A stretch of DNA of 59,619 nucleotides from positions 1-59,619 of the forward strand of contig JAJDBP010000005.1 in assembly GCA_029261295.1 (NCBI GenBank). Reading direction: 5' to 3'. The DNA comes from Nitrospirales bacterium (lineage in GTDB: Bacteria; Nitrospirota; Nitrospiria; Nitrospirales; UBA8639). The notes under the pieces were generated by a model. It did no database searches. It was not told where the DNA came from and worked only from the letters and a program-made list of their open reading frames with translations. Shown piece by piece: positions 1 to 59,619 of the stretch. Position 1 is the stretch's first letter; the number at the start of each line of letters is the position of its first letter. The translations under genes and the position numbers were made by a program.

Positions 1-1
1 T

Positions 2-1024
2 TATGAACCTGGAGAGTTGTTAGGGAAACCCAGTCACCTCACATGGCACCATACGAAATCTGATGGATCTCCTTACCCCGCTGAAACATGCCCAATCTAC
101 AAGGCCTACAAAGACGGGTTGGTGCATCAGGGAGACGAGGAAGTGTTCTGGCGAAAAGATGGCACGAGCTTCCCAGCCCAATATACCAGTACGCCTATTT
201 GGGACGACCAAGGGGCACTGGCAGGTGCCGTGGTCACATTTCAGGACATCACCGAAAAGAAACGGATGGCCGCACAATTATTAGAAGAAGCGAAATTAGC
301 CGAAGTCACCCGGGTATTGGGCAACATCGGACACGATATTAAGAATATGTTGATGCCCGTATTGTCTGGAGCCGATCTGTTAAAAGATGAAATCGATGAG
401 CAATTCCCTCGACTCCTCGAGATCCATGCCCAAGGGGCTGAACTCAGTTATGCGAACAGCCAAGAACTGTTAAGGATGATTGTCACCAATGCGAAACGGA
501 TTCAAGATCGGGTTCGAGAGATTGCCGATGCCGTTAAGGGAGTGACCAGCCCTCCACATTTCACGACATGTCAGATTCACACGATTGTTGAGGGGGTCTA
601 TGAGACACTTCGTACCTATGCCAAGGAAAAAGACATTACGCTCAACACCGCCAATCTCGAGGCCCTTCCTTTATTAGAAGGAGACGAGCGACGGCTGTTT
701 AATGCGCTGTACAATCTGGTCAATAATGCGATCCCTGAGATTCCACGTGGCGGATCCGTAGCCATTCAAGGTAGCGTAGGAGAAGATGCAAAGACCATGT
801 TTTTGGCTGTCACTGACACAGGGCATGGCATGGCACCAGAAATTCGTGATCGGCTCTTTACATCTCAGGCGATTAGTACGAAAGCAACCGGGACCGGACT
901 CGGAACGAAAATCGTCAAGGATGTGATAGATCTTCACCATGGCCAGATTCGTGTGGAAAGTGAGGAAGGGAATGGGACAACCTTTCATATCCAACTACCG
1001 ATTTCACAAAAGGCTCAAATTTGA
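2..1024 (+). CDS. PAS-domain sensor histidine kinase, 5' end missing
   Basis: The reading frame is already open at base 2 and runs to a TGA at 1022-1024, so the N terminus lies outside the window; the TTG at 17 is only the first internal start codon. The visible part begins inside a PAS fold that ends in the typical VTFQDITEKKRM transition. A dimerisation/phospho-acceptor segment with an H-box (GHDIKN, His codon 332-334) follows, then a HATPase_c domain with an N-box (NLVNNAIPEI) and a G2-like box (GTGLGTKIVKD). It should autophosphorylate on that His and pass phosphate to a response regulator that is not in the window. No membrane segment is visible in the part present. The signal sensed is unknown. 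Confidence 0.9.
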   Translation, partial: YEPGELLGKPSHLTWHHTKSDGSPYPAETCPIYKAYKDGLVHQGDEEVFWRKDGTSFPAQYTSTPIWDDQGALAGAVVTFQDITEKKRMAAQLLEEAKLAEVTRVLGNIGHDIKNMLMPVLSGADLLKDEIDEQFPRLLEIHAQGAELSYANSQELLRMIVTNAKRIQDRVREIADAVKGVTSPPHFTTCQIHTIVEGVYETLRTYAKEKDITLNTANLEALPLLEGDERRLFNALYNLVNNAIPEIPRGGSVAIQGSVGEDAKTMFLAVTDTGHGMAPEIRDRLFTSQAISTKATGTGLGTKIVKDVIDLHHGQIRVESEEGNGTTFHIQLPISQKAQI

Positions 1025-1129
1025 CCAGCATGACTCCATAACCTCAGGGAAAATCTTTCTCGTTCTGGAACGAGCAACCTCATTTGCAAAACCAAAGAAT
1101 CACTTGCTACATGTATATTGGCTCTCATC

Positions 1130-2380
1130 ATGGATACGCACGACATGCATTCCACTGATGGACTCACCCGCAGACGGCTGCTACAAACAAGCCTCATTGT
1201 TGGAGGGCTGAGTGCTTTTGGTCTAAAGTCTTCCTGGGCCAGCTCTCCTCCTAGCATCGACCTTCCATTTAGTCGCGGGCATCGACCTCTTGTGGCCTTT
1301 CCCGAAAAGCGCCCACTCATGGTCATGACCACGCGGCCACCACAATTGGAAACACCGTTCTCTATTTTCGATGAAAATATCTTTACTCCCAACGACGCAT
1401 TCTTTGTCCGCTGGCATTTAGCCAATATTCCCTCCACGGTTGATCTGCACACTTTTCGCTTAACTATCCGAGGACGCGTTAAACAAACCTGGTCTTTCAG
1501 CCTGAAAGATTTACAAGAACAATTTGATCCGGTAGAAGTTGCGGCCGTGTGCCAATGCGCGGGAAACAGCCGGGGGTTTTCTGAGCCCAGAGTGGCTGGT
1601 GGACAGTGGGGACATGGAGCGATGGGCAATGCTCAATGGAAAGGAGTGCGATTACGCGATCTACTGGAAAAGGCTGGATTGGAAAAAGATGCCAAGCATA
1701 TTCGATTTGACGGATTAGATCGTCCCGTGGCCGACAGCACACCCGATTTCCTGAAATCCTTATCTCTGGATGATGTCCTTACCGACCATGTGCTCGTGGC
1801 CTACGAGATGAATGGTGAACCTCTTCCCTTTCTCAATGGTTTTCCTCTACGCCTCGTGGTTCCTGGCTGGTATGCCACCTATTGGGTGAAGATGTTGAAC
1901 GATATCGAAGTGCTTAATCAAGAAGACCGCAGTTTTTGGATGGATCCCGCTTATCGAATTCCCAATAATAGCTGTGGTTGTATAAAGCCGGGAGAGAAAG
2001 CTTCTAATAAAGTCCCCATCTCCACTATGAGAGTACGATCTTTTATTACTAATATAGTAGAGAGCGCCAACATACGGGCGGGAGCAAAAGTTCGCATTTC
2101 AGGAATTGCCTTTGACCAGGGCTATGGAATTGACCTGGTTTTGGTTTCAATAGATGATGGACAGCATTGGCAAGCTGCCAGACTAGGAAAAGATTATGGC
2201 GATTTTTCTTTCCGCCCATGGGAAACTCACGTAGCCTTAAAACCTGGGAGGTCTTACCAACTACAATCTTTAGCGATCAATCGGATTGGAGAATCACAAC
2301 AACGTGAAGCCAAATGGAACCCCAACGGATATTTACGGAATGCCGTTGATACTATTCAAGTGAGAACTGTGAGCGAATAG
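1130..2380 (+). CDS. sorA: Molybdopterin sulfite dehydrogenase, catalytic subunit
   Basis: This is a sulfite-oxidase-family molybdopterin protein of about 416 residues. The N terminus has a Tat signal (RRRLLQTS, residues 14-21, then a hydrophobic stretch and ASS), so export of the folded enzyme to the periplasm is expected. The Mo-binding core contains VCQCAGNSRG near residues 140-149; the Cys before AGNSR (about 143) corresponds to the conserved Mo ligand of the family. The C-terminal third is the dimerisation domain. I chose ATG 1130; an upstream TTG at 1118 and an ATG at 1145 are alternatives. A monohaem cytochrome gene starts 6 bases after the stop, the arrangement of SorAB sulfite:cytochrome c oxidoreductases. 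The likely reaction is sulfite to sulfate with electrons to cytochrome c. A different oxo-acceptor substrate cannot be excluded from sequence alone. Confidence 0.85.
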   Translation: MDTHDMHSTDGLTRRRLLQTSLIVGGLSAFGLKSSWASSPPSIDLPFSRGHRPLVAFPEKRPLMVMTTRPPQLETPFSIFDENIFTPNDAFFVRWHLANIPSTVDLHTFRLTIRGRVKQTWSFSLKDLQEQFDPVEVAAVCQCAGNSRGFSEPRVAGGQWGHGAMGNAQWKGVRLRDLLEKAGLEKDAKHIRFDGLDRPVADSTPDFLKSLSLDDVLTDHVLVAYEMNGEPLPFLNGFPLRLVVPGWYATYWVKMLNDIEVLNQEDRSFWMDPAYRIPNNSCGCIKPGEKASNKVPISTMRVRSFITNIVESANIRAGAKVRISGIAFDQGYGIDLVLVSIDDGQHWQAARLGKDYGDFSFRPWETHVALKPGRSYQLQSLAINRIGESQQREAKWNPNGYLRNAVDTIQVRTVSE

Positions 2381-2385
2381 ATTCT

Positions 2386-2742
2386 ATGCTAGTGAAAATT
2401 TCTAGTTTCCTTATTATAGGCATTCTTCTCGGGAGTATGGGAGCTGTCGCTTTAGCGGGAGAAAACGCTCCCTCAAATCATACCTATTCCTTTCCCACTG
2501 ATCCTTTTTCTTTTCAGCAAGGTCCAGGGCAGGAGATTGCAAACACCTATTGCGTCATTTGCCACTCTGCCGAATACATTTACATGCAACCCGAACATTC
2601 GGAAAAGAAGTGGCAAGCCATTATCACAAAGATGAAACATGTATTTGGGTGCCCCATACCTGAAGAACAGATCTTGTCCTTGGCCACGTATCTTTTTCAA
2701 CAAAATTCCATTTCTCTTATTTTCCCTACTCCTTCTCGATAA
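2386..2742 (+). CDS. sorB: Monohaem cytochrome c subunit of sulfite dehydrogenase
   Basis: A 118-residue protein with an N-terminal signal peptide (hydrophobic residues 5-22, then ALAGE) and one haem c attachment motif, CVICH. The single Met after it in YMQPEH and those further on are candidate axial ligands. It starts five bases after the sorA stop, so the two are almost certainly cotranscribed. In the SorAB family this subunit takes electrons from the molybdenum centre and hands them to the respiratory chain. The C-terminal tail after the cytochrome fold is short and hydrophobic. The partner assignment rests on gene order and size rather than on a close match I can verify. Confidence 0.82.
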   Translation: MLVKISSFLIIGILLGSMGAVALAGENAPSNHTYSFPTDPFSFQQGPGQEIANTYCVICHSAEYIYMQPEHSEKKWQAIITKMKHVFGCPIPEEQILSLATYLFQQNSISLIFPTPSR

Positions 2743-2849
2743 TCTTCTTCTATACCTTGTGGCTTGTGTCCTGTACTACCTTCCCCCTACAATATTCCTG
2801 TCTATCCCCCCTCCTCTTTTTTAACTTATATTCATATTAGGAGGTCTTT

Positions 2850-3095
2850 ATGAAGAACGTATACGCAACATTAATTATTGGGTTTTCCATGTTTGGGATG
2901 ACCGCTTGCGGAAGTACGGGAGGCAATGTGGGGCTCGGAGTTCTTGGTGGAGCTGCAGCTGGCGCCGGGGGGTATGAGCTACATTTGAATAACCAAAAAA
3001 ATCAAGTTGAAGAAGATTTTAAAGATAAAAAAATTGATCAAAGAGAACGAGATATCCGTCTTGATCAAATTAAACGAGATTCCCTGCTACAATAG
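2850..3095 (+). CDS. Small glycine-rich lipoprotein
   Basis: An 81-residue protein preceded by a strong ribosome binding site (aggagg about 6 bases before ATG). The N terminus is a lipoprotein signal peptide with a lipobox-like TAC (Cys near residue 20). A glycine-rich hydrophobic stretch follows (GLGVLGGAAAGAGG, glycine-zipper-like), then a highly charged C terminus rich in Lys, Asp and Glu that probably forms a helix. It is probably an envelope lipoprotein. I do not recognise a specific family. Codirectional with sorAB but 107 bases downstream, so it may have its own promoter. Confidence 0.75.
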   Translation: MKNVYATLIIGFSMFGMTACGSTGGNVGLGVLGGAAAGAGGYELHLNNQKNQVEEDFKDKKIDQRERDIRLDQIKRDSLLQ

Positions 3096-3127
3096 AAATC
3101 CCATAGACTAATTTTCATACCATAACA

Positions 3128-3164
3128 GTCCGAAGAAAAGGAGAACTTCTTCTTTTCTTCGGAC
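3128..3164 (+). terminator. 13-bp hairpin after the lipoprotein gene
   Basis: A perfect inverted repeat: 3128-3140 (gtccgaagaaaag) pairs with 3152-3164 across an 11-base loop, 33 bases after the lipoprotein stop. No clean U-tract follows, so it may act as an mRNA 3'-end stabiliser or a weak terminator. Confidence 0.6.
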
Positions 3165-3323
3165 AAAGTTTGATGGCACTCATAAATCTTCCTTTATTCA
3201 ATCAATAGCTCATCTCTTTCCTCCCACTATTTCCAATGAATTTTACGAGACCTTGAACAACATACCTCACCTTAACCATAACTATTTTTTCTTCAATTCT
3301 CACTTAGGCCCCCTTCTCTACTG

Positions 3324-4112
3324 ATGGACTTTGATTTGGTATTAGCCTTGCTGTCTGGAGGCGTGATCGGGCTGTTGCTTGGCGCAACCGGAGGAGGAGG
3401 ATCTCTGGTCGCTATCCCACTCTTGGTCTATGTCGTTGGGATTCCTGTTCAAAATGCCAGCGCCATGTCCCTGATCGTTGTCGGCTATTCCGCTCTTTTT
3501 GGAGCATGGCAGGAAGGACGTCAAAAACGAGTCCATGTTCCTACGGCTCTGGTCTTTAGTTTAACTGGAATGTTTGGCGCCTGGATTGGCGCACAGGGGC
3601 ATCAATTGGTCTCAGAAACTATTGTGTTGTTCCTGTTCGGAAACTTACTGTTGTTTATGAGCTTGTGGACGTTTTGGCAGCCTCAGAAAGATAAAAGCCA
3701 CGAGGGACACACAGGTTGCGCGGATCAATTCTCCTGGCCTTGCGCGTTTAAGGCCTCAGCGATTGGATGGGGTGTTGGGTTGCTCACCGGGTTTTTTGGA
3801 ATTGGTGGAGGGTTTCTCATTGTGCCAGCACTGATGGTGCTTTTGGGTTTTCCCATCCGCCTTTCTATGGGGACTTCATTTTTGATTATTGCCCTCATTT
3901 CTATTGGAGGAGTCATTGGACATTTAAATCTGGCATCCCTAGATATTTTTTTAACGGGGTTGGTATTAGTCGGGAGTGTACTAGGGCTAGTTTTTGGATC
4001 AAAAATAACTCGTAAAATTTCCTCCCATCATTTGAGACGGTGTGTGGCAATTTTAATTGGCGCCATCGGGTTGGGGTTAATACTGGACAATGGCTGGCAT
4101 CTTATTTTTTAA
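3324..4112 (+). CDS. TauE/SafE-family sulfite or anion exporter
   Basis: A 262-residue integral membrane protein with about eight predicted helices in two homologous halves. Each half carries a glycine-rich helix motif (GATGGGGSLVAIPLL near residue 22 and GFFGIGGGFLIVPAL near residue 157), the hallmark of the TauE/SafE family. A short Cys/His-containing cytoplasmic loop (about residues 122-138) separates the halves. Family members export sulfite, sulfoacetate or related anions. Lying about 580 bases after sorAB, on the same strand, it could relieve sulfite stress or move the substrate to the periplasmic enzyme. The start ATG at 3324 fits the first helix. The substrate is inferred from context only. 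Confidence 0.85.
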   Translation: MDFDLVLALLSGGVIGLLLGATGGGGSLVAIPLLVYVVGIPVQNASAMSLIVVGYSALFGAWQEGRQKRVHVPTALVFSLTGMFGAWIGAQGHQLVSETIVLFLFGNLLLFMSLWTFWQPQKDKSHEGHTGCADQFSWPCAFKASAIGWGVGLLTGFFGIGGGFLIVPALMVLLGFPIRLSMGTSFLIIALISIGGVIGHLNLASLDIFLTGLVLVGSVLGLVFGSKITRKISSHHLRRCVAILIGAIGLGLILDNGWHLIF

Positions 4113-4248
4113 GACATGGGGTAACGAAAACTCCCCACATGCGCTTCCTTTCATTCTCCCGACACGAAGTTGAGATAATGTGAATGTTGAAGGATGATGA
4201 TCTCCAAGGACAACTAAACCCCCAGACTCGTTAAACATCAAAGGCCTT

Positions 4249-4370
4249 GGGTCTGTTCAAATAAGTTCGTCCAGCAAGGCCGCAGTCATTTTCTCGCGCG
4301 GAGCGTACACTTCGTACGTGAGCAGGGGAAAATGGCGAGAACGCCGCTGGGGACTTTTTTCAACAGACCC
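4249..4370. repeat. 122-bp imperfect palindrome, MITE/REP-like
   Basis: The ends are perfect inverted repeats (gggtctgtt at 4249-4257, aacagaccc at 4362-4370). Inside are nested complementary blocks: ccagc against gctgg, cattttc against gaaaatg, and a central cgtac-acttc-gtacg hairpin. It fills the gap between the convergent exporter and antiporter genes, so it could also serve as a bidirectional transcription barrier. Such nested symmetry with terminal inverted repeats is typical of dispersed non-coding repeats. No second copy is in this window. Confidence 0.75.
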
Positions 4371-4379
4371 ACAATCGCA

Positions 4380-6104
4380 CTATGGAATATTTGGACCCGG
4401 TTTACTCTCTACCCTCACCTGATTCGTTCGTTCATAATAGTCCTTTCGTAAGTCATCCAGCGCCACCTCAACATCGGAAGCTTCAACTTCCATATGAAGC
4501 AATGCTTCTCGCGCAAGTTCTGCGCTAGCCTCTAGGGTCTCTGAAACGGTGAAGTGAGCCCCAAGGGCTTTAAGAGCCTGGCACCTCATCATGTCATGCC
4601 CGCGCACAAAAATCGGAATAGCTGGATAGGCCGCATGAAGAGAGGATACCACTCGCTCAGTGACCTCAGGACTATCAATGGCCACAATCACAAGGGGGGC
4701 ATCTGCAACCCCAGCCACCCTAAAAATTTCGGCACGTTTCAGATCTCCGAAATACACCGGTTTCCCTTCTGCGCGTGCGCGATCCACCAGATCGGCACGA
4801 CCATCAATGGCCACATACGGCACCTTCATAGACTCCAAAATAAAGCCGACCTTACGGCCCATTCGCCCAAAACCAATAAGAAGGACGGGCTTGGCATCTT
4901 GCTCCGTCCTACCAATTTCAAATTCGGGAATAGTCGTGCTCCCTTCACGAGCAGAGGAAAATATCCGGAAAGCGGCTTTCTCTAGCGCTGGGGTGGCCAG
5001 CATACTCAGTAGGACAATAATCAGAAGATGTTGGAATAATGTTGCATCTAAAATCCCCACGCCTTTTGCTAAAGCGAACAGCACCAAGGCGAATTCACCA
5101 CTTTGAGCCAAGAGTAAGGCGATCGAAATCGATGTCGTATTCTGTATGCCAAACAGACGTGACAAAGGCCAGAGAGTGAGAAACTTCCCAGCAAGTAAGA
5201 CCACCACAACACCTAAAAGGACAAGAGGGTCGGCAAAAAAGAGGGTGAGATTTAAGGACATGCCCATGGACATAAAAAACAGCCCAAGCAACAAACCACG
5301 AAAGGGTTGAATTTCGGCGATAATCTGGTGGCGATAGGAGGAATCAGCAATCAAGAGGCCAGCAGTAAATGCCCCCATCGCCATGGAGAGGCCAATACGT
5401 TCCATAACTTGCGCTGAGCCTAAGACCAACAGTAACGCCGATGCGGTAAATATTTCTGGAGAACTAAACCGGGCCAGTCTATTCAGGATGGGGTTCAAAA
5501 TATATCGGGCTGCCATAATGATGAGGACGAGAATGATGAGTGCCTCGGCGAATGCCAAAAAAACATCTTCGGCGATGGTTAACTCCGGGGTGGCCATCAA
5601 AGACACAAAAGCCAAAAGTGGAACAACCGCCAGATCTTGTAACAGTAAGACGGCCACAGCGGGTCTTCCGTATTCTGAAGAAAGCATCTTCTTTTCCGTT
5701 AACAATTGAAGCACAAACGCCGTTGAAGACAGGGCTAACGCCGCTCCAATTAACAACGAAATTCCCCACGAAGTATGAAGGGTGGCATGGACAATAAACG
5801 TGATGATCCCTCCGGTGATGAAAACCTGAAGCGATCCAAGCCCTAACACCAACCCCTTCATCTTCCAAAGACGAGAGGGATTAATTTCAATCCCAATCAC
5901 AAACAACAGAAGAACAACGCCCAACTCCGCAAGGTGCGCAATCTCATCATAATTCTCGATAAATCCCAGCCCCGATGGCCCTAAGACAATCCCCGCCACC
6001 AAAAACCCCGGGATCGCCCCGAGACCTAAGGCTTGAAACAACGGGACCGCAATCACCGCCGCAGCTAACAGCACAATCGTATCCGTCAAATATTCCGTAT
6101 TCAC
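4380..6104 (-). CDS. Kef-type monovalent cation/proton antiporter (CPA2) with TrkA-N domain
   Basis: A 574-residue protein with about 12 membrane helices (residues 1-380) of the CPA2 sodium/potassium-proton exchanger fold. It shows family stretches such as GFLVAGIVLGPSGLG and LLLFVIGIE near the N terminus. A cytoplasmic Rossmann-type TrkA-N (RCK) domain follows from about residue 412, with the nucleotide-binding glycines in GFGRMGRKVG. This matches KefB/KefC-like K+ efflux systems controlled by nucleotide or glutathione adduct binding. The start codon is GTG at 6104-6102. The gene converges with the TauE-like gene across the palindromic repeat. Ion specificity cannot be read from the sequence, so no symbol is given. 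Confidence 0.88.
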   Translation of the reverse strand: MNTEYLTDTIVLLAAAVIAVPLFQALGLGAIPGFLVAGIVLGPSGLGFIENYDEIAHLAELGVVLLLFVIGIEINPSRLWKMKGLVLGLGSLQVFITGGIITFIVHATLHTSWGISLLIGAALALSSTAFVLQLLTEKKMLSSEYGRPAVAVLLLQDLAVVPLLAFVSLMATPELTIAEDVFLAFAEALIILVLIIMAARYILNPILNRLARFSSPEIFTASALLLVLGSAQVMERIGLSMAMGAFTAGLLIADSSYRHQIIAEIQPFRGLLLGLFFMSMGMSLNLTLFFADPLVLLGVVVVLLAGKFLTLWPLSRLFGIQNTTSISIALLLAQSGEFALVLFALAKGVGILDATLFQHLLIIVLLSMLATPALEKAAFRIFSSAREGSTTIPEFEIGRTEQDAKPVLLIGFGRMGRKVGFILESMKVPYVAIDGRADLVDRARAEGKPVYFGDLKRAEIFRVAGVADAPLVIVAIDSPEVTERVVSSLHAAYPAIPIFVRGHDMMRCQALKALGAHFTVSETLEASAELAREALLHMEVEASDVEVALDDLRKDYYERTNQVRVESKPGPNIP

Positions 6105-6378
6105 AAACAGATTCTCATCTATTACCTATCCAAAGACAAGAGAAACCTTCTGACCTGAACGTGGACGCATCCAACTAATAGCTGTCGTGCAATTAGGGTT
6201 GTACTCACGGCTTGTGAGGTCAAGCCATTCATGAGGAAGGGTATTAAAGGGTGGTTATTCCCTCAATTTGCGGGAGAGCCCGGAGTTTTTGCATTCGGAA
6301 AAAGCAAGGTTTTCGGTAACGAAGGGAGGAATTTCTTAAGCCTTAAAGTAAACCTCCTAAACAATACTCTTCTTGTGT

Positions 6379-7929
6379 CTACTCACTTCCCTTTCGAAAT
6401 CGTCGACGTACCGCAAGAATAAAAAGACCAAAAATAGTGAAAAAGGTTAGCGATTGAAAAACTCCTAAAACTGCTAGAGCTCCTGTCTTGGCTTCAATGA
6501 TTCCTTTCTGCCCAAATTGCGAAAAGGGATAAACAATATTTTGAACCGTATATAAAATCCCAGTATTTATACCCTTTGCCCATTCAATAGAGGCTCCTTG
6601 GTGAAGAATAATATCTACAGGATAATTAGCATAAATACATGAAAATATTGCCATCAGCCCTACCAAAACGAAAAGAGCTTGAAAGGGGCCTTGTCCGTAA
6701 CGACTTATACAAAAATATAAATAAGAGATAATCCCTAAAAAAATGGAACGGGGATGGGAAATATATAGCCAGGCAAGAGTACGCATCTCACAATAGTGGA
6801 ATATATTTTCCTCTTCTCTGGCATGAATCCTGGCACATTCCCTTTTTAGGATCCGATAATTTTGATAGTCATCTTCAGTAGCAAATCCAGCAAACTGTGC
6901 TTTTCTGATTTTGGTATTAGGATGAAGCCCTCCTTCCCTAAAATGCGGTGCCTGTGCAAAATAGGCTTTTGTAAAATCCATAACCACTGGTTGGGAATTT
7001 CCAAAAAATTCTGTTTTGCCATTGAAACATGCTTCCTTAAATTCCATTTTCGCCTTATTAGCAGATCTGAAATCAGCAAACTTCCCAAAGGATGTCCCAT
7101 TGAACTTGGCAATGCCATAAAAAGAACATCCTCCGAAGGATGCAGTTTCAAAGAATTTTGCTTTTGAAAATTCAACATTATTCAAAGTTGCTTCAAATAC
7201 AGCAGAACTTTTGAAGTCTCCCTCCTCAAAGATGTATTGATTCTCTTTCCCCCCAGCCTCCTGACCAAAATTCCTTGGATGGAAAAGTAACTTCTTTTCA
7301 AAACAGGCATTTGAAAAGTCCGCAATGGCTGGGGGAGGGAAACCAATTCGAATGAAATTTGTGTCTCCCAAAAATTTTGCATGACGAAAATGAGCATCTC
7401 CTTGAAAAATGGCATTTTGAAGGATTAAATCTTTCTCAAATTTAGTCCAACTAAAATCAGCTACTAAAAAATTTTCCTTCCCAGTCAAATCCCTCTGGGG
7501 AAAAACGGCTGCATTAAGATTTAATGTTTTATAGAAATGAGAATGAGAAAAATCTGCTTTATCGGCAAAAATGGCTTCTGAAAAGTCCACAGATCCTTTT
7601 ATTACTTTTCCCTTCAATTCAACTTCTCGCTTAAACTCACTTTTTTTAAAAGAGATTCCATAATCAAAATTTGGGAAACTTAGCTTTTCTTTAAACACCA
7701 AAAATGAACAATCTACAAGCAAAATGTTTTGATCGATTTGAACTCCAGATTTTTGAACTAATTCATCAATGCCCATAAGCAATTCGTGGAACCCGTTCGG
7801 AGAAACCTCTTTTACGATAATTTGCTCATAAACAATGTCAGCTCCATTTTCATTCCTGGCTCTAGACCATTGTTCCCGTAGTTGTTGGACAAAATCTCGA
7901 CACTTCTCCAAAAGCTCATCATTTTTCAT
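6379..7929 (-). CDS. Pentapeptide-repeat protein with C-terminal membrane domain
   Basis: A protein of about 516 residues. After an N-terminal helical region, residues about 90-370 hold many imperfect pentapeptide-type repeats centred on Phe (for example ADFSHSHF, FSKAKF, ADFRSA, MDFTKAYF), which should form a right-handed quadrilateral beta helix. The C-terminal 130 residues have about three hydrophobic helices and end in RRRFRK, so the protein is anchored in the membrane. The arrangement resembles pentapeptide proteins fused to ion-channel-like pores, but no selectivity filter is visible. I chose ATG at 7929 because AGGAAA precedes it; a TTG at 7965 is less likely. The gene is clearly more AT-rich than its neighbours, which suggests transfer. 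Function unknown. Confidence 0.75.
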   Translation of the reverse strand: MKNDELLEKCRDFVQQLREQWSRARNENGADIVYEQIIVKEVSPNGFHELLMGIDELVQKSGVQIDQNILLVDCSFLVFKEKLSFPNFDYGISFKKSEFKREVELKGKVIKGSVDFSEAIFADKADFSHSHFYKTLNLNAAVFPQRDLTGKENFLVADFSWTKFEKDLILQNAIFQGDAHFRHAKFLGDTNFIRIGFPPPAIADFSNACFEKKLLFHPRNFGQEAGGKENQYIFEEGDFKSSAVFEATLNNVEFSKAKFFETASFGGCSFYGIAKFNGTSFGKFADFRSANKAKMEFKEACFNGKTEFFGNSQPVVMDFTKAYFAQAPHFREGGLHPNTKIRKAQFAGFATEDDYQNYRILKRECARIHAREEENIFHYCEMRTLAWLYISHPRSIFLGIISYLYFCISRYGQGPFQALFVLVGLMAIFSCIYANYPVDIILHQGASIEWAKGINTGILYTVQNIVYPFSQFGQKGIIEAKTGALAVLGVFQSLTFFTIFGLFILAVRRRFRKGSE

Positions 7930-8189
7930 TTCAAGTTTCCTAGCACCATTGATAAAAAGGCTCAATTAATCTTCACATAAACTAAGTGGCACAATACAAA
8001 ATCTGAAGAATAAATGGAATCTGGGGCTTGTGGGAAATGAATGAAACGGAATGTACGCGAGGTGGGCACAATTCTTTAATCCTCAATCCTACGGGCAAGG
8101 ATACAAAACCCAACCCCCAGAAACAGGTTTATAACAGGTTTTATAGAAAAGAAGGTCCTGGCAAGAACGACCTAAGTCGTTAATTTAAT

Positions 8190-8245
<56 letters not shown>

Positions 8246-8303
8246 TTATTTCAATACATATTTTTTGAATATTATATTATGAATGCGGACGCTCGTCTTG
8301 AAC

Positions 8304-8514
8304 GGGATGGAATTGTACTTTCCATCCCATAATCCGACGCCTGCTGTTCGGCCTCGTGGCGGACGCTCTAATCAACAGCGGGCCTTGTCTGAGTGGAACG
8401 AGTTGGCCCGTTCCTGATTTGCGTCCACCTCTTATTGAAGCCGAACTGGGCGTCAATGGTTTTGGGGCCTTTTGCCGAAACAAAAGGGCCTCGGCTGCCG
8501 GGCCGAAACCCGGC
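8304..8514. repeat. Dispersed structured repeat, copy A
   Basis: The same sequence recurs in inverted orientation at 59107-59293, and in shortened form at 10269-10297. Shared blocks include tccgacgcctgctgttcgg, ggacgctc-aatcaa and agccgaactgggcgtcaatgg. Two adjacent hairpins close the element: 8466-8490 with loop ccgaaa, and 8497-8514 (gccggg/cccggc) with loop ccgaaa. The first stem differs almost completely from the other copy yet still pairs. An extra hairpin (gggatggaa/ttccatccc, 8304-8328) lies at the left edge. It sits between two tRNA-Lys remnants. Open frames crossing it look like by-products of the repeat rather than genes. Confidence 0.8.
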
Positions 8515-8584
8515 AACTCCCAAGAAGACCAAAAATGTTCGATTGAAATATATAGAGTGGGATTTAAATGGATGGCCTATGGCC

Positions 8585-8635
8585 TGGGGGAATGTACAGG
8601 GATTGAACCTGTGCCCTACTGATTAAGAGCTGGTT
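8585..8635 (-). pseudogene. Second, degenerate 3' part of a tRNA-Lys(CTT) gene
   Basis: On the minus strand the sequence has a perfect T arm (acagg, loop ttcaatc, cctgt), an acceptor 3' strand ACATTCC with discriminator C and CCA, and an anticodon loop with CTT. The anticodon stem is no longer paired (ACCAG against TCAGT), and everything 5' of it is missing. Its acceptor strand differs from the fragment at 8190-8244, so it derives from a different tRNA gene or a foreign copy rather than from duplication of that fragment. Confidence 0.75.
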
Positions 8636-8688
8636 GTTTTTTCTCGATCGACAATGCGGCGACATTGTTCGAATATCGCTTCTCGCTT

Positions 8689-8898
8689 TTACGGAGACTT
8701 AGACTTCCCATCCATCACATTCACCAAACTGCGAAGCGCTTGATTCACTGATTCTGCATTAGGAAACTGTGCTGCAACATCAGGCGCCAAAACCACCACA
8801 TTTGATCCTTGATGATAGGATTTTTCATATTTCCCTCTACCACTTTGGGGAAAATCATATTCCTCTCTCATTCCTTTATCTTCAGATTCCTTGCTCAT
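8689..8898 (-). CDS. Small antitoxin-like protein of the EYDF...GRGKY type
   Basis: A 69-residue hydrophilic protein. The N-terminal part (REEYDFPQSGRGKYEKSY) matches in style a family of short chromosomal proteins that begin EYDFS-x-GxRGK(Y/F) and are often found in toxin-antitoxin or island settings. The second half (VVVLAPDVAAQFPNAESVNQ) carries a conserved-looking VxLxPDVAxxFPxxESVNxAL segment that may fold as a short DNA-binding helical domain. No obvious toxin partner adjoins it except the Fic protein 54 bases downstream in transcription order reversed. The family recognition is from memory; function is not established. Confidence 0.65.
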   Translation of the reverse strand: MSKESEDKGMREEYDFPQSGRGKYEKSYHQGSNVVVLAPDVAAQFPNAESVNQALRSLVNVMDGKSKSP

Positions 8899-8951
8899 AA
8901 TATTCCCTGTCAGAGATTTTACTGATCGTCCTTTAGAGGGGGTGGTCGTGA

Positions 8952-10109
8952 TTAGTGATCGGTGAAAAGGTCAATATAAGAGCGATATCCGAACACACGA
9001 TTGCGAGTGTTGCCGGTCATTTCTATGAGGATGTGATGCTCCATGAACCGCTGCATCAGTTGGTTAGCGGCCGTGAAACTGACCTGAGTGTGGTCGGCTA
9101 ATGCCTTCACCGAGGTGATGGGTTGAGAGAAAAGCCTTTCCAATACTCGAAGGCCATTTGCCGCTGTCCGGCCGAAATTCTCAGTAATGATGTGCCGATG
9201 TTCCTCACGAAGGCTTACGATGCGGCGAGCTGTTGAGGTGGCTTCCTGAGATACTTCATCAACGGCGGTGAGGAAGAATTTAATCCATTCCTCCCAACTC
9301 CCGTTATCCCGGATATTTTGTAGCATGTCGTAATACTGTGTGCGATGACGTTTCAGAAAATGTGATAGATATAAAACGGGTTGTTGAAGAATGTTGCGTT
9401 CACATAAAAGAAACGTAATGAGTAACCGTCCCATTCGACCATTACCATCGAGAAAGGGATGAATGGTCTCAAACTGAGCATGAGCGAGGCCAATTTTGAT
9501 AAGGCTGGGCATGGGATCAGTTTCATGGAGAAACGATTCAAGTTGGCCGAGTGCATGAGGTACCGCATCAGGTGGCGGTGGAATAAACGAGGCGTTGCGG
9601 AGTGTAGACCCTGAAGGGCCTATCCAGTTTTGCGTGGTCCTGATTTCCCCAGGGTTTTGTTCTCTCCCTCTGGTTTCTTCCAATAATTGTTGGTGGATTT
9701 CCCGTATAAGTCGGATCGAAACGGGAAGTTCTTTCAGACGTTCAAGGCCAAATCTTAAGGCCTTGACGTAGCTGAGTACTTCATGAGTATCTCCAGGCCT
9801 GCGGGGATTCAAGATATCAGCTTCGGCCTCTAATACATCATCGAGTGAGCTTTGGGTGCCTTCGATTTGGCTCGAAAATACGGCTTCTTTGCGAATATAC
9901 ATGAAGACAAATAGATCGGGATCTGGAAGAGTTTGGATTGAACCGTCCAAACGCCCTAATGCCCGGTCTGCCTGTGAAATGAGTTCCAACGTTTCATTAT
10001 CCATTTTTAGGGGAGGAACCGGTGGAAGTGGCGTAGGAACGAAGGCCGAATACCCAGAAATTTGGCGAATATACTGTCCTGCTCGGCTATTTTTCTCTAG
10101 TTGATCCAC
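8952..10109 (-). CDS. Fic-family adenylyltransferase (class II)
   Basis: A 385-residue protein with the complete Fic active-site motif HPFLDGNGRMGR (residues 217-228); the His is the catalytic base and the Arg and Gly residues bind ATP. The N-terminal part has the inhibitory-helix motif SSQIEGTQSS (residues 79-88), whose Glu normally blocks the ATP gamma-phosphate site; its place before the Fic core makes this class II. The C-terminal 90 residues look like a winged-helix DNA-binding domain, as in the common SoFic-like architecture. It likely transfers AMP to a hydroxyl side chain of an unknown target protein and may autoregulate. The start is GTG at 10109, with GAAAGG about 15 bases upstream. 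It lies in the island-like stretch with tRNA remnants. Confidence 0.92.
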   Translation of the reverse strand: MDQLEKNSRAGQYIRQISGYSAFVPTPLPPVPPLKMDNETLELISQADRALGRLDGSIQTLPDPDLFVFMYIRKEAVFSSQIEGTQSSLDDVLEAEADILNPRRPGDTHEVLSYVKALRFGLERLKELPVSIRLIREIHQQLLEETRGREQNPGEIRTTQNWIGPSGSTLRNASFIPPPPDAVPHALGQLESFLHETDPMPSLIKIGLAHAQFETIHPFLDGNGRMGRLLITFLLCERNILQQPVLYLSHFLKRHRTQYYDMLQNIRDNGSWEEWIKFFLTAVDEVSQEATSTARRIVSLREEHRHIITENFGRTAANGLRVLERLFSQPITSVKALADHTQVSFTAANQLMQRFMEHHILIEMTGNTRNRVFGYRSYIDLFTDH

Positions 10110-10268
10110 TTTTATTATAGGCTACCTTTCATAAAACATTACTAGATATCTATATTGAAGTCTACTTTAAATATAAACGATATTTTAGGCTGTATAAAAG
10201 GAAACCTTACTCATGGCAATTTATTTATAAAATACATATTAAGTATTCATGCCTAATACCTGGAATGA

Positions 10269-10297
10269 TCTGACGCCTGCCGTGGCGAAACCCGGCA
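10269..10297. repeat. Internally deleted copy B of the dispersed repeat
   Basis: Within the 250-base AT-rich gap upstream of the Fic gene, a short block joins the left end of the repeat (tctgacgcctgc) directly to its right-end hairpin region (ggcgaaacccggcaat). About 170 bases present in copies A and C are missing. The terminal hairpin is imperfect here (gccgtg against cccggc). The rest of the gap shows no gene. Confidence 0.6.
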
Positions 10298-10358
10298 ATC
10301 GTAGGAAGGGAAATGATTGGGACGCTACAAGGGGTAAATTTCTGACCTGCAGTTTAAA

Positions 10359-11429
10359 TCATGCCTGCGTCTTCTCATCCTGAACCGGTCGAAATAATAA
10401 CATCACATCGCCTGATTCCAGACATTGCCCATCTTGAAATTCCCACGGTGATAATATCGTACCCTGCCGGTACACTCTGAGTAAGACATCTGGCTGTAAG
10501 TCATTGGCTGTTTTTCCAACATCGCCCCCTTCCACCGTTCGCTCCACAATTTTGACCTGCCCTCCAGAGGTAAGGAAGTCTTCTAAATAATCGGCCAAGT
10601 GTTGTTGATCAACCGCTGCGGCTAACATATAGCCCCCATACGTGGAAGGAGAAATAATCGTTTGGGCACCGCCTTGTCGAAAAAGTTTGACGTTTTCTTC
10701 TTCTTTGGCACTGACAATCACGCGGCATTGTGCATTCAAATTGCGTACGGTTAATAAAATGAGCGCATTGGTGTCATCACGACCAGCGGAAATGATGACG
10801 GCTTTAGCACAACTTAAAAAGGCTGCATGTTGCAGAAGACCTTCTTGAGTGGCATCCCCTTTGAGTGCCACTACCCCTAATTCCACAGCCGTTCGCACTC
10901 GATCATCGTTGGGGTCAATGACGACAATATGTTCAGGTGCCGTCCCCTTTGCCAATAATTCTTTGACGGCAGAATAGCCGGTGTGCCCAAACCCACAGAC
11001 GACGACATGCTGATCAAGATTCGATTGGAGTTTTGCCATACGAAATACCTCAGTAAATTGTCTCAACGCCAATTGATAGGCTGTCCCTAAAAAAATAATC
11101 CATATAAAAATTCGAACAGGTGTCACCACTAAGGCATCAATCATTCTTGCGCGTGGCGTCACCGGGACGATATCTCCATAGCCAACCGTTGTGACTGTCA
11201 CCATGGTGAAATACACCACATCAGTAAACGATAGGTGTCCGTCGCTATGATCCTGCAAGCCTTCCCGATCCACCCATAGAAGCCCGATTAACATTCCAAA
11301 CAATAAAAGAACTATTCCTAGTCTGAGCAACAATGTGCGAACTGGATCTAGATCCGAGGGCATGTAGACCACACGCCTCAAGAAAAGGGAGGACTTTGGA
11401 TTGGATTTCGTTTTAAACGGAAAGGCCAT
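10359..11429 (-). CDS. TrkA-gated potassium channel protein
   Basis: A 356-residue protein. Two membrane helices (about residues 33-52 and 93-118) flank a pore loop with the K+ selectivity filter TVGYGD (residues 81-86). An RCK/TrkA-N domain follows (VVCGFGHTGYSAVKEL, a GxGxxG-type nucleotide site near residue 145), then a TrkA-C domain in the last 80 residues. This is the layout of MthK/Kch-like channels, with ligand binding to the RCK ring opening the pore. The start is ATG 11429; a second Met at residue 23 is possible. The SLC13-like gene ends 28 bases upstream, so the two are probably one operon dealing with ion balance. Confidence 0.9.
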   Translation of the reverse strand: MAFPFKTKSNPKSSLFLRRVVYMPSDLDPVRTLLLRLGIVLLLFGMLIGLLWVDREGLQDHSDGHLSFTDVVYFTMVTVTTVGYGDIVPVTPRARMIDALVVTPVRIFIWIIFLGTAYQLALRQFTEVFRMAKLQSNLDQHVVVCGFGHTGYSAVKELLAKGTAPEHIVVIDPNDDRVRTAVELGVVALKGDATQEGLLQHAAFLSCAKAVIISAGRDDTNALILLTVRNLNAQCRVIVSAKEEENVKLFRQGGAQTIISPSTYGGYMLAAAVDQQHLADYLEDFLTSGGQVKIVERTVEGGDVGKTANDLQPDVLLRVYRQGTILSPWEFQDGQCLESGDVMLLFRPVQDEKTQA

Positions 11430-11457
11430 AAAAATTCTAGTTGATCGTGAACCTGGA

Positions 11458-13272
11458 TTAATTTGTGAATGGCCAGAAGATGACTAAGAGAGGAAGGGAC
11501 ACGGCAAGAATTAAAATTTCTAACGGTAGGCCCATGCGCCAATAGTCGCCAAAACGATATCCTCCAGGTCCCATCACTAATAAATTATTTTGATGCCCAA
11601 TAGGTGTGAGAAATGCACAGGATGCTCCGATCGCCACGGCCATCAGGAATGGGTCGGCATTAAACCCGAGGTTATGAGCCACGGCTACACTAAACGGAGC
11701 CATCACCACTGCGGTGGCGGCATTATTCATGACATCAGATAACAACATTGTAAACACCATAATGAGGCCCAGCAAAAGAATTGGAGAATATCCGCTGGTG
11801 AGATCAACTAAATATTGAGCTAATACCGTGGTCGCCCCACTTTGCTCCAAGGCCCGACCAAGAGGAATCATCGCTCCAAGCAATACAAGTACGGGCCAAT
11901 CTATTGCCTGATAGACATCCCGAGGAGAGACTATGGTTAAGAGGACCATCCCCAACGCTGCACCCATTAATGCAATTGGTAATGAGACGAGTCCTGTTAA
12001 CGCGCTTCCAAGAGCCAAACCAAAAAGTCCACCCGCAAACCAGGCTTGTCCTGATTTCCTTAATTGAATCCCCCGTTCAGCCAAAGGCAGGCAACCTAAG
12101 GATCCAATCACATCAAAAATTTGTTCCTGATCACCTTGCAAGAGCAATACATCCCCAGCCTTGAACCGAAATTCTTTTAACCGACCACGATAGGGTGTTC
12201 CCTGCCGGGAAACACCTAACAATGACACACCGAACCGAGTTCTGAGTTTTAACGTTCCGGCCAATCTCCCCACGAGCCACGAATGGTCAGGTGGCACCAC
12301 AGCTTCTAATAAAATCTCACCAGATCTATTTATCGATTTTTTTTGTTCTGCGTCTTCCCCTTCTTCTTTGGGCTGGGTTCCCGTTAATTCCAGTCCTAAT
12401 GCCGAAACAAACTTATTGATCCCCTGAGGCCCTGCCTCCAAAACCAACACATCTCCCACTTGAATCTCTTCTCTCCAAGCAGCACCTCGGATAGATTTAT
12501 CCCCACGAATTAATCCAATAATTAGTGCATCCGAATCCTCAGTAGCTGATTCCAACTCCGAGAGAGATTTACCTATGGCCTTTGAACCTTCTGGAACTTT
12601 GACTTCGGTGAGATACTCTTGGATATGGAATAAATCTTGAGGGGCGTTTTTGGATCGACGAGCCATCGGGATCAAATGCCAACCAATCAGTGCCACGAAA
12701 ATAATTCCCGCGACTGCGACGACCCCGCCTACCGGAGAAAAATCAAACATCCCAAAGGGCTCCCCGGTAATTTCTGCCCGGTAATTGGCAATGATGATAT
12801 TGGGAGGGGTACCAATTAACGTCGCCATTCCCCCCAAAATTGTGCCAAAGGCCAGAGGCATCAACACCACAGCCGGTGACCGTTTGGCGTCAAGAGATGA
12901 TTGAATGGCCACTGGCATGAGCAAGGCTAACGCCCCAACATTATTCATGATGGTAGAAAGAACGCCCCCCACTGTGGATAAACCCACGACATGTAAGGTC
13001 GGGGAAGAAGTCGCCCCTTTTATAAAGTGGGCAAGAAATTCTACGGCCCCAGCATTACTTAATCCACGACTAATAATTAGGACTGCAGCGACAGTCACCA
13101 CGGCTGGATGACCAAATCCTAAAAACGCTTCATCTGCAGGGACAAATCCAAGCAATGTGGCAATTAATAATCCAGCGAGGGCTACCAGATCATACCGCCA
13201 GCGTTCCCATATAAAGAATACGACCAGAAGTCCAAGAAGACTAATAAGAATAATTTGGTCAGAGTTCATCAA
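11458..13272 (-). CDS. SLC13-family anion permease with two TrkA-C domains
   Basis: A 604-residue protein with about 11 membrane helices split by a cytoplasmic insert (residues about 215-420) that contains two RCK-C/TrkA-C units. Each half carries an SLC13/DASS substrate-site-like motif: MNNVGAL and GTPPNIIIAN in the first, MNNAATA and TPIGHQNN in the second. The TrkA-C-containing branch includes SAC1/SLT-type sulfate transporters, so sulfate or another dianion is the likely substrate. A perfect 7-bp hairpin (ttggttt/aaaccaa, 13296-13313) lies about 24 bases upstream of the start and could affect expression. Linked to the downstream K+ channel gene. Substrate unproven. Confidence 0.85.
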   Translation of the reverse strand: MMNSDQIILISLLGLLVVFFIWERWRYDLVALAGLLIATLLGFVPADEAFLGFGHPAVVTVAAVLIISRGLSNAGAVEFLAHFIKGATSSPTLHVVGLSTVGGVLSTIMNNVGALALLMPVAIQSSLDAKRSPAVVLMPLAFGTILGGMATLIGTPPNIIIANYRAEITGEPFGMFDFSPVGGVVAVAGIIFVALIGWHLIPMARRSKNAPQDLFHIQEYLTEVKVPEGSKAIGKSLSELESATEDSDALIIGLIRGDKSIRGAAWREEIQVGDVLVLEAGPQGINKFVSALGLELTGTQPKEEGEDAEQKKSINRSGEILLEAVVPPDHSWLVGRLAGTLKLRTRFGVSLLGVSRQGTPYRGRLKEFRFKAGDVLLLQGDQEQIFDVIGSLGCLPLAERGIQLRKSGQAWFAGGLFGLALGSALTGLVSLPIALMGAALGMVLLTIVSPRDVYQAIDWPVLVLLGAMIPLGRALEQSGATTVLAQYLVDLTSGYSPILLLGLIMVFTMLLSDVMNNAATAVVMAPFSVAVAHNLGFNADPFLMAVAIGASCAFLTPIGHQNNLLVMGPGGYRFGDYWRMGLPLEILILAVSLPLLVIFWPFTN

Positions 13273-13626
13273 TTTGAAATACCCAATTCACGGCGTTGGT
13301 TTGGGCAAACCAATACTTGATAATATTGTGGCAGAAGATGGGTACCATCATTTCAGGAAGAATGACGCTGGTGATTTAACCAGGTTCGGGAAGCAAACTC
13401 AAACGAGTACAGTAGGGTGTGGAAAAAGAAAAGAATACTATGAGGGGGTACGACAACTACATACCAATTTCATGAGGAACTGAAACGGTTAACGAACTCG
13501 TTTGAGAAATGTCAGAAGAGCCAACAGAATAATCACTATTTTGACAGTGTCCTCAGATCATGTGCCTCAAAGGGATCTCTTGGACAGACCCATTTTGACT
13601 TTAAGACGCAGCTAACTTTTTAATGA
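13273..13626. other. Intergenic stretch upstream of the SLC13 gene
   Basis: About 350 bases without a supportable gene. The only structure I see is a 7-bp perfect hairpin at 13296-13313 with a 4-base loop, in what would be the leader of the SLC13-like gene. Short open frames here lack ribosome binding sites and protein-like composition. Confidence 0.5.
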
Positions 13627-13651
13627 CCTGATAAATCAGGACCTTTTTTTT
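13627..13651 (+). terminator. Short hairpin with eight Ts
   Basis: The inverted repeat cctgat-aa-atcagg (13627-13640) is followed after three bases by T8. This gives a plus-strand terminator shape directly at the 3' end of the minus-strand zinc-ribbon gene. There is no clear plus-strand gene before it, so it may instead mark the end of the minus-strand transcript or block read-through into that gene from the other side. Confidence 0.4.
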
Positions 13652-13877
13652 ACGCCGTTAACCGAGCAACTGGAGTTCGAGGAGCTCTCCGTAGTCGCTT
13701 TCGAAACGGAAGCACTTGAGCTTGCACTGGGGTAGTCCGATGCCGGTTGATTACCGGATCCATGAGATTCCCGCACATGACACATCGGTAGGCTCGAATC
13801 CAGAGCTCGCCCATGCCACCCTTCACATCTAAGCAATCGTCAACTACCATCAGCCCATTACATCTTGCACAATTCAT
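13650..13877 (-). CDS. Small zinc-ribbon protein
   Basis: A 75-residue protein with two CxxC knuckles, CARC at residues 3-6 and CVMC near 32-35, separated by an acidic and aromatic stretch containing VVDDCLDVKG. This is a minimal zinc ribbon. The C-terminal half is basic (RKRLRRAPRTP), fitting nucleic-acid contact. Proteins of the form MNCxRCxGLMVxDD...CxxC are familiar to me as common small proteins in Nitrospira, which supports the taxonomic guess; this is recall, not a search. Function unknown. AGGGAGAG lies just upstream of the ATG. Confidence 0.8.
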   Translation of the reverse strand: MNCARCNGLMVVDDCLDVKGGMGELWIRAYRCVMCGNLMDPVINRHRTTPVQAQVLPFRKRLRRAPRTPVARLTA

Positions 13878-14242
13878 AACTCTCCCTCCTTTGAAAGCCT
13901 CCTGCTTCCCATGTTGTCAATAGGTGAGTCCGTGCATCATGCATGCCACAGCTCTTGTGGACATGAAAAAACAACTAACGTTTGGGGTGTGTATGACTGC
14001 GGAATAATGAAGAGAGATAACGATTTATTTGAATGAATTTTGGAAGTCTACAACATTTTGTAGAAAAAAAATAGAGGGTACATGCATTTTGTGGGTCCCA
14101 AAGAAATAAAAAAATTGTGCAACTTCCGACATAGTTTAAGAAACAGGATTAAAAAAATTTAAATTTTTGTTCTTATATTCGATCAACCTAGGAGTATTGT
14201 GGTGAGCTCTGTCAGAGCTGATAGAATATTGACAAGGCCAAA
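13878..14242. other. AT-rich intergenic stretch
   Basis: 365 bases without a gene. The right half is strongly AT-rich (14040-14180). A small hairpin (agctct-gtc-agagct, 14205-14219) sits just past the stop of the methyltransferase gene and may contribute to its 3' end, though no T-run follows in either direction. Confidence 0.5.
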
Positions 14243-15325
14243 CTAATGGCTGGTTGCCTGAAGACCAGGACCATCAGGTAGTCCCTTAGTTTTAAACATG
14301 AGAACATCAAAAGCACTGCCTAAGCTGGCCTGTCCGGTCAATTGATCTACTTCTTTCTGTCTCACAACAGAATCCTTCCCCGTCCCTACATATTTTTGAA
14401 TACCAAGATTAGTGAGCCATGTTCCTTGAGAGGTCCAACCAGCCAACTCCAGGCCTAAAGCCTGAGCCTCGGAAATGACCGCAGTAAAATCAACATCCGC
14501 TGTCATATCTTGTTGCCCTACCGCATAAAACATGTCATGAACTTGTTGTTGTTGGTAATAAGAACGAAGCGTCCCATTTCGATGTCGATATGAATAAACT
14601 TTTGACGCCTTGTCACCATAATCGACAAAAATGATATAGCCTGGTTTCACCACCCGTTCAAGTTCCTCAAGAAAAGATGGAATTTCCAAACACAACTCTG
14701 CAATATGTCCTCGTCCTAATTGAATATTCCCTTGTTGTAAACGTTGGTGAAGCTTTGTTGTGGAAAGAGGACCAGATTGCTCACACAACTCACCATCTTC
14801 ATCTAGATCTACGAATAATTCGCACACTTCCCCATTAGCTAATCCCATGACCCTATGGACAGGCAACGCATCTAAAACCTCATTGGCAAATACAACTGTG
14901 GGGGAGGGTTCAAGTCCTTTTAAGGTTGTGAGAACATTTAACCCTCTTTTAGCTTGCAGAATTCCTAGGCCATGACTGGTTTCAAGGACGATATAGTCAT
15001 GAGGTACCGAAAGGAAGGAAACAATCCCTGCCCCTAATTGGCCCGTTCCTCCTCCCAATTCCAAAACTCGAATGGGAGTACCAATTACATTTGAGGCCTG
15101 AGTAATAGCTTGAGTGACTCCAAACGCAAAGGCTGAAAACTTGGCACTTGTGTCAAAAGGGCCCACAGAACTCCCAATAGCTGGACCTCGAGTATAAAAC
15201 CCATGAGTTTTATGAAAAAGTGCCAAGGACATAAAGTCCCTAATAGTGATGGGACCTTCTTCTCGAATTTTATCCTTTACTATTTTTGAAAGCTCAGTAG
15301 GTTTTCTGATCATAGTCATTTTCAC
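14243..15325 (-). CDS. MidA/NDUFAF7-family SAM-dependent methyltransferase
   Basis: A 360-residue protein with a class I methyltransferase core. It shows the SAM-binding ELGGGTGQLG loop near residue 90, the family signature FANEVLDALPVHR near residue 145, and FVDYGD near residue 227. The N-terminal GPITIRDFMSLALFHKTHGFYT stretch also fits the family once known as DUF185. The mitochondrial member NDUFAF7 methylates an arginine of a complex I subunit; bacterial substrates are mostly unknown. A role in complex I assembly is possible, but no complex I genes are in the window. The start is ATG 15325. Confidence 0.88.
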   Translation of the reverse strand: MKMTMIRKPTELSKIVKDKIREEGPITIRDFMSLALFHKTHGFYTRGPAIGSSVGPFDTSAKFSAFAFGVTQAITQASNVIGTPIRVLELGGGTGQLGAGIVSFLSVPHDYIVLETSHGLGILQAKRGLNVLTTLKGLEPSPTVVFANEVLDALPVHRVMGLANGEVCELFVDLDEDGELCEQSGPLSTTKLHQRLQQGNIQLGRGHIAELCLEIPSFLEELERVVKPGYIIFVDYGDKASKVYSYRHRNGTLRSYYQQQQVHDMFYAVGQQDMTADVDFTAVISEAQALGLELAGWTSQGTWLTNLGIQKYVGTGKDSVVRQKEVDQLTGQASLGSAFDVLMFKTKGLPDGPGLQATSH

Positions 15326-15339
15326 TGAAAAATAGACAA

Positions 15340-15369
15340 AAAAAGGGTGCCAATATTGGCACCCTTTTT
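15340..15369. terminator. Perfect bidirectional rho-independent terminator
   Basis: A 30-base perfect palindrome: A5, gggtgcc, an aatatt centre, ggcaccc, T5. It sits between the stop of the minus-strand secreted protein gene (15395) and the start of the methyltransferase gene (15325). It therefore ends the former transcript, and the methyltransferase needs its own promoter or read-through. Confidence 0.88.
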
Positions 15370-15394
15370 AGTATAACCCAAAAAAACGAATTTC

Positions 15395-15742
15395 TTAGTT
15401 GATGACTGTAGATTTTGCCCCAGCTGGATTGATGGGTACCGTGTTCATGGTGTCAGTTTGAGGCAATCTTCCAGCACCCATGGATTTTTGAATCCGAGCA
15501 CGGTTGGCATCATTCGCTTCATTCATCGCAGCTTTGGTCCCAAAATCTTGTGAAGCCTTTAATGTTCCACCACCGACCGCATTGGTCTGTCCAGGATCAT
15601 TTGCTGTGGACTGGCCAGTCACAGGAGATTTACCTTGGGCTGGATATCCTGGATGAGCTGGTGGCTTTGCCTGAGCAAACGCCATTGATACAACCAAACA
15701 ACTGGCACCTAGCGTACCAAGAATAATTCCAATCGCTTTCAT
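15395..15742 (-). CDS. Small secreted protein of unknown function
   Basis: A 115-residue protein with a clear Sec signal peptide (MKAIGIILGTLGASCLVVS, cleavage probably after AFA-Q near residue 24). The mature part is low in hydrophobic residues and rich in Pro, Gly, Ala, Asn and Thr, so it is likely extended or disordered. AGGAGC precedes the ATG at good spacing. It is followed by a strong terminator and appears monocistronic. I do not recognise a family. Confidence 0.75.
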   Translation of the reverse strand: MKAIGIILGTLGASCLVVSMAFAQAKPPAHPGYPAQGKSPVTGQSTANDPGQTNAVGGGTLKASQDFGTKAAMNEANDANRARIQKSMGAGRLPQTDTMNTVPINPAGAKSTVIN

Positions 15743-15902
15743 AAGACCGCTCCTTTGTTAGTTATAACGGGTTAACAATAGAAAATGGTCACAATTTATT
15801 CATGTGATCTTCAAGCTTCAATAGAAGAGCGGAATCTTAGGCAGAATAGACGGTGGTGTCAAGCCTATAGGCAAAAATGGCCAAGAATATAAATTTTAGG
15901 CC

Positions 15903-17729
15903 TTATGTATCTCCCCCACTGGCTCGACGAACCGGCCGACGAGCGCGATAGGGGGTCCTGGGCTTTGGCGCTGGCATGAGAAGTGTCAGAGTTGTTCCCT
16001 TATTTGGCTCACTCTCAATACTAATTTGACCCTGGTGTTCTTCTACGACTTTTTTCACCGTGGCCAGACCTAATCCTGTTCCCGAGCGCTTGGTTGTGAA
16101 ATAAGGCTCAAAAACTTTATCCACAAGTTCTGCCGGAATTGGCACTCCATCATTAGCAATGATGAGCTGGAGCTCAGGCTTTCGAGCCCTAGTTAGCATC
16201 ACTTCTACGCGTAAATGCCCACCAGGAGACATGGCTTCAATCGCATTCTTAAAAATACACAAAAACACGTGTTGCATTTTCCCTTCATCCCACCGTACTT
16301 GCGCCAACCGAGCAGGTACTTTCTTGAGGACCTCAATACGATTCACCCGTAAATCGGTGGAAACTAATGAAAGTGCCTCATCCAGCATATCCTGGACCCT
16401 GCACATTTTACGATCTAGCTCTAAGGGTCTAGCAAAGTCCAATATTTCATTTAATATGGTTTCCATCCGAATCATATCTCGCATAGCGTTTTCCACACGA
16501 GTTTGTGAATCAAAATCCAGTTCAGAGTCAGTGGTAATTTCTTCCAGTTGCGCGCGAATAAACCCTATCGGCTCTCGAATTTCGGTGGCCAGGAAGGAAC
16601 TGACCTCATGAAGAGCCGCTTTTCGTTCTTCTTTCCGCACATCCCCCCCCTCTGGAACTGGGGGCGGAGCCATTTTCCCGCCTTTCGCAGATGGTTGTTG
16701 AGACTGAACAGGGGCTTGGTCCATCACGGAAAGACGACACGAGGGATCCTCAAATAATTCTACAAGCTTGGCCGTAACCGTTTCGAGAGTTTTGAGATCA
16801 CTCCCATTGTGATCAAATTGGTTAGGATTCTTTGCAGCTAAGGTCAGGGTCCCGGCAACACGTCCTCTCACAAAAAACGGGACCACGATCGTTGAAGAAA
16901 ATTTATCCTTGTACAATTGCTTATAGTCATGGAATCGCCCCTGAGTTGATGCCAAATTATTATCGCTCCTGGCCTTTCGATGACGAACGCACCAACCGGA
17001 TGCTGAATCATCCAGTGAAAGTTGTTGCCCAGGGCTTAAATCCCGTTTTTGTGTACCGAGAACACCAAGTACCTCTAATGAGGCCAGCAAAGGGTCATAA
17101 ATCGTCACCCAGCCTCGATCAAACGAAACACCCTCATCAACCTCGGTCAAAATGTTAGCAATTCGTTCTTGCACCTGTTCATTGGTATAGGTGCGGGCGA
17201 CAACCTCTTGTCCTTCAGTGCTTGGCAAACCAAGTGGCTCATTGGCCACAAGAGGATTCCCTAAAATTACCGATGATCCGAAAAGCCCAGCCTTTTTTAA
17301 TTCTCCAGTAATAAAGTTCACATTGGTTGAGAATGTCGTTTTTTCACGTTTGGTGAGAGGTACATTTTCCTTCCTCGCCAAAACCAACGTTCCATACACT
17401 CGTCCTCCAAATTTTAAAGGCAGCGCTAGAACTACTTTTGTCCCTGGAGTCACCATCCGCAGACGAAGAACATTGCTTAGTTCAGTCTCTTCTCTCGCAT
17501 TTTTGGGACTGACACTTTTCAGCTCTTCAAGAGATAAAGCCCGAAGAATGGCTCGAATTTCTCGAGGCGAAAACCCTCGGGAGACTTGTTCAATGAGAGG
17601 CCCACCCTCATGGGCCATGATGGCAACCAAGGCGGCTTCCATTCCAACTTCATTGACGGCGGAGGTCAGTATTTTTTGGAGGGTACTTTGCTGTTTGGTA
17701 GGCAAAGTTGATTCAAGGCTGTTGGCCAT
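15903..17729 (-). CDS. Double-GAF sensor kinase-like protein lacking the phospho-acceptor His
   Basis: A 608-residue soluble protein. Two GAF-type sensory domains occupy about residues 12-155 and 178-335, followed by a Pro/Gly/Lys-rich linker, a dimerisation helix pair (about 370-440) and a HATPase_c domain (about 475-590). The ATPase domain has an intact N-box (IFKNAIEAM) and G boxes (FEPYFTTKRSGTGLGLATV). In the H-box, where relatives read (S/A)HEIR(N/T)PL, this protein reads ATEIREPI. Thr382 (codon 16586-16584) takes the place of the His. It may therefore bind ATP without acting as a standard histidine kinase, or phosphorylate a different residue. No response regulator adjoins it. The ATG at 17729 is the first Met. 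Confidence 0.88.
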   Translation of the reverse strand: MANSLESTLPTKQQSTLQKILTSAVNEVGMEAALVAIMAHEGGPLIEQVSRGFSPREIRAILRALSLEELKSVSPKNAREETELSNVLRLRMVTPGTKVVLALPLKFGGRVYGTLVLARKENVPLTKREKTTFSTNVNFITGELKKAGLFGSSVILGNPLVANEPLGLPSTEGQEVVARTYTNEQVQERIANILTEVDEGVSFDRGWVTIYDPLLASLEVLGVLGTQKRDLSPGQQLSLDDSASGWCVRHRKARSDNNLASTQGRFHDYKQLYKDKFSSTIVVPFFVRGRVAGTLTLAAKNPNQFDHNGSDLKTLETVTAKLVELFEDPSCRLSVMDQAPVQSQQPSAKGGKMAPPPVPEGGDVRKEERKAALHEVSSFLATEIREPIGFIRAQLEEITTDSELDFDSQTRVENAMRDMIRMETILNEILDFARPLELDRKMCRVQDMLDEALSLVSTDLRVNRIEVLKKVPARLAQVRWDEGKMQHVFLCIFKNAIEAMSPGGHLRVEVMLTRARKPELQLIIANDGVPIPAELVDKVFEPYFTTKRSGTGLGLATVKKVVEEHQGQISIESEPNKGTTLTLLMPAPKPRTPYRARRPVRRASGGDT

Positions 17730-17878
17730 GCATAGGATTCCTCTCTATCTGTAACGAAATAGTTAGGCCCATTCGGATTAAAAGAGACGAATATTTTTCA
17801 TTTCTCTCTTTTTAGTCGAGAAATTCCTGGGCGGGCAGTCGAGCAAGGGACCAAGATTATTGTTGCCCATTTTCTTCA

Positions 17879-18280
17879 TTAATTAATGTGTCGAATTTTT
17901 CGTCCAGATGGTGACCTGCTCACCCTCTCAATGTGACCTTGTTCTGAAATCCACATATTGAGTATGCCACTCACTATACTAATGAGAATCGCACCACCGA
18001 CTGCTGGCCAAAAACCAGAAACCAGAAAGCCTTTGACGACCCCACTCACGATATAGAGTAAAAAGGCATTAATCAGCACCATGAAAAATCCTAGAGTGAC
18101 TAAGATAAATGGTGCTGATAATAAATAGAGGATGGGACGAATAATGGCGTTCAAAAACGACAGAATCACCACCGCCGCAATCCCTGAACCTACGCTGAGA
18201 ATTTCAATGCCTGGAATAATCTGACTCGCCAATAAGACGGCGAACCCTGTGATTCCACATCGAATAAAAAATCCTTTCAT
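17879..18280 (-). CDS. YvlD-type membrane protein (phage_holin_4_2 family)
   Basis: A 133-residue protein with four hydrophobic helices and the family-like stretches LSFLNAIIRPIL and SAPFILVTLGFFMVLINAFLLYI. This small-membrane-protein family (YvlD) is named after holins but is chromosomal and widespread, with roles linked to envelope stress in some species. The basic C terminus (SRSPSGRKIRHIN) is probably cytoplasmic. Function here is unknown. It is separated by 88 bases from the carotenoid gene downstream on the same strand. Confidence 0.85.
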   Translation of the reverse strand: MKGFFIRCGITGFAVLLASQIIPGIEILSVGSGIAAVVILSFLNAIIRPILYLLSAPFILVTLGFFMVLINAFLLYIVSGVVKGFLVSGFWPAVGGAILISIVSGILNMWISEQGHIERVSRSPSGRKIRHIN

Positions 18281-18368
18281 AATGACATCATACCGGCCTT
18301 TTGGTCATTCCCTCAAGCAATCCCAAGACATCGAGGGGAATCGCCCGTCATAGAAGACATTCCTATTT

Positions 18369-19175
18369 TTAGCCCTCAGGAACTCCCAAGCTGTGCTCCT
18401 CTCGGCCTAACGTTACCAATAGAGCCGCAGTCAGCGGAATAAAAATAAAACAACCAACCATGCCCATGAAGGTTTCTCCAATCCAAAAGGTCACCCCTAA
18501 GTTAAATACCAACACCCCGTAATATAAGCCGATTCCCAGTAATAATTCGCGGTTGATGACTTCTCGGGGAACGGATTCGGCTCTGTAGGGACCACGCTCG
18601 AACCACCTATACAACACAAAGGACACAAATCCGACCGAAGCCCACCCTGTAAAATTGGCTAAAGGAATTCCAAAATAGATGGCCGCATGAGGGTATCCAT
18701 AGATCTCTCCCAAAAACCATCGCCCACCTTGTAGGGCTACCGGATCAATGATGACATCTGAAAACGTGAATAGAACGACTGTTAACCCCATAACTGGCCA
18801 CGAGGTTCTTAACGAGGCATCAAAGCTCCACCCACGTTTGTCTGCTATTTTCGCACGGGGAAGGATAAAAACAAGAGCCACACAATAGCTGGCAAATAGC
18901 AAAAACGAAAATGAGAGGGAATCCATAAAAGGAATATTAGAAATGTAGAGCTCTTGACCCTCTGTCGATCCAGTATAAAAATAGTCCCCAAAGGGAACAC
19001 CAATCCGTGTCGAAGAAAATTCAGAGATAAAGGCAGTGGCCCATGTGATTCCAAAAAGACGACACGTTCGCTTCCACCCTAAAAGTTGACGAGCGGCATA
19101 TAATGAGACGGCAAGAAACACAAACACATAGGGTCGAAGAATAACCGTATTGCCTAAGAGAAAAAGAAATTCCAA
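18369..19175 (-). CDS. cruF: CruF-family carotenoid 1',2'-hydratase-like membrane protein
   Basis: A 268-residue protein with about seven to eight membrane helices. Conserved-looking motifs of the carotenoid biosynthesis family PF04240 include FGDYFYT, SDVIIDPVA and GYPHAAIYFGIPLANFTGW. Members hydrate the end of gamma-carotene or bacterioruberin precursors. It is 45 bases after the hpnA-like gene and near a prenyl diphosphate synthase, a context that fits isoprenoid and carotenoid metabolism. The acidic and His residues in SDVIIDP and YPHAA are probably in the active site. The exact carotenoid substrate is not determinable. Confidence 0.8.
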   Translation of the reverse strand: MEFLFLLGNTVILRPYVFVFLAVSLYAARQLLGWKRTCRLFGITWATAFISEFSSTRIGVPFGDYFYTGSTEGQELYISNIPFMDSLSFSFLLFASYCVALVFILPRAKIADKRGWSFDASLRTSWPVMGLTVVLFTFSDVIIDPVALQGGRWFLGEIYGYPHAAIYFGIPLANFTGWASVGFVSFVLYRWFERGPYRAESVPREVINRELLLGIGLYYGVLVFNLGVTFWIGETFMGMVGCFIFIPLTAALLVTLGREEHSLGVPEG

Positions 19176-19220
19176 GGTATGCTTTCGTAATGAAAAGCGT
19201 AAAAGTCAGGGGAAAGGGAA

Positions 19221-20207
19221 TTAGGCGTACCCGTGCTGGCGAAACCACCTTACCGCTTTGTCGAGGGCAGTTTCCACTGATGTCTGAGGAAGATCGAGTT
19301 CTTTCCGAGCTTTCGTGCAATCATAATGCATTCGATATTTGGCCATCCGCACACCTTCCAGGGGAATTCGAGGAGTTTTATGCGTCACGTGATTGGCAAT
19401 CCAAGTATTTACATGTGCAAGGGGAAGGATTAACTTCCAGGGCAATCGGACTCGAGGCGCAGGTACGCTGGTTAATTCACTCAGCATCTGACAAATTTCG
19501 TGAAACAGGAGATTCTGATTCCCCAAAATATACCGCTCACCGATTCGCCCTCGTTCCATGGCTCGCACATGTCCCAAGGCCACATCGTCAACATCGATGA
19601 GATTCATCCCCGTTTCGATATAGGCAAACATCCGCCTCTTCATAAAATCCACAATAATTTTTCCCGTAGGCGTAGGTTTCACATCTCTTTCACCCACGGG
19701 AGCTGTAGGATTGACGATGACCACAGGCAATCCTTTTTTTGCCATTTTCAGCACTTCTTGTTCGGCTAAAAATTTTGATCGCTTATAATCTCCGGACAGT
19801 TGGCCCTCCGAAGGGAAGAGACCTTCATGACCTATCCCTCCATCAGCTGGTAACCCAATAGCGCCAATGGTGCTGGTATAGACAATGCGTTCAACCCCAG
19901 CCTCTTGGGCGGCCTGAAACAACTGTTTCGTGCCTTCCACATTCACCTTGTAAAAAGTGGTTGGGTCTTGAGCCCACAACGCATAATGAGCCGCCACATG
20001 ATAGATACCCTGACAACCGGTGACAGCTTTTTTTAGCGAATGGGAATCTTGCAAATCCCCGTCAATCGTTTCAACCTGCATCCCTTCTAGATTTCTCCGA
20101 TCGCTTCTAGGACGTACTAACACTCGCACGTCATCCCCCTTGGCGACCACGGCTCGTGTCACAGCAGACCCAATGAACCCTGAAGATCCAGTGATAAGAA
20201 CTTTCAT
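19221..20207 (-). CDS. hpnA: Hopanoid-associated sugar epimerase (extended SDR)
   Basis: A protein of about 328 residues. It has the Rossmann NAD(P) motif VLITGSSGFIGSAV at the N terminus and an extended-SDR catalytic set: Ser/Thr in YTSTIGAIG, then a Tyr-x3-Lys equivalent in DYKRSKFLAE. The overall sequence closely fits the HpnA type, which is linked to hopanoid side-chain biosynthesis. I start at ATG 20207 (MKVLITG); an in-frame TTG at 20243 would add 12 residues outside the fold. It lies between ispA and cruF, so C30/C40 isoprenoid metabolism is the shared theme. A general NAD-dependent epimerase or dihydroflavonol-4-reductase-like function is the alternative. Confidence 0.8.
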   Translation of the reverse strand: MKVLITGSSGFIGSAVTRAVVAKGDDVRVLVRPRSDRRNLEGMQVETIDGDLQDSHSLKKAVTGCQGIYHVAAHYALWAQDPTTFYKVNVEGTKQLFQAAQEAGVERIVYTSTIGAIGLPADGGIGHEGLFPSEGQLSGDYKRSKFLAEQEVLKMAKKGLPVVIVNPTAPVGERDVKPTPTGKIIVDFMKRRMFAYIETGMNLIDVDDVALGHVRAMERGRIGERYILGNQNLLFHEICQMLSELTSVPAPRVRLPWKLILPLAHVNTWIANHVTHKTPRIPLEGVRMAKYRMHYDCTKARKELDLPQTSVETALDKAVRWFRQHGYA

Positions 20208-20338
20208 AAGAATCTTGAGTGCAATCCTAACCCCACAACTCAATCAATGTCCGTCGAAAAATGAAAACGAAGGGAAGGAGTCTGAATTGACTAATGGAGT
20301 CAAAGGTAAGTCTAGCTGACAAGCAACCTACCCATAGC

Positions 20339-21229
20339 TTAACTTTTTCTTTCTACTATGTACGTTGCAATTTGTCGTAAGGGATCGGCTTTGGAATCAA
20401 AGGCTTTTAGTCGATCGATCGCCCGCGCCACACATTCTTCACCCAATTGCCGAGCCCCATCAACGCCAAAAAATGAAGGATAGGTTTGCTTCCCTCGCTT
20501 TTCATCTGTCCCAGCATCCTTTCCTAATTCCTCACGCGTACCCACCATATTCAGCACATCGTCAGCGATTTGAAAGGCTAAGCCGATATCTTCAGCATAT
20601 CCAGTTAAAGAATCCAATTGTATGGGAGAAGCTCTACCAATAATTCCACCTATACGGACCGCCGCCCGAATTAATTGTCCGGTTTTATGAGAATGGATTT
20701 TTTGAAGATGCGCCAGGTCGACCTCTTGATTTTCGGCCTGAATATCCATGACCTGTCCGCCTACCATGCCTTGATGCCCGGAGCCATACGCCAGCTCCCT
20801 GACAATTTGTAATTGTTGACTGGCTGTGAGGCCATGGCCACCAGAATCCTGGCTACATAATTCAAAGGCCATAGTGAGTAAAGCATCGCCGGCCAAAATC
20901 GCCATCCCATCGCCATACACTTTATGATTGGTGAGACGACCACGGCGATAATCATCATCGTCCATTGCCGGAAGATCATCATGAATCAAGGAATAGGTAT
21001 GGACAAATTCTAAAGATGCGGCAAAGGACAACATGGCATCGTCGTCACACCCTAATGCTTGGGCTGAAGCAATCGTTAAGATGGGGCGCACCCGTTTGCC
21101 GCCACCTAAGAGGCTATATCGCATGGACTCATAGAGTTTCTCCGGATCACGCAATGAATCTGGGAGACTCTGCTCTAGGAAGCCATCAATCCGTTGGCGC
21201 TGCTGGTCTAAATACTGGTGAATGTCCAC
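20339..21229 (-). CDS. ispA: Polyprenyl diphosphate synthase (FPP/GGPP synthase)
   Basis: A 296-residue all-alpha prenyltransferase. The first Asp-rich motif is DDLPAMDDDD (residues 84-93), followed by Arg residues RRG. The second is DDVLN (223-227), with the Lys in KRGKQTYPS further on. GGGKRVRP near residue 42 binds IPP. It condenses IPP with allylic diphosphates to farnesyl or geranylgeranyl diphosphate, the precursor for hopanoids, carotenoids and quinones. The residues before the first motif (HTYSLIHDD) suggest a short-chain product, but chain length is not certain. It is the most upstream gene of the minus-strand isoprenoid group ispA-hpnA-cruF. Confidence 0.92.
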   Translation of the reverse strand: MDIHQYLDQQRQRIDGFLEQSLPDSLRDPEKLYESMRYSLLGGGKRVRPILTIASAQALGCDDDAMLSFAASLEFVHTYSLIHDDLPAMDDDDYRRGRLTNHKVYGDGMAILAGDALLTMAFELCSQDSGGHGLTASQQLQIVRELAYGSGHQGMVGGQVMDIQAENQEVDLAHLQKIHSHKTGQLIRAAVRIGGIIGRASPIQLDSLTGYAEDIGLAFQIADDVLNMVGTREELGKDAGTDEKRGKQTYPSFFGVDGARQLGEECVARAIDRLKAFDSKADPLRQIATYIVERKS

Positions 21230-21587
21230 AGGGAAGCGAAGAAAAGAAATAATAGGCTAGAAAACTAGTGGTGGACCGTATCAAAAGAATTTTTTGTGGT
21301 CAAACAGCTCGCGTCAAGCCTCGTGAAACGGGAGGAGTAAGGCTTAAAATAAAGACAAATTAAGAAAAATTTTCCAAGGTCGATTTTCCCCGCAGATTAA
21401 GATCAAGTTTTTCAAATAAGATTTCCCAAAAATCACTCGCCCTTGAGGGACTTGGCCTCGAAGAGAGGACAAGCTTGCTGGGGTGAGGGTGAAGAGCGCA
21501 ATAACAGGTTAACCCTAAATTGTGCGCAAGCTGGATATTGTGGTTACCAGGAACCATAACAGAGCAGATTTGAAATCTAGGCCCTAA
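21230..21587. other. Divergent intergenic region
   Basis: About 360 bases between ispA (minus) and the zinc-finger gene (plus). An open frame at 21360-21557 lacks a ribosome binding site and protein-like composition. I see no RNA gene or repeat. The right edge carries the promoter described next. Confidence 0.5.
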
Positions 21588-21617
21588 TTGTTTTCATCCT
21601 CACACACTCAGTATACT
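21588..21617 (+). promoter_or_regulatory. Sigma-70-like promoter for a possibly leaderless mRNA
   Basis: A TTGTTT at 21588-21593 and TATACT at 21612-21617 are separated by 18 bases. The ATG of the next gene is at 21626, only 8 bases past the -10 box, and no Shine-Dalgarno sequence precedes it. Transcription would start almost at the A of ATG, giving a leaderless message. Confidence 0.5.
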
Positions 21618-21625
21618 AGTACCTT

Positions 21626-21910
21626 ATGAGTATTCGAAATCGAGCTGGAGAATGGGAGCCGTTGCTCCTGGGCATTGAGCCCGAACTTTGTGGGGTCTGC
21701 GGTGATGGACTCTATCGCAACCACACCATGCTGAAGGGAGGATGGTCTCGATGCAGCCTGTGTGAGAAATTTGTGCATTATAGTTGTTTAGCTAGCGGGA
21801 AAATTTCTTACCTAAAGCGACGTCCACGTGTCTGTCAAGCCTGTGACGAAAAGCCACCCGCTTCGGCATCAGGCAAAACTGTTTCTACCGTTCCATCTGA
21901 AGTAAAATAA
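21626..21910 (+). CDS. Small PHD-like zinc-finger protein
   Basis: A 94-residue protein with a complete Cys4-His-Cys3 pattern: CGVC, CSLC, H-x2-C (HYSC) and CQAC. The spacing (C-x2-C-x17-C-x2-C-x4-H-x2-C-x15-C-x2-C) is that of a cross-brace PHD/C1-type zinc finger, unusual in bacteria. The tail is Ala/Ser/Lys-rich. It lacks a ribosome binding site and may be translated from a leaderless mRNA. The stop overlaps the next ATG by one base, so it is translationally coupled to a small membrane protein. Function unknown; a protein- or lipid-binding adaptor is a guess. Confidence 0.75.
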   Translation: MSIRNRAGEWEPLLLGIEPELCGVCGDGLYRNHTMLKGGWSRCSLCEKFVHYSCLASGKISYLKRRPRVCQACDEKPPASASGKTVSTVPSEVK

Positions 21911-22251
21911 TGACCAATCCTGAGCTATCGCTTTCACGATCCATGGGATCCAATAAACTTTCGACTCTCTTCCTCTATTACGTTCTTTCTCCACTGCTGT
22001 GTGCTTTTAGTGGGTTTCATCTGACAGGCTACCTCTTGGTGGGTCTCTATACCTGGCCTCGAACCAGCCGAACGATCGTGTTGACCATTGGGACCATCAT
22101 TTTTGTGTATGAATTTATTTTTAAAAGTCAAAGCCCTCAATTCGCCTCAGGTAAAGCTTGGTCTCAAGGGGAATGGGTACTCTATACCTCTGCAATGCCT
22201 TTTATATGTGGAATTGGGCTTCTCCTCGCAGCTGCTGGATTTTCAGAATAA
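21910..22251 (+). CDS. Small membrane protein coupled to the zinc-finger gene
   Basis: A 113-residue protein with about three hydrophobic helices (residues 19-45, 55-72, 90-110). Its ATG shares a base with the TAA of the zinc-finger gene, which implies translational coupling and a joint role. I do not recognise the family. The polar N terminus (MTNPELSLSRSMGSNK) is probably cytoplasmic. Confidence 0.7.
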   Translation: MTNPELSLSRSMGSNKLSTLFLYYVLSPLLCAFSGFHLTGYLLVGLYTWPRTSRTIVLTIGTIIFVYEFIFKSQSPQFASGKAWSQGEWVLYTSAMPFICGIGLLLAAAGFSE

Positions 22252-22304
22252 CAAAGTGCTGCTCTCACCGTATCTTCAACTTTCTTTTTTAGAGAGGACA
22301 CACA

Positions 22305-22484
22305 ATGAAAAACGTGGAATTGACCGTGGAAGGTACCATGTTAACGATAAAGGTAGACCTCTCACAGGAGTTCGGGCCGTCATCTTCAGGGAAAACCATT
22401 ATTATTGCCTCCACTGAAGGAAACGTTTCTATCCCAGAGCGCGAAGAAAAAATTGGATTGAATATTTACAAGAAAAAATCTTAA
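22305..22484 (+). CDS. Conserved-looking 59-residue protein
   Basis: A 59-codon gene with AGAGAGG about 8 bases before the ATG. The product ([20 protein letters not shown] at the N terminus, FGPSSSGKT in the middle, [13 protein letters not shown] at the end) has alternating hydrophobic/polar residues that suggest a small beta-rich fold. The SSSGKT stretch resembles, but does not fulfil, a P-loop. I recall similar short proteins with the [15 protein letters not shown] core in several environmental bacteria. The last four bases overlap the convergent uvrA stop. The strong start and composition make it a real gene despite its length. Confidence 0.75.
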
Positions 22485-25000
22485 TTTTTTCTCCGTGTTT
22501 CCTCCTCCTCTAATAGGGCCTGCCCTGTTCGCGACTCTTTAACCTTCATGACACATCCTGGGGTGCCTTCAGCCACAAGGCTTCCACCCTGATCTCCACC
22601 TTCTGGCCCAAGGTCGATGACCCAGTCGGCATTCCGAATCACATCAAGATTATGTTCGATAACCAACACGGTATTCCCCGTTTCAACCAGACGATCCAGC
22701 ACATCAAGTAGTCGTTGTATATCAACAAAATGTAACCCGGTTGTCGGCTCATCTAATATATAGAGCGTTCGACCAGTTGGTCGCTTGGACAATTCTTTGG
22801 AGAGTTTCACCCGCTGGGCTTCCCCCCCGGACAAGGTCGTGGCCGATTGACCGAGCTTTATATAATGAAGCCCCACATCTGATAGGGTTTGTAGTCGAAC
22901 TCGAATTGGCGGAATATTGACGAAAAACTCGAGCGCTTCAGCAACCGTCATATTCAACACATCGGCAATCGTTCGTCCTTTATACATCACATCTAAGGTC
23001 TCTCGGTTATACCGCTGTCCTAAACACGCCTCACACGTCACATAAATATCTGGGAGAAAGTGCATTTCAATTTTGATCAACCCATCTCCTTGACAGGCTT
23101 CACATCTGCCACCCTTCACATTAAAACTATACCGGCCTGGTTTGTACCCACGTACCCGCGATTCCGGCAATTGCGCAAAAACATCTCGAATAAAACTGAA
23201 GAGGCCCGTGTAGGTCGCGGGGTTGGAACGAGGAGTCCGCCCTATTGGGGACTGATCAATATCAATCAGCTTGTCTAAATGCTCCAGACCTTTAATTGTT
23301 CGACAACCTTCAAAGATCGGCTTTTTTTGCCCAAGCCCCTGACCAAGCGATCGAAACAACACATCGATCACCAACGTACTTTTTCCAGAACCCGAGACCC
23401 CAGTCACACAGGTAAAGAGTCCTAAGGGAAGATTTACGGTCAAACTTTGTAAATTATGTTTCTTGGCCTCTACCACTGACAAAAAGGCCTTAGCTTTTCG
23501 TTTGCGCAGGGGCAATGTCACCTGTCGCTTTCCATTTAAATATTGTCCTGTCAACGAGTTCGCATCTGCCATGACGACTGAGGGTGGGCCGTGGGCCACC
23601 AACTTTCCGCCTTCGACGCCAGCCCCAGGTCCTAAGTCCAGGACATAATCGCCTGCACGTATGGTCTCTGCATCATGTTCCACCACAACCACGGTATTCC
23701 CCATATCCCGCAACCGCAGCAGGGTTTGCAATAATCGCCGATGGTCACGTTGATGCAATCCAATACTGGGTTCATCAAGAATATACAAAACCCCAACCAA
23801 CCCCGATCCAATTTGAGTAGCCAATCGAATTCGTTGCCCCTCGCCCCCAGACAATGTAGCCGATGGACGATCAAGAGTGAGATAAGCCAACCCCACATTG
23901 AGAAGGAATTCCAGTCGCTCACGAATTTCTTTGAGGACTCGTTGTCCAATCATCCGTTCACGATCCGTGAGGTTCAAGACATCAAGAAATTCTAATGTCT
24001 GTTGGACGGATAAATGGGTGACTTCTGCAATGGACTGTTCCCCAATTTTAATCGCCAGACTTTCCAGTTTGAGACGACCTCCAGCACAGACTTCACACGG
24101 AGTCTCAAATGTCCATTCTTCATGATCAGAACAACCTGAAGCCTCGAACCCTATGCCATCGCATGCCGGGCAGGCTCCATGAGGGCTATTAAAGGAAAAG
24201 ACCCGCGGAGCAATTTCGGAATAACTTACCCCACATTGAATACAGGCCAACTGTTCACTAAACAACCGTACTTGTTCATCTTCGGTGAGGACCCCAACAA
24301 GTCCTTTGGTCATCTTCAATGCTGTTTCCACCGAATCTGCCAGACGTCGTGCGACACTCGTATCCGCCTTTACGATCACTCGGTCAATCACAATTTCAAT
24401 TGTATGTTTCCGCTGCTTGTGCAACGTGATGGATTCGCCAAGATCACGGATCTCCCCATCCACGCGAACTCGAACAAATCCAGCTTTTCGAGCGGCGAGA
24501 AGTTCTTTTCGATATTCGCCTTTCCGGCCTCGTACAATAGGGGCAAGAATGTGTATCTTACTTCCTTGAGGAAAACCTAAGATGGCATCCACCATCTGCG
24601 AGACTGTTTGCGCCGCAATAGGATTTCCACATTGAAAACAATAGGGACGCCCAATCCTGGCATACAACAAACGAAAATAATCATATATCTCGGTAACGGT
24701 TCCGACAGTTGAACGTGGGTTATGACTCGTGGTTTTTTGCTCAATGGAAATCGCCGGAGATAGGCCATCAATAGAATCCACATCCGGTTTAGTCATTTGT
24801 TCAAGAAATTGTCGAGCATAGGCAGACAACGATTCTACGTATCGTCGCTGTCCTTCTGCATAAATTGTGTCGAAGGCGAGGGAGGATTTCCCAGACCCAC
24901 TTAGTCCCGTCATGACAACTAGTTGGTCACGAGGAATAACCAAATCGAGATTTTTGAGATTATGTTGGCGAGCGCCTTTGATGACGATGGCGTTTTGCAT
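22481..25000 (-). CDS. uvrA: UvrA excinuclease ATPase subunit, compact form
   Basis: An 839-residue protein with both ABC ATPase units. The first Walker A is GLSGSGKSS at about 32-40 with signature LSGGEGQR near 384; the second has GVSGSGKST and LSGGEAQR. The UvrB-binding domain is present ([19 protein letters not shown], about 157-175), as are the CIQC/CPAC finger (253-280) and the C-terminal zinc finger (CEAC...CEAC). Canonical UvrA has about 940 residues. Here the roughly 95-residue insertion domain expected between CPAC (277-280) and CxxCxGxRL is reduced to about 20 residues (CEVC at 302-305). It recognises DNA damage and loads UvrB. A consensus TATAAT lies 8 bases before the ATG, with no Shine-Dalgarno. 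Confidence 0.95.
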
Positions 25001-25008
25001 GGGACGGG

Positions 25009-25014
25009 ATTATA
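25009..25014 (-). promoter_or_regulatory. -10 box TATAAT immediately before uvrA
   Basis: On the minus strand, TGTGATATAAT (an extended -10 with TATAAT at 25014-25009) ends 8 bases before the uvrA ATG at 25000. No ribosome binding site fits between them, so the uvrA message would be leaderless or nearly so. No LexA-type operator is recognisable near it. The -35 is poor, consistent with an extended -10. Confidence 0.5.
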
Positions 25015-25183
25015 TCACAAGAAAATAAAGGACCGAGGACTCCAAATACCCTGAGAATTGACCCTCGAACGAGGGGTCGGATACAATCTTTCAGGGCCTT
25101 AATTCCTGAAGCTTGATTAAATCCTTCTATAGAACATCCTATTCTATTCCCACTATTTATTTCCCTTTAGCAAGAGGAATTTC

Positions 25184-25741
25184 ATGAAGAATGTGACACG
25201 CATATTTTTCTGGCCATGCCTAATCCTGACATTTCAACTCCTGTGGCTGATTCCATCTGCATGGGGAGCAAAATATGAACTCACCCGTAATAGTGTTGAA
25301 AGTGTTAAGGACGTCGATGCAAAAGATGTTTCGTTGTTTCGAGTTAAATTAGGAGATCCAGAAATACAAGCGGTGGAATCCTTGGTTGAACAGCGACTCC
25401 CAGGTGTCCGCGCCGAACAAGAGGGTACTTTTATTTTGTTATGGGATAAAGAAAACCCCACTGGAGCTATGGCTGGAGTTCGGATTACTGATGGCAGAGT
25501 CGATTTGATTTTTATTAACAACCGTTTTACCCATAAAGTTCGGGGAATTTTTCGGCACATCTTGAGCGCTATCACTTTGAAAGAAATCCGAGATCTTCTT
25601 GGTCCAGAAGATTTTCCTAACGAAACTCTTATGGGAGCAAAACTCTTATATGAGGAAAAGGGATTCCTTGTGAATTACCTTGATAAGCAAGTAAATGTCG
25701 AATTTTGTTTGGGTTGCCCCGATCTCTTTTCTGGGTTCTAA
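25184..25741 (+). CDS. Exported protein of unknown function
   Basis: A 185-residue protein with an N-terminal signal peptide (hydrophobic residues 8-25, SAWGA cleavage site near 29) and AGAGGAAT-type spacing to the ATG. The mature part has alternating charged and hydrophobic segments, with LGDPEIQAVESLVEQRLPG resembling a short regulatory or beta-lactamase-inhibitor-like fold. A C-terminal CLGC could bind metal or form a disulfide. No family recognised. It is codirectional with ruvB 150 bases downstream but probably separate. Confidence 0.75.
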   Translation: MKNVTRIFFWPCLILTFQLLWLIPSAWGAKYELTRNSVESVKDVDAKDVSLFRVKLGDPEIQAVESLVEQRLPGVRAEQEGTFILLWDKENPTGAMAGVRITDGRVDLIFINNRFTHKVRGIFRHILSAITLKEIRDLLGPEDFPNETLMGAKLLYEEKGFLVNYLDKQVNVEFCLGCPDLFSGF

Positions 25742-25890
25742 TTAACAAAATCGATTGTTTGGTTTTGGCTGATCATCAGCCTATATTCTCACATCGTTCT
25801 TCTCATCACCTGGGAAGTACCCTACCACTGCGATTGCCAATCATATTGAAAACTCTCGTGATTATCCCATTCCATAAAGACAGGGTATAA

Positions 25891-26904
25891 ATGGAAGACC
25901 GTATTCTCTCAACTCATTTAGTAGAAGAAGAACACAATCTTGAAGGTTCCTTACGGCCTCAGCGATTAGGGGAGTACATCGGCCAAGAACGGATGAAAGA
26001 GTCACTCCGCGTGTGCATTGATGCCGCACTTGGACGGAACGAAGCACTCGACCATGCTATTTTTTATGGTCCACCGGGATTAGGGAAAACGACAATCGCC
26101 CATATCATTGCGAAAGAAATGGGCGGAACGATCCGCTCCACCTCAGGGTTAGTGCTCACACATGCCGGAGATTTAGCGGCCATTTTGTCTAATCTTCAAC
26201 CTCGGGATGTCTTATTCATTGATGAAATTCATCGATTACCGCCTGCCGCCGAGGAAGCCCTCTACCCTGCAATGGAAGATTATCAAATTGACTTGGTAAT
26301 CGGACAAGGCCCCTCCCTTCGCACCATGAAACTCGATCTTCCCCCATTTACTTTAATCGGAGCCACCACCCGAGCTGGGTCCCTCACCTCTCCGCTGCGA
26401 GAACGATTTGGCTTGGTTTATCGATTAGATTTTTACCAGCCTGAAGAACTGCAAGTCATCATTACCCGCTCAGCTGGCTTATTAAATGTTCAAATTGGTG
26501 ATGACGCCGCTAGAGAAATATCGAAGCGAGCGCGAGGCACTCCCCGTATCGCGAATCGTCTTATCAAACGGGTTCGAGACTTTGCCGAGGTCAAAGCGCA
26601 AGGCCACATTACCCATTCTGTTGCGCAAGAAGCCTTACAATGGTTACAGGTGGATGAGGCCGGATTCGATGAAATGGATCGAAAAATTTTGTTAACCATC
26701 ATCGAAAAATTTAAAGGAGGTCCAGTCGGCATTGAGGCACTCGCTGCAGCCATTCAAGAAGAAAAATCTACATTAGAGGATGTCCATGAACCCTACCTTC
26801 TACAATCTGGCTATCTTGATCGCACAGCCCGTGGTCGCCAAATAACTCCAAAAGCTCTGAAGCACTTCGGTAAACGTTCAGACCTTTTTTCTATCAATAT
26901 CTAA
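25891..26904 (+). CDS. ruvB: RuvB Holliday-junction branch-migration ATPase
   Basis: A 337-residue AAA+ protein of normal length. Walker A is GPPGLGKT (60-67) and Walker B starts with DEIHR (111-115). The sensor 1 region is GATTRAG near residue 153 and the Arg finger region is SPLRERFG. The C-terminal winged helix ends in PRGRQ-like GRQITPKAL. It forms hexamers that drive branch migration with RuvA. Neither ruvA nor ruvC is adjacent, so the complex is dispersed in this genome. The ATG at 25891 is preceded by a poor Shine-Dalgarno, GACAGGG. Confidence 0.97.
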
Positions 26905-27091
26905 AGGGTTCTCCATCCTTCGAGATTTTATCTCCTAGTCTTTTCCCATCCCTTCTGCCATCCCCTCCATTTGATGTATTGAGACTGAAGCAACATCATG
27001 GATAAAGTAGGAATATTCCTTAACATTCCTCAATCTTTTTAAGTCGTGGTTCATGAACTGTTCCGTCTTCAGGCACAAATATTCAACATTC

Positions 27092-27529
27092 ATGAAAGCC
27101 TCACGATTTGTTCATGGCAGTTTTCTTCTTCTGATGATCTTACCTACAGTTTTAGGTTCGCTTCTTTGCATGACACCTGTTCAGGCCAATGAGTCCACTA
27201 TCAATATTGTGGATACCTGGGTGGAAGATGGGTTTCTGTTTCAAGTGGCATTTGAAGCAGAACCCACGAATAGTCATTGCCAAATGGACGGGGAAGGGCT
27301 AATCGAATTCGAAGTGGCATACGACGCTCAAACCAGCGGTAGCGTCGAATCGGTTTTTGGTGTCGCGACGTGGTATCCCAGTTCGGACTCCGAAATACGG
27401 ATTGCGACCCAAGGCCAAGCTATTGGCTCCCAAGCGTTATGCACCAGGTTTTCACCTTGTGAAATACAGGCGGTTCACATTGTCGAAACTTGGTGTCCTG
27501 TCACAAATGGCCCTCTGTACGAATGGTAG
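27092..27529 (+). CDS. Small exported protein of unknown function
   Basis: A 145-residue protein. I start at ATG 27092 because it gives a standard signal peptide (MKASRFVHGSFLLLMILP...VQA-NES); an upstream in-frame ATG at 27053 would add 13 residues before it. The mature part is acidic, with four to five Cys residues that may pair as disulfides (CQM, CTRF, CEIQ, CPV) and several Trp. No family recognised. It converges with the aminotransferase gene. Confidence 0.68.
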   Translation: MKASRFVHGSFLLLMILPTVLGSLLCMTPVQANESTINIVDTWVEDGFLFQVAFEAEPTNSHCQMDGEGLIEFEVAYDAQTSGSVESVFGVATWYPSSDSEIRIATQGQAIGSQALCTRFSPCEIQAVHIVETWCPVTNGPLYEW

Positions 27530-27579
27530 TATATTTTCCTAGGTTTCTAATTTACGTACTTATTGCCTCGTATCCGTTG

Positions 27580-28737
27580 TCACACCAAGGTTTTCAATCG
27601 CTCACAGGCTACATCTAAATCCGTATCCGTCTTTGCAAAACTAAATCGAACATAGCGAGCCCCATCGTTTCCCTGGAAAAAGGCCTCCCCTGGTACCCCC
27701 GCCACGCCAGTTTTCTCTAAGAGATACATTGCACGTTCTTTACCATTGGTCCCTGGCAAACGGCTCACATCTGCCAACACATAATATGCCCCTTGAGGGA
27801 TGAATTGAGCCAATCCAATGTCTTCTAGCACCTGACAAAACTGATCGCGTTTTCGCTGAAATGATTGTAGGAGCCCCTCATAAAACGTCGGTTTCAATTC
27901 GTGAATTCCCATAGCCACTCCATATTGTAAAGGTGCTGGAGCACAGACATACACCAAATCATTCATCGCACCAATCATTGATGCCCATCTTGATGCCGCC
28001 ACTGCATGGCCAATTCGCCAGCCGGTAATGCTAAAGGTTTTGGAATACCCGGAAATTGTAATGGTGCGCTCCGCCATACCTGGAAGAGCGGCAACACTCA
28101 CATGGGATCTTTGGTCATAAACAAAGTATTCATAGATTTCGTCAGTGAAAACAAACAAATCATGATGTTTGGCTATCTCTGCAATGGCCTGGAGCTCTTC
28201 TTTCGAAAACACTTTGCCGGATGGATTGGCAGGCGTATTCACCACAATAGCTTTGGTGCGTTTGGTAATAGCTTGCTCCAAATCATCCAATGACAGATTC
28301 CAATCATTCCCTTGCAGGGAAACGAATTTAGGTACGGCCTCCACGGCCAAAATCGTACTCAGGTGATAGCCATAATATGGTTCAAAGAGAATGACTTCGT
28401 CCCCAGGTTGAAGAAGCCCCATGCACACACAATGAAACGCCCCGGTTGCTCCTGCGCTGACGGTGATTTCCGTTTCGGGATTGGCCGTGATGTGGTTAAA
28501 TATTTTTAATCGTTCCGCAAGTGCTTGCCGGAGTTCAGCCAGTCCATCATAACGGGTGTAGATGTTAAACCCTTGATCCATAGCCTGTTTGGCAGCTTCA
28601 AGCACTGGCTCTGGAACTCCCGTGTCGCACACTCCTTGCGCTAAATTGATCCCTTGCATTTGTGTGCAAGCTAATGTCATGGCTCGAATCTCCGACTGAC
28701 TGAGCTTAGCTAACCGCTGATTTTCATGTAGATTCAT
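27580..28737 (-). CDS. Class I/II PLP-dependent aminotransferase
   Basis: A 385-residue fold-type I aminotransferase. The PLP Schiff-base lysine is K233 in SGYSKTFSITGWR, and VNTPANPSG (about 167-175) and FTDEIYE near 198 bind the cofactor; the C-terminal RFSFA contains the carboxylate-binding Arg. The sequence lies in the kynurenine/aspartate/methionine aminotransferase branch (YbdL/ArAT-like). The donor amino acid cannot be fixed from this. The start is ATG 28737. It is divergent from the FGE-like gene and shares a 180-base promoter region. Confidence 0.88.
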   Translation of the reverse strand: MNLHENQRLAKLSQSEIRAMTLACTQMQGINLAQGVCDTGVPEPVLEAAKQAMDQGFNIYTRYDGLAELRQALAERLKIFNHITANPETEITVSAGATGAFHCVCMGLLQPGDEVILFEPYYGYHLSTILAVEAVPKFVSLQGNDWNLSLDDLEQAITKRTKAIVVNTPANPSGKVFSKEELQAIAEIAKHHDLFVFTDEIYEYFVYDQRSHVSVAALPGMAERTITISGYSKTFSITGWRIGHAVAASRWASMIGAMNDLVYVCAPAPLQYGVAMGIHELKPTFYEGLLQSFQRKRDQFCQVLEDIGLAQFIPQGAYYVLADVSRLPGTNGKERAMYLLEKTGVAGVPGEAFFQGNDGARYVRFSFAKTDTDLDVACERLKTLV

Positions 28738-28917
28738 ACTGACCTCTCCCGGTGCAAATTTTCATTTTCGGACTCAAATGAGAACATAAAAAAAACGATC
28801 ATCGCCTCACGACTCTTTCCATCATCTCTTGCTGGTAAAAGTAGTCTTCTTTTACACTGAATCCGTATGAAGCAGCGACCATCCTATCGTTAATCATTCC
28901 GAGAAGGCGAGACCATC

Positions 28918-29829
28918 TTGTTCCAAATTAATAAACCGGCGTTATTTCTCTCACTCATTCTTTCCCTTTCATGCCTTGAGATCATGATTATCGACTTGGG
29001 GCCTGCCAACGGCAGCATGGAACCAGCACCACCTGAGGTCAATCCCCACATTCAAGGAATTGCCAGCTTTGCTCAACATTCACCGCTCGTGGAAATTCCT
29101 GCAGGCTGGTTTTTGATGGGTACCAATCGAGAAGAGGGTGAGAGGCATTCCTTTGAAAAAAATTACGACAACACAGAATTCCCGCAACGCCGCATTTGGT
29201 TGAATGCTTTTCAGATTGATCAATACGAGGTATCACTAGGAGAATTCTTGCAGTTCTTGCAAGGAAATATGCGAAAGGTTTCCCCAGAATTGAGAGGACT
29301 TATTTGGCACCTTATCAGCGTTCATTTCATTCCGAATCAAGCGCTAGCACCTTGGCCTGCACTTTATGTGACTTGGGATGAAGCTCAGGCCTTTTGCTTT
29401 AGTCGAGGTAAACGGCTTCCTTCAGAAGCTGAATGGGAAAAATCAGCCAGAGGGACAACTGGGAAGACTTTCCCTTGGGGCAAAGAGAGTCCTTCGCCAG
29501 AGATTGCTGTCTTTGGAGCCTATCATGTGCATGAGATTCCGTTAGTGGCCAATGTGGATAGTTTTCCCGAAGGACAAAGCGAATGGGGTATTTATCACTT
29601 GTCTGGGAACATTGCCGAATGGACGAACAGCTGGTTGGGGTCCGATTATTACCCCATTATGTCTGCACGAAATCCGCAAGGCCCTAAATCTGGCCGATAC
29701 AAATCCGTGCGGGGAGGGTCTTGGAAGAGTAATCCTGTCATGCTTCGTACTGCCACCAGAGGTGGCGCACTACCAGAAGAACGTTCAGCCAACATCGGCT
29801 TTCGCTGCGCTCAATCAACTCAACCATAA
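28918..29829 (+). CDS. Secreted formylglycine-generating-enzyme-like protein (SUMF1 domain)
   Basis: A 303-residue protein. A signal peptide is likely (residues 1-25, start TTG with GAGAAGG upstream; a later ATG at 28984 would cut it). The rest is a SUMF1/FGE-sulfatase domain: IPAGWFLMG at its start, WDEAQAFC, KRLPSEAEWEKSARG in the middle, NIAEWTNSW and SVRGGSWKS towards the end, and IGFRCA at the C terminus. The family converts a Cys to formylglycine in sulfatases, but many bacterial members have other roles. The copper-binding Cys pair of true FGEs is not evident, so catalysis is doubtful. No sulfatase gene is nearby. Confidence 0.88.
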   Translation: MFQINKPALFLSLILSLSCLEIMIIDLGPANGSMEPAPPEVNPHIQGIASFAQHSPLVEIPAGWFLMGTNREEGERHSFEKNYDNTEFPQRRIWLNAFQIDQYEVSLGEFLQFLQGNMRKVSPELRGLIWHLISVHFIPNQALAPWPALYVTWDEAQAFCFSRGKRLPSEAEWEKSARGTTGKTFPWGKESPSPEIAVFGAYHVHEIPLVANVDSFPEGQSEWGIYHLSGNIAEWTNSWLGSDYYPIMSARNPQGPKSGRYKSVRGGSWKSNPVMLRTATRGGALPEERSANIGFRCAQSTQP

Positions 29830-29843
29830 ATTCATTTGAGGGA

Positions 29844-30467
29844 TTAGGAAATCCCCCATAATTGCTCTAGCCGCTTCGCGCGACCACAATTCCATTTATA
29901 ATATTTGTAGCGAATAGGGTTCTTCGCATAATAATCCTGATGGTACTCTTCTGCAGGAAAAAAGGTTGAGGCTGGACTTATTTCGGTCACAATGGATTCC
30001 GGGAAACCTTTTGTGACTTCAATGTTTTTCTTAGATTCATCAATGACTTGTTTTTGATGTTCATCATGGTAAAAAATCGCCGTGCGATATTGATTTCCGT
30101 GGTCGCAAAATTGGGCATTGGGTGTGGTCGGATCCACATTTTTCCAATAAACCTCAAGTAGACGCTGATATGTGACTATATTGGGATCATAGATGATCTC
30201 TATTGATTCTGTGTGTCCGGTGCCGCCAGCAGAAACTTGTTCATACGTCGGATTCTCTACTTGGCCTCCAATATATCCTGACACAACAGAGGTAACCCCT
30301 TTGACTTTTTCAAATGCCTCCTCCATACACCAAAAACAACCACCGGCAAACGTGGCTTTTTCTTGATGGGAATTTTCGCCGGCATAGCTACTATTGGCGC
30401 TGGACATGAAAGTTCCTACCATCAACACTGCAAATCCTAAGAAAAGCAGAAACTTGATATTTCGCAT
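29844..30467 (-). CDS. msrA: Peptide methionine-S-sulfoxide reductase, periplasmic
   Basis: A 207-residue MsrA. Its catalytic Cys is in GGCFWCMEEAF (Cys44), and EVYWKNVDPT and CDHGNQYRTAIF are standard substrate-pocket stretches. The first about 29 residues form a signal peptide (VLMVGTFMSSANSSYAG), so it acts outside the cytoplasm. It repairs oxidised methionines in envelope proteins, plausible for an organism with abundant periplasmic redox enzymes. GAGGGGAA precedes the ATG. The stop lies 15 bases from the stop of the convergent FGE-like gene. Confidence 0.95.
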   Translation of the reverse strand: MRNIKFLLFLGFAVLMVGTFMSSANSSYAGENSHQEKATFAGGCFWCMEEAFEKVKGVTSVVSGYIGGQVENPTYEQVSAGGTGHTESIEIIYDPNIVTYQRLLEVYWKNVDPTTPNAQFCDHGNQYRTAIFYHDEHQKQVIDESKKNIEVTKGFPESIVTEISPASTFFPAEEYHQDYYAKNPIRYKYYKWNCGRAKRLEQLWGIS

Positions 30468-30774
30468 ATTCCCCTCCTCCGTTGTACTCTCTCACAGGTA
30501 CTAAAAAATGAATCCTGTTTTCTATGGAAAAGTCTATCGCCCCTAACTATGAAGTCTCAACTATCATCAAATTGTTACGCTGTTTACAAGTGAATTTCCA
30601 CTCATAAGGAATGAATGATTAAAGAAAAACTGAGATTATTTAGAAATTATCAGTGACTTATTTATAATAAGGAGGTCCATAAAGTGTAATACCTAGGCAA
30701 TTTACAGCAAAGTCTGGGAAGGAGGAAAGTTGAGGTAAAACGAAATCCGTATGAGGAGTATTTCTCAAGGTTCC
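30468..30774. other. Intergenic stretch with Shine-Dalgarno-like motifs but no gene
   Basis: About 300 bases upstream of msrA. Two Shine-Dalgarno-like motifs (aaggaggt near 30669, ggaaggagg near 30718) are followed by immediate stops or by a 22-codon frame from ATG 30751 that I do not regard as coding. No RNA fold is evident apart from the hairpin at its right edge. Confidence 0.4.
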
Positions 30775-30802
30775 CAACCTGGCACAGACATGTGCCAGGT
30801 TG
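30775..30802. terminator. 12-bp hairpin after the FN3-protein gene
   Basis: Perfect inverted repeat caacctggcaca (30775-30786) and tgtgccaggttg (30791-30802) with a 4-base loop, 14 bases past the minus-strand stop at 30816. No T-run follows, but strength and position suggest the transcript end. Confidence 0.65.
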
Positions 30803-30815
30803 AGGTCATACGCTA

Positions 30816-32435
30816 TTAGGATCCGCCTAACAAACTTCTCAGCGTGACGGTTCCTCCGGTTTTTCTAGTCGCCTGAATTTTTTCTTTCAATCCATTGAGT
30901 TTAGCGACTTCCTGTTCTTTTTGTTTTTTCATTGCAGCCACAGCTTTTTCCTGGCGTTCTTTTTCTTCCTTTTCTTTCTGGACCAGGCGTTCTTTTTCTT
31001 CCTTATCCATTTGTACAAGAACCACCGGGTTTATTTTTGTGGCAATTCCTGGATTAAGAACAGAGGTAATGAGCGATGTGCCAAAACTTTTCGCTAGGAC
31101 CTGAGTGGTATTTGGTAAGTTAGGTTGTTCGTTGATGACCAGATAATTTAGCGTGGTTTGACCTTGGCCTGAATTTCCAAAAGTCAGTGATAAGGTCGAA
31201 TCTTTGACTTCAACGGAGTAATCTACAATGGTTAAATATTCTCCCCTTGCGGTATTAACCTGTCTGGCCAATTGTAGACCTTCTGCCGAAACCCAATGAG
31301 GCCCCTGAGCTTGACTAGGATCACCCAGAACCATCGTGACATAATAAATGCCATTAGGAATAGGGAAATTCCAAGTTACCGGGCTTTGGTTAGTAGCACT
31401 CACAAATGTATCTAATGTTTGATCAGCCGTTGAGTTTTTTTCTGTGCCATTCAACAATTGATTCCACCCATAGCCACGGGTACTGTTAAAAACACTCCCG
31501 TCGTCTTTCTTAAAGTTTGTGGGAACCTGAGAGCCGGGTGTCTGGAAATTTATGGCAATAGGCAAGTTGGGTTTCGGAGGAGATGGATTAGAATTCTCCG
31601 ACCCAAAGGTTGCTGTCACTGCTTGAGAAGAAGAAAGCGTCAAAGCACACTTCGACGTTCCACTACATAGCCCATTCCATCCTTGAAAAACATTCCCCGA
31701 TGGTACAATCGGGGTTAGGGTAACCGTTGTTCCTTGGATGAAGGAGGCAGTGCAAGTTCCACCAGAACAAGTTAATCCTGACGGACTGCTGCTTATACTC
31801 CCTTGCCCATCACCCATTATTGAAACACTCAAAGAACGAGAAGGAGTTGGAGTGTTCGACGTAAACGAAGCTGAGACCGTGGCGGAAGAAACTAAGTTAA
31901 GAACGCAACTACCCGTTCCCTGGCAAGATCCACCCCAACCCGAAAATATTTTTCCACTGCCTGGGGCTGCAGAAAGCGTGACATTTGTTCCTGAAGAAAA
32001 TGTTCCAGAACATGTTCCGCTGGAACATGACAGACCGGGAGGATTACTGGTTACCACTCCCTCTCCATTAACAGAGACAGCGAGCGAACTTCCAGCTGTC
32101 ACCAGGCTCTTGGAGACTTCTTGGCTTGGAGAACTCTCATTGCCAGACGTATCATAGGCGGTTACTGAAAAATAATGAGTCTTATTTGATTCTAGGTTGG
32201 CGTATTGATAGCTGGTTGTTTTCCCAGCATTCTTTGAATTCACATAGTTCCCAGAAGTTGTTCCATGGTGCACCCAATACCCAGCCAGGTCAGACTCTTG
32301 ATTGGCTGCCCATTGCAACCCCACAGAATTGCTGGTTGCAGACTGAACACCATTGGGAATCAAAAATAGCCCAACACCAAAAATCGAAGCGAAAAAAATC
32401 TTTCGAAATGTTAAACAAGCAGGATCGCGGAACAT
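30816..32435 (-). CDS. Secreted FN3 / Cys-repeat / malectin-like protein with coiled-coil tail
   Basis: A 539-residue protein with a signal peptide (hydrophobic 13-30, QSA). Domains in order: a fibronectin III-like domain (about 35-110); two tandem repeats of about 80 residues (115-195, 200-278), each with two Cys pairs and the GTxVTLxAxxxxGxxFxGW pattern of secreted bacterial adhesion repeats; a malectin-like carbohydrate-binding domain (293-436, AINFQTPG start); and a charged coiled coil (about 477-523). A strong Shine-Dalgarno AAGGAGGTG precedes the ATG. A c-di-GMP-I riboswitch lies in the leader, so expression is tied to biofilm signalling. A matrix or adhesin role is inferred. Confidence 0.88.
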   Translation of the reverse strand: MFRDPACLTFRKIFFASIFGVGLFLIPNGVQSATSNSVGLQWAANQESDLAGYWVHHGTTSGNYVNSKNAGKTTSYQYANLESNKTHYFSVTAYDTSGNESSPSQEVSKSLVTAGSSLAVSVNGEGVVTSNPPGLSCSSGTCSGTFSSGTNVTLSAAPGSGKIFSGWGGSCQGTGSCVLNLVSSATVSASFTSNTPTPSRSLSVSIMGDGQGSISSSPSGLTCSGGTCTASFIQGTTVTLTPIVPSGNVFQGWNGLCSGTSKCALTLSSSQAVTATFGSENSNPSPPKPNLPIAINFQTPGSQVPTNFKKDDGSVFNSTRGYGWNQLLNGTEKNSTADQTLDTFVSATNQSPVTWNFPIPNGIYYVTMVLGDPSQAQGPHWVSAEGLQLARQVNTARGEYLTIVDYSVEVKDSTLSLTFGNSGQGQTTLNYLVINEQPNLPNTTQVLAKSFGTSLITSVLNPGIATKINPVVLVQMDKEEKERLVQKEKEEKERQEKAVAAMKKQKEQEVAKLNGLKEKIQATRKTGGTVTLRSLLGGS

Positions 32436-32483
32436 GGAACACCTCCTTCAATAAGGGGCCCCAATCCCGATCCATCATCGTTT

Positions 32484-32572
32484 CTCTTTCTTCGGTAACC
32501 CGGCTATCAGAAATTCTGACCCGTGGCTTTGCGTCCCCACTTCACAATGGGTTTGCCTTTGTCGGAAAGAGG
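32484..32572 (-). promoter_or_regulatory. c-di-GMP-I (GEMM-I) riboswitch aptamer
   Basis: Read on the minus strand, the 89 bases contain the hallmark blocks in order: GGCAAACC, then GGGACGCAAAGCC, then GATAGCCGGGTTACCG. They are closed by a P1 stem (CTCTTTC at the 5' side, GAAAGAG at the 3' side). The variable hairpins (CCCATTGTGAAGTGGGG and GGTC...GATAGCC) pair. It ends 48 bases before the FN3-protein ATG. Between them a GGGGCCCCTT...AAGGAGG arrangement could mask the Shine-Dalgarno, pointing to translational control. Whether ligand switches expression on or off is not determinable. Confidence 0.92.
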
Positions 32573-32848
32573 CCACCACCTTTGTTATGTATTGACAATG
32601 TTATTACAGTTACGTGTTCTCCTTCGTAGATCTGCAAATAATCAAAACCTAATTCGTCACCTGCTCTTATCGGTCGGTTGAGTGGAGGCTTTAGTCCAAA
32701 AAATTACCTAATAATAGATAAGACTTTATTCCCTCTATCCCTTATCGGCACTTCTAGCCTTCTACATCTTAATGGAATCATTATCTTTTACATTTGTATG
32801 AATTAGGTCTTCTTCATCCCCTCTTTTGTTGATATAAGGAATACTATT

Positions 32849-33391
32849 TCATTGTATGAATGATTTTGCACCAATACTGGCTATGCCGGCTAAGGCACAT
32901 CCCTCATCCAATTGAGCACCAGGAGCCCCACCAACCCCAATGCCACCCACAACCTCATTTCCAAATACCACAGGGAAACCTCCGCCCAGAATTAAAATCC
33001 GTTCATTCATATCTCGTAAGCCTTGCAGATGGGGTATTTTGGTAATCAATTCTGCCAATTCTTGCGTAGACCGGCGAATGCTAGACGCTGTATAGGCTTT
33101 TTTCGCACTACTATCTTGAGTATGTGGTCCAGCCCCATCACCACGAAGAAGAACTTTTACATTCCCTCCACTGTCAACCACAGTTACACTCACCTGATAC
33201 CCTCCCTCCTCACATTTTGCCAGCGCCTCATTGGCAGCCCTTTGCGCCATTTTTAGGGCTAAAATATTTTTTTTGAGTAACGCGGAACTTCCCCAACACA
33301 TTCCCGGAACAATGAGGAGAACCAAACAGCCAATCAACAACACTTTGACAACAGTGCACCATTTCTCTCTTTTTGTTTCCTTGGCTTTCAT
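32849..33391 (-). CDS. GlcG/HbpS-family (DUF336) protein, membrane-anchored or exported
   Basis: A 180-residue protein starting at ATG 33391, which has GGGAGG nine bases upstream; a longer frame from 33451 lacks one. An N-terminal hydrophobic segment (VVKVLLIGCLVLLIVPGM) is a signal or anchor. The rest is the HbpS/GlcG fold: VTVVDSGGNVKVLLRGDGA, then AKKAYTAS, then GGGFPVVFGNEVVGGIGVGGAPG and DEGCALAGI at the C terminus. The family includes a haem-binding sensor of redox stress and enzymes of the Cob(I)alamin adenosyltransferase-like group; the periplasmic form here suggests haem or small-molecule binding. Function uncertain. Confidence 0.85.
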   Translation of the reverse strand: MKAKETKREKWCTVVKVLLIGCLVLLIVPGMCWGSSALLKKNILALKMAQRAANEALAKCEEGGYQVSVTVVDSGGNVKVLLRGDGAGPHTQDSSAKKAYTASSIRRSTQELAELITKIPHLQGLRDMNERILILGGGFPVVFGNEVVGGIGVGGAPGAQLDEGCALAGIASIGAKSFIQ

Positions 33392-33539
33392 TAAATTTTC
33401 CTCCCATATTTCATTTTCAACAATTCCCAATGGGGAAATAGCAAACTTCATGTGATTTACACAGACCCTCTTTACAGTTTTTGTTCATCTATTGTTGTAT
33501 CCCCAAATCTAAGACCGATTCTCCATATTTTTATTATGT

Positions 33540-33944
33540 TTACAACCGGTCACGTAAGCCCCGCAAAACGATATCCCGATAGCTGACAATACCCACCACC
33601 TTTTGATTTTGAATGACAGGCGCCAGGGTAAGACCAAACCTTTCAAAAAGACGAGCGCAATATCGAATATCCATGTCTGGATCGACAGATATCACCGGCT
33701 TGCTCATGATCTCATACACATTGACTCGATCAGCCGCCTTATCAACTCCCAACACTTTTTTTGCAATATCTGCCAACAGGACAATCCCATATTCATCATC
33801 ATCATTCCGTCGATCTACCAAAAGACATTCAGTTTCTAAATGCTTGGCTTGGCGAAGGGCATCCGCCACGGTTTCAATTCCATGAATGACATCAAATTGA
33901 GTTTTCATGACATCCTTTACCCGAACCAATTCACCGTGTCTCAT
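33540..33944 (-). CDS. Tandem CBS-domain protein
   Basis: A 134-residue protein made of two CBS domains (about residues 8-66 and 73-134), with typical VKDVMKTQFDVI and EIMSKPVISVDPD starts and a GIVSYRDIVLRG end. CBS pairs bind adenine nucleotides. Its ATG overlaps the stop of the PII-like gene by four bases (ATGA), which indicates translational coupling. It is the last gene of the DUF1538-DUF1538-PII-CBS operon, so it probably provides energy or nucleotide input to the membrane system. Confidence 0.9.
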   Translation of the reverse strand: MRHGELVRVKDVMKTQFDVIHGIETVADALRQAKHLETECLLVDRRNDDDEYGIVLLADIAKKVLGVDKAADRVNVYEIMSKPVISVDPDMDIRYCARLFERFGLTLAPVIQNQKVVGIVSYRDIVLRGLRDRL

Positions 33945-34291
33945 AGCTCTTCCTCCACCATATCTTTAAGTTTGGCCATTTGATGGACGACCCCCACTGC
34001 ATCTTCAACATCAATCTGAAACGCAATTCCTGTTCCAGGCTTAGCATCAAACTCGCCAACCCTGGCAATCGATTCCAAAATTTCTCTCGATAAATGCTCT
34101 TCCACTAAAAAGAGAATGACATCGCGTTGGGTTTCCAAGTTCAAGCCAAAAAACGTTTTTTTGACCTCCAACCCTTCACCATGAGCACTGGTAATCACTG
34201 TGGCTCCCGTTGCACCTTTTTCTCTCGCCCCATTCATCACCGCACTGGTTTTGTCGTCTTGGACAAACGCACAAATTAACTTGAAATGCAT
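33941..34291 (-). CDS. PII-like signal transduction protein
   Basis: A 116-residue protein with the PII ferredoxin-like fold pattern: MHFKLICAFVQDDKTSAVM (beta1-alpha1), GATGATVI, then a loop (HGEGLEVKKTFFG) in the T-loop position and a KPGTGIAFQI B-loop equivalent. The T-loop Tyr that is uridylylated in GlnB is missing, and the B-loop lacks the usual GxxGxGK. It belongs to the PII-like rather than the canonical GlnB group. It lies 21 bases after the second DUF1538 gene and is coupled to the CBS gene. It probably gates the adjacent membrane proteins in response to a nucleotide or other ligand. Confidence 0.85.
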   Translation of the reverse strand: MHFKLICAFVQDDKTSAVMNGAREKGATGATVITSAHGEGLEVKKTFFGLNLETQRDVILFLVEEHLSREILESIARVGEFDAKPGTGIAFQIDVEDAVGVVHQMAKLKDMVEEEL

Positions 34292-34312
34292 ATCATGGCT
34301 CCCTGAGAAAAA

Positions 34313-35080
34313 TTATTGTGGTTTGGCCAACCAGGCAGAAATTTGCGCATAGGCCATAACGGAAATTATTGGAAACAAACTGGCAAAGGCGATCAGTCCA
34401 AACCCATCAAACACTGGATTGCGGTCTGGGACGTTACTTGCCAATCCTAACCCCAATGCCGCAACAATAGGAACGGTCACAGTGGAAGTCGTCACCCCAC
34501 CTGAGTCATATGCCAAGGGAATGATCATTCGAGGAGCAAAAATTGTTTGAATGATAACAATGACATATCCAACAATAATGTACCAATGCAAAGGAGTTCC
34601 GGTAATTATACGATAAGATCCCAGGGCAATTCCTAAAGCCACCCCAATCGCCACGGCTATTCGCAAACCCCAAACTCCAATGACTCCACCGGAAACTTGA
34701 TGCGCTTTTATGGCAACGGCTAACAAGGAAGGTTCCGCTATGGTAGTGGAAAAGCCAATGGCAAGAGCAAAAACATACACCCAATAATATTGACTCCATT
34801 CTGGAATTTTGCCGATAACGGCGTTATGTTCTAAACCCAGAATAAACTCGGTGGCCGTTAATTGTTGAGCCATCAGTTTCCCTATAGGAAATAGAGCCAT
34901 CTCTAACCCTTGCAAAAAAAATGCAAGCCCGACTAAGACATATAAGAATCCTATTCCTACACGACTCATGTTGGCGATCGGTCGCCGAATGACGAGGCTC
35001 TGAAAGCCAAGTATGATCAAGCCTATAGGCAATACATCAGCTATTGTCGCCCATAGGGTTTGTAGAAAGTCCTGGACCAT
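34313..35080 (-). CDS. DUF1538 membrane protein, second paralogue
   Basis: A 255-residue protein with about seven hydrophobic helices. It shares with its upstream neighbour the motif (A/I)[11 protein letters not shown], followed by [19 protein letters not shown], and an N-terminal GLAFFLQGLEMALFPIG block. Such conserved Asp-Ser-Gly-Gly-Thr stretches inside a membrane protein look like a substrate path. I start at ATG 35080, four bases after the stop of the first paralogue; an upstream TTG at 35113 would overlap it. DUF1538 proteins are uncharacterised probable transporters. The pair likely forms a heteromer. Confidence 0.85.
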   Translation of the reverse strand: MVQDFLQTLWATIADVLPIGLIILGFQSLVIRRPIANMSRVGIGFLYVLVGLAFFLQGLEMALFPIGKLMAQQLTATEFILGLEHNAVIGKIPEWSQYYWVYVFALAIGFSTTIAEPSLLAVAIKAHQVSGGVIGVWGLRIAVAIGVALGIALGSYRIITGTPLHWYIIVGYVIVIIQTIFAPRMIIPLAYDSGGVTTSTVTVPIVAALGLGLASNVPDRNPVFDGFGLIAFASLFPIISVMAYAQISAWLAKPQ

Positions 35081-35084
35081 GTCT

Positions 35085-35810
35085 TTATCCAAGCATGCCG
35101 TATGCCATGACAAAAATCATTGGCGTCAATGAGGCAAAAGCAATCAACCCAAATCCATCAACCATCGGATTGCGGCCTCGAATTGAAGAGGCGAGTCCAA
35201 CTCCCAGGGCCGTAACAAGAGGAACGGTGATCGTAGAGGTCGTCACGCCTCCCGAATCATAGGCAATCCCGATGATTTCGGGAGGGGCAATGAACGTCAT
35301 GCCAATGACCCCGAAATACCCTCCAATTATCAAATATTGTATGGGCCAACCTCGAACGATGCGTAGGACGCCAATGACTATGGCAAACCCTACGGACAAG
35401 GCAACGGTTAAACGCAAACCAAACGCATAATCAATGCGCGCTTGTTTGCTGCTTTCGATGACCTTGCCTTCAGCGGCCACATTGGCGGCCTCATTGGCCA
35501 CAGCAATTAAGGCAGGTTCTGCTACTGTGGTGCCAAACCCCAGAGCAAAGGCAAAGAGCAATAACCAGGTTAAACTTCCTTTTTTGGCAAACGAGAAAGC
35601 CAGTGATTCTCCCAAAGGGAATAAGCCCATCTCCAATCCCTGTACAAACAATGTCAGACCAATGAGCACAAAGAATGATCCTGTCAGGATCTCCAGGAGG
35701 TTGGGGATAGGCTGATGCAACACCACCAATTGAAAAAATCCAATGACAACCACAATGGGCAGGAGGTCATAGGCGCTCCCAATTAAGGATTGGAAAAAAG
35801 ATTTAAACAT
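35085..35810 (-). CDS. DUF1538 membrane protein, first paralogue
   Basis: A 241-residue protein with about seven helices, homologous along its length to the next gene. It shows [31 protein letters not shown] and [13 protein letters not shown], with ATP-independent transporter character. First gene of the operon that continues with a second DUF1538, a PII-like and a CBS protein. The ATG at 35810 has no evident Shine-Dalgarno, and a TTGACA about 25 bases upstream could be part of a promoter. The transported substrate is unknown. Confidence 0.85.
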
Positions 35811-36074
35811 TGGGGAAGAATAGAGATCAAAACGATGTCAATCCTGCTCGTCTGATACTTTCAAAATACCAGGGGATGCACCTAATGACAAAAACCACGA
35901 AGAAGGTAGGGAAGTTTTTGCTCGCTGGAGGATGCCAAAGGATTGGACACCGAGCAATTCTAAGAATTCAATTGAAAGGAATGACTACATATTCTGTATT
36001 GTCAAAGAAACAAGAGAAAAAATGCGAAAGGAAAAGGCAAATAATAGAACCATTTCAGCCAACGTCCCTAAATC

Positions 36075-36683
36075 TTAGAACAACCACGGTGCTTCCTGGG
36101 CACGCCGAGCTTCATACGTGGATATAGCTGGTTCATGTTGAAGGGTTAATCCAATGCCATCTAACCCTTTGATCATACATTCCTTACGAAACGGATCAAT
36201 GGCAAATTGATAACATTCGCCTTCGGGCAACAAAACTCGTTGTTGAGCTAAATCAACCGTGACCTGATACGTTTCCTGATTCAGAACCCGCTCAAAAAGA
36301 GTTTGAATTTCTTCTGGAGTTAAGATCACGGGAAGAATGCCATTTTGGAAACAATTATTATAAAAAATATCCGCGAAACTGGGAGATAAAATAGATCGAA
36401 TTCCATAATCCAATAATGCCCATGGTGCATGTTCCCTTGAAGATCCACACCCAAAATTATCCCGAGTCAGGAGAATCGGAGCCTCCTGATACCTTGGTTG
36501 ATTAGAAAAAAAATCAGGATCTTCTGCGCCATCTGGACGTTGGCGCCAATCCGCAAACAACCCCTCCTTCAATCCGGTTCGCTGAATAGTTTTCAAATAT
36601 TGTTTGGGAATGATTTGATCAGTATCGACATCAGTCCGATCTAAGGGAGCGATAATTCCTGTTAGGGTAGTAAAAGCTTGCAT
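36075..36683 (-). CDS. leuD: 3-isopropylmalate dehydratase small subunit
   Basis: A 202-residue swivel-domain subunit. Its family hallmarks are VDTDQIIPKQYLK near residue 17 and NFGCGSSREHAPWAL near 78, which closes over the substrate, plus FADIFYNNCFQNG. With LeuC it isomerises 2- to 3-isopropylmalate in leucine biosynthesis. The start is ATG 36683 with GGAGAG upstream; an in-frame TTG at 36695 is rejected. It lies 67 bases after leuC on the same strand. Confidence 0.96.
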   Translation of the reverse strand: MQAFTTLTGIIAPLDRTDVDTDQIIPKQYLKTIQRTGLKEGLFADWRQRPDGAEDPDFFSNQPRYQEAPILLTRDNFGCGSSREHAPWALLDYGIRSILSPSFADIFYNNCFQNGILPVILTPEEIQTLFERVLNQETYQVTVDLAQQRVLLPEGECYQFAIDPFRKECMIKGLDGIGLTLQHEPAISTYEARRAQEAPWLF

Positions 36684-36750
36684 GATTCTCTCCAATAATC
36701 CAAAAAAACTTATTTCCTTACACAGACCAACCTACTTGCCGTTTCTCCAA

Positions 36751-38154
36751 TTAAGCCCAATCTCTAATATCTACAAAATGCCCTTCCACCGCAGCGGCAG
36801 CAGCCATAGCAGGAGAAACCAAATGCGTACGTCCACCTTTTCCCTGGCGTCCTTCAAAATTTCGGTTACTCGTCGAGGCACAACGCTCCCCCGGAGTAAG
36901 GACGTCAGCATTCATCGCTAAACACATACTACATCCTGGCTCTCGCCATTCGAATCCTGCCTCTCGAAATATCCGATCGAGCCCCTCCTGCTCCGCTTGT
37001 TGTTTGACTAAACCAGAACCCGGAACCACCATGGCCTTCACTTTTCCTGAAACATGTTTACCTTGAATATATTTGGCTGCCACTCGTAAGTCCTCAATCC
37101 TGGAATTGGTACAAGAACCTATAAACACTCGATCAATTTGAATATCAGAGACAGCAATATTGGGCTGAAGCCCCATATAGTCCAAAGCCCGTTGCGTTGC
37201 CCCCCTAAGCTTCTCATCGCCAATGTCAGCAGGGTTAGGAACCCTGCCATTTACATCCGTGACCATACCAGGATTGGTTCCCCAGGTGACTTGGGGTGGA
37301 ATATCATCGCCTCGCATTTCCACTAAATGGTCAAACGTTGCCCCAGGATCTGTCTTCAGATCCATCCACGCTTTGCTAGCGAGCTCAAACATCTCCCCTT
37401 GAGGACTCAGTGGACGCCCTCGAACATATTCCACAGTTTTTTCATCTGGACTCACCAGGCCAGCTCGTGCCCCTGCTTCAATAGACATATTGCAAAGGGT
37501 CATTCGTCCTTCCATAGAAAAGGAACGGATGACGGCCCCCGTATATTCGATAACCTGTCCAATGCCGCCACCAATACCAATTCGCCCTATGATGGCCAAA
37601 ATGACATCTTTGGGAGAACAGTAGTCTGGCAACTCGCCTTCAACCCGAATCTCCATAGTTTTTGGCCGTTTCTGTACTAAACATTGTGTGGCAAGGACAT
37701 GTTCAACTTCCGAAGTACCTATGCCAAAAGCCAGAGCCCCAAAGGCTCCATGAGTTGAGGTGTGGGAATCACCGCAAACGATCGTCATGCCAGGTAAGGT
37801 CAGGCCTTGTTCCGGACCAATGACATGAACGATCCCTTGGCGAATATCATTCATGCCATAGTAGGAAATCCCAAACTCGGCACAATTGTCTTCCAAGGTC
37901 GATATTTGCACAGCACTCATGGGATCGCTAATACCTTGACTACGGTCGGTCGTGGGAACATTATGATCAGGTACCGCAAGAGCGGCTTTCGGACGTCTTG
38001 GAATACGCCCGGCTAACCGCAACCCCTCGAAGGCTTGAGGCGAGGTCACCTCATGCACCAAATGACGATCAATATACAAAAGAGTGGTCCCATCGGGTTC
38101 TTCACGCACCACATGCTGGTTCCAAATTTTTTCGAATAATGTTTGACTGCCCAT
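36751..38154 (-). CDS. leuC: 3-isopropylmalate dehydratase large subunit
   Basis: A 467-residue aconitase-family protein of standard length. The three 4Fe-4S ligands are C348 in GSCTNSR and C408 and C411 in [31 protein letters not shown] near residue 127 is the family signature. It forms the catalytic heterodimer with LeuD in leucine biosynthesis. The start is ATG 38154. A tiny open frame lies upstream on the same strand; no T-box or leucine-codon leader is evident. Confidence 0.97.
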
Positions 38155-38237
38155 ATAATTTTCCTCTCTTCAGAAATATAGGTAGACTTGTATTTATCGC
38201 CTTTGTCTTCCCTCTGGCAAGCATCCGGGGCACATAT

Positions 38238-38387
38238 TCATGAACGGCTTCTTGTTTGGAAACAATCTTTGTGGTCTTTTGAAACTTCTGATATACTTTT
38301 TTCCAGTACGCCTAAAGCATCTACCACACGGTTTTTCTTAATTAAATACAAAGCCAAATTGCAGACCTGGGCAACGATTCGTCTCAT
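38238..38387 (-). CDS. Possible 49-residue helical protein upstream of leuC
   Basis: An open frame (ATG 38387, TGA ending at 38238) encodes a peptide with good helical character: IVAQVCNLALYLIKKN, then VVDALGVLEKSISEVSKDH, reminiscent of a TPR-like helix pair. AGAGAG lies three bases before the start codon region. It sits 84 bases upstream of leuC and could be its leader gene. Composition suggests coding, but I cannot name it and it may be chance. Confidence 0.35.
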   Translation of the reverse strand: MRRIVAQVCNLALYLIKKNRVVDALGVLEKSISEVSKDHKDCFQTRSRS

Positions 38388-38516
38388 CAACTCTCTGAAT
38401 CTTTTCCACGGTTTTCTGGCCAGATGTAAATCATACGACCGGGTGTTGCCTTGGCCCTGCCACCCCCAAGCATCTCAATAATAGGTGATTTTAATTACGG
38501 TTTTAAGCATCAAGCC

Positions 38517-39554
38517 ATGTTGAATTTTCTCAGTCGCTACCTTTCCCAAGATATCGCCATCGACCTGGGTACTGCATCCACTCTCATTTTTATTAAAGGA
38601 CAAGGCATTGTCTTGAACGAACCATCTGTGGTGACGATTGAAGCTCATTCTAAAAAAATTTTGGCGGTTGGGGAAGAGGCAAAGAAAATGGTGGGGCGGA
38701 CACCTGGGAATTTGGCCTCCATCAGACCTATGCGTGATGGCGTTATCGCCGACTTTGATATGGCCGAACAAATGCTCCGGTATTTTATCCAAAAAGTTAG
38801 CCCTAAAGGCATTCTCTTCCGACCACGTATCATTATTGGAGTCCCATCAAGAATTACCCAAGTAGAACAACGAGCCGTCAAAGAATCTGCAGAATTAGCA
38901 GGCGCCCGAGAAGTGTTTCTTATTGAAGAACCCGTCGCAGCCGCAATTGGTGCAGGGCTTCCCATCACGGAACCTTCCGGAAATATGGTCGTGGATATTG
39001 GAGGCGGGACGACAGATATTGCGGTCATTTCGCTTGGCGGTATCGTGTACAGTGAATCTGTTCGAATTGCTGGAGACCAAATAGATGGGGCCATCATGAA
39101 CCATTTGAAACGAGAATACAGCCTGCTAATTGGCGAACATATGGCGGAACGGATCAAAATTGAGATCGGATCGGCTTATCCACTCTCTGAAAAAAAACAA
39201 ATGGCGGTTAAGGGAAGGGATTTAGTTTCTGGAATTCCACGAACGATTTTTATTGATGATGTGGAGATTCGAGAGGCTTTACAAGACTGTATCACCACCA
39301 TTGTGACAGCAGTGCGACTTGCCTTAGAACATACGCCTCCTGAATTAGCTGGCGACATCATCGACCGAGGCATCGTCCTCACGGGTGGCGGTTCTTTGTT
39401 ACAAGGCTTAGATGACCGATTGCGTGAAGAAACCGCCTTACCCATTGTCACCGTCGACGACCCTTTAAGCTCGGTGGTGTTGGGTGTTGGAAAAACGTTG
39501 GAAGAACTCAGTCTGTTGCGAAAGATCTCAACACATTCAAGCTTGAATCCCTAA
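38517..39554 (+). CDS. mreB: Cell-shape actin homologue MreB
   Basis: A 345-residue actin-fold ATPase of normal length. Phosphate 1 is DLGTASTL near residue 17, phosphate 2 is VVDIGGGTTDIAV near 158, and the adenosine motif is GIVLTGGGSLLQGL near 284. I start at ATG 38517 (MLNFLSRYLSQDIAIDLG), which matches the usual MreB start; longer frames add 22 unrelated residues. It forms membrane-attached filaments that direct lateral wall growth, indicating a rod or curved cell. First gene of mreBCD-mrdA-rodA. Confidence 0.97.
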   Translation: MLNFLSRYLSQDIAIDLGTASTLIFIKGQGIVLNEPSVVTIEAHSKKILAVGEEAKKMVGRTPGNLASIRPMRDGVIADFDMAEQMLRYFIQKVSPKGILFRPRIIIGVPSRITQVEQRAVKESAELAGAREVFLIEEPVAAAIGAGLPITEPSGNMVVDIGGGTTDIAVISLGGIVYSESVRIAGDQIDGAIMNHLKREYSLLIGEHMAERIKIEIGSAYPLSEKKQMAVKGRDLVSGIPRTIFIDDVEIREALQDCITTIVTAVRLALEHTPPELAGDIIDRGIVLTGGGSLLQGLDDRLREETALPIVTVDDPLSSVVLGVGKTLEELSLLRKISTHSSLNP

Positions 39555-39570
39555 GCAGCCTCCTCTATCC

Positions 39571-40458
39571 ATGCCTCGAACTGAGCATACCTCATCACCT
39601 CTCACCACTGGCCTCCGTCGCTTCCTTGTGGGAGTGTTTCTCCTTATTGTGCTTCTTTTTCTCTTTTTACCCCGGCAATCACAGGAATGGGTGAGGCAGA
39701 TAGGAGGTCCACTCGCTCTGATCCTTGAAGGCCCATTACATTTGGTAGCCACGATCCAGAATTCGGCGGGTGAGACTTGGAGTCAATATATCGCCTTCCA
39801 ACAGGTGTGGGAAGAAAACCAACAATTGAAACTCGAAATCCAAAAATTACAAGGTGAACAGAACCGCCTTCGAGAGCAAGCTATTCTAGCCATGGACTAC
39901 CAAAAGCTCTCGGCCTATCAGGTCACGGCTCCTATGGTCACCGTGCAGGCTCACATCATTGGACGCAAAGTTTCAGATTGGTATCGAGCGATGATCCTTG
40001 ATAAAGGTGCGCGTGACGGTATTCATACAGAAATGGGGGTCATCACTGAGGCAGGTGTGGTGGGCAGAATCGTTCGAGTGAATCCCATGACCTCGATAAT
40101 GCTTTTGCTTTCGGATCCCAATGTCGCCATTACGGGGATGATTCAAAGTAGCCGAGATGAAGGCATTATTAAGGGAACACCACAAGGAACCATTCACATG
40201 AACTACCTCCCTCCACTTTCCTCCGTCCAAGTTGGTGATAATATTGTTACCTCAGGCCTCACAGATGATTTCCCGCGTGGACTCCAAATTGGTCGAATCC
40301 AACAAGTCACTAAAGCTGCAACCGACCTCTTTCAATCTGGAGAAGTGACTCCAATTGTTGATTTCTCAAAACTTGAAGGAGTGTTGATCATTACTTCATT
40401 CCAGCCAACCGTTTCCCTCGAACACCCACAGTCACCAACAACACTTCCTCCGAAATAA
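39571..40458 (+). CDS. mreC: Rod-shape protein MreC
   Basis: A 295-residue protein with one N-terminal membrane helix (about residues 13-32) and a coiled coil (about 75-115, EENQQLKLEIQKLQGEQNRL). The periplasmic double beta-barrel follows, with family landmarks such as VIGRKVSDWYRAMILDKG-like AHIIGRKVSDW and GDNIVTSGL...FPRGLQIG. It bridges MreB to the periplasmic synthases. It begins 16 bases after mreB. Confidence 0.93.
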   Translation: MPRTEHTSSPLTTGLRRFLVGVFLLIVLLFLFLPRQSQEWVRQIGGPLALILEGPLHLVATIQNSAGETWSQYIAFQQVWEENQQLKLEIQKLQGEQNRLREQAILAMDYQKLSAYQVTAPMVTVQAHIIGRKVSDWYRAMILDKGARDGIHTEMGVITEAGVVGRIVRVNPMTSIMLLLSDPNVAITGMIQSSRDEGIIKGTPQGTIHMNYLPPLSSVQVGDNIVTSGLTDDFPRGLQIGRIQQVTKAATDLFQSGEVTPIVDFSKLEGVLIITSFQPTVSLEHPQSPTTLPPK

Positions 40459-40463
40459 CTTTT

Positions 40464-40976
40464 ATGATGCTCATCATCTTGTATATTGGGTTATGTGTCG
40501 CCACGGTTGTTATTCAAGCTACGTTTAGTTCTTGGCTATCCATCAATGGCATACATCCAGACCTCTGCTTGATATTGGCATGTCTGATCGGATTTCTGTC
40601 GAATGAATATAAAGGACTCATGATTGGACTCACCATTGGACTCCTTCAAGATCTTTTGTCTCCAGGCGGGATAGGGATCAATATGATTCTCAAAGGTTTA
40701 GCCGGAACCCTCGCCGGTGCCACCACGCATACCGTTTCGACTGTAACGCCCTCAGCCACGTCAATTATCACACTCGTCCTCTCCTTAGGATGCGGGATGG
40801 CCTCTCTTATCGTGGCGTATCCTGCGCTCAAAGGAACAGAAGCCTTTCATGCTATCTCCTGGGTCCTCGTTCCACAGTCATTGTATAACAGTATTTTGGC
40901 TTCGGGATTTTTTTGGCTCATACACAGATTTCGTCATGCATTTGGTGTGGTACACTTTGCACACGGACGCCGATAA
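40464..40976 (+). CDS. mreD: Rod-shape protein MreD
   Basis: A 170-residue protein with about five to six membrane helices, starting just after mreC (5-base gap). GIHPDLCLILACLIG and GLTIGLLQDLLSPGGIGINM match MreD. It is an integral partner of MreC in the elongation machinery. Confidence 0.9.
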   Translation: MMLIILYIGLCVATVVIQATFSSWLSINGIHPDLCLILACLIGFLSNEYKGLMIGLTIGLLQDLLSPGGIGINMILKGLAGTLAGATTHTVSTVTPSATSIITLVLSLGCGMASLIVAYPALKGTEAFHAISWVLVPQSLYNSILASGFFWLIHRFRHAFGVVHFAHGRR

Positions 40977-41020
40977 ATATTTCACCACTTCTGTTTCATT
41001 TATCTGAAGAACCAACTGTT

Positions 41021-42844
41021 ATGTTTGATACATCAAGACAAGCTAACGAATTGGCGGAAATTCAAAGCCGACTCATATTTGTGAAAGTCGGCCTACTGAT
41101 GATTTTAGTCCTATTAGGACTTCGACTCTGGCAATTACAAATTCGAGACGGGGTCTATTATCAAGATTTAGCACGAGATAATCGGACGAGGTCCATCGTA
41201 CTCGAGCCACCACGAGGCCTTTTATTCGATCGACATGGTGAATTACTAGCGAACAATGTCCCCAGCTTTCAATTGTATCTGTCACTAGAAGACGTCCAAG
41301 ATCGTGATCTATTGCTTTCAAAACTCCCTGAATACCTTGATGTGAATGTGCAAGCTATTTCGGAAAAGCTCGCCAGAAAACGACGGGGACGCGTCAAAAT
41401 AAAAAATGGCCTTACACTCAAAGAAGCCGCATTGATTGAATCACATCGGCTTGAATTGCCTGGCGTGGTCATTCAACCTGAGTATCAGCGCAACTATCCA
41501 CTCGGAACCTACGCCTCGCATGTGATTGGGTATGTAGGAGAAATATCTGAATCACAGTTGAAAGATCCAGAATTCCTGGACATGCAAGCCGGACGGATCG
41601 TTGGGCAATACGGCGTCGAACGAACCTTGGATACTCATTTATTAGGTGAAACTGGGCGCAAAGTTATTGAGGTAGATGCCTTCGGTTATTCCAAACGATC
41701 GCTCTCTATACAACCCCCCCTGGCAGGGAATGATCTCTATTTAACCCTGGATATTCGGTTACAGCGGTTAGCCGAAGATTTACTTGGAAAGGAAGCGGGG
41801 GCCATTGTCGCTCTCGACCCTTGGAATGGTGATGTCTTGGCCCTCGCCAGTCAACCTGGGTTCAACCCAAACGATCTATCGGGAGGCATTAGCCCTCAAC
41901 TTTGGCAACAGTTACTCCAAGACTCTCGACACCCATTGACCAACCGTGCCATTCAGGGTCAATACCCACCAGGTTCAACATTTAAGATCGTCATGGCCAC
42001 CACTCTTTTGGAGACCCGAACCATGAGCGGAAGCGATTCACTCTCGTGCCATGGGACCTTTCCATTTGGGAAACGGGTCTTTCGTGATTGGAAACGTGGA
42101 GGCCATGGGACCGTTAATCTGACCAAAGCTCTTGCCCAATCTTGTGATGTGTATTTTTATAAAGCTGGAAATCAATTAGGCATCGACCCCATTGCCACCT
42201 ATTCTCGAAAATTTGGATTAGGTGCAAAAACAGGGATTGCCTTGCCATCAGAACGATCAGGATTAGTCCCCTCCACCGAATGGAAGAAAAAGAACCGTGG
42301 AGAACCGTGGTACCCAGGTGAAACCATTTCGATTGCGATTGGCCAAGGGTTTTTATCTGTCACCCCGATTCAAATGGCTAAAATGGTGTCGATTGTGGCC
42401 ACCAATGGACGAGTCGTACAACCTCGGCTACTCAAAGCATCTCGACTCAGACGGACGGGGAATCTTAAAAAAGAGCCTTCGCCTACATTCCAGCAATTGC
42501 CTATAGCCCTTGCAACTTTTTCAAAAATCAAGGAAGGGTTGGCAGCGGTAGTCACCAAAGGTACGGCGAAACGTGCACAATCTAAAATAGTGAGCATTGC
42601 AGGAAAGACAGGGACGGCCCAGGTCGTCGCATTAAAAGATGATGATGATAAATCAGAAGTAGCCAAAAAACATCGTGATCATGCGTGGTTTGTGGCCTTT
42701 GCCCCCGTTGAGCAACCAAAGATCGCGGTGGCCGTCATTATCGAACATGGTGGACATGGTGGGTCGGCCGCAGCCCCACTGGCCAAGGCCATAATAGAAG
42801 CCTACATGACAGAAGGGACCATTAAAATTGCTGCCCCTCTGTAA
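41021..42844 (+). CDS. mrdA: Penicillin-binding protein 2 (elongasome transpeptidase)
   Basis: A 607-residue class B PBP. After a membrane anchor (about residues 19-40) come the pedestal domain and the transpeptidase. The active-site Ser is in STFK (319-322), the second motif is SCD (374-376), and the third is KTG within AGKTGTAQV. It crosslinks peptidoglycan with RodA during elongation. I start at ATG 41021; a longer frame from 40913 would overlap the end of mreD out of frame and adds no PBP-like sequence. Confidence 0.95.
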   Translation: MFDTSRQANELAEIQSRLIFVKVGLLMILVLLGLRLWQLQIRDGVYYQDLARDNRTRSIVLEPPRGLLFDRHGELLANNVPSFQLYLSLEDVQDRDLLLSKLPEYLDVNVQAISEKLARKRRGRVKIKNGLTLKEAALIESHRLELPGVVIQPEYQRNYPLGTYASHVIGYVGEISESQLKDPEFLDMQAGRIVGQYGVERTLDTHLLGETGRKVIEVDAFGYSKRSLSIQPPLAGNDLYLTLDIRLQRLAEDLLGKEAGAIVALDPWNGDVLALASQPGFNPNDLSGGISPQLWQQLLQDSRHPLTNRAIQGQYPPGSTFKIVMATTLLETRTMSGSDSLSCHGTFPFGKRVFRDWKRGGHGTVNLTKALAQSCDVYFYKAGNQLGIDPIATYSRKFGLGAKTGIALPSERSGLVPSTEWKKKNRGEPWYPGETISIAIGQGFLSVTPIQMAKMVSIVATNGRVVQPRLLKASRLRRTGNLKKEPSPTFQQLPIALATFSKIKEGLAAVVTKGTAKRAQSKIVSIAGKTGTAQVVALKDDDDKSEVAKKHRDHAWFVAFAPVEQPKIAVAVIIEHGGHGGSAAAPLAKAIIEAYMTEGTIKIAAPL

Positions 42845-42870
42845 TAAGGATTTGATCTAACAGAAGGCTC

Positions 42871-43998
42871 ATGACTCCCTTAATGAATGACAATGTCAAT
42901 CGACGCGGCTTGGATACCTTTGACTGGTGTTTTTTAGGCATCATCATAGCGATTCTTACTATTGGAATCCTCTCCATCTATAGCGTCACCAATTCCGCTT
43001 CCTCGACAAAATTCCCCATCTATCTCAAACAAACAACGTGGATGGTCGTCGGGACCTTAGCCTTTATCGTTGCAGCAGGCATCGACTACCACAAATTTGC
43101 AAGATTATCCTATCTGTTATACGGCGCCGGGCTTATCCTACTCATAATCGTTCTTATCATGGGAAAAACCAGCCGTGGGTCCCAACGTTGGATTCCATTA
43201 GGACCCTTCATGGTTCAGCCTTCGGAATTCATTAAAATTCCCCTCATGCTCACCCTCGCGTTTTATTATGGAGCAACCAGTCGCAAAGGATGGTTGCGAC
43301 GTTTAATTATTCCGGCATTGATCGTTCTGCCAGGATTTTTGCTCATTCTGAAACAACCTGATTTAGGGAGTAGCCTAGGGTTCCTCTCCATCTTCTTGGT
43401 CATCGTCCTCACGGTTGGGATGAAATCAAAAGCGTTCGGCTTTATAGTTTTGGCCGCGCTCATGTTGTTCCCCTTTGCATGGGGAGGAGTGTGGGGCTCC
43501 CTCCATGGTTACCAACAAGATCGGATTTTAAGTTTCGTGGACCCTAATTCTGACCCTGGAGGGAAAGGGTACCACGGGCTACAATCACGCATTGCTATTG
43601 GCTCGGGCCAGTTAGTTGGAAAAGGATTACATGGAGGAACCCAAACACAGTTTAAATTCCTCCCTGAAGGTCATACCGACTTTGTATTTGCAGTATTTGC
43701 TGAGGAATGGGGATTCGTTGGATCCTTGGTTCTTTTAACATTGTATGTCATTGTACTATTAATGGGGCTAGAAATTGCCTACAACGCAAAAGATATTACA
43801 GGATCTCTTCTTGCAGTCGGAGTGGTAGCCATGCTTGGATTTGGCATTATCGTGAATATTGCCATGACTTCTGGCTTGGCACCTATCGTCGGGATTCCTC
43901 TCCCTTTGATGAGTTATGGAGGGAGTGCCATGGTGGTGAATCTGACCGCACTGGGCCTCTTGCTCAATGTAAAGCGGAGACGACTGTCCCTATCATAG
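42871..43998 (+). CDS. rodA: RodA SEDS-family glycosyltransferase
   Basis: A 375-residue protein with about ten membrane helices. SEDS landmarks include SRGSQRWIPLGPFMVQPSEF (with the Pro-Ser-Glu), KQPDLGSSLGF and, near the end, GIPLPLMSYGGSAMVVNLTALG. It polymerises glycan strands and works with PBP2. It follows mrdA after 26 bases and ends the operon. Confidence 0.96.
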   Translation: MTPLMNDNVNRRGLDTFDWCFLGIIIAILTIGILSIYSVTNSASSTKFPIYLKQTTWMVVGTLAFIVAAGIDYHKFARLSYLLYGAGLILLIIVLIMGKTSRGSQRWIPLGPFMVQPSEFIKIPLMLTLAFYYGATSRKGWLRRLIIPALIVLPGFLLILKQPDLGSSLGFLSIFLVIVLTVGMKSKAFGFIVLAALMLFPFAWGGVWGSLHGYQQDRILSFVDPNSDPGGKGYHGLQSRIAIGSGQLVGKGLHGGTQTQFKFLPEGHTDFVFAVFAEEWGFVGSLVLLTLYVIVLLMGLEIAYNAKDITGSLLAVGVVAMLGFGIIVNIAMTSGLAPIVGIPLPLMSYGGSAMVVNLTALGLLLNVKRRRLSLS

Positions 43999-44375
43999 TG
44001 CTTCTTGCATGAGGGAAGCCTCATTCCGGAATTCCTTTGTTTCAAAATGTGTTACTCTAAAAGAATGATTTCCATTGAACTAGGTGAATCTTATTTTCTA
44101 TATCCGGTAACGGCCTTTACTTACAGATCCATTTTCACATGAAAGTACAACTCATTTACTCATCTTAGCCATTAAGAACACGTCTCAGAAGGACGTCACG
44201 ATCCAGTCTATCTTGTGAGCACCAACCAACAGAGTGCTTGAGGTCAAACCTCCCTCAACCCAGGGTAAAAGGGAGAAAAACCTTCTCCCAATCTTTCCCT
44301 CTCTTGGGCTCATAAACCATCCCCCCAGGGCAATACTGGCTCGATCGACGATCTGGGCACGTCAAGGAGACATCT
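43999..44375. other. Intergenic stretch between rodA and rng
   Basis: About 377 bases without a supportable gene or known RNA. A 7-bp hairpin (gggagaa/ttctccc, 44271-44289) precedes rng by about 86 bases. In E-type RNase genes the leader often takes part in self-regulation, but I see no specific fold here. Confidence 0.4.
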
Positions 44376-45929
44376 ATGGGGTCTGAAATTGCTATCAGCG
44401 TGACGAGTGAAGAAACTCGAGTCGCCGTATTAGAAAACAGAGTCGTCACCGAACTTTTCGTCGACCGACCGCGGAAAAAGGATTTTGTTGGGGATATTTA
44501 TAAAGGGAAAGTGATCAAGGTTTTACCGGGCATGCAGGCCGCTTTTGTTGACATTGGCCTAGACCGGGCGGCGTTTATTCATGTCTCCGATCTTTCGGTC
44601 GGCACAGAACCTGGCGATACACTGGTTGACAGCGAAGGTGATGAGCCAAGTTCTGAAATGCCACGTCCTCGACGCCAAACCGCACGTCCCATTGAAAGCC
44701 TCTTAGCAGAAGGCCAAGAACTTCTTGTTCAAATTTCTAAAGGGCCCATTGGAACAAAAGGACCGCGGATCACCACGTATGTCTCGTTACCTGGCCGGTT
44801 TTTAGTGTTGATGCCTAATGTTGACCATGTGGGGGTATCCCGACGGATCACCCACGAAGAAGAGCGCCATCGCTTAAAAGACTTAATGCGGCGTATCAGG
44901 AAACCAGAATATGGCTATATTGTCCGAACAGTCTGTGAAGGTGTTCCCGAAGAAGATTTACTGTCTGATACCAAATTCCTGACCGCCTTATGGGAAGACA
45001 CCTTGAAAGCGGCCAAAAGACAACCCGCGCCTTGCTTACTTCACACCGATCTCTCCCTGCCCCTTCGAGTCGTTCGAGACTTATTTACCAAAAAGGTCGA
45101 TCGATTATTAATTGACAGCAAACGTGGATTCGATGAAATCAAAGATTTCGTCAGACGATATCTTCCAGAACAAGCCTCCCGAGTCCATTTCTACGACAAA
45201 AAACAAGAGGGTCTTCTTGACCATCTTGGTATCGAAATGGAAATTACACGTGCACTGAGTCGAAAAGTGTGGCTGAAATCTGGAGGACATATCGTCATTG
45301 ACCCTACCGAAGCCATGACCGTAGTGGACGTGAATACGGGACGCTTTGTAGGAAAACGGGACCAAGAAGAAACTATTCTTAAAAACAATCTAGAGGCAGC
45401 AAAAGAAATTGCCTATCAAGTAAAATTACGCGGTATTGGTGGCATTATTGTCATTGATTTCATCGATATGGAACGAGAACGGAATCGAGAAAAAGTCTAT
45501 CAGGCCACGGTGGATGCCATGGCTGGTGATAAGGCTCAAACTCGAATTTCTCGAATTTCCGATCTCGGGTTGATTGAAATTTCTCGTGAACGTGTGAGGG
45601 AAGATCTTCTCCGAACATTGTCAGAAATTTGCAACGAATGTGAGGGAAGAGGATATACCAAATCCACCATGACCGTGGCCTATGAAATTTTCCGGGACAT
45701 TCGGCGAATTGGCAATACTCGAGGCCAGGGACAACGCATTGTGGTCGGTGCCAATCCCAAAGTCATTGAACTGCTTTTTGATACAGAACATACGAGCATT
45801 GAACAATTAGAACAAGAATTCCAACAACAGGTACTCTTCAAGGCGGACCCACTATTACATCTTGAACAATATGACATTGTCGTTGTAGGAAAAGTTGGGC
45901 AGCGAGGCGAATCTCGGGCAGCTTCTTAG
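44376..45929 (+). CDS. rng: Ribonuclease G/E family endoribonuclease
   Basis: A 517-residue protein of RNase G size. It has an S1 RNA-binding domain inserted near the N terminus (FVGDIYKGKVIKVLPGMQAAFVDIG), an RNase H-like core with catalytic Asp residues in MTVVDVNTGRFVG and IVIDFIDM, and a zinc-link CNEC (about residues 418-421). There is no long disordered degradosome tail as in RNase E. It cleaves AU-rich single-stranded RNA, in rRNA maturation and mRNA decay. It is followed by dprA after 9 bases. Confidence 0.94.
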   Translation: MGSEIAISVTSEETRVAVLENRVVTELFVDRPRKKDFVGDIYKGKVIKVLPGMQAAFVDIGLDRAAFIHVSDLSVGTEPGDTLVDSEGDEPSSEMPRPRRQTARPIESLLAEGQELLVQISKGPIGTKGPRITTYVSLPGRFLVLMPNVDHVGVSRRITHEEERHRLKDLMRRIRKPEYGYIVRTVCEGVPEEDLLSDTKFLTALWEDTLKAAKRQPAPCLLHTDLSLPLRVVRDLFTKKVDRLLIDSKRGFDEIKDFVRRYLPEQASRVHFYDKKQEGLLDHLGIEMEITRALSRKVWLKSGGHIVIDPTEAMTVVDVNTGRFVGKRDQEETILKNNLEAAKEIAYQVKLRGIGGIIVIDFIDMERERNREKVYQATVDAMAGDKAQTRISRISDLGLIEISRERVREDLLRTLSEICNECEGRGYTKSTMTVAYEIFRDIRRIGNTRGQGQRIVVGANPKVIELLFDTEHTSIEQLEQEFQQQVLFKADPLLHLEQYDIVVVGKVGQRGESRAAS

Positions 45930-45938
45930 ATCAAGAGG

Positions 45939-47081
45939 ATGAGCAAGTCCTCCGGTTTGCAAGGATGGTTGGAATTGCGAGCGGTGAAAGGACTCGGTCC
46001 CATCACCTACGCCAAGTTGATCAACCGATTTGGATCACCGGAGGCCATACGCAAAGCCAGTCTCCCAGAACTGGTCGCAACTGGCGACCTGTCCCCCTCT
46101 TTGGCCCAGGCACTCAAGCAACCTCTTCCCGAAAAAAGCCACGAGCACATCCAAAGAGAATTGGAAGCTGTTGAAGCTGGAAAATTTTCCATTCTTACTC
46201 TGACAGACCCGCACTATCCTTCCCTTTTAAAAACTATCGCCGATCCCCCACCAATTTTATACTTCACTGGACAATGGTTGCAGCAGGATCAACATGCCCT
46301 TGCAATCGTGGGAGCACGAAAGGGAACACATGCGGGAAGAGCCTTTACGAGAAAGCTCAGCGGAGATTTAGCAGCCTTAGGATTCACGATCGTCAGTGGT
46401 TTAGCCCGCGGCATTGATGCAGACGCGCATGAAGGCGCCTTACATTCTTCGGGCAGAACAGTGGCTATTTTGGGTTGTGGAATTGATCTGACCTATCCTC
46501 CAGAACATCACAAACTTCGAGAACGGATTGAACACACTGGTGCCGTCATCTCGGAATTCCCCATGGGAGCTTCTCCTCAATCTTTTCATTTCCCCCAACG
46601 CAATCGAGTGATTAGTGGACTTTCTCTTGGGGTGATTGTCACTGAAGCCACGTTGAAAAGTGGATCTCTCATTACCGCTCGAATGGCATTAGAGCAAAAT
46701 CGCGAGGTCTTTGCCATACCGGGTGCGGTCACACAACCCTTGAGTCAAGGGCCCCATCACCTTATTCAACAGGGAGCCAAACTCGTTGAAAAGCCTTGGG
46801 ATATTGTGGAAGAAATTCTTCCTATGTTAGAACCGTCTTTCCGTCTTCAGGTTGAAACCCAACACAAAATGGGTAATAACCAGAACTCAACTATCGTATT
46901 AGGACCTGAGGAACAAGAAGTTTTTGACCGAATTCCCTTAGAACCTGTCTTGCTTGACGAATTAATTACTCAAGGTTCATATTCTTCATCCGAGGTGATG
47001 AGTATCCTCTTGTCTTTGGAGATAAAAGGACTTATAAAACAAATACCGGGGCTTCAGTATGTCCGGGTGGGCACCCGATAA
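45939..47081 (+). CDS. dprA: DNA processing protein DprA (Smf)
   Basis: A 380-residue protein. The N-terminal helical domain contains a helix-hairpin-helix-like VKGLGPITYAKLINRFG; the Rossmann core (about 110-300) carries LAIVGARKGT, IVSGLARGIDADAHEGAL and EFPMGASPQSFHFPQRNRVISGLS; a winged-helix-like C terminus follows. It loads RecA onto incoming single-stranded DNA in natural transformation. In many genomes topA follows dprA directly; here only a topA fragment does. Confidence 0.95.
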   Translation: MSKSSGLQGWLELRAVKGLGPITYAKLINRFGSPEAIRKASLPELVATGDLSPSLAQALKQPLPEKSHEHIQRELEAVEAGKFSILTLTDPHYPSLLKTIADPPPILYFTGQWLQQDQHALAIVGARKGTHAGRAFTRKLSGDLAALGFTIVSGLARGIDADAHEGALHSSGRTVAILGCGIDLTYPPEHHKLRERIEHTGAVISEFPMGASPQSFHFPQRNRVISGLSLGVIVTEATLKSGSLITARMALEQNREVFAIPGAVTQPLSQGPHHLIQQGAKLVEKPWDIVEEILPMLEPSFRLQVETQHKMGNNQNSTIVLGPEEQEVFDRIPLEPVLLDELITQGSYSSSEVMSILLSLEIKGLIKQIPGLQYVRVGTR

Positions 47082-47152
47082 GAACCAACACCAAAAATTT
47101 TCAACGAAAGATTTTATTCACAATTATCAAGATAGATTCTCAAAATACCTCT

Positions 47153-47368
47153 ATGGCTATGTCACACGTCAACGTCGAATTGTCCACCAAAGCTAAAACG
47201 CTTTCCAAATATTTAGGACGCAATTACGAAGTGCTCGCATCCGTCGGTTACCTCAAGGGTCTCCCGAATGGGAAATTAGGTATTGATGTCGAACATGCCT
47301 TCGACCGTTCTGGCGTAAGCAATAGATTTCCAATCTACACCCCTGATTTTCATGTTGGACCAAGTTGA
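47153..47368 (+). pseudogene. topA: Remnant of the topA 5' end (DNA topoisomerase I)
   Basis: A short open frame after dprA begins MSHVNVELSTKAKTLSKYLG and continues YEVLASVGYLKGLP...GIDVEHAF. This lines up with the Toprim start of bacterial TopA (VIVESPAKAKTI-KYLG, V-AS-GH-RDLP, GVD-EH-F). The ESPAKAKT core has decayed to ELSTKAKT. After about base 47302 the likeness ends and a stop follows at 47366-47368; the remaining several hundred codons of TopA are absent. Position next to dprA is the usual place for topA, so this is most likely the stump of the native gene. Confidence 0.75.
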
Positions 47369-47711
47369 AAAACCCTAATAGAGTTAGCAACTTTCGTCCT
47401 CCAGGCACGGAGCGAAAACTGCTTAATGACTTCGAAGACCTTATTTGCGAAAAAACCCTTGGCAGGCCAGGCTGAACGGCTGCCAGATGGCCGATTGCGA
47501 CGGCTGGAAAAAATGAATGGAAAACAATCATAACTTGCCTGTGCCCTACGCCGTCCTTATGATGAGCACGGGAAAAACCAGTCACATCGCGGCAGGTGGA
47601 TTGTGACGGCCCAATTTTTACCCTGAGTTTGTATTGAATCCTGCAGGCCTGAGTATTGATTTCCCTTACATCAAAGATGCTAAAGGAGTCTTCCCCCTGT
47701 AGGGGTTGCTA

Positions 47712-50321
47712 ATGAATAAATCGCTAATAATTGCCGAGAAGCCCTCTGTTGCAGCCGACATCGCTCGTTCGCTTGGCGGACTGAAACGCGAGAAGGATTA
47801 TTTCGAAGACGACCACTATGTTGTGACTTCAGCCGTTGGACACCTACTTGAAATCAAGGCGCCTGAAGGCGTAGAGGTCAAGCGTGGCAAGTGGTCTTTC
47901 GCCAACCTGCCGGTCATTCCCGATCACTTTGACCTCAACCCGATCACCCGAACCGAAGACCGGCTCAAGTTGCTAGCCAAGCTAATCCGCCGTAAAGATA
48001 TCGACCGAATTATTAACGCCTGTGACGCCGGGCGCGAAGGCGAGCTGATCTTCCGACTGATCGTCCAGCACACGAACGCCAAGCAACCGACCAGCCGGCT
48101 ATGGTTGCAGTCCATGACCCCCAAGGCCATTCTCGAAGCATTTGAAAAACTGCGCGATGACGAACAAATGAAGCCGCTCGCCGATGCCGCTCGCTGCCGA
48201 TCAGAAGCAGACTGGCTCGTTGGCATTAACGGCACCCGCGCGATGACGGCGTTTAACTCCCAAGACGGAGGTTTTTACCTCACCACCGTTGGCCGGGTTC
48301 AAACACCCACCCTAACCATCGTCGTAGAACGCGAGGAACAGATTAAGCAATTCATCTCGCGGCCGTACTTTGAAGTACATGCCCAATTTGATGTCGAGGC
48401 CGGACAGTATCCAGGTCGGTGGTTTAATCCGCACTTCAAAAAGAATGACGAAGATGCGGAACGGCGCACAGAGAGACTTTGGGAACGCAATGAGGCTGAA
48501 GCTATTATGCAAGCCTGCCAGAATCAGCAAGCGGTAGTGACTGAAGAAACCAAACCGACAACGCAAAGCGCACCCATGTTGTTTGACCTGACCAGTCTGC
48601 AACGCGAAGGCAACGCACGATTTGGCTTTTCGGCCAAAGCTACATTGTCCTTGGCACAAGCACTCTATGAACGCCATAAAGTCTTGACGTATCCAAGAAC
48701 CGATTCGCGCGCGCTGCCGGAAGACTATCTCTCTACCGTCCAAGATACCCTGGGCATTCTGCGCGATGAGTCAAGTGAGCGTTTGTCAGAGATTACCGGC
48801 GGCAGCGGTGGCAATCCGATAGGGCCGCATGCGGCAAAAATTCTGAGCAATGACTGGGTTAAACCGAACAAGCGCATTTTTAATGACGCGAAAATTTCTG
48901 ATCACTTCGCCATTATTCCTACATTGCAGGCACCCAAGAATCTCAGCGAAGCCGAAGCCAAGATCTACGACCTGGTCGTGCGTCGCTTCATGGCGGTATT
49001 TTTTCCACCTGCAGAGTTTCGAAATACCACCCGTATTTCCCAGATTGAACAACACCACTTCAAGACCGAAGGCAAGGTGATGGTCCAACCGGGTTGGTTG
49101 GCCATTTACGGACGTGAAGCCATTGCCGGTGAGGGCACACTCGTCGCAGTTGGTGAGCATGAAAAAGCCACGGTCAACGATATTGAAGTTCGCGACCTGG
49201 CGACCAAACCACCGGCCCGATATACCGAAGCGACCTTGCTTTCTGCGATGGAAGGCGCCGGCAAGCTGATTGATAATGATGACTTGCGCGAAGCCATGTC
49301 TGGCAAAGGTCTGGGCACGCCGGCAACCCGCGCAGCCATCATCGAAGGGTTGATCGGCGAGAACTATCTCATGCGCGTAGAAAAGGCCTTGATGCCCACC
49401 ACCAAGGCCTTTCAATTATTGACCTTATTGCGCGGGCTGGGGGTGACTGAACTCACAATGCCGGAATTGACCGGCGAATGGGAAAGCAAGCTTTCACAGA
49501 TAGAACGTGGCCAGTTGGATCGCGAAGCCTTCATGCAAGAGATCGGTAAGGTCGTTGAACAAATGGTTGCAAGGGCCAAAAACTACGGCGCAACAACCAT
49601 TCCAGGCAATTACGCAACATTGCAAACACCCTGTCCCAATTGCGGCGGTCTGGTCAAAGAAAACTATAAGCGGTTTGCCTGCACACAGTGCGACTTTTCA
49701 ATTACGAAAATTCCTGGCAGCCGTCAATTGGAAGTACCCGAAGCCGAAACACTGATTACCGAACGCACCATTGGCCCCTTGCAGGGATTTCGCAGTCGGC
49801 TTGGCCGACCGTTTGCGGCAATCCTCAAACTGACTGACGAGCACAAACTTGAATTTGACTTCGGTCAAAATGATGACGATGAAAACAGTGAACCTGTAGA
49901 TTTTTCCAACCAGGAATCATTGGGCAGTTGCCCGAAATGTCAGGCATCAGTTTATGAACACGGAATGAACTATACCTGTGAAAAAGCGGTCGGCCCGAAC
50001 AAGACCTGCGACTTTCGAACGGGAAAAGTCATACTGCAACAGGAAATCGAACCCACTCAGATCCGAAAATTGTTGACCGAAGGCAGAACGGAATTGCTGA
50101 CCGGCTTTGTTTCATCAAGAACCCGTCGCAAATTTAAGGCATATTTAAAACGAGGGGATGACGGAAAGGTCGGCTTCGAATTTCAACCTCGTAAGCCGAA
50201 AACCGGAGACGACCAGAGCACGAACGGGAAAAAGGTGCCTGCGAAGAAGGCTGAAACCAAGAAAACGGCGACCAAAAAATCGACTGCGAAGAAACCTGCT
50301 CGTAAGGCCAAAAAACTCTAA
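47712..50321 (+). CDS. topB: Topoisomerase III-type (TopB) type IA topoisomerase, probably foreign
   Basis: An 869-residue protein. A Toprim domain (IIAEKPSVAADIA near the start, DAGREGELI at 105-113) is followed by the type IA core with the active-site Tyr327 in LTYPRTDSR. Two zinc-ribbon-like units come next (CPNC...CTQC and CPKC...CEKA..C), then a Lys/Ala-rich tail (about 840-869). EKPS rather than ESPA marks it as TopB. The tail and zinc units are common in betaproteobacterial topoisomerases. It uses CGC and GCC codons more freely than neighbouring genes. ATG 47712 is preceded by AGGGG. Because only a topA stump precedes it, it may serve as the relaxing topoisomerase of this locus. Confidence 0.9.
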   Translation: MNKSLIIAEKPSVAADIARSLGGLKREKDYFEDDHYVVTSAVGHLLEIKAPEGVEVKRGKWSFANLPVIPDHFDLNPITRTEDRLKLLAKLIRRKDIDRIINACDAGREGELIFRLIVQHTNAKQPTSRLWLQSMTPKAILEAFEKLRDDEQMKPLADAARCRSEADWLVGINGTRAMTAFNSQDGGFYLTTVGRVQTPTLTIVVEREEQIKQFISRPYFEVHAQFDVEAGQYPGRWFNPHFKKNDEDAERRTERLWERNEAEAIMQACQNQQAVVTEETKPTTQSAPMLFDLTSLQREGNARFGFSAKATLSLAQALYERHKVLTYPRTDSRALPEDYLSTVQDTLGILRDESSERLSEITGGSGGNPIGPHAAKILSNDWVKPNKRIFNDAKISDHFAIIPTLQAPKNLSEAEAKIYDLVVRRFMAVFFPPAEFRNTTRISQIEQHHFKTEGKVMVQPGWLAIYGREAIAGEGTLVAVGEHEKATVNDIEVRDLATKPPARYTEATLLSAMEGAGKLIDNDDLREAMSGKGLGTPATRAAIIEGLIGENYLMRVEKALMPTTKAFQLLTLLRGLGVTELTMPELTGEWESKLSQIERGQLDREAFMQEIGKVVEQMVARAKNYGATTIPGNYATLQTPCPNCGGLVKENYKRFACTQCDFSITKIPGSRQLEVPEAETLITERTIGPLQGFRSRLGRPFAAILKLTDEHKLEFDFGQNDDDENSEPVDFSNQESLGSCPKCQASVYEHGMNYTCEKAVGPNKTCDFRTGKVILQQEIEPTQIRKLLTEGRTELLTGFVSSRTRRKFKAYLKRGDDGKVGFEFQPRKPKTGDDQSTNGKKVPAKKAETKKTATKKSTAKKPARKAKKL

Positions 50322-50339
50322 GGCCTTGACTGAAAATAA

Positions 50340-50484
50340 CTTGGGCATTTTGGATAAACCGATTAATCAACTCTGCCCTAAAAGACAGTCCCCGTTAAAG
50401 TACCACCAACAAATGGGAACTCAAGTCGCGTTTCAATTCAAAGAATGTGGGCATCAAGAAGCTGAAGGCGAAAGAAAAAAGTGA
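50340..50484 (+). other. Possible decayed zinc-ribbon coding fragment
   Basis: In a frame different from topB, the segment before the convergent clpX stop reads LCPKRQSPLKYHQQMG then VAFQFKECGHQEAEGERKK and a stop. This looks like a small zinc ribbon (CPKC...CKEC) in which two of four cysteines have changed (CPKR and FKEC). It could be the far 3' end of the lost topA, whose product often ends in such ribbons, or a separate small gene that decayed. No start codon with a ribosome binding site is evident. Confidence 0.3.
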
Positions 50485-51744
50485 CTACGAGCCAATAGCA
50501 GGCTTCACGCCCTTCTGATGCTCAAAAACCTTAATGGGTTCGCCCTTCCCATTCACAACCTCTTCAGTCACTAACACTTCCTTTACATCGGGCTGAGACG
50601 GGATATCGTACATCACATCGAGCATGATTGATTCTAAAATGGCACGCAGACCTCTGGCCCCTGTCTTTTGCTCATAGGCCCTTCGTCCAATCCCTAGCAA
50701 GGCCCCTTCCGTAAACTTCAGCTTCACTTCATCGAACGCCATCAGTTTTTGATATTGTTTAATGAGGGCATTTTTGGGTTCGGTCAAGATTCGAACCAAG
50801 GCGGACTCATCTAATTCATCAAGGGTAGCAACAACTGGAAGCCTCCCAACAAATTCGGGAATCAGTCCATATTGCAGGAGGTCTTCAGGTTCAACATGAG
50901 AAAACAGGTCGCCAATTTGGTTTTTGCCACGCGCTTGCACGTTAGCCCCAAACCCCATGCGTTTTTGGTTGAGTCGTCGCTCAATAATCGCATCTAGACC
51001 AACAAACGCCCCGCCACACACAAATAACACATTGGTGGTATTCACTTGGATAAACTCTTGGTGGGGATGCTTTCGTCCGCCTTGCGGTGGAACATTAGCC
51101 ACCGTGCCTTCGATCAATTTTAAGAGTGCCTGCTGAACTCCTTCTCCCGACACATCTCGAGTAATCGAAGGTCCATCCGCTTTTCGGGTAATTTTATCGA
51201 TTTCGTCAATATAGACAATGCCCCTTTCCGCACGCTCAACATCATAATCAGCGGCCTGTAAGAGCTTAAGAATGATATTCTCAACATCTTCCCCAACGTA
51301 GCCTGCCTCAGTCAGCGTGGTGGCATCGGCAATGGTAAAAGGTACGTCTAAATATTGAGCTAACGTTTGGGCAAAAAGGGTTTTTCCTGTTCCGGTCGGG
51401 CCAACAATAAGGATATTCCCCTTTTGCAGTTCCACATCCCCACTTTCATTAGCAGCAATCCGTTTATAGTGGTTATACACCGCTACCGAAAGCACCCGCT
51501 TGGCCTGGTCTTGCCCAATAATGTATTGATCTAAATGCTGATGAATATCGAGAGGCTTGCAAAGCTTGGTAGCAATTTCTTGGCGCGATTCCTGCCAATC
51601 TTCGGAAATAATCTCATTACACAACCCTACGCATTCATCACATATATAAACGGTTGGGCCAGCAATAAGCTTTCGAACTTGGTCACGGCTCTTTCCGCAG
51701 AAGGAGCATCGAAGATTCGCATCAGACTTCGCTTGTCGCGCCAT
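50485..51744 (-). CDS. clpX: ClpX ATPase, specificity subunit of the Clp protease
   Basis: A 419-residue protein. A C4 zinc-binding domain at the N terminus (CSFC...CDEC) recognises substrates. The AAA+ core has GPTGTGKT and [10 protein letters not shown]. The IGFG-type ClpP-contact loop reads RMGFGAN. It unfolds tagged substrates and feeds them to ClpP. It converges with topB. The 21-base gap to clpP and common strand indicate an operon tig-clpP-clpX in that transcription order. Confidence 0.97.
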
Positions 51745-51765
51745 AAGAAAAATCCTCCTCCCAGC

Positions 51766-52401
51766 TTACTCTTTGTCTTTCCCCTTCGCACCGGACTTGG
51801 TTTCTTCAGACTTGCCCGTTTGGGGGCTTCGGGTAATCACCTCATCCACTAAACCATAGACTTTGGCTTCTTCACCAGACATAAAATAATCGCGTTCCGT
51901 ATCCTTCGCGATTTTCTCAAATGGTTGACCGGTATGATGAGCCATTATTTGATTTAACCGCTCACGAATCTTCAGAATTTCACGGGCATGAATATCAATT
52001 TCTGTGGCCTGCCCTTGAAAACCACCCAAAGGCTGATGAATCATCACTCTGGCATTCGGCAAGGCAAAACGTTTGCCGGTGGCCCCTGCGGTCAAGAGCA
52101 ACGCACCCATACTCGCCGCTTGGCCCAAACAAATCGTACTAATTGGAGACTTCACATATTGCATAGTGTCATAAATCCCCATACCTGCCGTCACGCTCCC
52201 ACCAGGAGAATTGACATAGAGATGAATATCTTTTTCCGGATCTTCGGCTTCCAAAAATAAGAGTTGGGCAATCACGACATTGGCAAACATATCGTCGATC
52301 GGCGCCCCAATAAAAATAATACGATCCTTTAGGAGGCGAGAATAAATATCATATGACCGTTCACCACGATTCGTTTGTTCAATGACCATCGGAATGAGCA
52401 T
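51766..52401 (-). CDS. clpP: ClpP serine protease subunit
   Basis: A 211-residue protein with the complete triad: Ser97 in GQAASMGA, His122 in MIHQPLGG and Asp171 in TERDYFMS. The N terminus is short, with no obvious propeptide beyond a few residues. It forms tetradecameric barrels capped by ClpX. AGGAGGT sits upstream of the ATG. The 82-base gap to tig upstream may hold a promoter. Confidence 0.98.
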
Positions 52402-52483
52402 TCCCTGAGACCTCCTCGTTGTAAATAAAGATATCGGTTATCGCGTCAGCAAACTCTGGCAAATCAACAAAAAGGGCGCCCCC

Positions 52484-53809
52484 TTATCCTTGAATCACCG
52501 CATTTTGATACACAAACTGCAAAGCCTTTTCAGCTTTCATCCGTTCACGGAATTCCTCTTGAGCACCCTGCCCACCGGCTTCTATCATGCGTTGAATTTC
52601 TTCCACCGGCAACTTCAAGGTCGTCGCCAATTTCTGCACTTCTGATTGGACATCTTCATCAGAAACCTCCAGTCCCTCTTTTTGGGAAATGGCATCCAAT
52701 ATCAAGCTGAGCTTGACGCGTTTCTTAGCTTCAGGCTGCTGCTCCTGCTGCAGTCGTTTCGCTTCTTCTTGTAAGCGAAGGGGTTCTTCTAAATTATCTT
52801 CTCGGTGTTCATGGCGATGTTCTTTCATGAGTTGTTGCCGCACCAGAGTTTGGAGTTCTCGTTCAATCAAGATTTCAGGAATATCAAAGTGATGCATTTG
52901 CAGGAGCCGCTCAATCACTTGATCTTTATACCCTGCCTCAAGATCTTGCTTTAAAATATTATCGAGTTGAGTGGTGACAGCAGTCTTTAAACTTTCCAAT
53001 GATTCATAATCACCACAATCTTTGGCAAATTCATCATCCAGATCGGGCAATTTTTGTTCCTTAACGGCATCAACCGTCACCTTCAAAACCACTGTTTTCC
53101 CGGCAAGATTGGGATCAGGATGATTAGGTGGATACGGTTGAGGAATATCAAGAGTCTCTCCAGCAGACTTGCCAATTAACTGATCATCTAATTCCACACC
53201 TAGAATAGGAGTTTTTGACCCGATTTGGTGAAGATGCCCATTTTTTTGTGAACCTTCCACCGGTTGATTGTCTAAAAATCCTTCAATGGTGAGTACTGCA
53301 TGGAGACCTTCTTGAAGTGTCGTTCCTTCAGGAGCTGCATCTATCTGGGCCTGCTTCTCACGCAAGGTCTGAAGTGCCTGCTCAATTTGCTCATCCGTAA
53401 CCGAACGAGCATCTTTTTTTATGGAAATAGGATTCGGTGGACGATAATCTCCTAACTTAATCGTCGGCTTAATCTCAACGGTCGCGGTAAAGGTAAAAGC
53501 TGTATCAGGCTCAACCTTCATACGCTCTAAAGGAGGTATATCAACCACCACGGGGACGACACCCGATTCCTTGACTGCTCGCTGGTAATAATCCGGCACT
53601 AACCGTTGAATGACATCTTTTCCGACAAGATCCGAGTAGCGTTTTTGCAAGAGTTCAAGAGGGGCTTTCCCGGGACGAAAACCAGGAATACGGACTTGTT
53701 TCTTCAATTCGGCATACACTTTTAGAAATTCACTTTTGACGGCATCCTCAGGCACTTCAATCTTTAAGGCCCGTTTCACAGGCCCTAATTCTGTCATTTC
53801 TAGTTTCAT
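52484..53809 (-). CDS. tig: Trigger factor, ribosome-associated chaperone
   Basis: A 441-residue protein with the ribosome-binding tail signature GFRPGKAP near residue 44. A PPIase-like domain occupies about 155-245 and a helical chaperone domain the rest, including a charged EEAKRLQQEQQPEAKKR stretch. The tig-clpP-clpX order is conserved in many bacteria. It meets nascent chains at the tunnel exit. The tRNA-Leu gene lies 52 bases upstream on the same strand. Confidence 0.95.
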   Translation of the reverse strand: MKLEMTELGPVKRALKIEVPEDAVKSEFLKVYAELKKQVRIPGFRPGKAPLELLQKRYSDLVGKDVIQRLVPDYYQRAVKESGVVPVVVDIPPLERMKVEPDTAFTFTATVEIKPTIKLGDYRPPNPISIKKDARSVTDEQIEQALQTLREKQAQIDAAPEGTTLQEGLHAVLTIEGFLDNQPVEGSQKNGHLHQIGSKTPILGVELDDQLIGKSAGETLDIPQPYPPNHPDPNLAGKTVVLKVTVDAVKEQKLPDLDDEFAKDCGDYESLESLKTAVTTQLDNILKQDLEAGYKDQVIERLLQMHHFDIPEILIERELQTLVRQQLMKEHRHEHREDNLEEPLRLQEEAKRLQQEQQPEAKKRVKLSLILDAISQKEGLEVSDEDVQSEVQKLATTLKLPVEEIQRMIEAGGQGAQEEFRERMKAEKALQFVYQNAVIQG

Positions 53810-53861
53810 AAATTAAGAAATCCTTCTACAAGAAACCCGATTAGGGATATAAGTAAAAAAA

Positions 53862-53943
53862 TGGTGCGAGAGGGGGGACTTGAACCCCCACGGTTACCCA
53901 CAAGATCCTAAGTCTTGCGCGTCTGCCATTCCGCCACTCTCGC
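53862..53943 (-). tRNA. tRNA-Leu (anticodon TAG)
   Basis: Read on the minus strand the gene forms a full cloverleaf: acceptor gcgagag/ctctcgc, discriminator A and encoded CCA, anticodon stem caaga/tcttg with loop cttagga (anticodon TAG), a long variable arm as in class II tRNAs, and a T arm ggggg-ttcaagt-ccccc. Upstream of tig on the same strand. Confidence 0.96.
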
Positions 53944-54012
53944 GCATTTCGCGATATCAAAATAATGCCACACGACATTCATCGTGAGCCAACCAAATGC
54001 TTGCCCATCAGA

Positions 54013-54038
54013 GAAGAGGCCTGAAGTCAAACCTCTTC
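54013..54038. other. 7-bp hairpin downstream of no gene
   Basis: gaagagg (54013-54019) pairs with cctcttc (54032-54038). It lies in the divergent gap between the tRNA-Leu gene and the small gene at 54176. No clear T-run follows; significance is low. Confidence 0.35.
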
Positions 54039-54175
54039 ATTATAAAAGGTCTTTCTCGTTCAGGCCATCCCCAAATTCCGTCAATCCAGGACGAAGAGTG
54101 GAAATGATGCCTACCTACCAAATTCAATCAGCACCTACTTGATAGCACTCTTGGACTGGGGTAAGGTAGGGGAAT

Positions 54176-54421
54176 ATGAACCTCAAACAGCTTTATCAAG
54201 ATATTTACCAGAAATTCCTGGAAAAAAAAGACGGTCATCAAGGCTACGACTTTCAGCATTCACCCGTAGGCTCCGCCACCCCTCCAGTACCAACCTTCCC
54301 AGAAAAGGTGAAATGGTGGACCTTGGACCGCCCTTGGCGATTGCAGAAAATTCGGGACAAGCGCGATGAACAGCAACAAGACATCATCAATTTGAAATCC
54401 CCACCATCTGCCAAACCCTAG
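54176..54421 (+). CDS. Small basic protein of unknown function
   Basis: An 81-residue protein preceded by AAGGTAGGGG near the ATG. It starts with an amphipathic helix (MNLKQLYQDIYQKFLEKKDG), has a Pro-rich middle and a Trp pair (VKWWTLDRPWRL), and ends in a charged region. No family recognised. A membrane protein gene starts 25 bases after its stop, so the two may be an operon. Composition is protein-like, but independent support is lacking. Confidence 0.55.
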   Translation: MNLKQLYQDIYQKFLEKKDGHQGYDFQHSPVGSATPPVPTFPEKVKWWTLDRPWRLQKIRDKRDEQQQDIINLKSPPSAKP

Positions 54422-54446
54422 CCACGACCGCGCCAGATCTCCCTTA

Positions 54447-55253
54447 ATGACGGGATTCCTTCACGCCACGTTTCGATTATACCAGCATTCTTTCCTAGCA
54501 ACTCTGGCCTCGCTTCAACAGAGTTGGATTCTCATCCCCACAGTATTGATCTTTGCAATTGGCTTGGTCTTAGTTACAACGATTGTCGGTCAGTTGGGAA
54601 TGATTGGAGGATTACTCCTCGGGGCCCTGAATGCCTGTATCATTGGTGCGACTCTCAGCTTAACGGAAGAGGCCGTTCGTGGGGGACGCTCCTTGAAATG
54701 GCAAGATATTCCACAAAGCCTAGGGGTATACTTTTGGGACGTGATTTCTGTGGGGTTTATGGTGTGGTTCCCGTTGATGTTTCTAGAAATGGGGATGCAA
54801 GCCAACCCCTACCGGCCGCTTATAGCCACAGCCGTGTTTTTTCTTATATTTGTTCTTCTTAATCCAGTCCCCGAAGTCATTTATCAAAGCCGGAAGGGAT
54901 CCGCCCTTGAAATCGTCCAGGAAAGCTATGAATTTGTGTTGGAAAATTGGATTGAATGGTTTTTGCCAGTCGCAATAGCCTTAGCGCCATTTGGCCTGTC
55001 ATTTTTCTTTCAAATTTCAACTCAAGCCGGCCAACGAGGTGGATTGGATTTTTGGCAACTCCTCACCTTACCGTTTTCCATTCTCTCGCAATGGCTATCC
55101 CTTTTGGGCCTCTCCTCCAACGCTGGTTTTATGATTGTTCTCCTCTGCACCCCCATTGCCACGGTGTGCATGTTGCTCTTTCGAGGTCATTTATTTGCTG
55201 CCCTCCATCGATCCTCCAGACGGCAACGGATGTTTCAAAACACCATTCGATGA
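54447..55253 (+). CDS. Multi-pass membrane protein of unknown function
   Basis: A 268-residue protein with about six hydrophobic helices. A polar loop after helix 2 has the sequence TEEAVRGGRSLKWQDIPQS, like a cytoplasmic loop in DUF4013/YesV-type proteins. The basic C terminus (HRSSRRQRMF) is cytoplasmic. No motif for transport or enzyme function is evident. It may be cotranscribed with the small gene before it. Confidence 0.75.
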   Translation: MTGFLHATFRLYQHSFLATLASLQQSWILIPTVLIFAIGLVLVTTIVGQLGMIGGLLLGALNACIIGATLSLTEEAVRGGRSLKWQDIPQSLGVYFWDVISVGFMVWFPLMFLEMGMQANPYRPLIATAVFFLIFVLLNPVPEVIYQSRKGSALEIVQESYEFVLENWIEWFLPVAIALAPFGLSFFFQISTQAGQRGGLDFWQLLTLPFSILSQWLSLLGLSSNAGFMIVLLCTPIATVCMLLFRGHLFAALHRSSRRQRMFQNTIR

Positions 55254-55455
55254 ACAGGAAGGAGCCGGAGAGGTCAAAAACCAAAATCGGATAACCCTTC
55301 CCCTTCACTCCCTGCCCCTCTCACATTCTTCAACTTGCTTGTCGCCCTCAGGACCCCATGGTAAGATGCCTAGCTTTAACCACGGATTTAAAGGAAACAA
55401 GCCAAAAACTAGTACTAGTGAATTAACCCTAGTTTCATAAAGACAGCCCAATTAC

Positions 55456-55545
55456 GGAGAGGTGCGAGAGTGGCCGAATCGGCGTGATTGGAAATCACGT
55501 GTACCGGCGACGGTACCGTGGGTTCGAACCCCACCCTCTCCGCCA
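55456..55545 (+). tRNA. tRNA-Ser (anticodon GGA)
   Basis: A 90-base class II tRNA: acceptor ggagagg/cctctcc, discriminator G and encoded CCA, anticodon stem cgtga/tcacg with loop ttggaaa (anticodon GGA), long variable arm (gtaccggcgacggtac), T arm gtggg-ttcgaac-cccac. Confidence 0.97.
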
Positions 55546-55573
55546 TACATTCATTTCTAATAACTAGAATTTA

Positions 55574-55951
55574 ATGATGGGCATAGAGATTACTGCCATT
55601 CCGTTCATGGGATATCCGGTCTCAGACATGAACAGGGCCAGAGATTTTTATGAACGCATTCTTGGCTTCAAACCTGGGAAGGTCGATCACGAAATAAAAG
55701 AAATGCCAGGGAAGTACTGGGTGGAATATGAAATCGGAGCACAAACTTTTTCGATTTCAAATGCTTGGGAACCTTCCGGGAAAAGTGGTCCATCAATAGC
55801 CTTTGAGGTAGAGGACTTTCAGGAATCATTGAATCACCTGAAAAAAGAGGGCGTGAAAATCTTGGCGGACTGTGTTGAAACTCCCGGCTGTCGGATGGCA
55901 CTGATAGAAGATTGGGATGGGAACGGAATTACCATTCACAAAATGAAATGA
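55574..55951 (+). CDS. VOC-superfamily (glyoxalase/bleomycin-resistance-like) protein
   Basis: A 125-residue protein with paired beta-alpha-beta units of the vicinal oxygen chelate fold: GYPVSDMNRARDFYERILGF in the first half, IAFEVEDFQESLNHLKKEGV in the second, ending MALIEDWDGNGITIHKMK. Metal-ligand positions are partly occupied (Glu in the last strand region, His in ITIHK). Functions in this fold range from isomerases to drug binding, so the role is open. It lies between tRNA-Ser and the SRP RNA. Confidence 0.88.
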   Translation: MMGIEITAIPFMGYPVSDMNRARDFYERILGFKPGKVDHEIKEMPGKYWVEYEIGAQTFSISNAWEPSGKSGPSIAFEVEDFQESLNHLKKEGVKILADCVETPGCRMALIEDWDGNGITIHKMK

Positions 55952-55973
55952 TCTATACTACGCATTGGATTTA

Positions 55974-56074
55974 GGGGCTGGGCCCTGTGCAACAGAATCC
56001 TGCGAACTCCGCCAGGTCCGGAAGGAAGCAACGGTAAGTGGGCTAGTTTGTGTGCCGCAGGATCACCTGGCCCC
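55974..56074 (+). ncRNA. ffs: Signal recognition particle RNA (4.5S type)
   Basis: About 101 bases that fold into one long hairpin: ggggctggg at the 5' end pairs with cctggcccc at the 3' end. The apical part has the conserved SRP domain IV core (caggtccggaaggaagca followed by a gg/aagtggg side) that binds Ffh. Its position before dnaX matches the common ffs-dnaX-ybaB-recR order. A weak stem cccga/tcggg follows at about 56072-56087. Confidence 0.95.
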
Positions 56075-56218
56075 GACTTTATTCGGGTAACGTGAGCCAT
56101 AGAAAACAGCGAGGTAGCCCTAAAAAGGCCTTTTGTATTTTCCCTATCCCTCACCTCAAATCTCTTCACTAGTGTAAAATAGTCTATTCACCATATAAAA
56201 ACAGGGTGACTCCTCAAC

Positions 56219-58045
56219 ATGGAATTTCAGGTTTCTGCTCGTAAATATCGTCCTAGAACTTTTGGGGAAGTCATGGGACAATCCCATGTCGTGCAAACGC
56301 TCACCAATGCCATTGCCCGGCAACGAGTGGCGCATGCCTATGTCTTTTCCGGTATGCGAGGTGTGGGCAAAACCACGGTAGCTCGAATTTTAGCCAAATC
56401 GCTTAATTGCGATAAAGGCCCAACCAGCGAGCCCTGTGGGGCTTGTCCCAGTTGCGTGGAAATTACCAGAGGTAATTCCGTCGATGTTATTGAAATTGAC
56501 GGCGCCTCCAATACTGGTGTGGACGATGTGCGTGAACTCCGCGAGAATGTCAAGTTTGCACCCTTTCATGGCTCATATCGGGTCTACATTATCGACGAAG
56601 TCCACATGCTCTCGAATTCCGCCTTTAACGCCCTGCTCAAAATATTAGAAGAACCACCCAGTCATGCTGTCTTCATTTTTGCGACAACCGAAGTCCATAA
56701 AATTCCTGCAACGATTCTATCACGCTGCCAACATTTTACCTTTCGTCGGATTTCCCGATTAGAAATAATTTCGCAACTGCGCCATGTCGCCACGCAAACA
56801 GGGGTAACCGTAGAAGATCGCAGTTTGTCCGTGTTAGCCAGGACCAGCGAAGGAAGCATGCGGGATGCTCTTAGCCTTCTCGATCAGGCGGTGTCTTTTG
56901 GTGGCGAAGCCCTCCAGCATGAAGACTTAGAGGCTTTGATCGGGTCGGTACCGGATGAATTGGTTCGACAAATGATTGACGCCATCTTAGCCCATGAAGC
57001 GTCACGAGCCATGACCCTTGTCGGAGAAGTTGTAGACCAAGGATTTGACGTCCGCGTGTATTGCCGGGCCATCTTAGAACGGATTCGCCATCTCCTGGTA
57101 GCCTGCGTGGTGCCCTCCCAGCAACAAGTCCAATCCCTTTTGGAGTTAGGCGAAGAAGAAGGCATGCAGGTCATTAACCAAGCCAAAGAACTGACTGAAC
57201 CCTATGTGCAGGCAATTTTTTCCATCATCTCTCGAACGGAAGACAGTCTCCGGGGAAGCTCTCATCCTCGATTTCTCATTGAGGCCGCTGTCGTTCGCGC
57301 CGCCCTTTGGGATCCTGGGACAGACATCGCGAAAGAAGCCGCACAAAATGTAGGCGTTAAACCCCAACCATCACGGCAGCCAAAACCATCCCTCGCTGTC
57401 GCTCCAGTTGGAGCCACAGTTTCACAGGTTTCAAGGGCACCCTTGTCTACTGAAAAACCAAAGGCCTTTCAAAGGGCACCAGAGCGAGGCAACCCTTCTA
57501 CGGGAGAAACAGCCAACGTTCCACCTCCAGTGTTTCCGGTGAAAGACAAACCAATTCCCCCTCAATCCCTATCGACATCCATTCCACCCCCTTCACCCAA
57601 ACCAGCAAGTGCCACTTCAGGTCAACCCGGAACATTAAACTGGGAACAGTTGGTCGATCGCATGATCAAAGATCATCCCAATGTGGGGAGCTTTTTAGAG
57701 AAGGGGAGTGTGGTGACTTTGGAGAACGATCATGCGGTCATCGGCTTTTCAAAACGAGATGCCATTGCGCGGTGGCGAACCGACAAACCGGAAAATCGCA
57801 CTCTCATTGCCAAGATTTGCGAGGAAATGGCTGGGCATCCTATTCGAATACAAGTCATCGAATTATCCGATGGGCAAACACGTCCACCCTCGATGGCTGA
57901 GCAACGTGCAAAAAAAAAACACGAGGATGACCAAGACCTGATGCAACAGGCAAACGACCATCCACTTATCAAAGAAGCATTAGAAGTATTCGGGGGAGAA
58001 TTGGCGTCAGCCCAACGACATCCGCAAAAAGAGGAGGCCACGTAA
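56219..58045 (+). CDS. dnaX: DNA polymerase III tau/gamma subunit
   Basis: A 608-residue clamp-loader ATPase. Walker A is GMRGVGKT (45-52), the zinc Cys are 64, 73, 76 and 79, Walker B is IIDEVHM, and SRC is present in ATILSRCQHF. A Pro-rich linker (about 375-470) leads to the tau-specific C-terminal domain. A run of ten A residues (57910-57919) within codons 564-567 could allow transcriptional or translational slippage; slipping by one base ends the protein about 10 codons later in the -1 frame. The stop overlaps the ybaB start. Confidence 0.96.
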   Translation: MEFQVSARKYRPRTFGEVMGQSHVVQTLTNAIARQRVAHAYVFSGMRGVGKTTVARILAKSLNCDKGPTSEPCGACPSCVEITRGNSVDVIEIDGASNTGVDDVRELRENVKFAPFHGSYRVYIIDEVHMLSNSAFNALLKILEEPPSHAVFIFATTEVHKIPATILSRCQHFTFRRISRLEIISQLRHVATQTGVTVEDRSLSVLARTSEGSMRDALSLLDQAVSFGGEALQHEDLEALIGSVPDELVRQMIDAILAHEASRAMTLVGEVVDQGFDVRVYCRAILERIRHLLVACVVPSQQQVQSLLELGEEEGMQVINQAKELTEPYVQAIFSIISRTEDSLRGSSHPRFLIEAAVVRAALWDPGTDIAKEAAQNVGVKPQPSRQPKPSLAVAPVGATVSQVSRAPLSTEKPKAFQRAPERGNPSTGETANVPPPVFPVKDKPIPPQSLSTSIPPPSPKPASATSGQPGTLNWEQLVDRMIKDHPNVGSFLEKGSVVTLENDHAVIGFSKRDAIARWRTDKPENRTLIAKICEEMAGHPIRIQVIELSDGQTRPPSMAEQRAKKKHEDDQDLMQQANDHPLIKEALEVFGGELASAQRHPQKEEAT

Positions 58046-58371
58046 TGTCGAAAAACCCTTTTGCCAATATGGGCAATTTACTCAAACAAGCGCAAGAAAT
58101 GCAGTCAAAAATGGGGAAAATTCAAGAAGAAGCTGCCACCAAAACCGTGGAAGCGACGGCGGGCGGAGGCATGGTCACCGTGCAAGCCAATGGGGCAATG
58201 CAAATTACCAATATCACGATTGACCCTGAGGTGCTGAAATCAGGGGATGCGGATATGCTAAAAGATCTCCTAGTAGCCGCAACCAATGAAGCACTCCGAA
58301 AAGCCAAAGAACTCATGGCGGAAGAAATGAAATCTCTCACGGGCGGGATGGGCATTCCCGGCATGTTTTAA
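58045..58371 (+). CDS. ybaB: YbaB/EbfC nucleoid-associated protein
   Basis: A 108-residue protein beginning KNPFANMGNLLKQAQEMQSKM, with the core VEATAGGGMVTVQANGAMQI, and a Gly/Met-rich end. This dimeric DNA-binding protein is encoded between dnaX and recR in most bacteria. Its ATG shares a base with the dnaX TAA, implying coupled translation. Confidence 0.96.
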   Translation: MSKNPFANMGNLLKQAQEMQSKMGKIQEEAATKTVEATAGGGMVTVQANGAMQITNITIDPEVLKSGDADMLKDLLVAATNEALRKAKELMAEEMKSLTGGMGIPGMF

Positions 58372-58393
58372 GACCACAAAAAAGGGTTAGAAC

Positions 58394-59032
58394 ATGACAG
58401 ACAGCAACACTTCCTCAACATCACAATCCAATGGGCAGCCTCAAGGCCTGCTCATGCGCCTCAGCCGTGAATTGGTGCGCTTACCAGGGATCGGGCAAAA
58501 AACCGCGCAACGATTAGCGTTTCATCTTATGAAGACCGATACCGAAGAAGCCCTCCGCTTAGCGGAAGCCATCAGAGAAGTGAAGGAAAAAATTAGCTTT
58601 TGTACACAATGCCGAAATATTGCCGAAGGGTCACTCTGCGCAATTTGCCTCGATCCCAAACGAGACACCACTAGCATCTTAGTCGTGGAAGAACCCAGCA
58701 CCCTACATGCCATTGAACAAAGTCGCGCCTTTCGTGGCTTGTATCATGTCCTTTATGGAGCACTCTCGCCTCTAGATGGCGTAGGCCCTGCAGACATACG
58801 TACACATGATTTAGAAAATCGCGTGCAGCAAGGAGGCATTAAAGAAGTCATCGTGGCAACCAATCCGACCATTGAGGGCGAAGCCACGGCAATTTATTTG
58901 ACTAAACGCCTGAAGCCACTTGGCGTGAAAGTCTCTCGTATTGCCTATGGGATTCCGGTGGGGATGGATATTGAATATGCCGATGAGGTGACCCTTCTGA
59001 AGTCTATTGAGGGTCGCAGAGATCTTGGATAA
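58394..59032 (+). CDS. recR: Recombination mediator RecR
   Basis: A 212-residue protein with a helix-hairpin-helix (RLPGIGQKTAQRLAFHL), a C4 zinc finger (CTQC...CAIC) and a Toprim domain (TSILVVEEPSTLHAIEQSRAFRG). The last part, EVTLLKSIEGRR, is the Walker-B-like conserved end. It acts with RecF/RecO in gap repair. The ATG is preceded by a GGG-rich site. Gene order dnaX-ybaB-recR is canonical. Confidence 0.97.
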   Translation: MTDSNTSSTSQSNGQPQGLLMRLSRELVRLPGIGQKTAQRLAFHLMKTDTEEALRLAEAIREVKEKISFCTQCRNIAEGSLCAICLDPKRDTTSILVVEEPSTLHAIEQSRAFRGLYHVLYGALSPLDGVGPADIRTHDLENRVQQGGIKEVIVATNPTIEGEATAIYLTKRLKPLGVKVSRIAYGIPVGMDIEYADEVTLLKSIEGRRDLG

Positions 59033-59106
59033 TTAAGAAAAGCTCCTCCTCTAAGCAAATCCCCTTCAGCCTTTTTCTTCCAAGCCTTTTACATAGAGTA
59101 GTATTT

Positions 59107-59293
59107 GCCGGGGTTCGTCCCGGCGGCCGATCTACTTTCGTTTCGGCGAAAGTAGACAAAGCCATTGACGCCCAGTTCGGCTTTTAAGATGGCTGGACGA
59201 AAATTTTTGTAGGGTGGACAAACTCGCTTCGCTCAAACAATGCCCACTCTTGATTTGAGCGTCCATCCAGGGACCCGAACAGCAGGCGTCGGA
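59107..59293. repeat. Dispersed structured repeat, copy C (inverted relative to copy A)
   Basis: On the opposite strand this reads like copy A at 8304-8514. Hairpin gccggg/cccggc is at 59107-59124. Next is a perfect 10-bp hairpin tctactttcg/cgaaagtaga (59131-59156, loop CCGAAA on the minus strand). Then come the cattgacgcccagttcggct block and the cgaacagcaggcgtcgga block at the right end. It follows recR by 75 bases. Confidence 0.8.
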
Positions 59294-59498
59294 CGATGGG
59301 AAATGGAAATTTCACGAAAAAAAAGGATGATTAGGACTTTTGTGGGCTACACCGTTCAGTCAACAACCTATGAAGAATCTAGGTCCAGTGGCTCAGATAT
59401 GATCTTACAGACAAGACCAGATTTGGTCGTGCGGGTATCCAATAGCGGACATTCGTTTGACCCGAATTCCACTTTCGAAACCGTCCGCTGCCGACCCA
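59294..59498. other. Intergenic sequence between repeat C and the IS element
   Basis: No supportable gene. Inverted repeat agcggac (59444-59450) and gtccgct (59483-59489) lies close to the IS end; it may be part of another dispersed sequence or the target region of the insertion. An open frame from 59240 through this stretch is composed of repeat sequence and is not counted as a gene. Confidence 0.4.
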
Positions 59499-59499
59499 G

Positions 59500-59619
59500 G
59501 CTGTGTGAAAACTCAGCAAGCAGGTATACTCCACCTTTCTAAGGGAGGTGTGAGTGATGAGCGGATTTATTCAAGGCGACGATCGCCACCAAGCGACCTT
59601 ATTCCCCGAACGATTAGAT
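59500..59619 (+). mobile_element. Left end of an IS1182-like insertion sequence, cut by the window
   Basis: A terminal-repeat-like start (ggctgtgtgaaaactcagca at about 59500) precedes a transposase start at 59557 with AAGGGAGGTG upstream. The right end, target duplication and most of the transposase lie outside the window, so boundaries are approximate. Confidence 0.6.
59557..59619 (+). CDS. Transposase N terminus (IS1182/DUF772 type), partial
   Basis: Visible residues MSGFIQGDDRHQATLFPERL match in style the N terminus of IS1182-family transposases, which begin with a short FIxGxDRxQxxLxPExLDDY stretch before the DUF772 domain. A GTG three bases before the ATG is an alternative start. The gene continues beyond the window, so intactness is unknown. 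Confidence 0.65.
   Translation, partial: MSGFIQGDDRHQATLFPERLD

Follow-up and report, generated by a model that had tools for sequence, protein, structure and literature searches.

Several described systems share features with the element reported here. Intrastrand triplex repeats (Holder et al. 2015, PMC4666352) are abundant hairpins with a neighbouring pyrimidine tract in parallel orientation to the purine arm, and intergenic dyad sequences of Haemophilus are mentioned, in a passage of PMC4144887, as linked to the mobility of gene loci. The latter offer a lead, at the level of description rather than of compared published sequences, to a probable described relative. The element was found in a 59,619-nt stretch of a Nitrospirales bacterium contig (JAJDBP010000005.1), the whole of which is referred to below as the window. 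An initial annotation had placed two copies of a dispersed repeat at 8304-8514 and 59107-59293; both copies are real, and their borders and strands have been revised (Table 1). Direct reading of the sequence bore out the loops described for the terminal hairpins, namely ccgaaa twice in copy 1 and ccgaaa with acgaac in copy 2, as well as a pair of stems that differ between the copies and still pair (ggccttttg/caaaagggcc versus tctactttcg/cgaaagtaga), a gccggg/cccggc stem common to both, and the presence of a third, internally deleted copy.

Table 1. Copies, remnant and structural parts of the element in the window.
Feature	Position	Strand	Remark
Family A element, copy 1 (183 nt)	8334-8516	+	structured strand is +
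Family A element, copy 2	59105-59292	-	3' side towards recR end
Remnant: element 5' end fused to hairpin 3, interior deleted	10270-10298	+	gacgcctgcc-gtggcgaaacccggca
Copy 1 long imperfect hairpin (P1 GACGCC/GGCGTC, P2, P3, P4)	8336-8454	+	covarying helices 1-4
Copy 1 hairpin tip TTGTCTGAGTGGAACGAGTT (family consensus TGTTTGAGCGNAGCGAGTT)	8385-8404	+	
Copy 1 hairpin 2 including pseudoknot-1 tract	8458-8490	+	stem 8465-8474/8481-8490, loop CCGAAA 8475-8480
Copy 1 hairpin 3	8491-8514	+	GCCGGG 8497-8502 / CCCGGC 8509-8514
Copy 2 hairpin 2 (TCTACTTTCG/CGAAAGTAGA)	59131-59156	-	
Copy 2 tip TGTTTGAGCGAAGCGAGTT	59221-59239	-	

The two window copies gave folding z-scores of -5.5 and -5.3. The mini-stem at the tip of copy 1 carries a compensated change, with GT/AC replacing GC/GC; GGTTTTGG (8458-8465), upstream of hairpin 2, can pair with the hairpin-2 loop as pseudoknot 1, and TCGG at 8491-8494 pairs with bases 8503-8506 of the hairpin-3 loop as pseudoknot 2 (helices 7 and 8). 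An open reading frame overlapping copy 2 (59240-59542) had no Pfam match. The flanks of copy 1 hold features of their own: a perfect 9-bp hairpin, GGGATGGAA-TTGTAC-TTCCATCCC, lies just upstream at 8302-8326, outside the family consensus, and two diverged tRNA 3' halves (TCTTAATCAG...GGTTC.ATCCCT; 8190-8243 and 8590-8635, minus strand) stand in the same orientation on either side, with no complete tRNA around these flanks; the halves look like remnant attachment-site duplications. Elsewhere in the window, a c-di-GMP-I-GGC riboswitch match was recorded at 32490-32566 (minus strand, 72 bits).

The family A element is about 185 nt long. Its long imperfect hairpin, made up of P1-P4 and ending in the tip TGTTTGAGCGNAGCGAGTT, precedes two further hairpins, hairpin 2 with the loop CCGAAA and hairpin 3 (GCCGGG...CCCGGC), each of which can form a pseudoknot. 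Across 79 copies of family A, bases paired in 94.1% of cells, compared with 30-46% in slid-partner controls, and changes on both sides occurred in 32 of the 54 pairs, compared with a shuffled mean of 16.9. The covariation that had been noticed between two copies thus held at 79 copies, with 268 double-change cells versus 80 in shuffles, and no shuffle out of 500 was as high on any measure. An all-against-all column scan that assumed no structure recovered P2, hairpin 2 and the pseudoknot-2 pair; the last of these, which joins the hairpin-3 loop to the bases before the stem (GC in 46 copies, CG in 15 and TG in 4), was among the top covarying pairs. The tip is a mini-hairpin of the form GC-GNA-GC, in which a compensated change to T-A was present in four copies (helix 5). 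In DNA, GNA loops and adjacent tandem G-A pairs are stable, and they can also form in RNA. Summed over the 54 pairs, G-T mismatches outnumbered A-C mismatches (166 versus 53, over cells that are not independent), and a count by position gave 32 versus 11 (P = 0.002); this excess indicates that the selected fold is that of the strand with the CCGAAA loops. The selected strand acts as RNA or as single-stranded DNA, and the data favour neither. Hairpin 2 is preceded by a pyrimidine tract that might form a triple helix with the purine arm of this hairpin.

Parts of this fold extend well beyond the source lineage, since the tip, the free stem beneath it and the first pseudoknot recur across phyla. 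In 102 distinct loci among the matches listed, all four Watson-Crick pairs occurred at each of 8 positions of the stem under the tip; G-T and A-C mismatches in this cross-phylum stem, scored symmetrically, stood at 8:9. A second hairpin followed the tip hairpin in 59 loci, again among the matches listed, and the complementarity of its loop to upstream sequence averaged 4.37 nt, compared with a shuffled mean of 3.38 (maximum 3.64). Pairing of at least 5 nt between loop and upstream sequence was found in 26 of these 59 loci versus 7 for the downstream control, and the paired words changed together (CTTGAT/ATCAAG, CTTGACC/GGTCAAG, TCGCC/GGCGA, TAGCC/GGCTA, GTGGCC/GGCCAC). The Haemophilus copies are intergenic inverted dyads with an identical tip, often arranged as inverted pairs 177-234 bp apart; those of type N combine a common body with differing hairpin-2/pseudoknot modules, and in one case a copy present in one species was missing from the orthologous site in another. 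Collectively, the column scan, the controlled pair counts, the strand asymmetry and the cross-phylum covariation strongly support the selection for structure that the initial annotation had proposed. We also looked for its stated counter-reading, a fragment of a known coding gene family, and rejected it, because indels ignore the reading frame and paired positions compensate each other.

In the source genome, BLAST returned 42 matches to the element, about half of them full length and the rest mostly confined to the 3' 60 nt. All genomes of the genus that were searched were positive, with up to ~120 candidate places per genome and a copy number from tens to ~100. These 42 matches, the genus-wide positives and the fold z-scores together show that the element is not a product of chance. 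Two further genera of the family matched, as did the Nitrospirales bacterium NPIRA02 record, which holds a close relative, while no element match was found outside those genera in the remainder of the order. The exact tip motif was present in 7 of the 198 genomes of the phylum, three of which carried 17 to 38 tip copies compared with 0-1 for the reversed pattern. A sister family, B, has the same tip and 3' domain as family A and a different 5' part, and its whole length can be aligned with elements of Variovorax and Extensimonas, at a mean column identity of 62%. The tip pattern further occurred at more than 115 loci among the matches listed for the GTDB collection and in 80 viral-contig stretches; matches in the plasmid collection were limited to two plasmid-class records, and the phage and E. 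coli collections gave none. The Rfam 15 covariance models produced no gathering-score match at the element and nothing credible at E values up to 5, and no published description of it was found in the open-access literature, a search that covered few subscription journals. The elements are a large non-coding repeat family with a precise knotted fold, kept in several bacterial phyla. Repeats that share one fold from Nitrospirales to Betaproteobacteria, Haemophilus and Bacteroidota, and that border exchanged cassettes of defence genes, would make up a class of structured repeat not recognised before.

Comparison of orthologous sites revealed turnover of the elements themselves. At the recR site of the window, a near-identical element in genome G005 has a hairpin-2 stem altered on both arms, G001 carries a third version of the element, G007 a family B-like one and G010 none. 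At the ispA site, four species carry family A, two carry family B and one another form; in one species hairpin 3 is all that is left, fused to the sequence that lies beyond the next element in G000. A chimaera (L036:13577) joins the 5' half of A to the 3' half of B at the tip. Together with the module differences in Haemophilus, the recR, ispA and chimaera observations indicate that the 3' module turns over, by recombination or by sequence evolution, more quickly than the remainder of the element. Inversion was considered as the source of the A/B slot swaps and rejected, as the flanks on both sides are conserved in G005. Other repeats were encountered at or near these sites. At the slyD site (L255-L258), a different dispersed repeat (GTTGAAAAAGTCCGCCAGCGGCGTTCTCG...CTTTTTGAACATCCTGC) fills the slot in element-less species, and one species has both; some copies (L029:5602, L036:7904, L239:2273, L260:1132 and L264) have short insertions (CCCTTCGACA...GGACAGGC, also GCATGGTGCGTCTCGA) nested in either their tip loop or their hairpin 2; and in L239 a sequence adjoining the element, between it and recR (CCCTCGCCC...GGGAGAGGG...GGGTGAGGG), resembles the intrastrand triplex motif TM_ECO.

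The copies are intergenic and rarer between divergent genes. Relative to tandem neighbours they were antisense in 26 cases and sense in 14, and 30 lay between convergent versus 12 between divergent genes; orientation was balanced in the GTDB set as well (27 versus 24 among the matches listed). In two complete genomes they cluster: neighbouring copies lie less than 5 kb apart in 25 and 16 cases compared with ~2 expected, and 35 of these 41 pairs are co-oriented. An early hint that neighbours pair outwards was rejected because the arrays are mainly co-oriented, and a replication-strand bias hinted at by a partial list was rejected after clusters were collapsed (10:11 and 15:14). Orthologous arrays in two species (G009 and G018), whose flanks are 88-93% identical, differ in cassette order, which is P,Q,R versus P,R,Q in one array and S,T,U,V versus T,U,S,V in a second; a HigBA block is confined to G009, and two blocks sit in different arrays ~200 kb apart between the two species. 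All of these blocks keep a single orientation relative to the elements, and in most cases the ends of conserved blocks fall at copies or within ~200 bp of them, while the long syntenic stretch between the arrays contains no copies. Between the two species, the blocks that separate copies, which include toxin-antitoxin, peptidase and nuclease genes, have been added or lost, put in another order and transferred from one array to another. The array contents comprise HigBA, type I restriction, Mrr, methylase, REase-ARP, peptidase and peroxidase genes, joined in the source-genome arrays by type ISP restriction, ParE-like and nucleotidyltransferase-like genes. DUF1456 genes were seen as recurrent cassettes beside elements of different species (L036:7115-7600 and L445:14684-15169). 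Copies within arrays are homogenised, with best matches that are discordant along their length, so that exchange joints inside the elements cannot be located. Elements at the borders of such exchanged defence-gene cassettes would offer a way into the question of how defence islands can be built up in the absence of integrases.

Co-oriented arrays whose intervening gene blocks vary between species are what one would expect if the elements were targets of recombination or points of exchange. On balance, we lean towards the reading that the elements are non-autonomous repeats with a selected fold, spread by a factor acting in trans, which serve as exchange points for cassettes. The folded strand, as a transcript or as single-stranded DNA, would be recognised by this factor, which would have copied and spread the element; its copies would then become points at which recombination, driven by the same factor or by ordinary homologous recombination, could swap cassettes and element halves. 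Homologous recombination between homogenised copies could alone account for the shuffling, and it is possible, at appreciably lower probability, that the elements are old and passive structured repeats (host transcript or DNA-topology elements, for example) shuffled by RecA-dependent recombination with no element-specific factor. The homogenised and discordant array copies, the chimaeras and module swaps, and the lack of any recombinase found near the arrays agree with passive repeats, which nevertheless do not by themselves explain the spread to ~100 copies, the strict co-orientation within arrays or the invariant tip across phyla. Against the favoured reading, no linked mobility gene was found: unbiased ORF clustering of neighbours around the copies showed no enriched family and no linked transposase, and neither the array proteins scanned individually nor the 25 most frequent families in a bulk array-protein scan included an integrase or transposase. 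Site comparisons, Haemophilus included, likewise gave no clean case of an unoccupied site with a target duplication. We hold it doubtful that the arrays represent a cassette exchange unrelated to integrons, in which the widely distributed fold, with its invariant GNA-capped tip and two pseudoknots, would be recognised by an enzyme of recombination or copying that has yet to be described, and the arrays would accumulate and shuffle defence and toxin-antitoxin cassettes.

The remaining candidates are known classes of element. A cis-acting RNA (a 3'-UTR stabiliser, terminator or riboregulator) would accord with the strong fold, the one-strand tolerance of G-U, the intergenic position and the scarcity between divergent genes, but the copies show no sense preference, no Rfam model matches and whole gene blocks travel with the elements, which makes this reading unlikely; a sense 3'-UTR role was rejected for want of orientation support. 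Integron attC sites, or an integrase-less attC cluster (CALIN), are a very unlikely identity: although the co-oriented arrays, the shuffled toxin-antitoxin and restriction cassettes and the folding of one strand recall them, the GTTRRRY/RYYYAAC core is not conserved, its nearest counterpart, helix P2, varies freely (GTTCGG, GTCTGG, GACAGG), and the size of the element and its two 3' pseudoknots differ. Movement of folded single-stranded DNA by a Y1 (RAYT) transposase, as in a REP/REPIN-like system, is disfavoured and highly improbable. The repeats are intergenic and palindromic, in Haemophilus often in inverted pairs, and the source genome contains four Y1_Tnp matches, yet these loci (L233-L236) lack the tip and hairpin-2 motifs, and a 185-nt element with pseudoknots is unlike a REP. 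Moreover, Y1_Tnp (PF01797) has no match in the complete genome G018 despite its ~100 candidate copies, is reduced to a decayed fragment in G013 and was not found in G113, G022 or G228. RAYT/REPIN was therefore rejected, Y1_Tnp being neither linked to the elements nor universal among the genomes that bear copies.

Set beside these systems, our elements resemble MITEs in being short, non-coding and present in many copies, but they have no terminal inverted repeats, as the 5' CCGACGCC and 3' CCCGGCA are not inverted copies of each other, and no parent element was found for them. With REP/REPIN sequences and their RAYTs they share an intergenic position, palindromic form, high copy number and occasional inverted pairs, while differing in their length of ~185 nt, long hairpin and two pseudoknots, and in that copy-rich genomes are without a Y1 transposase. 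Hairpin 2 has a pyrimidine tract of the kind seen in intrastrand triplex repeats, but the motif studied there, TM_ECO (CCCTCNCCC...GGGNGAGGG), is a different sequence, and the main text of that study does not mention pseudoknots (PMC4666352). In chromosomal integron arrays and CALINs, too, folded sites that point the same way flank mobile cassettes in which toxin-antitoxin and restriction genes are common, and, as with attC sites, the cassettes between the elements keep one orientation when they move; the elements differ in having no conserved attC core and no integrase found nearby, and in that members of the family are also found singly and dispersed.
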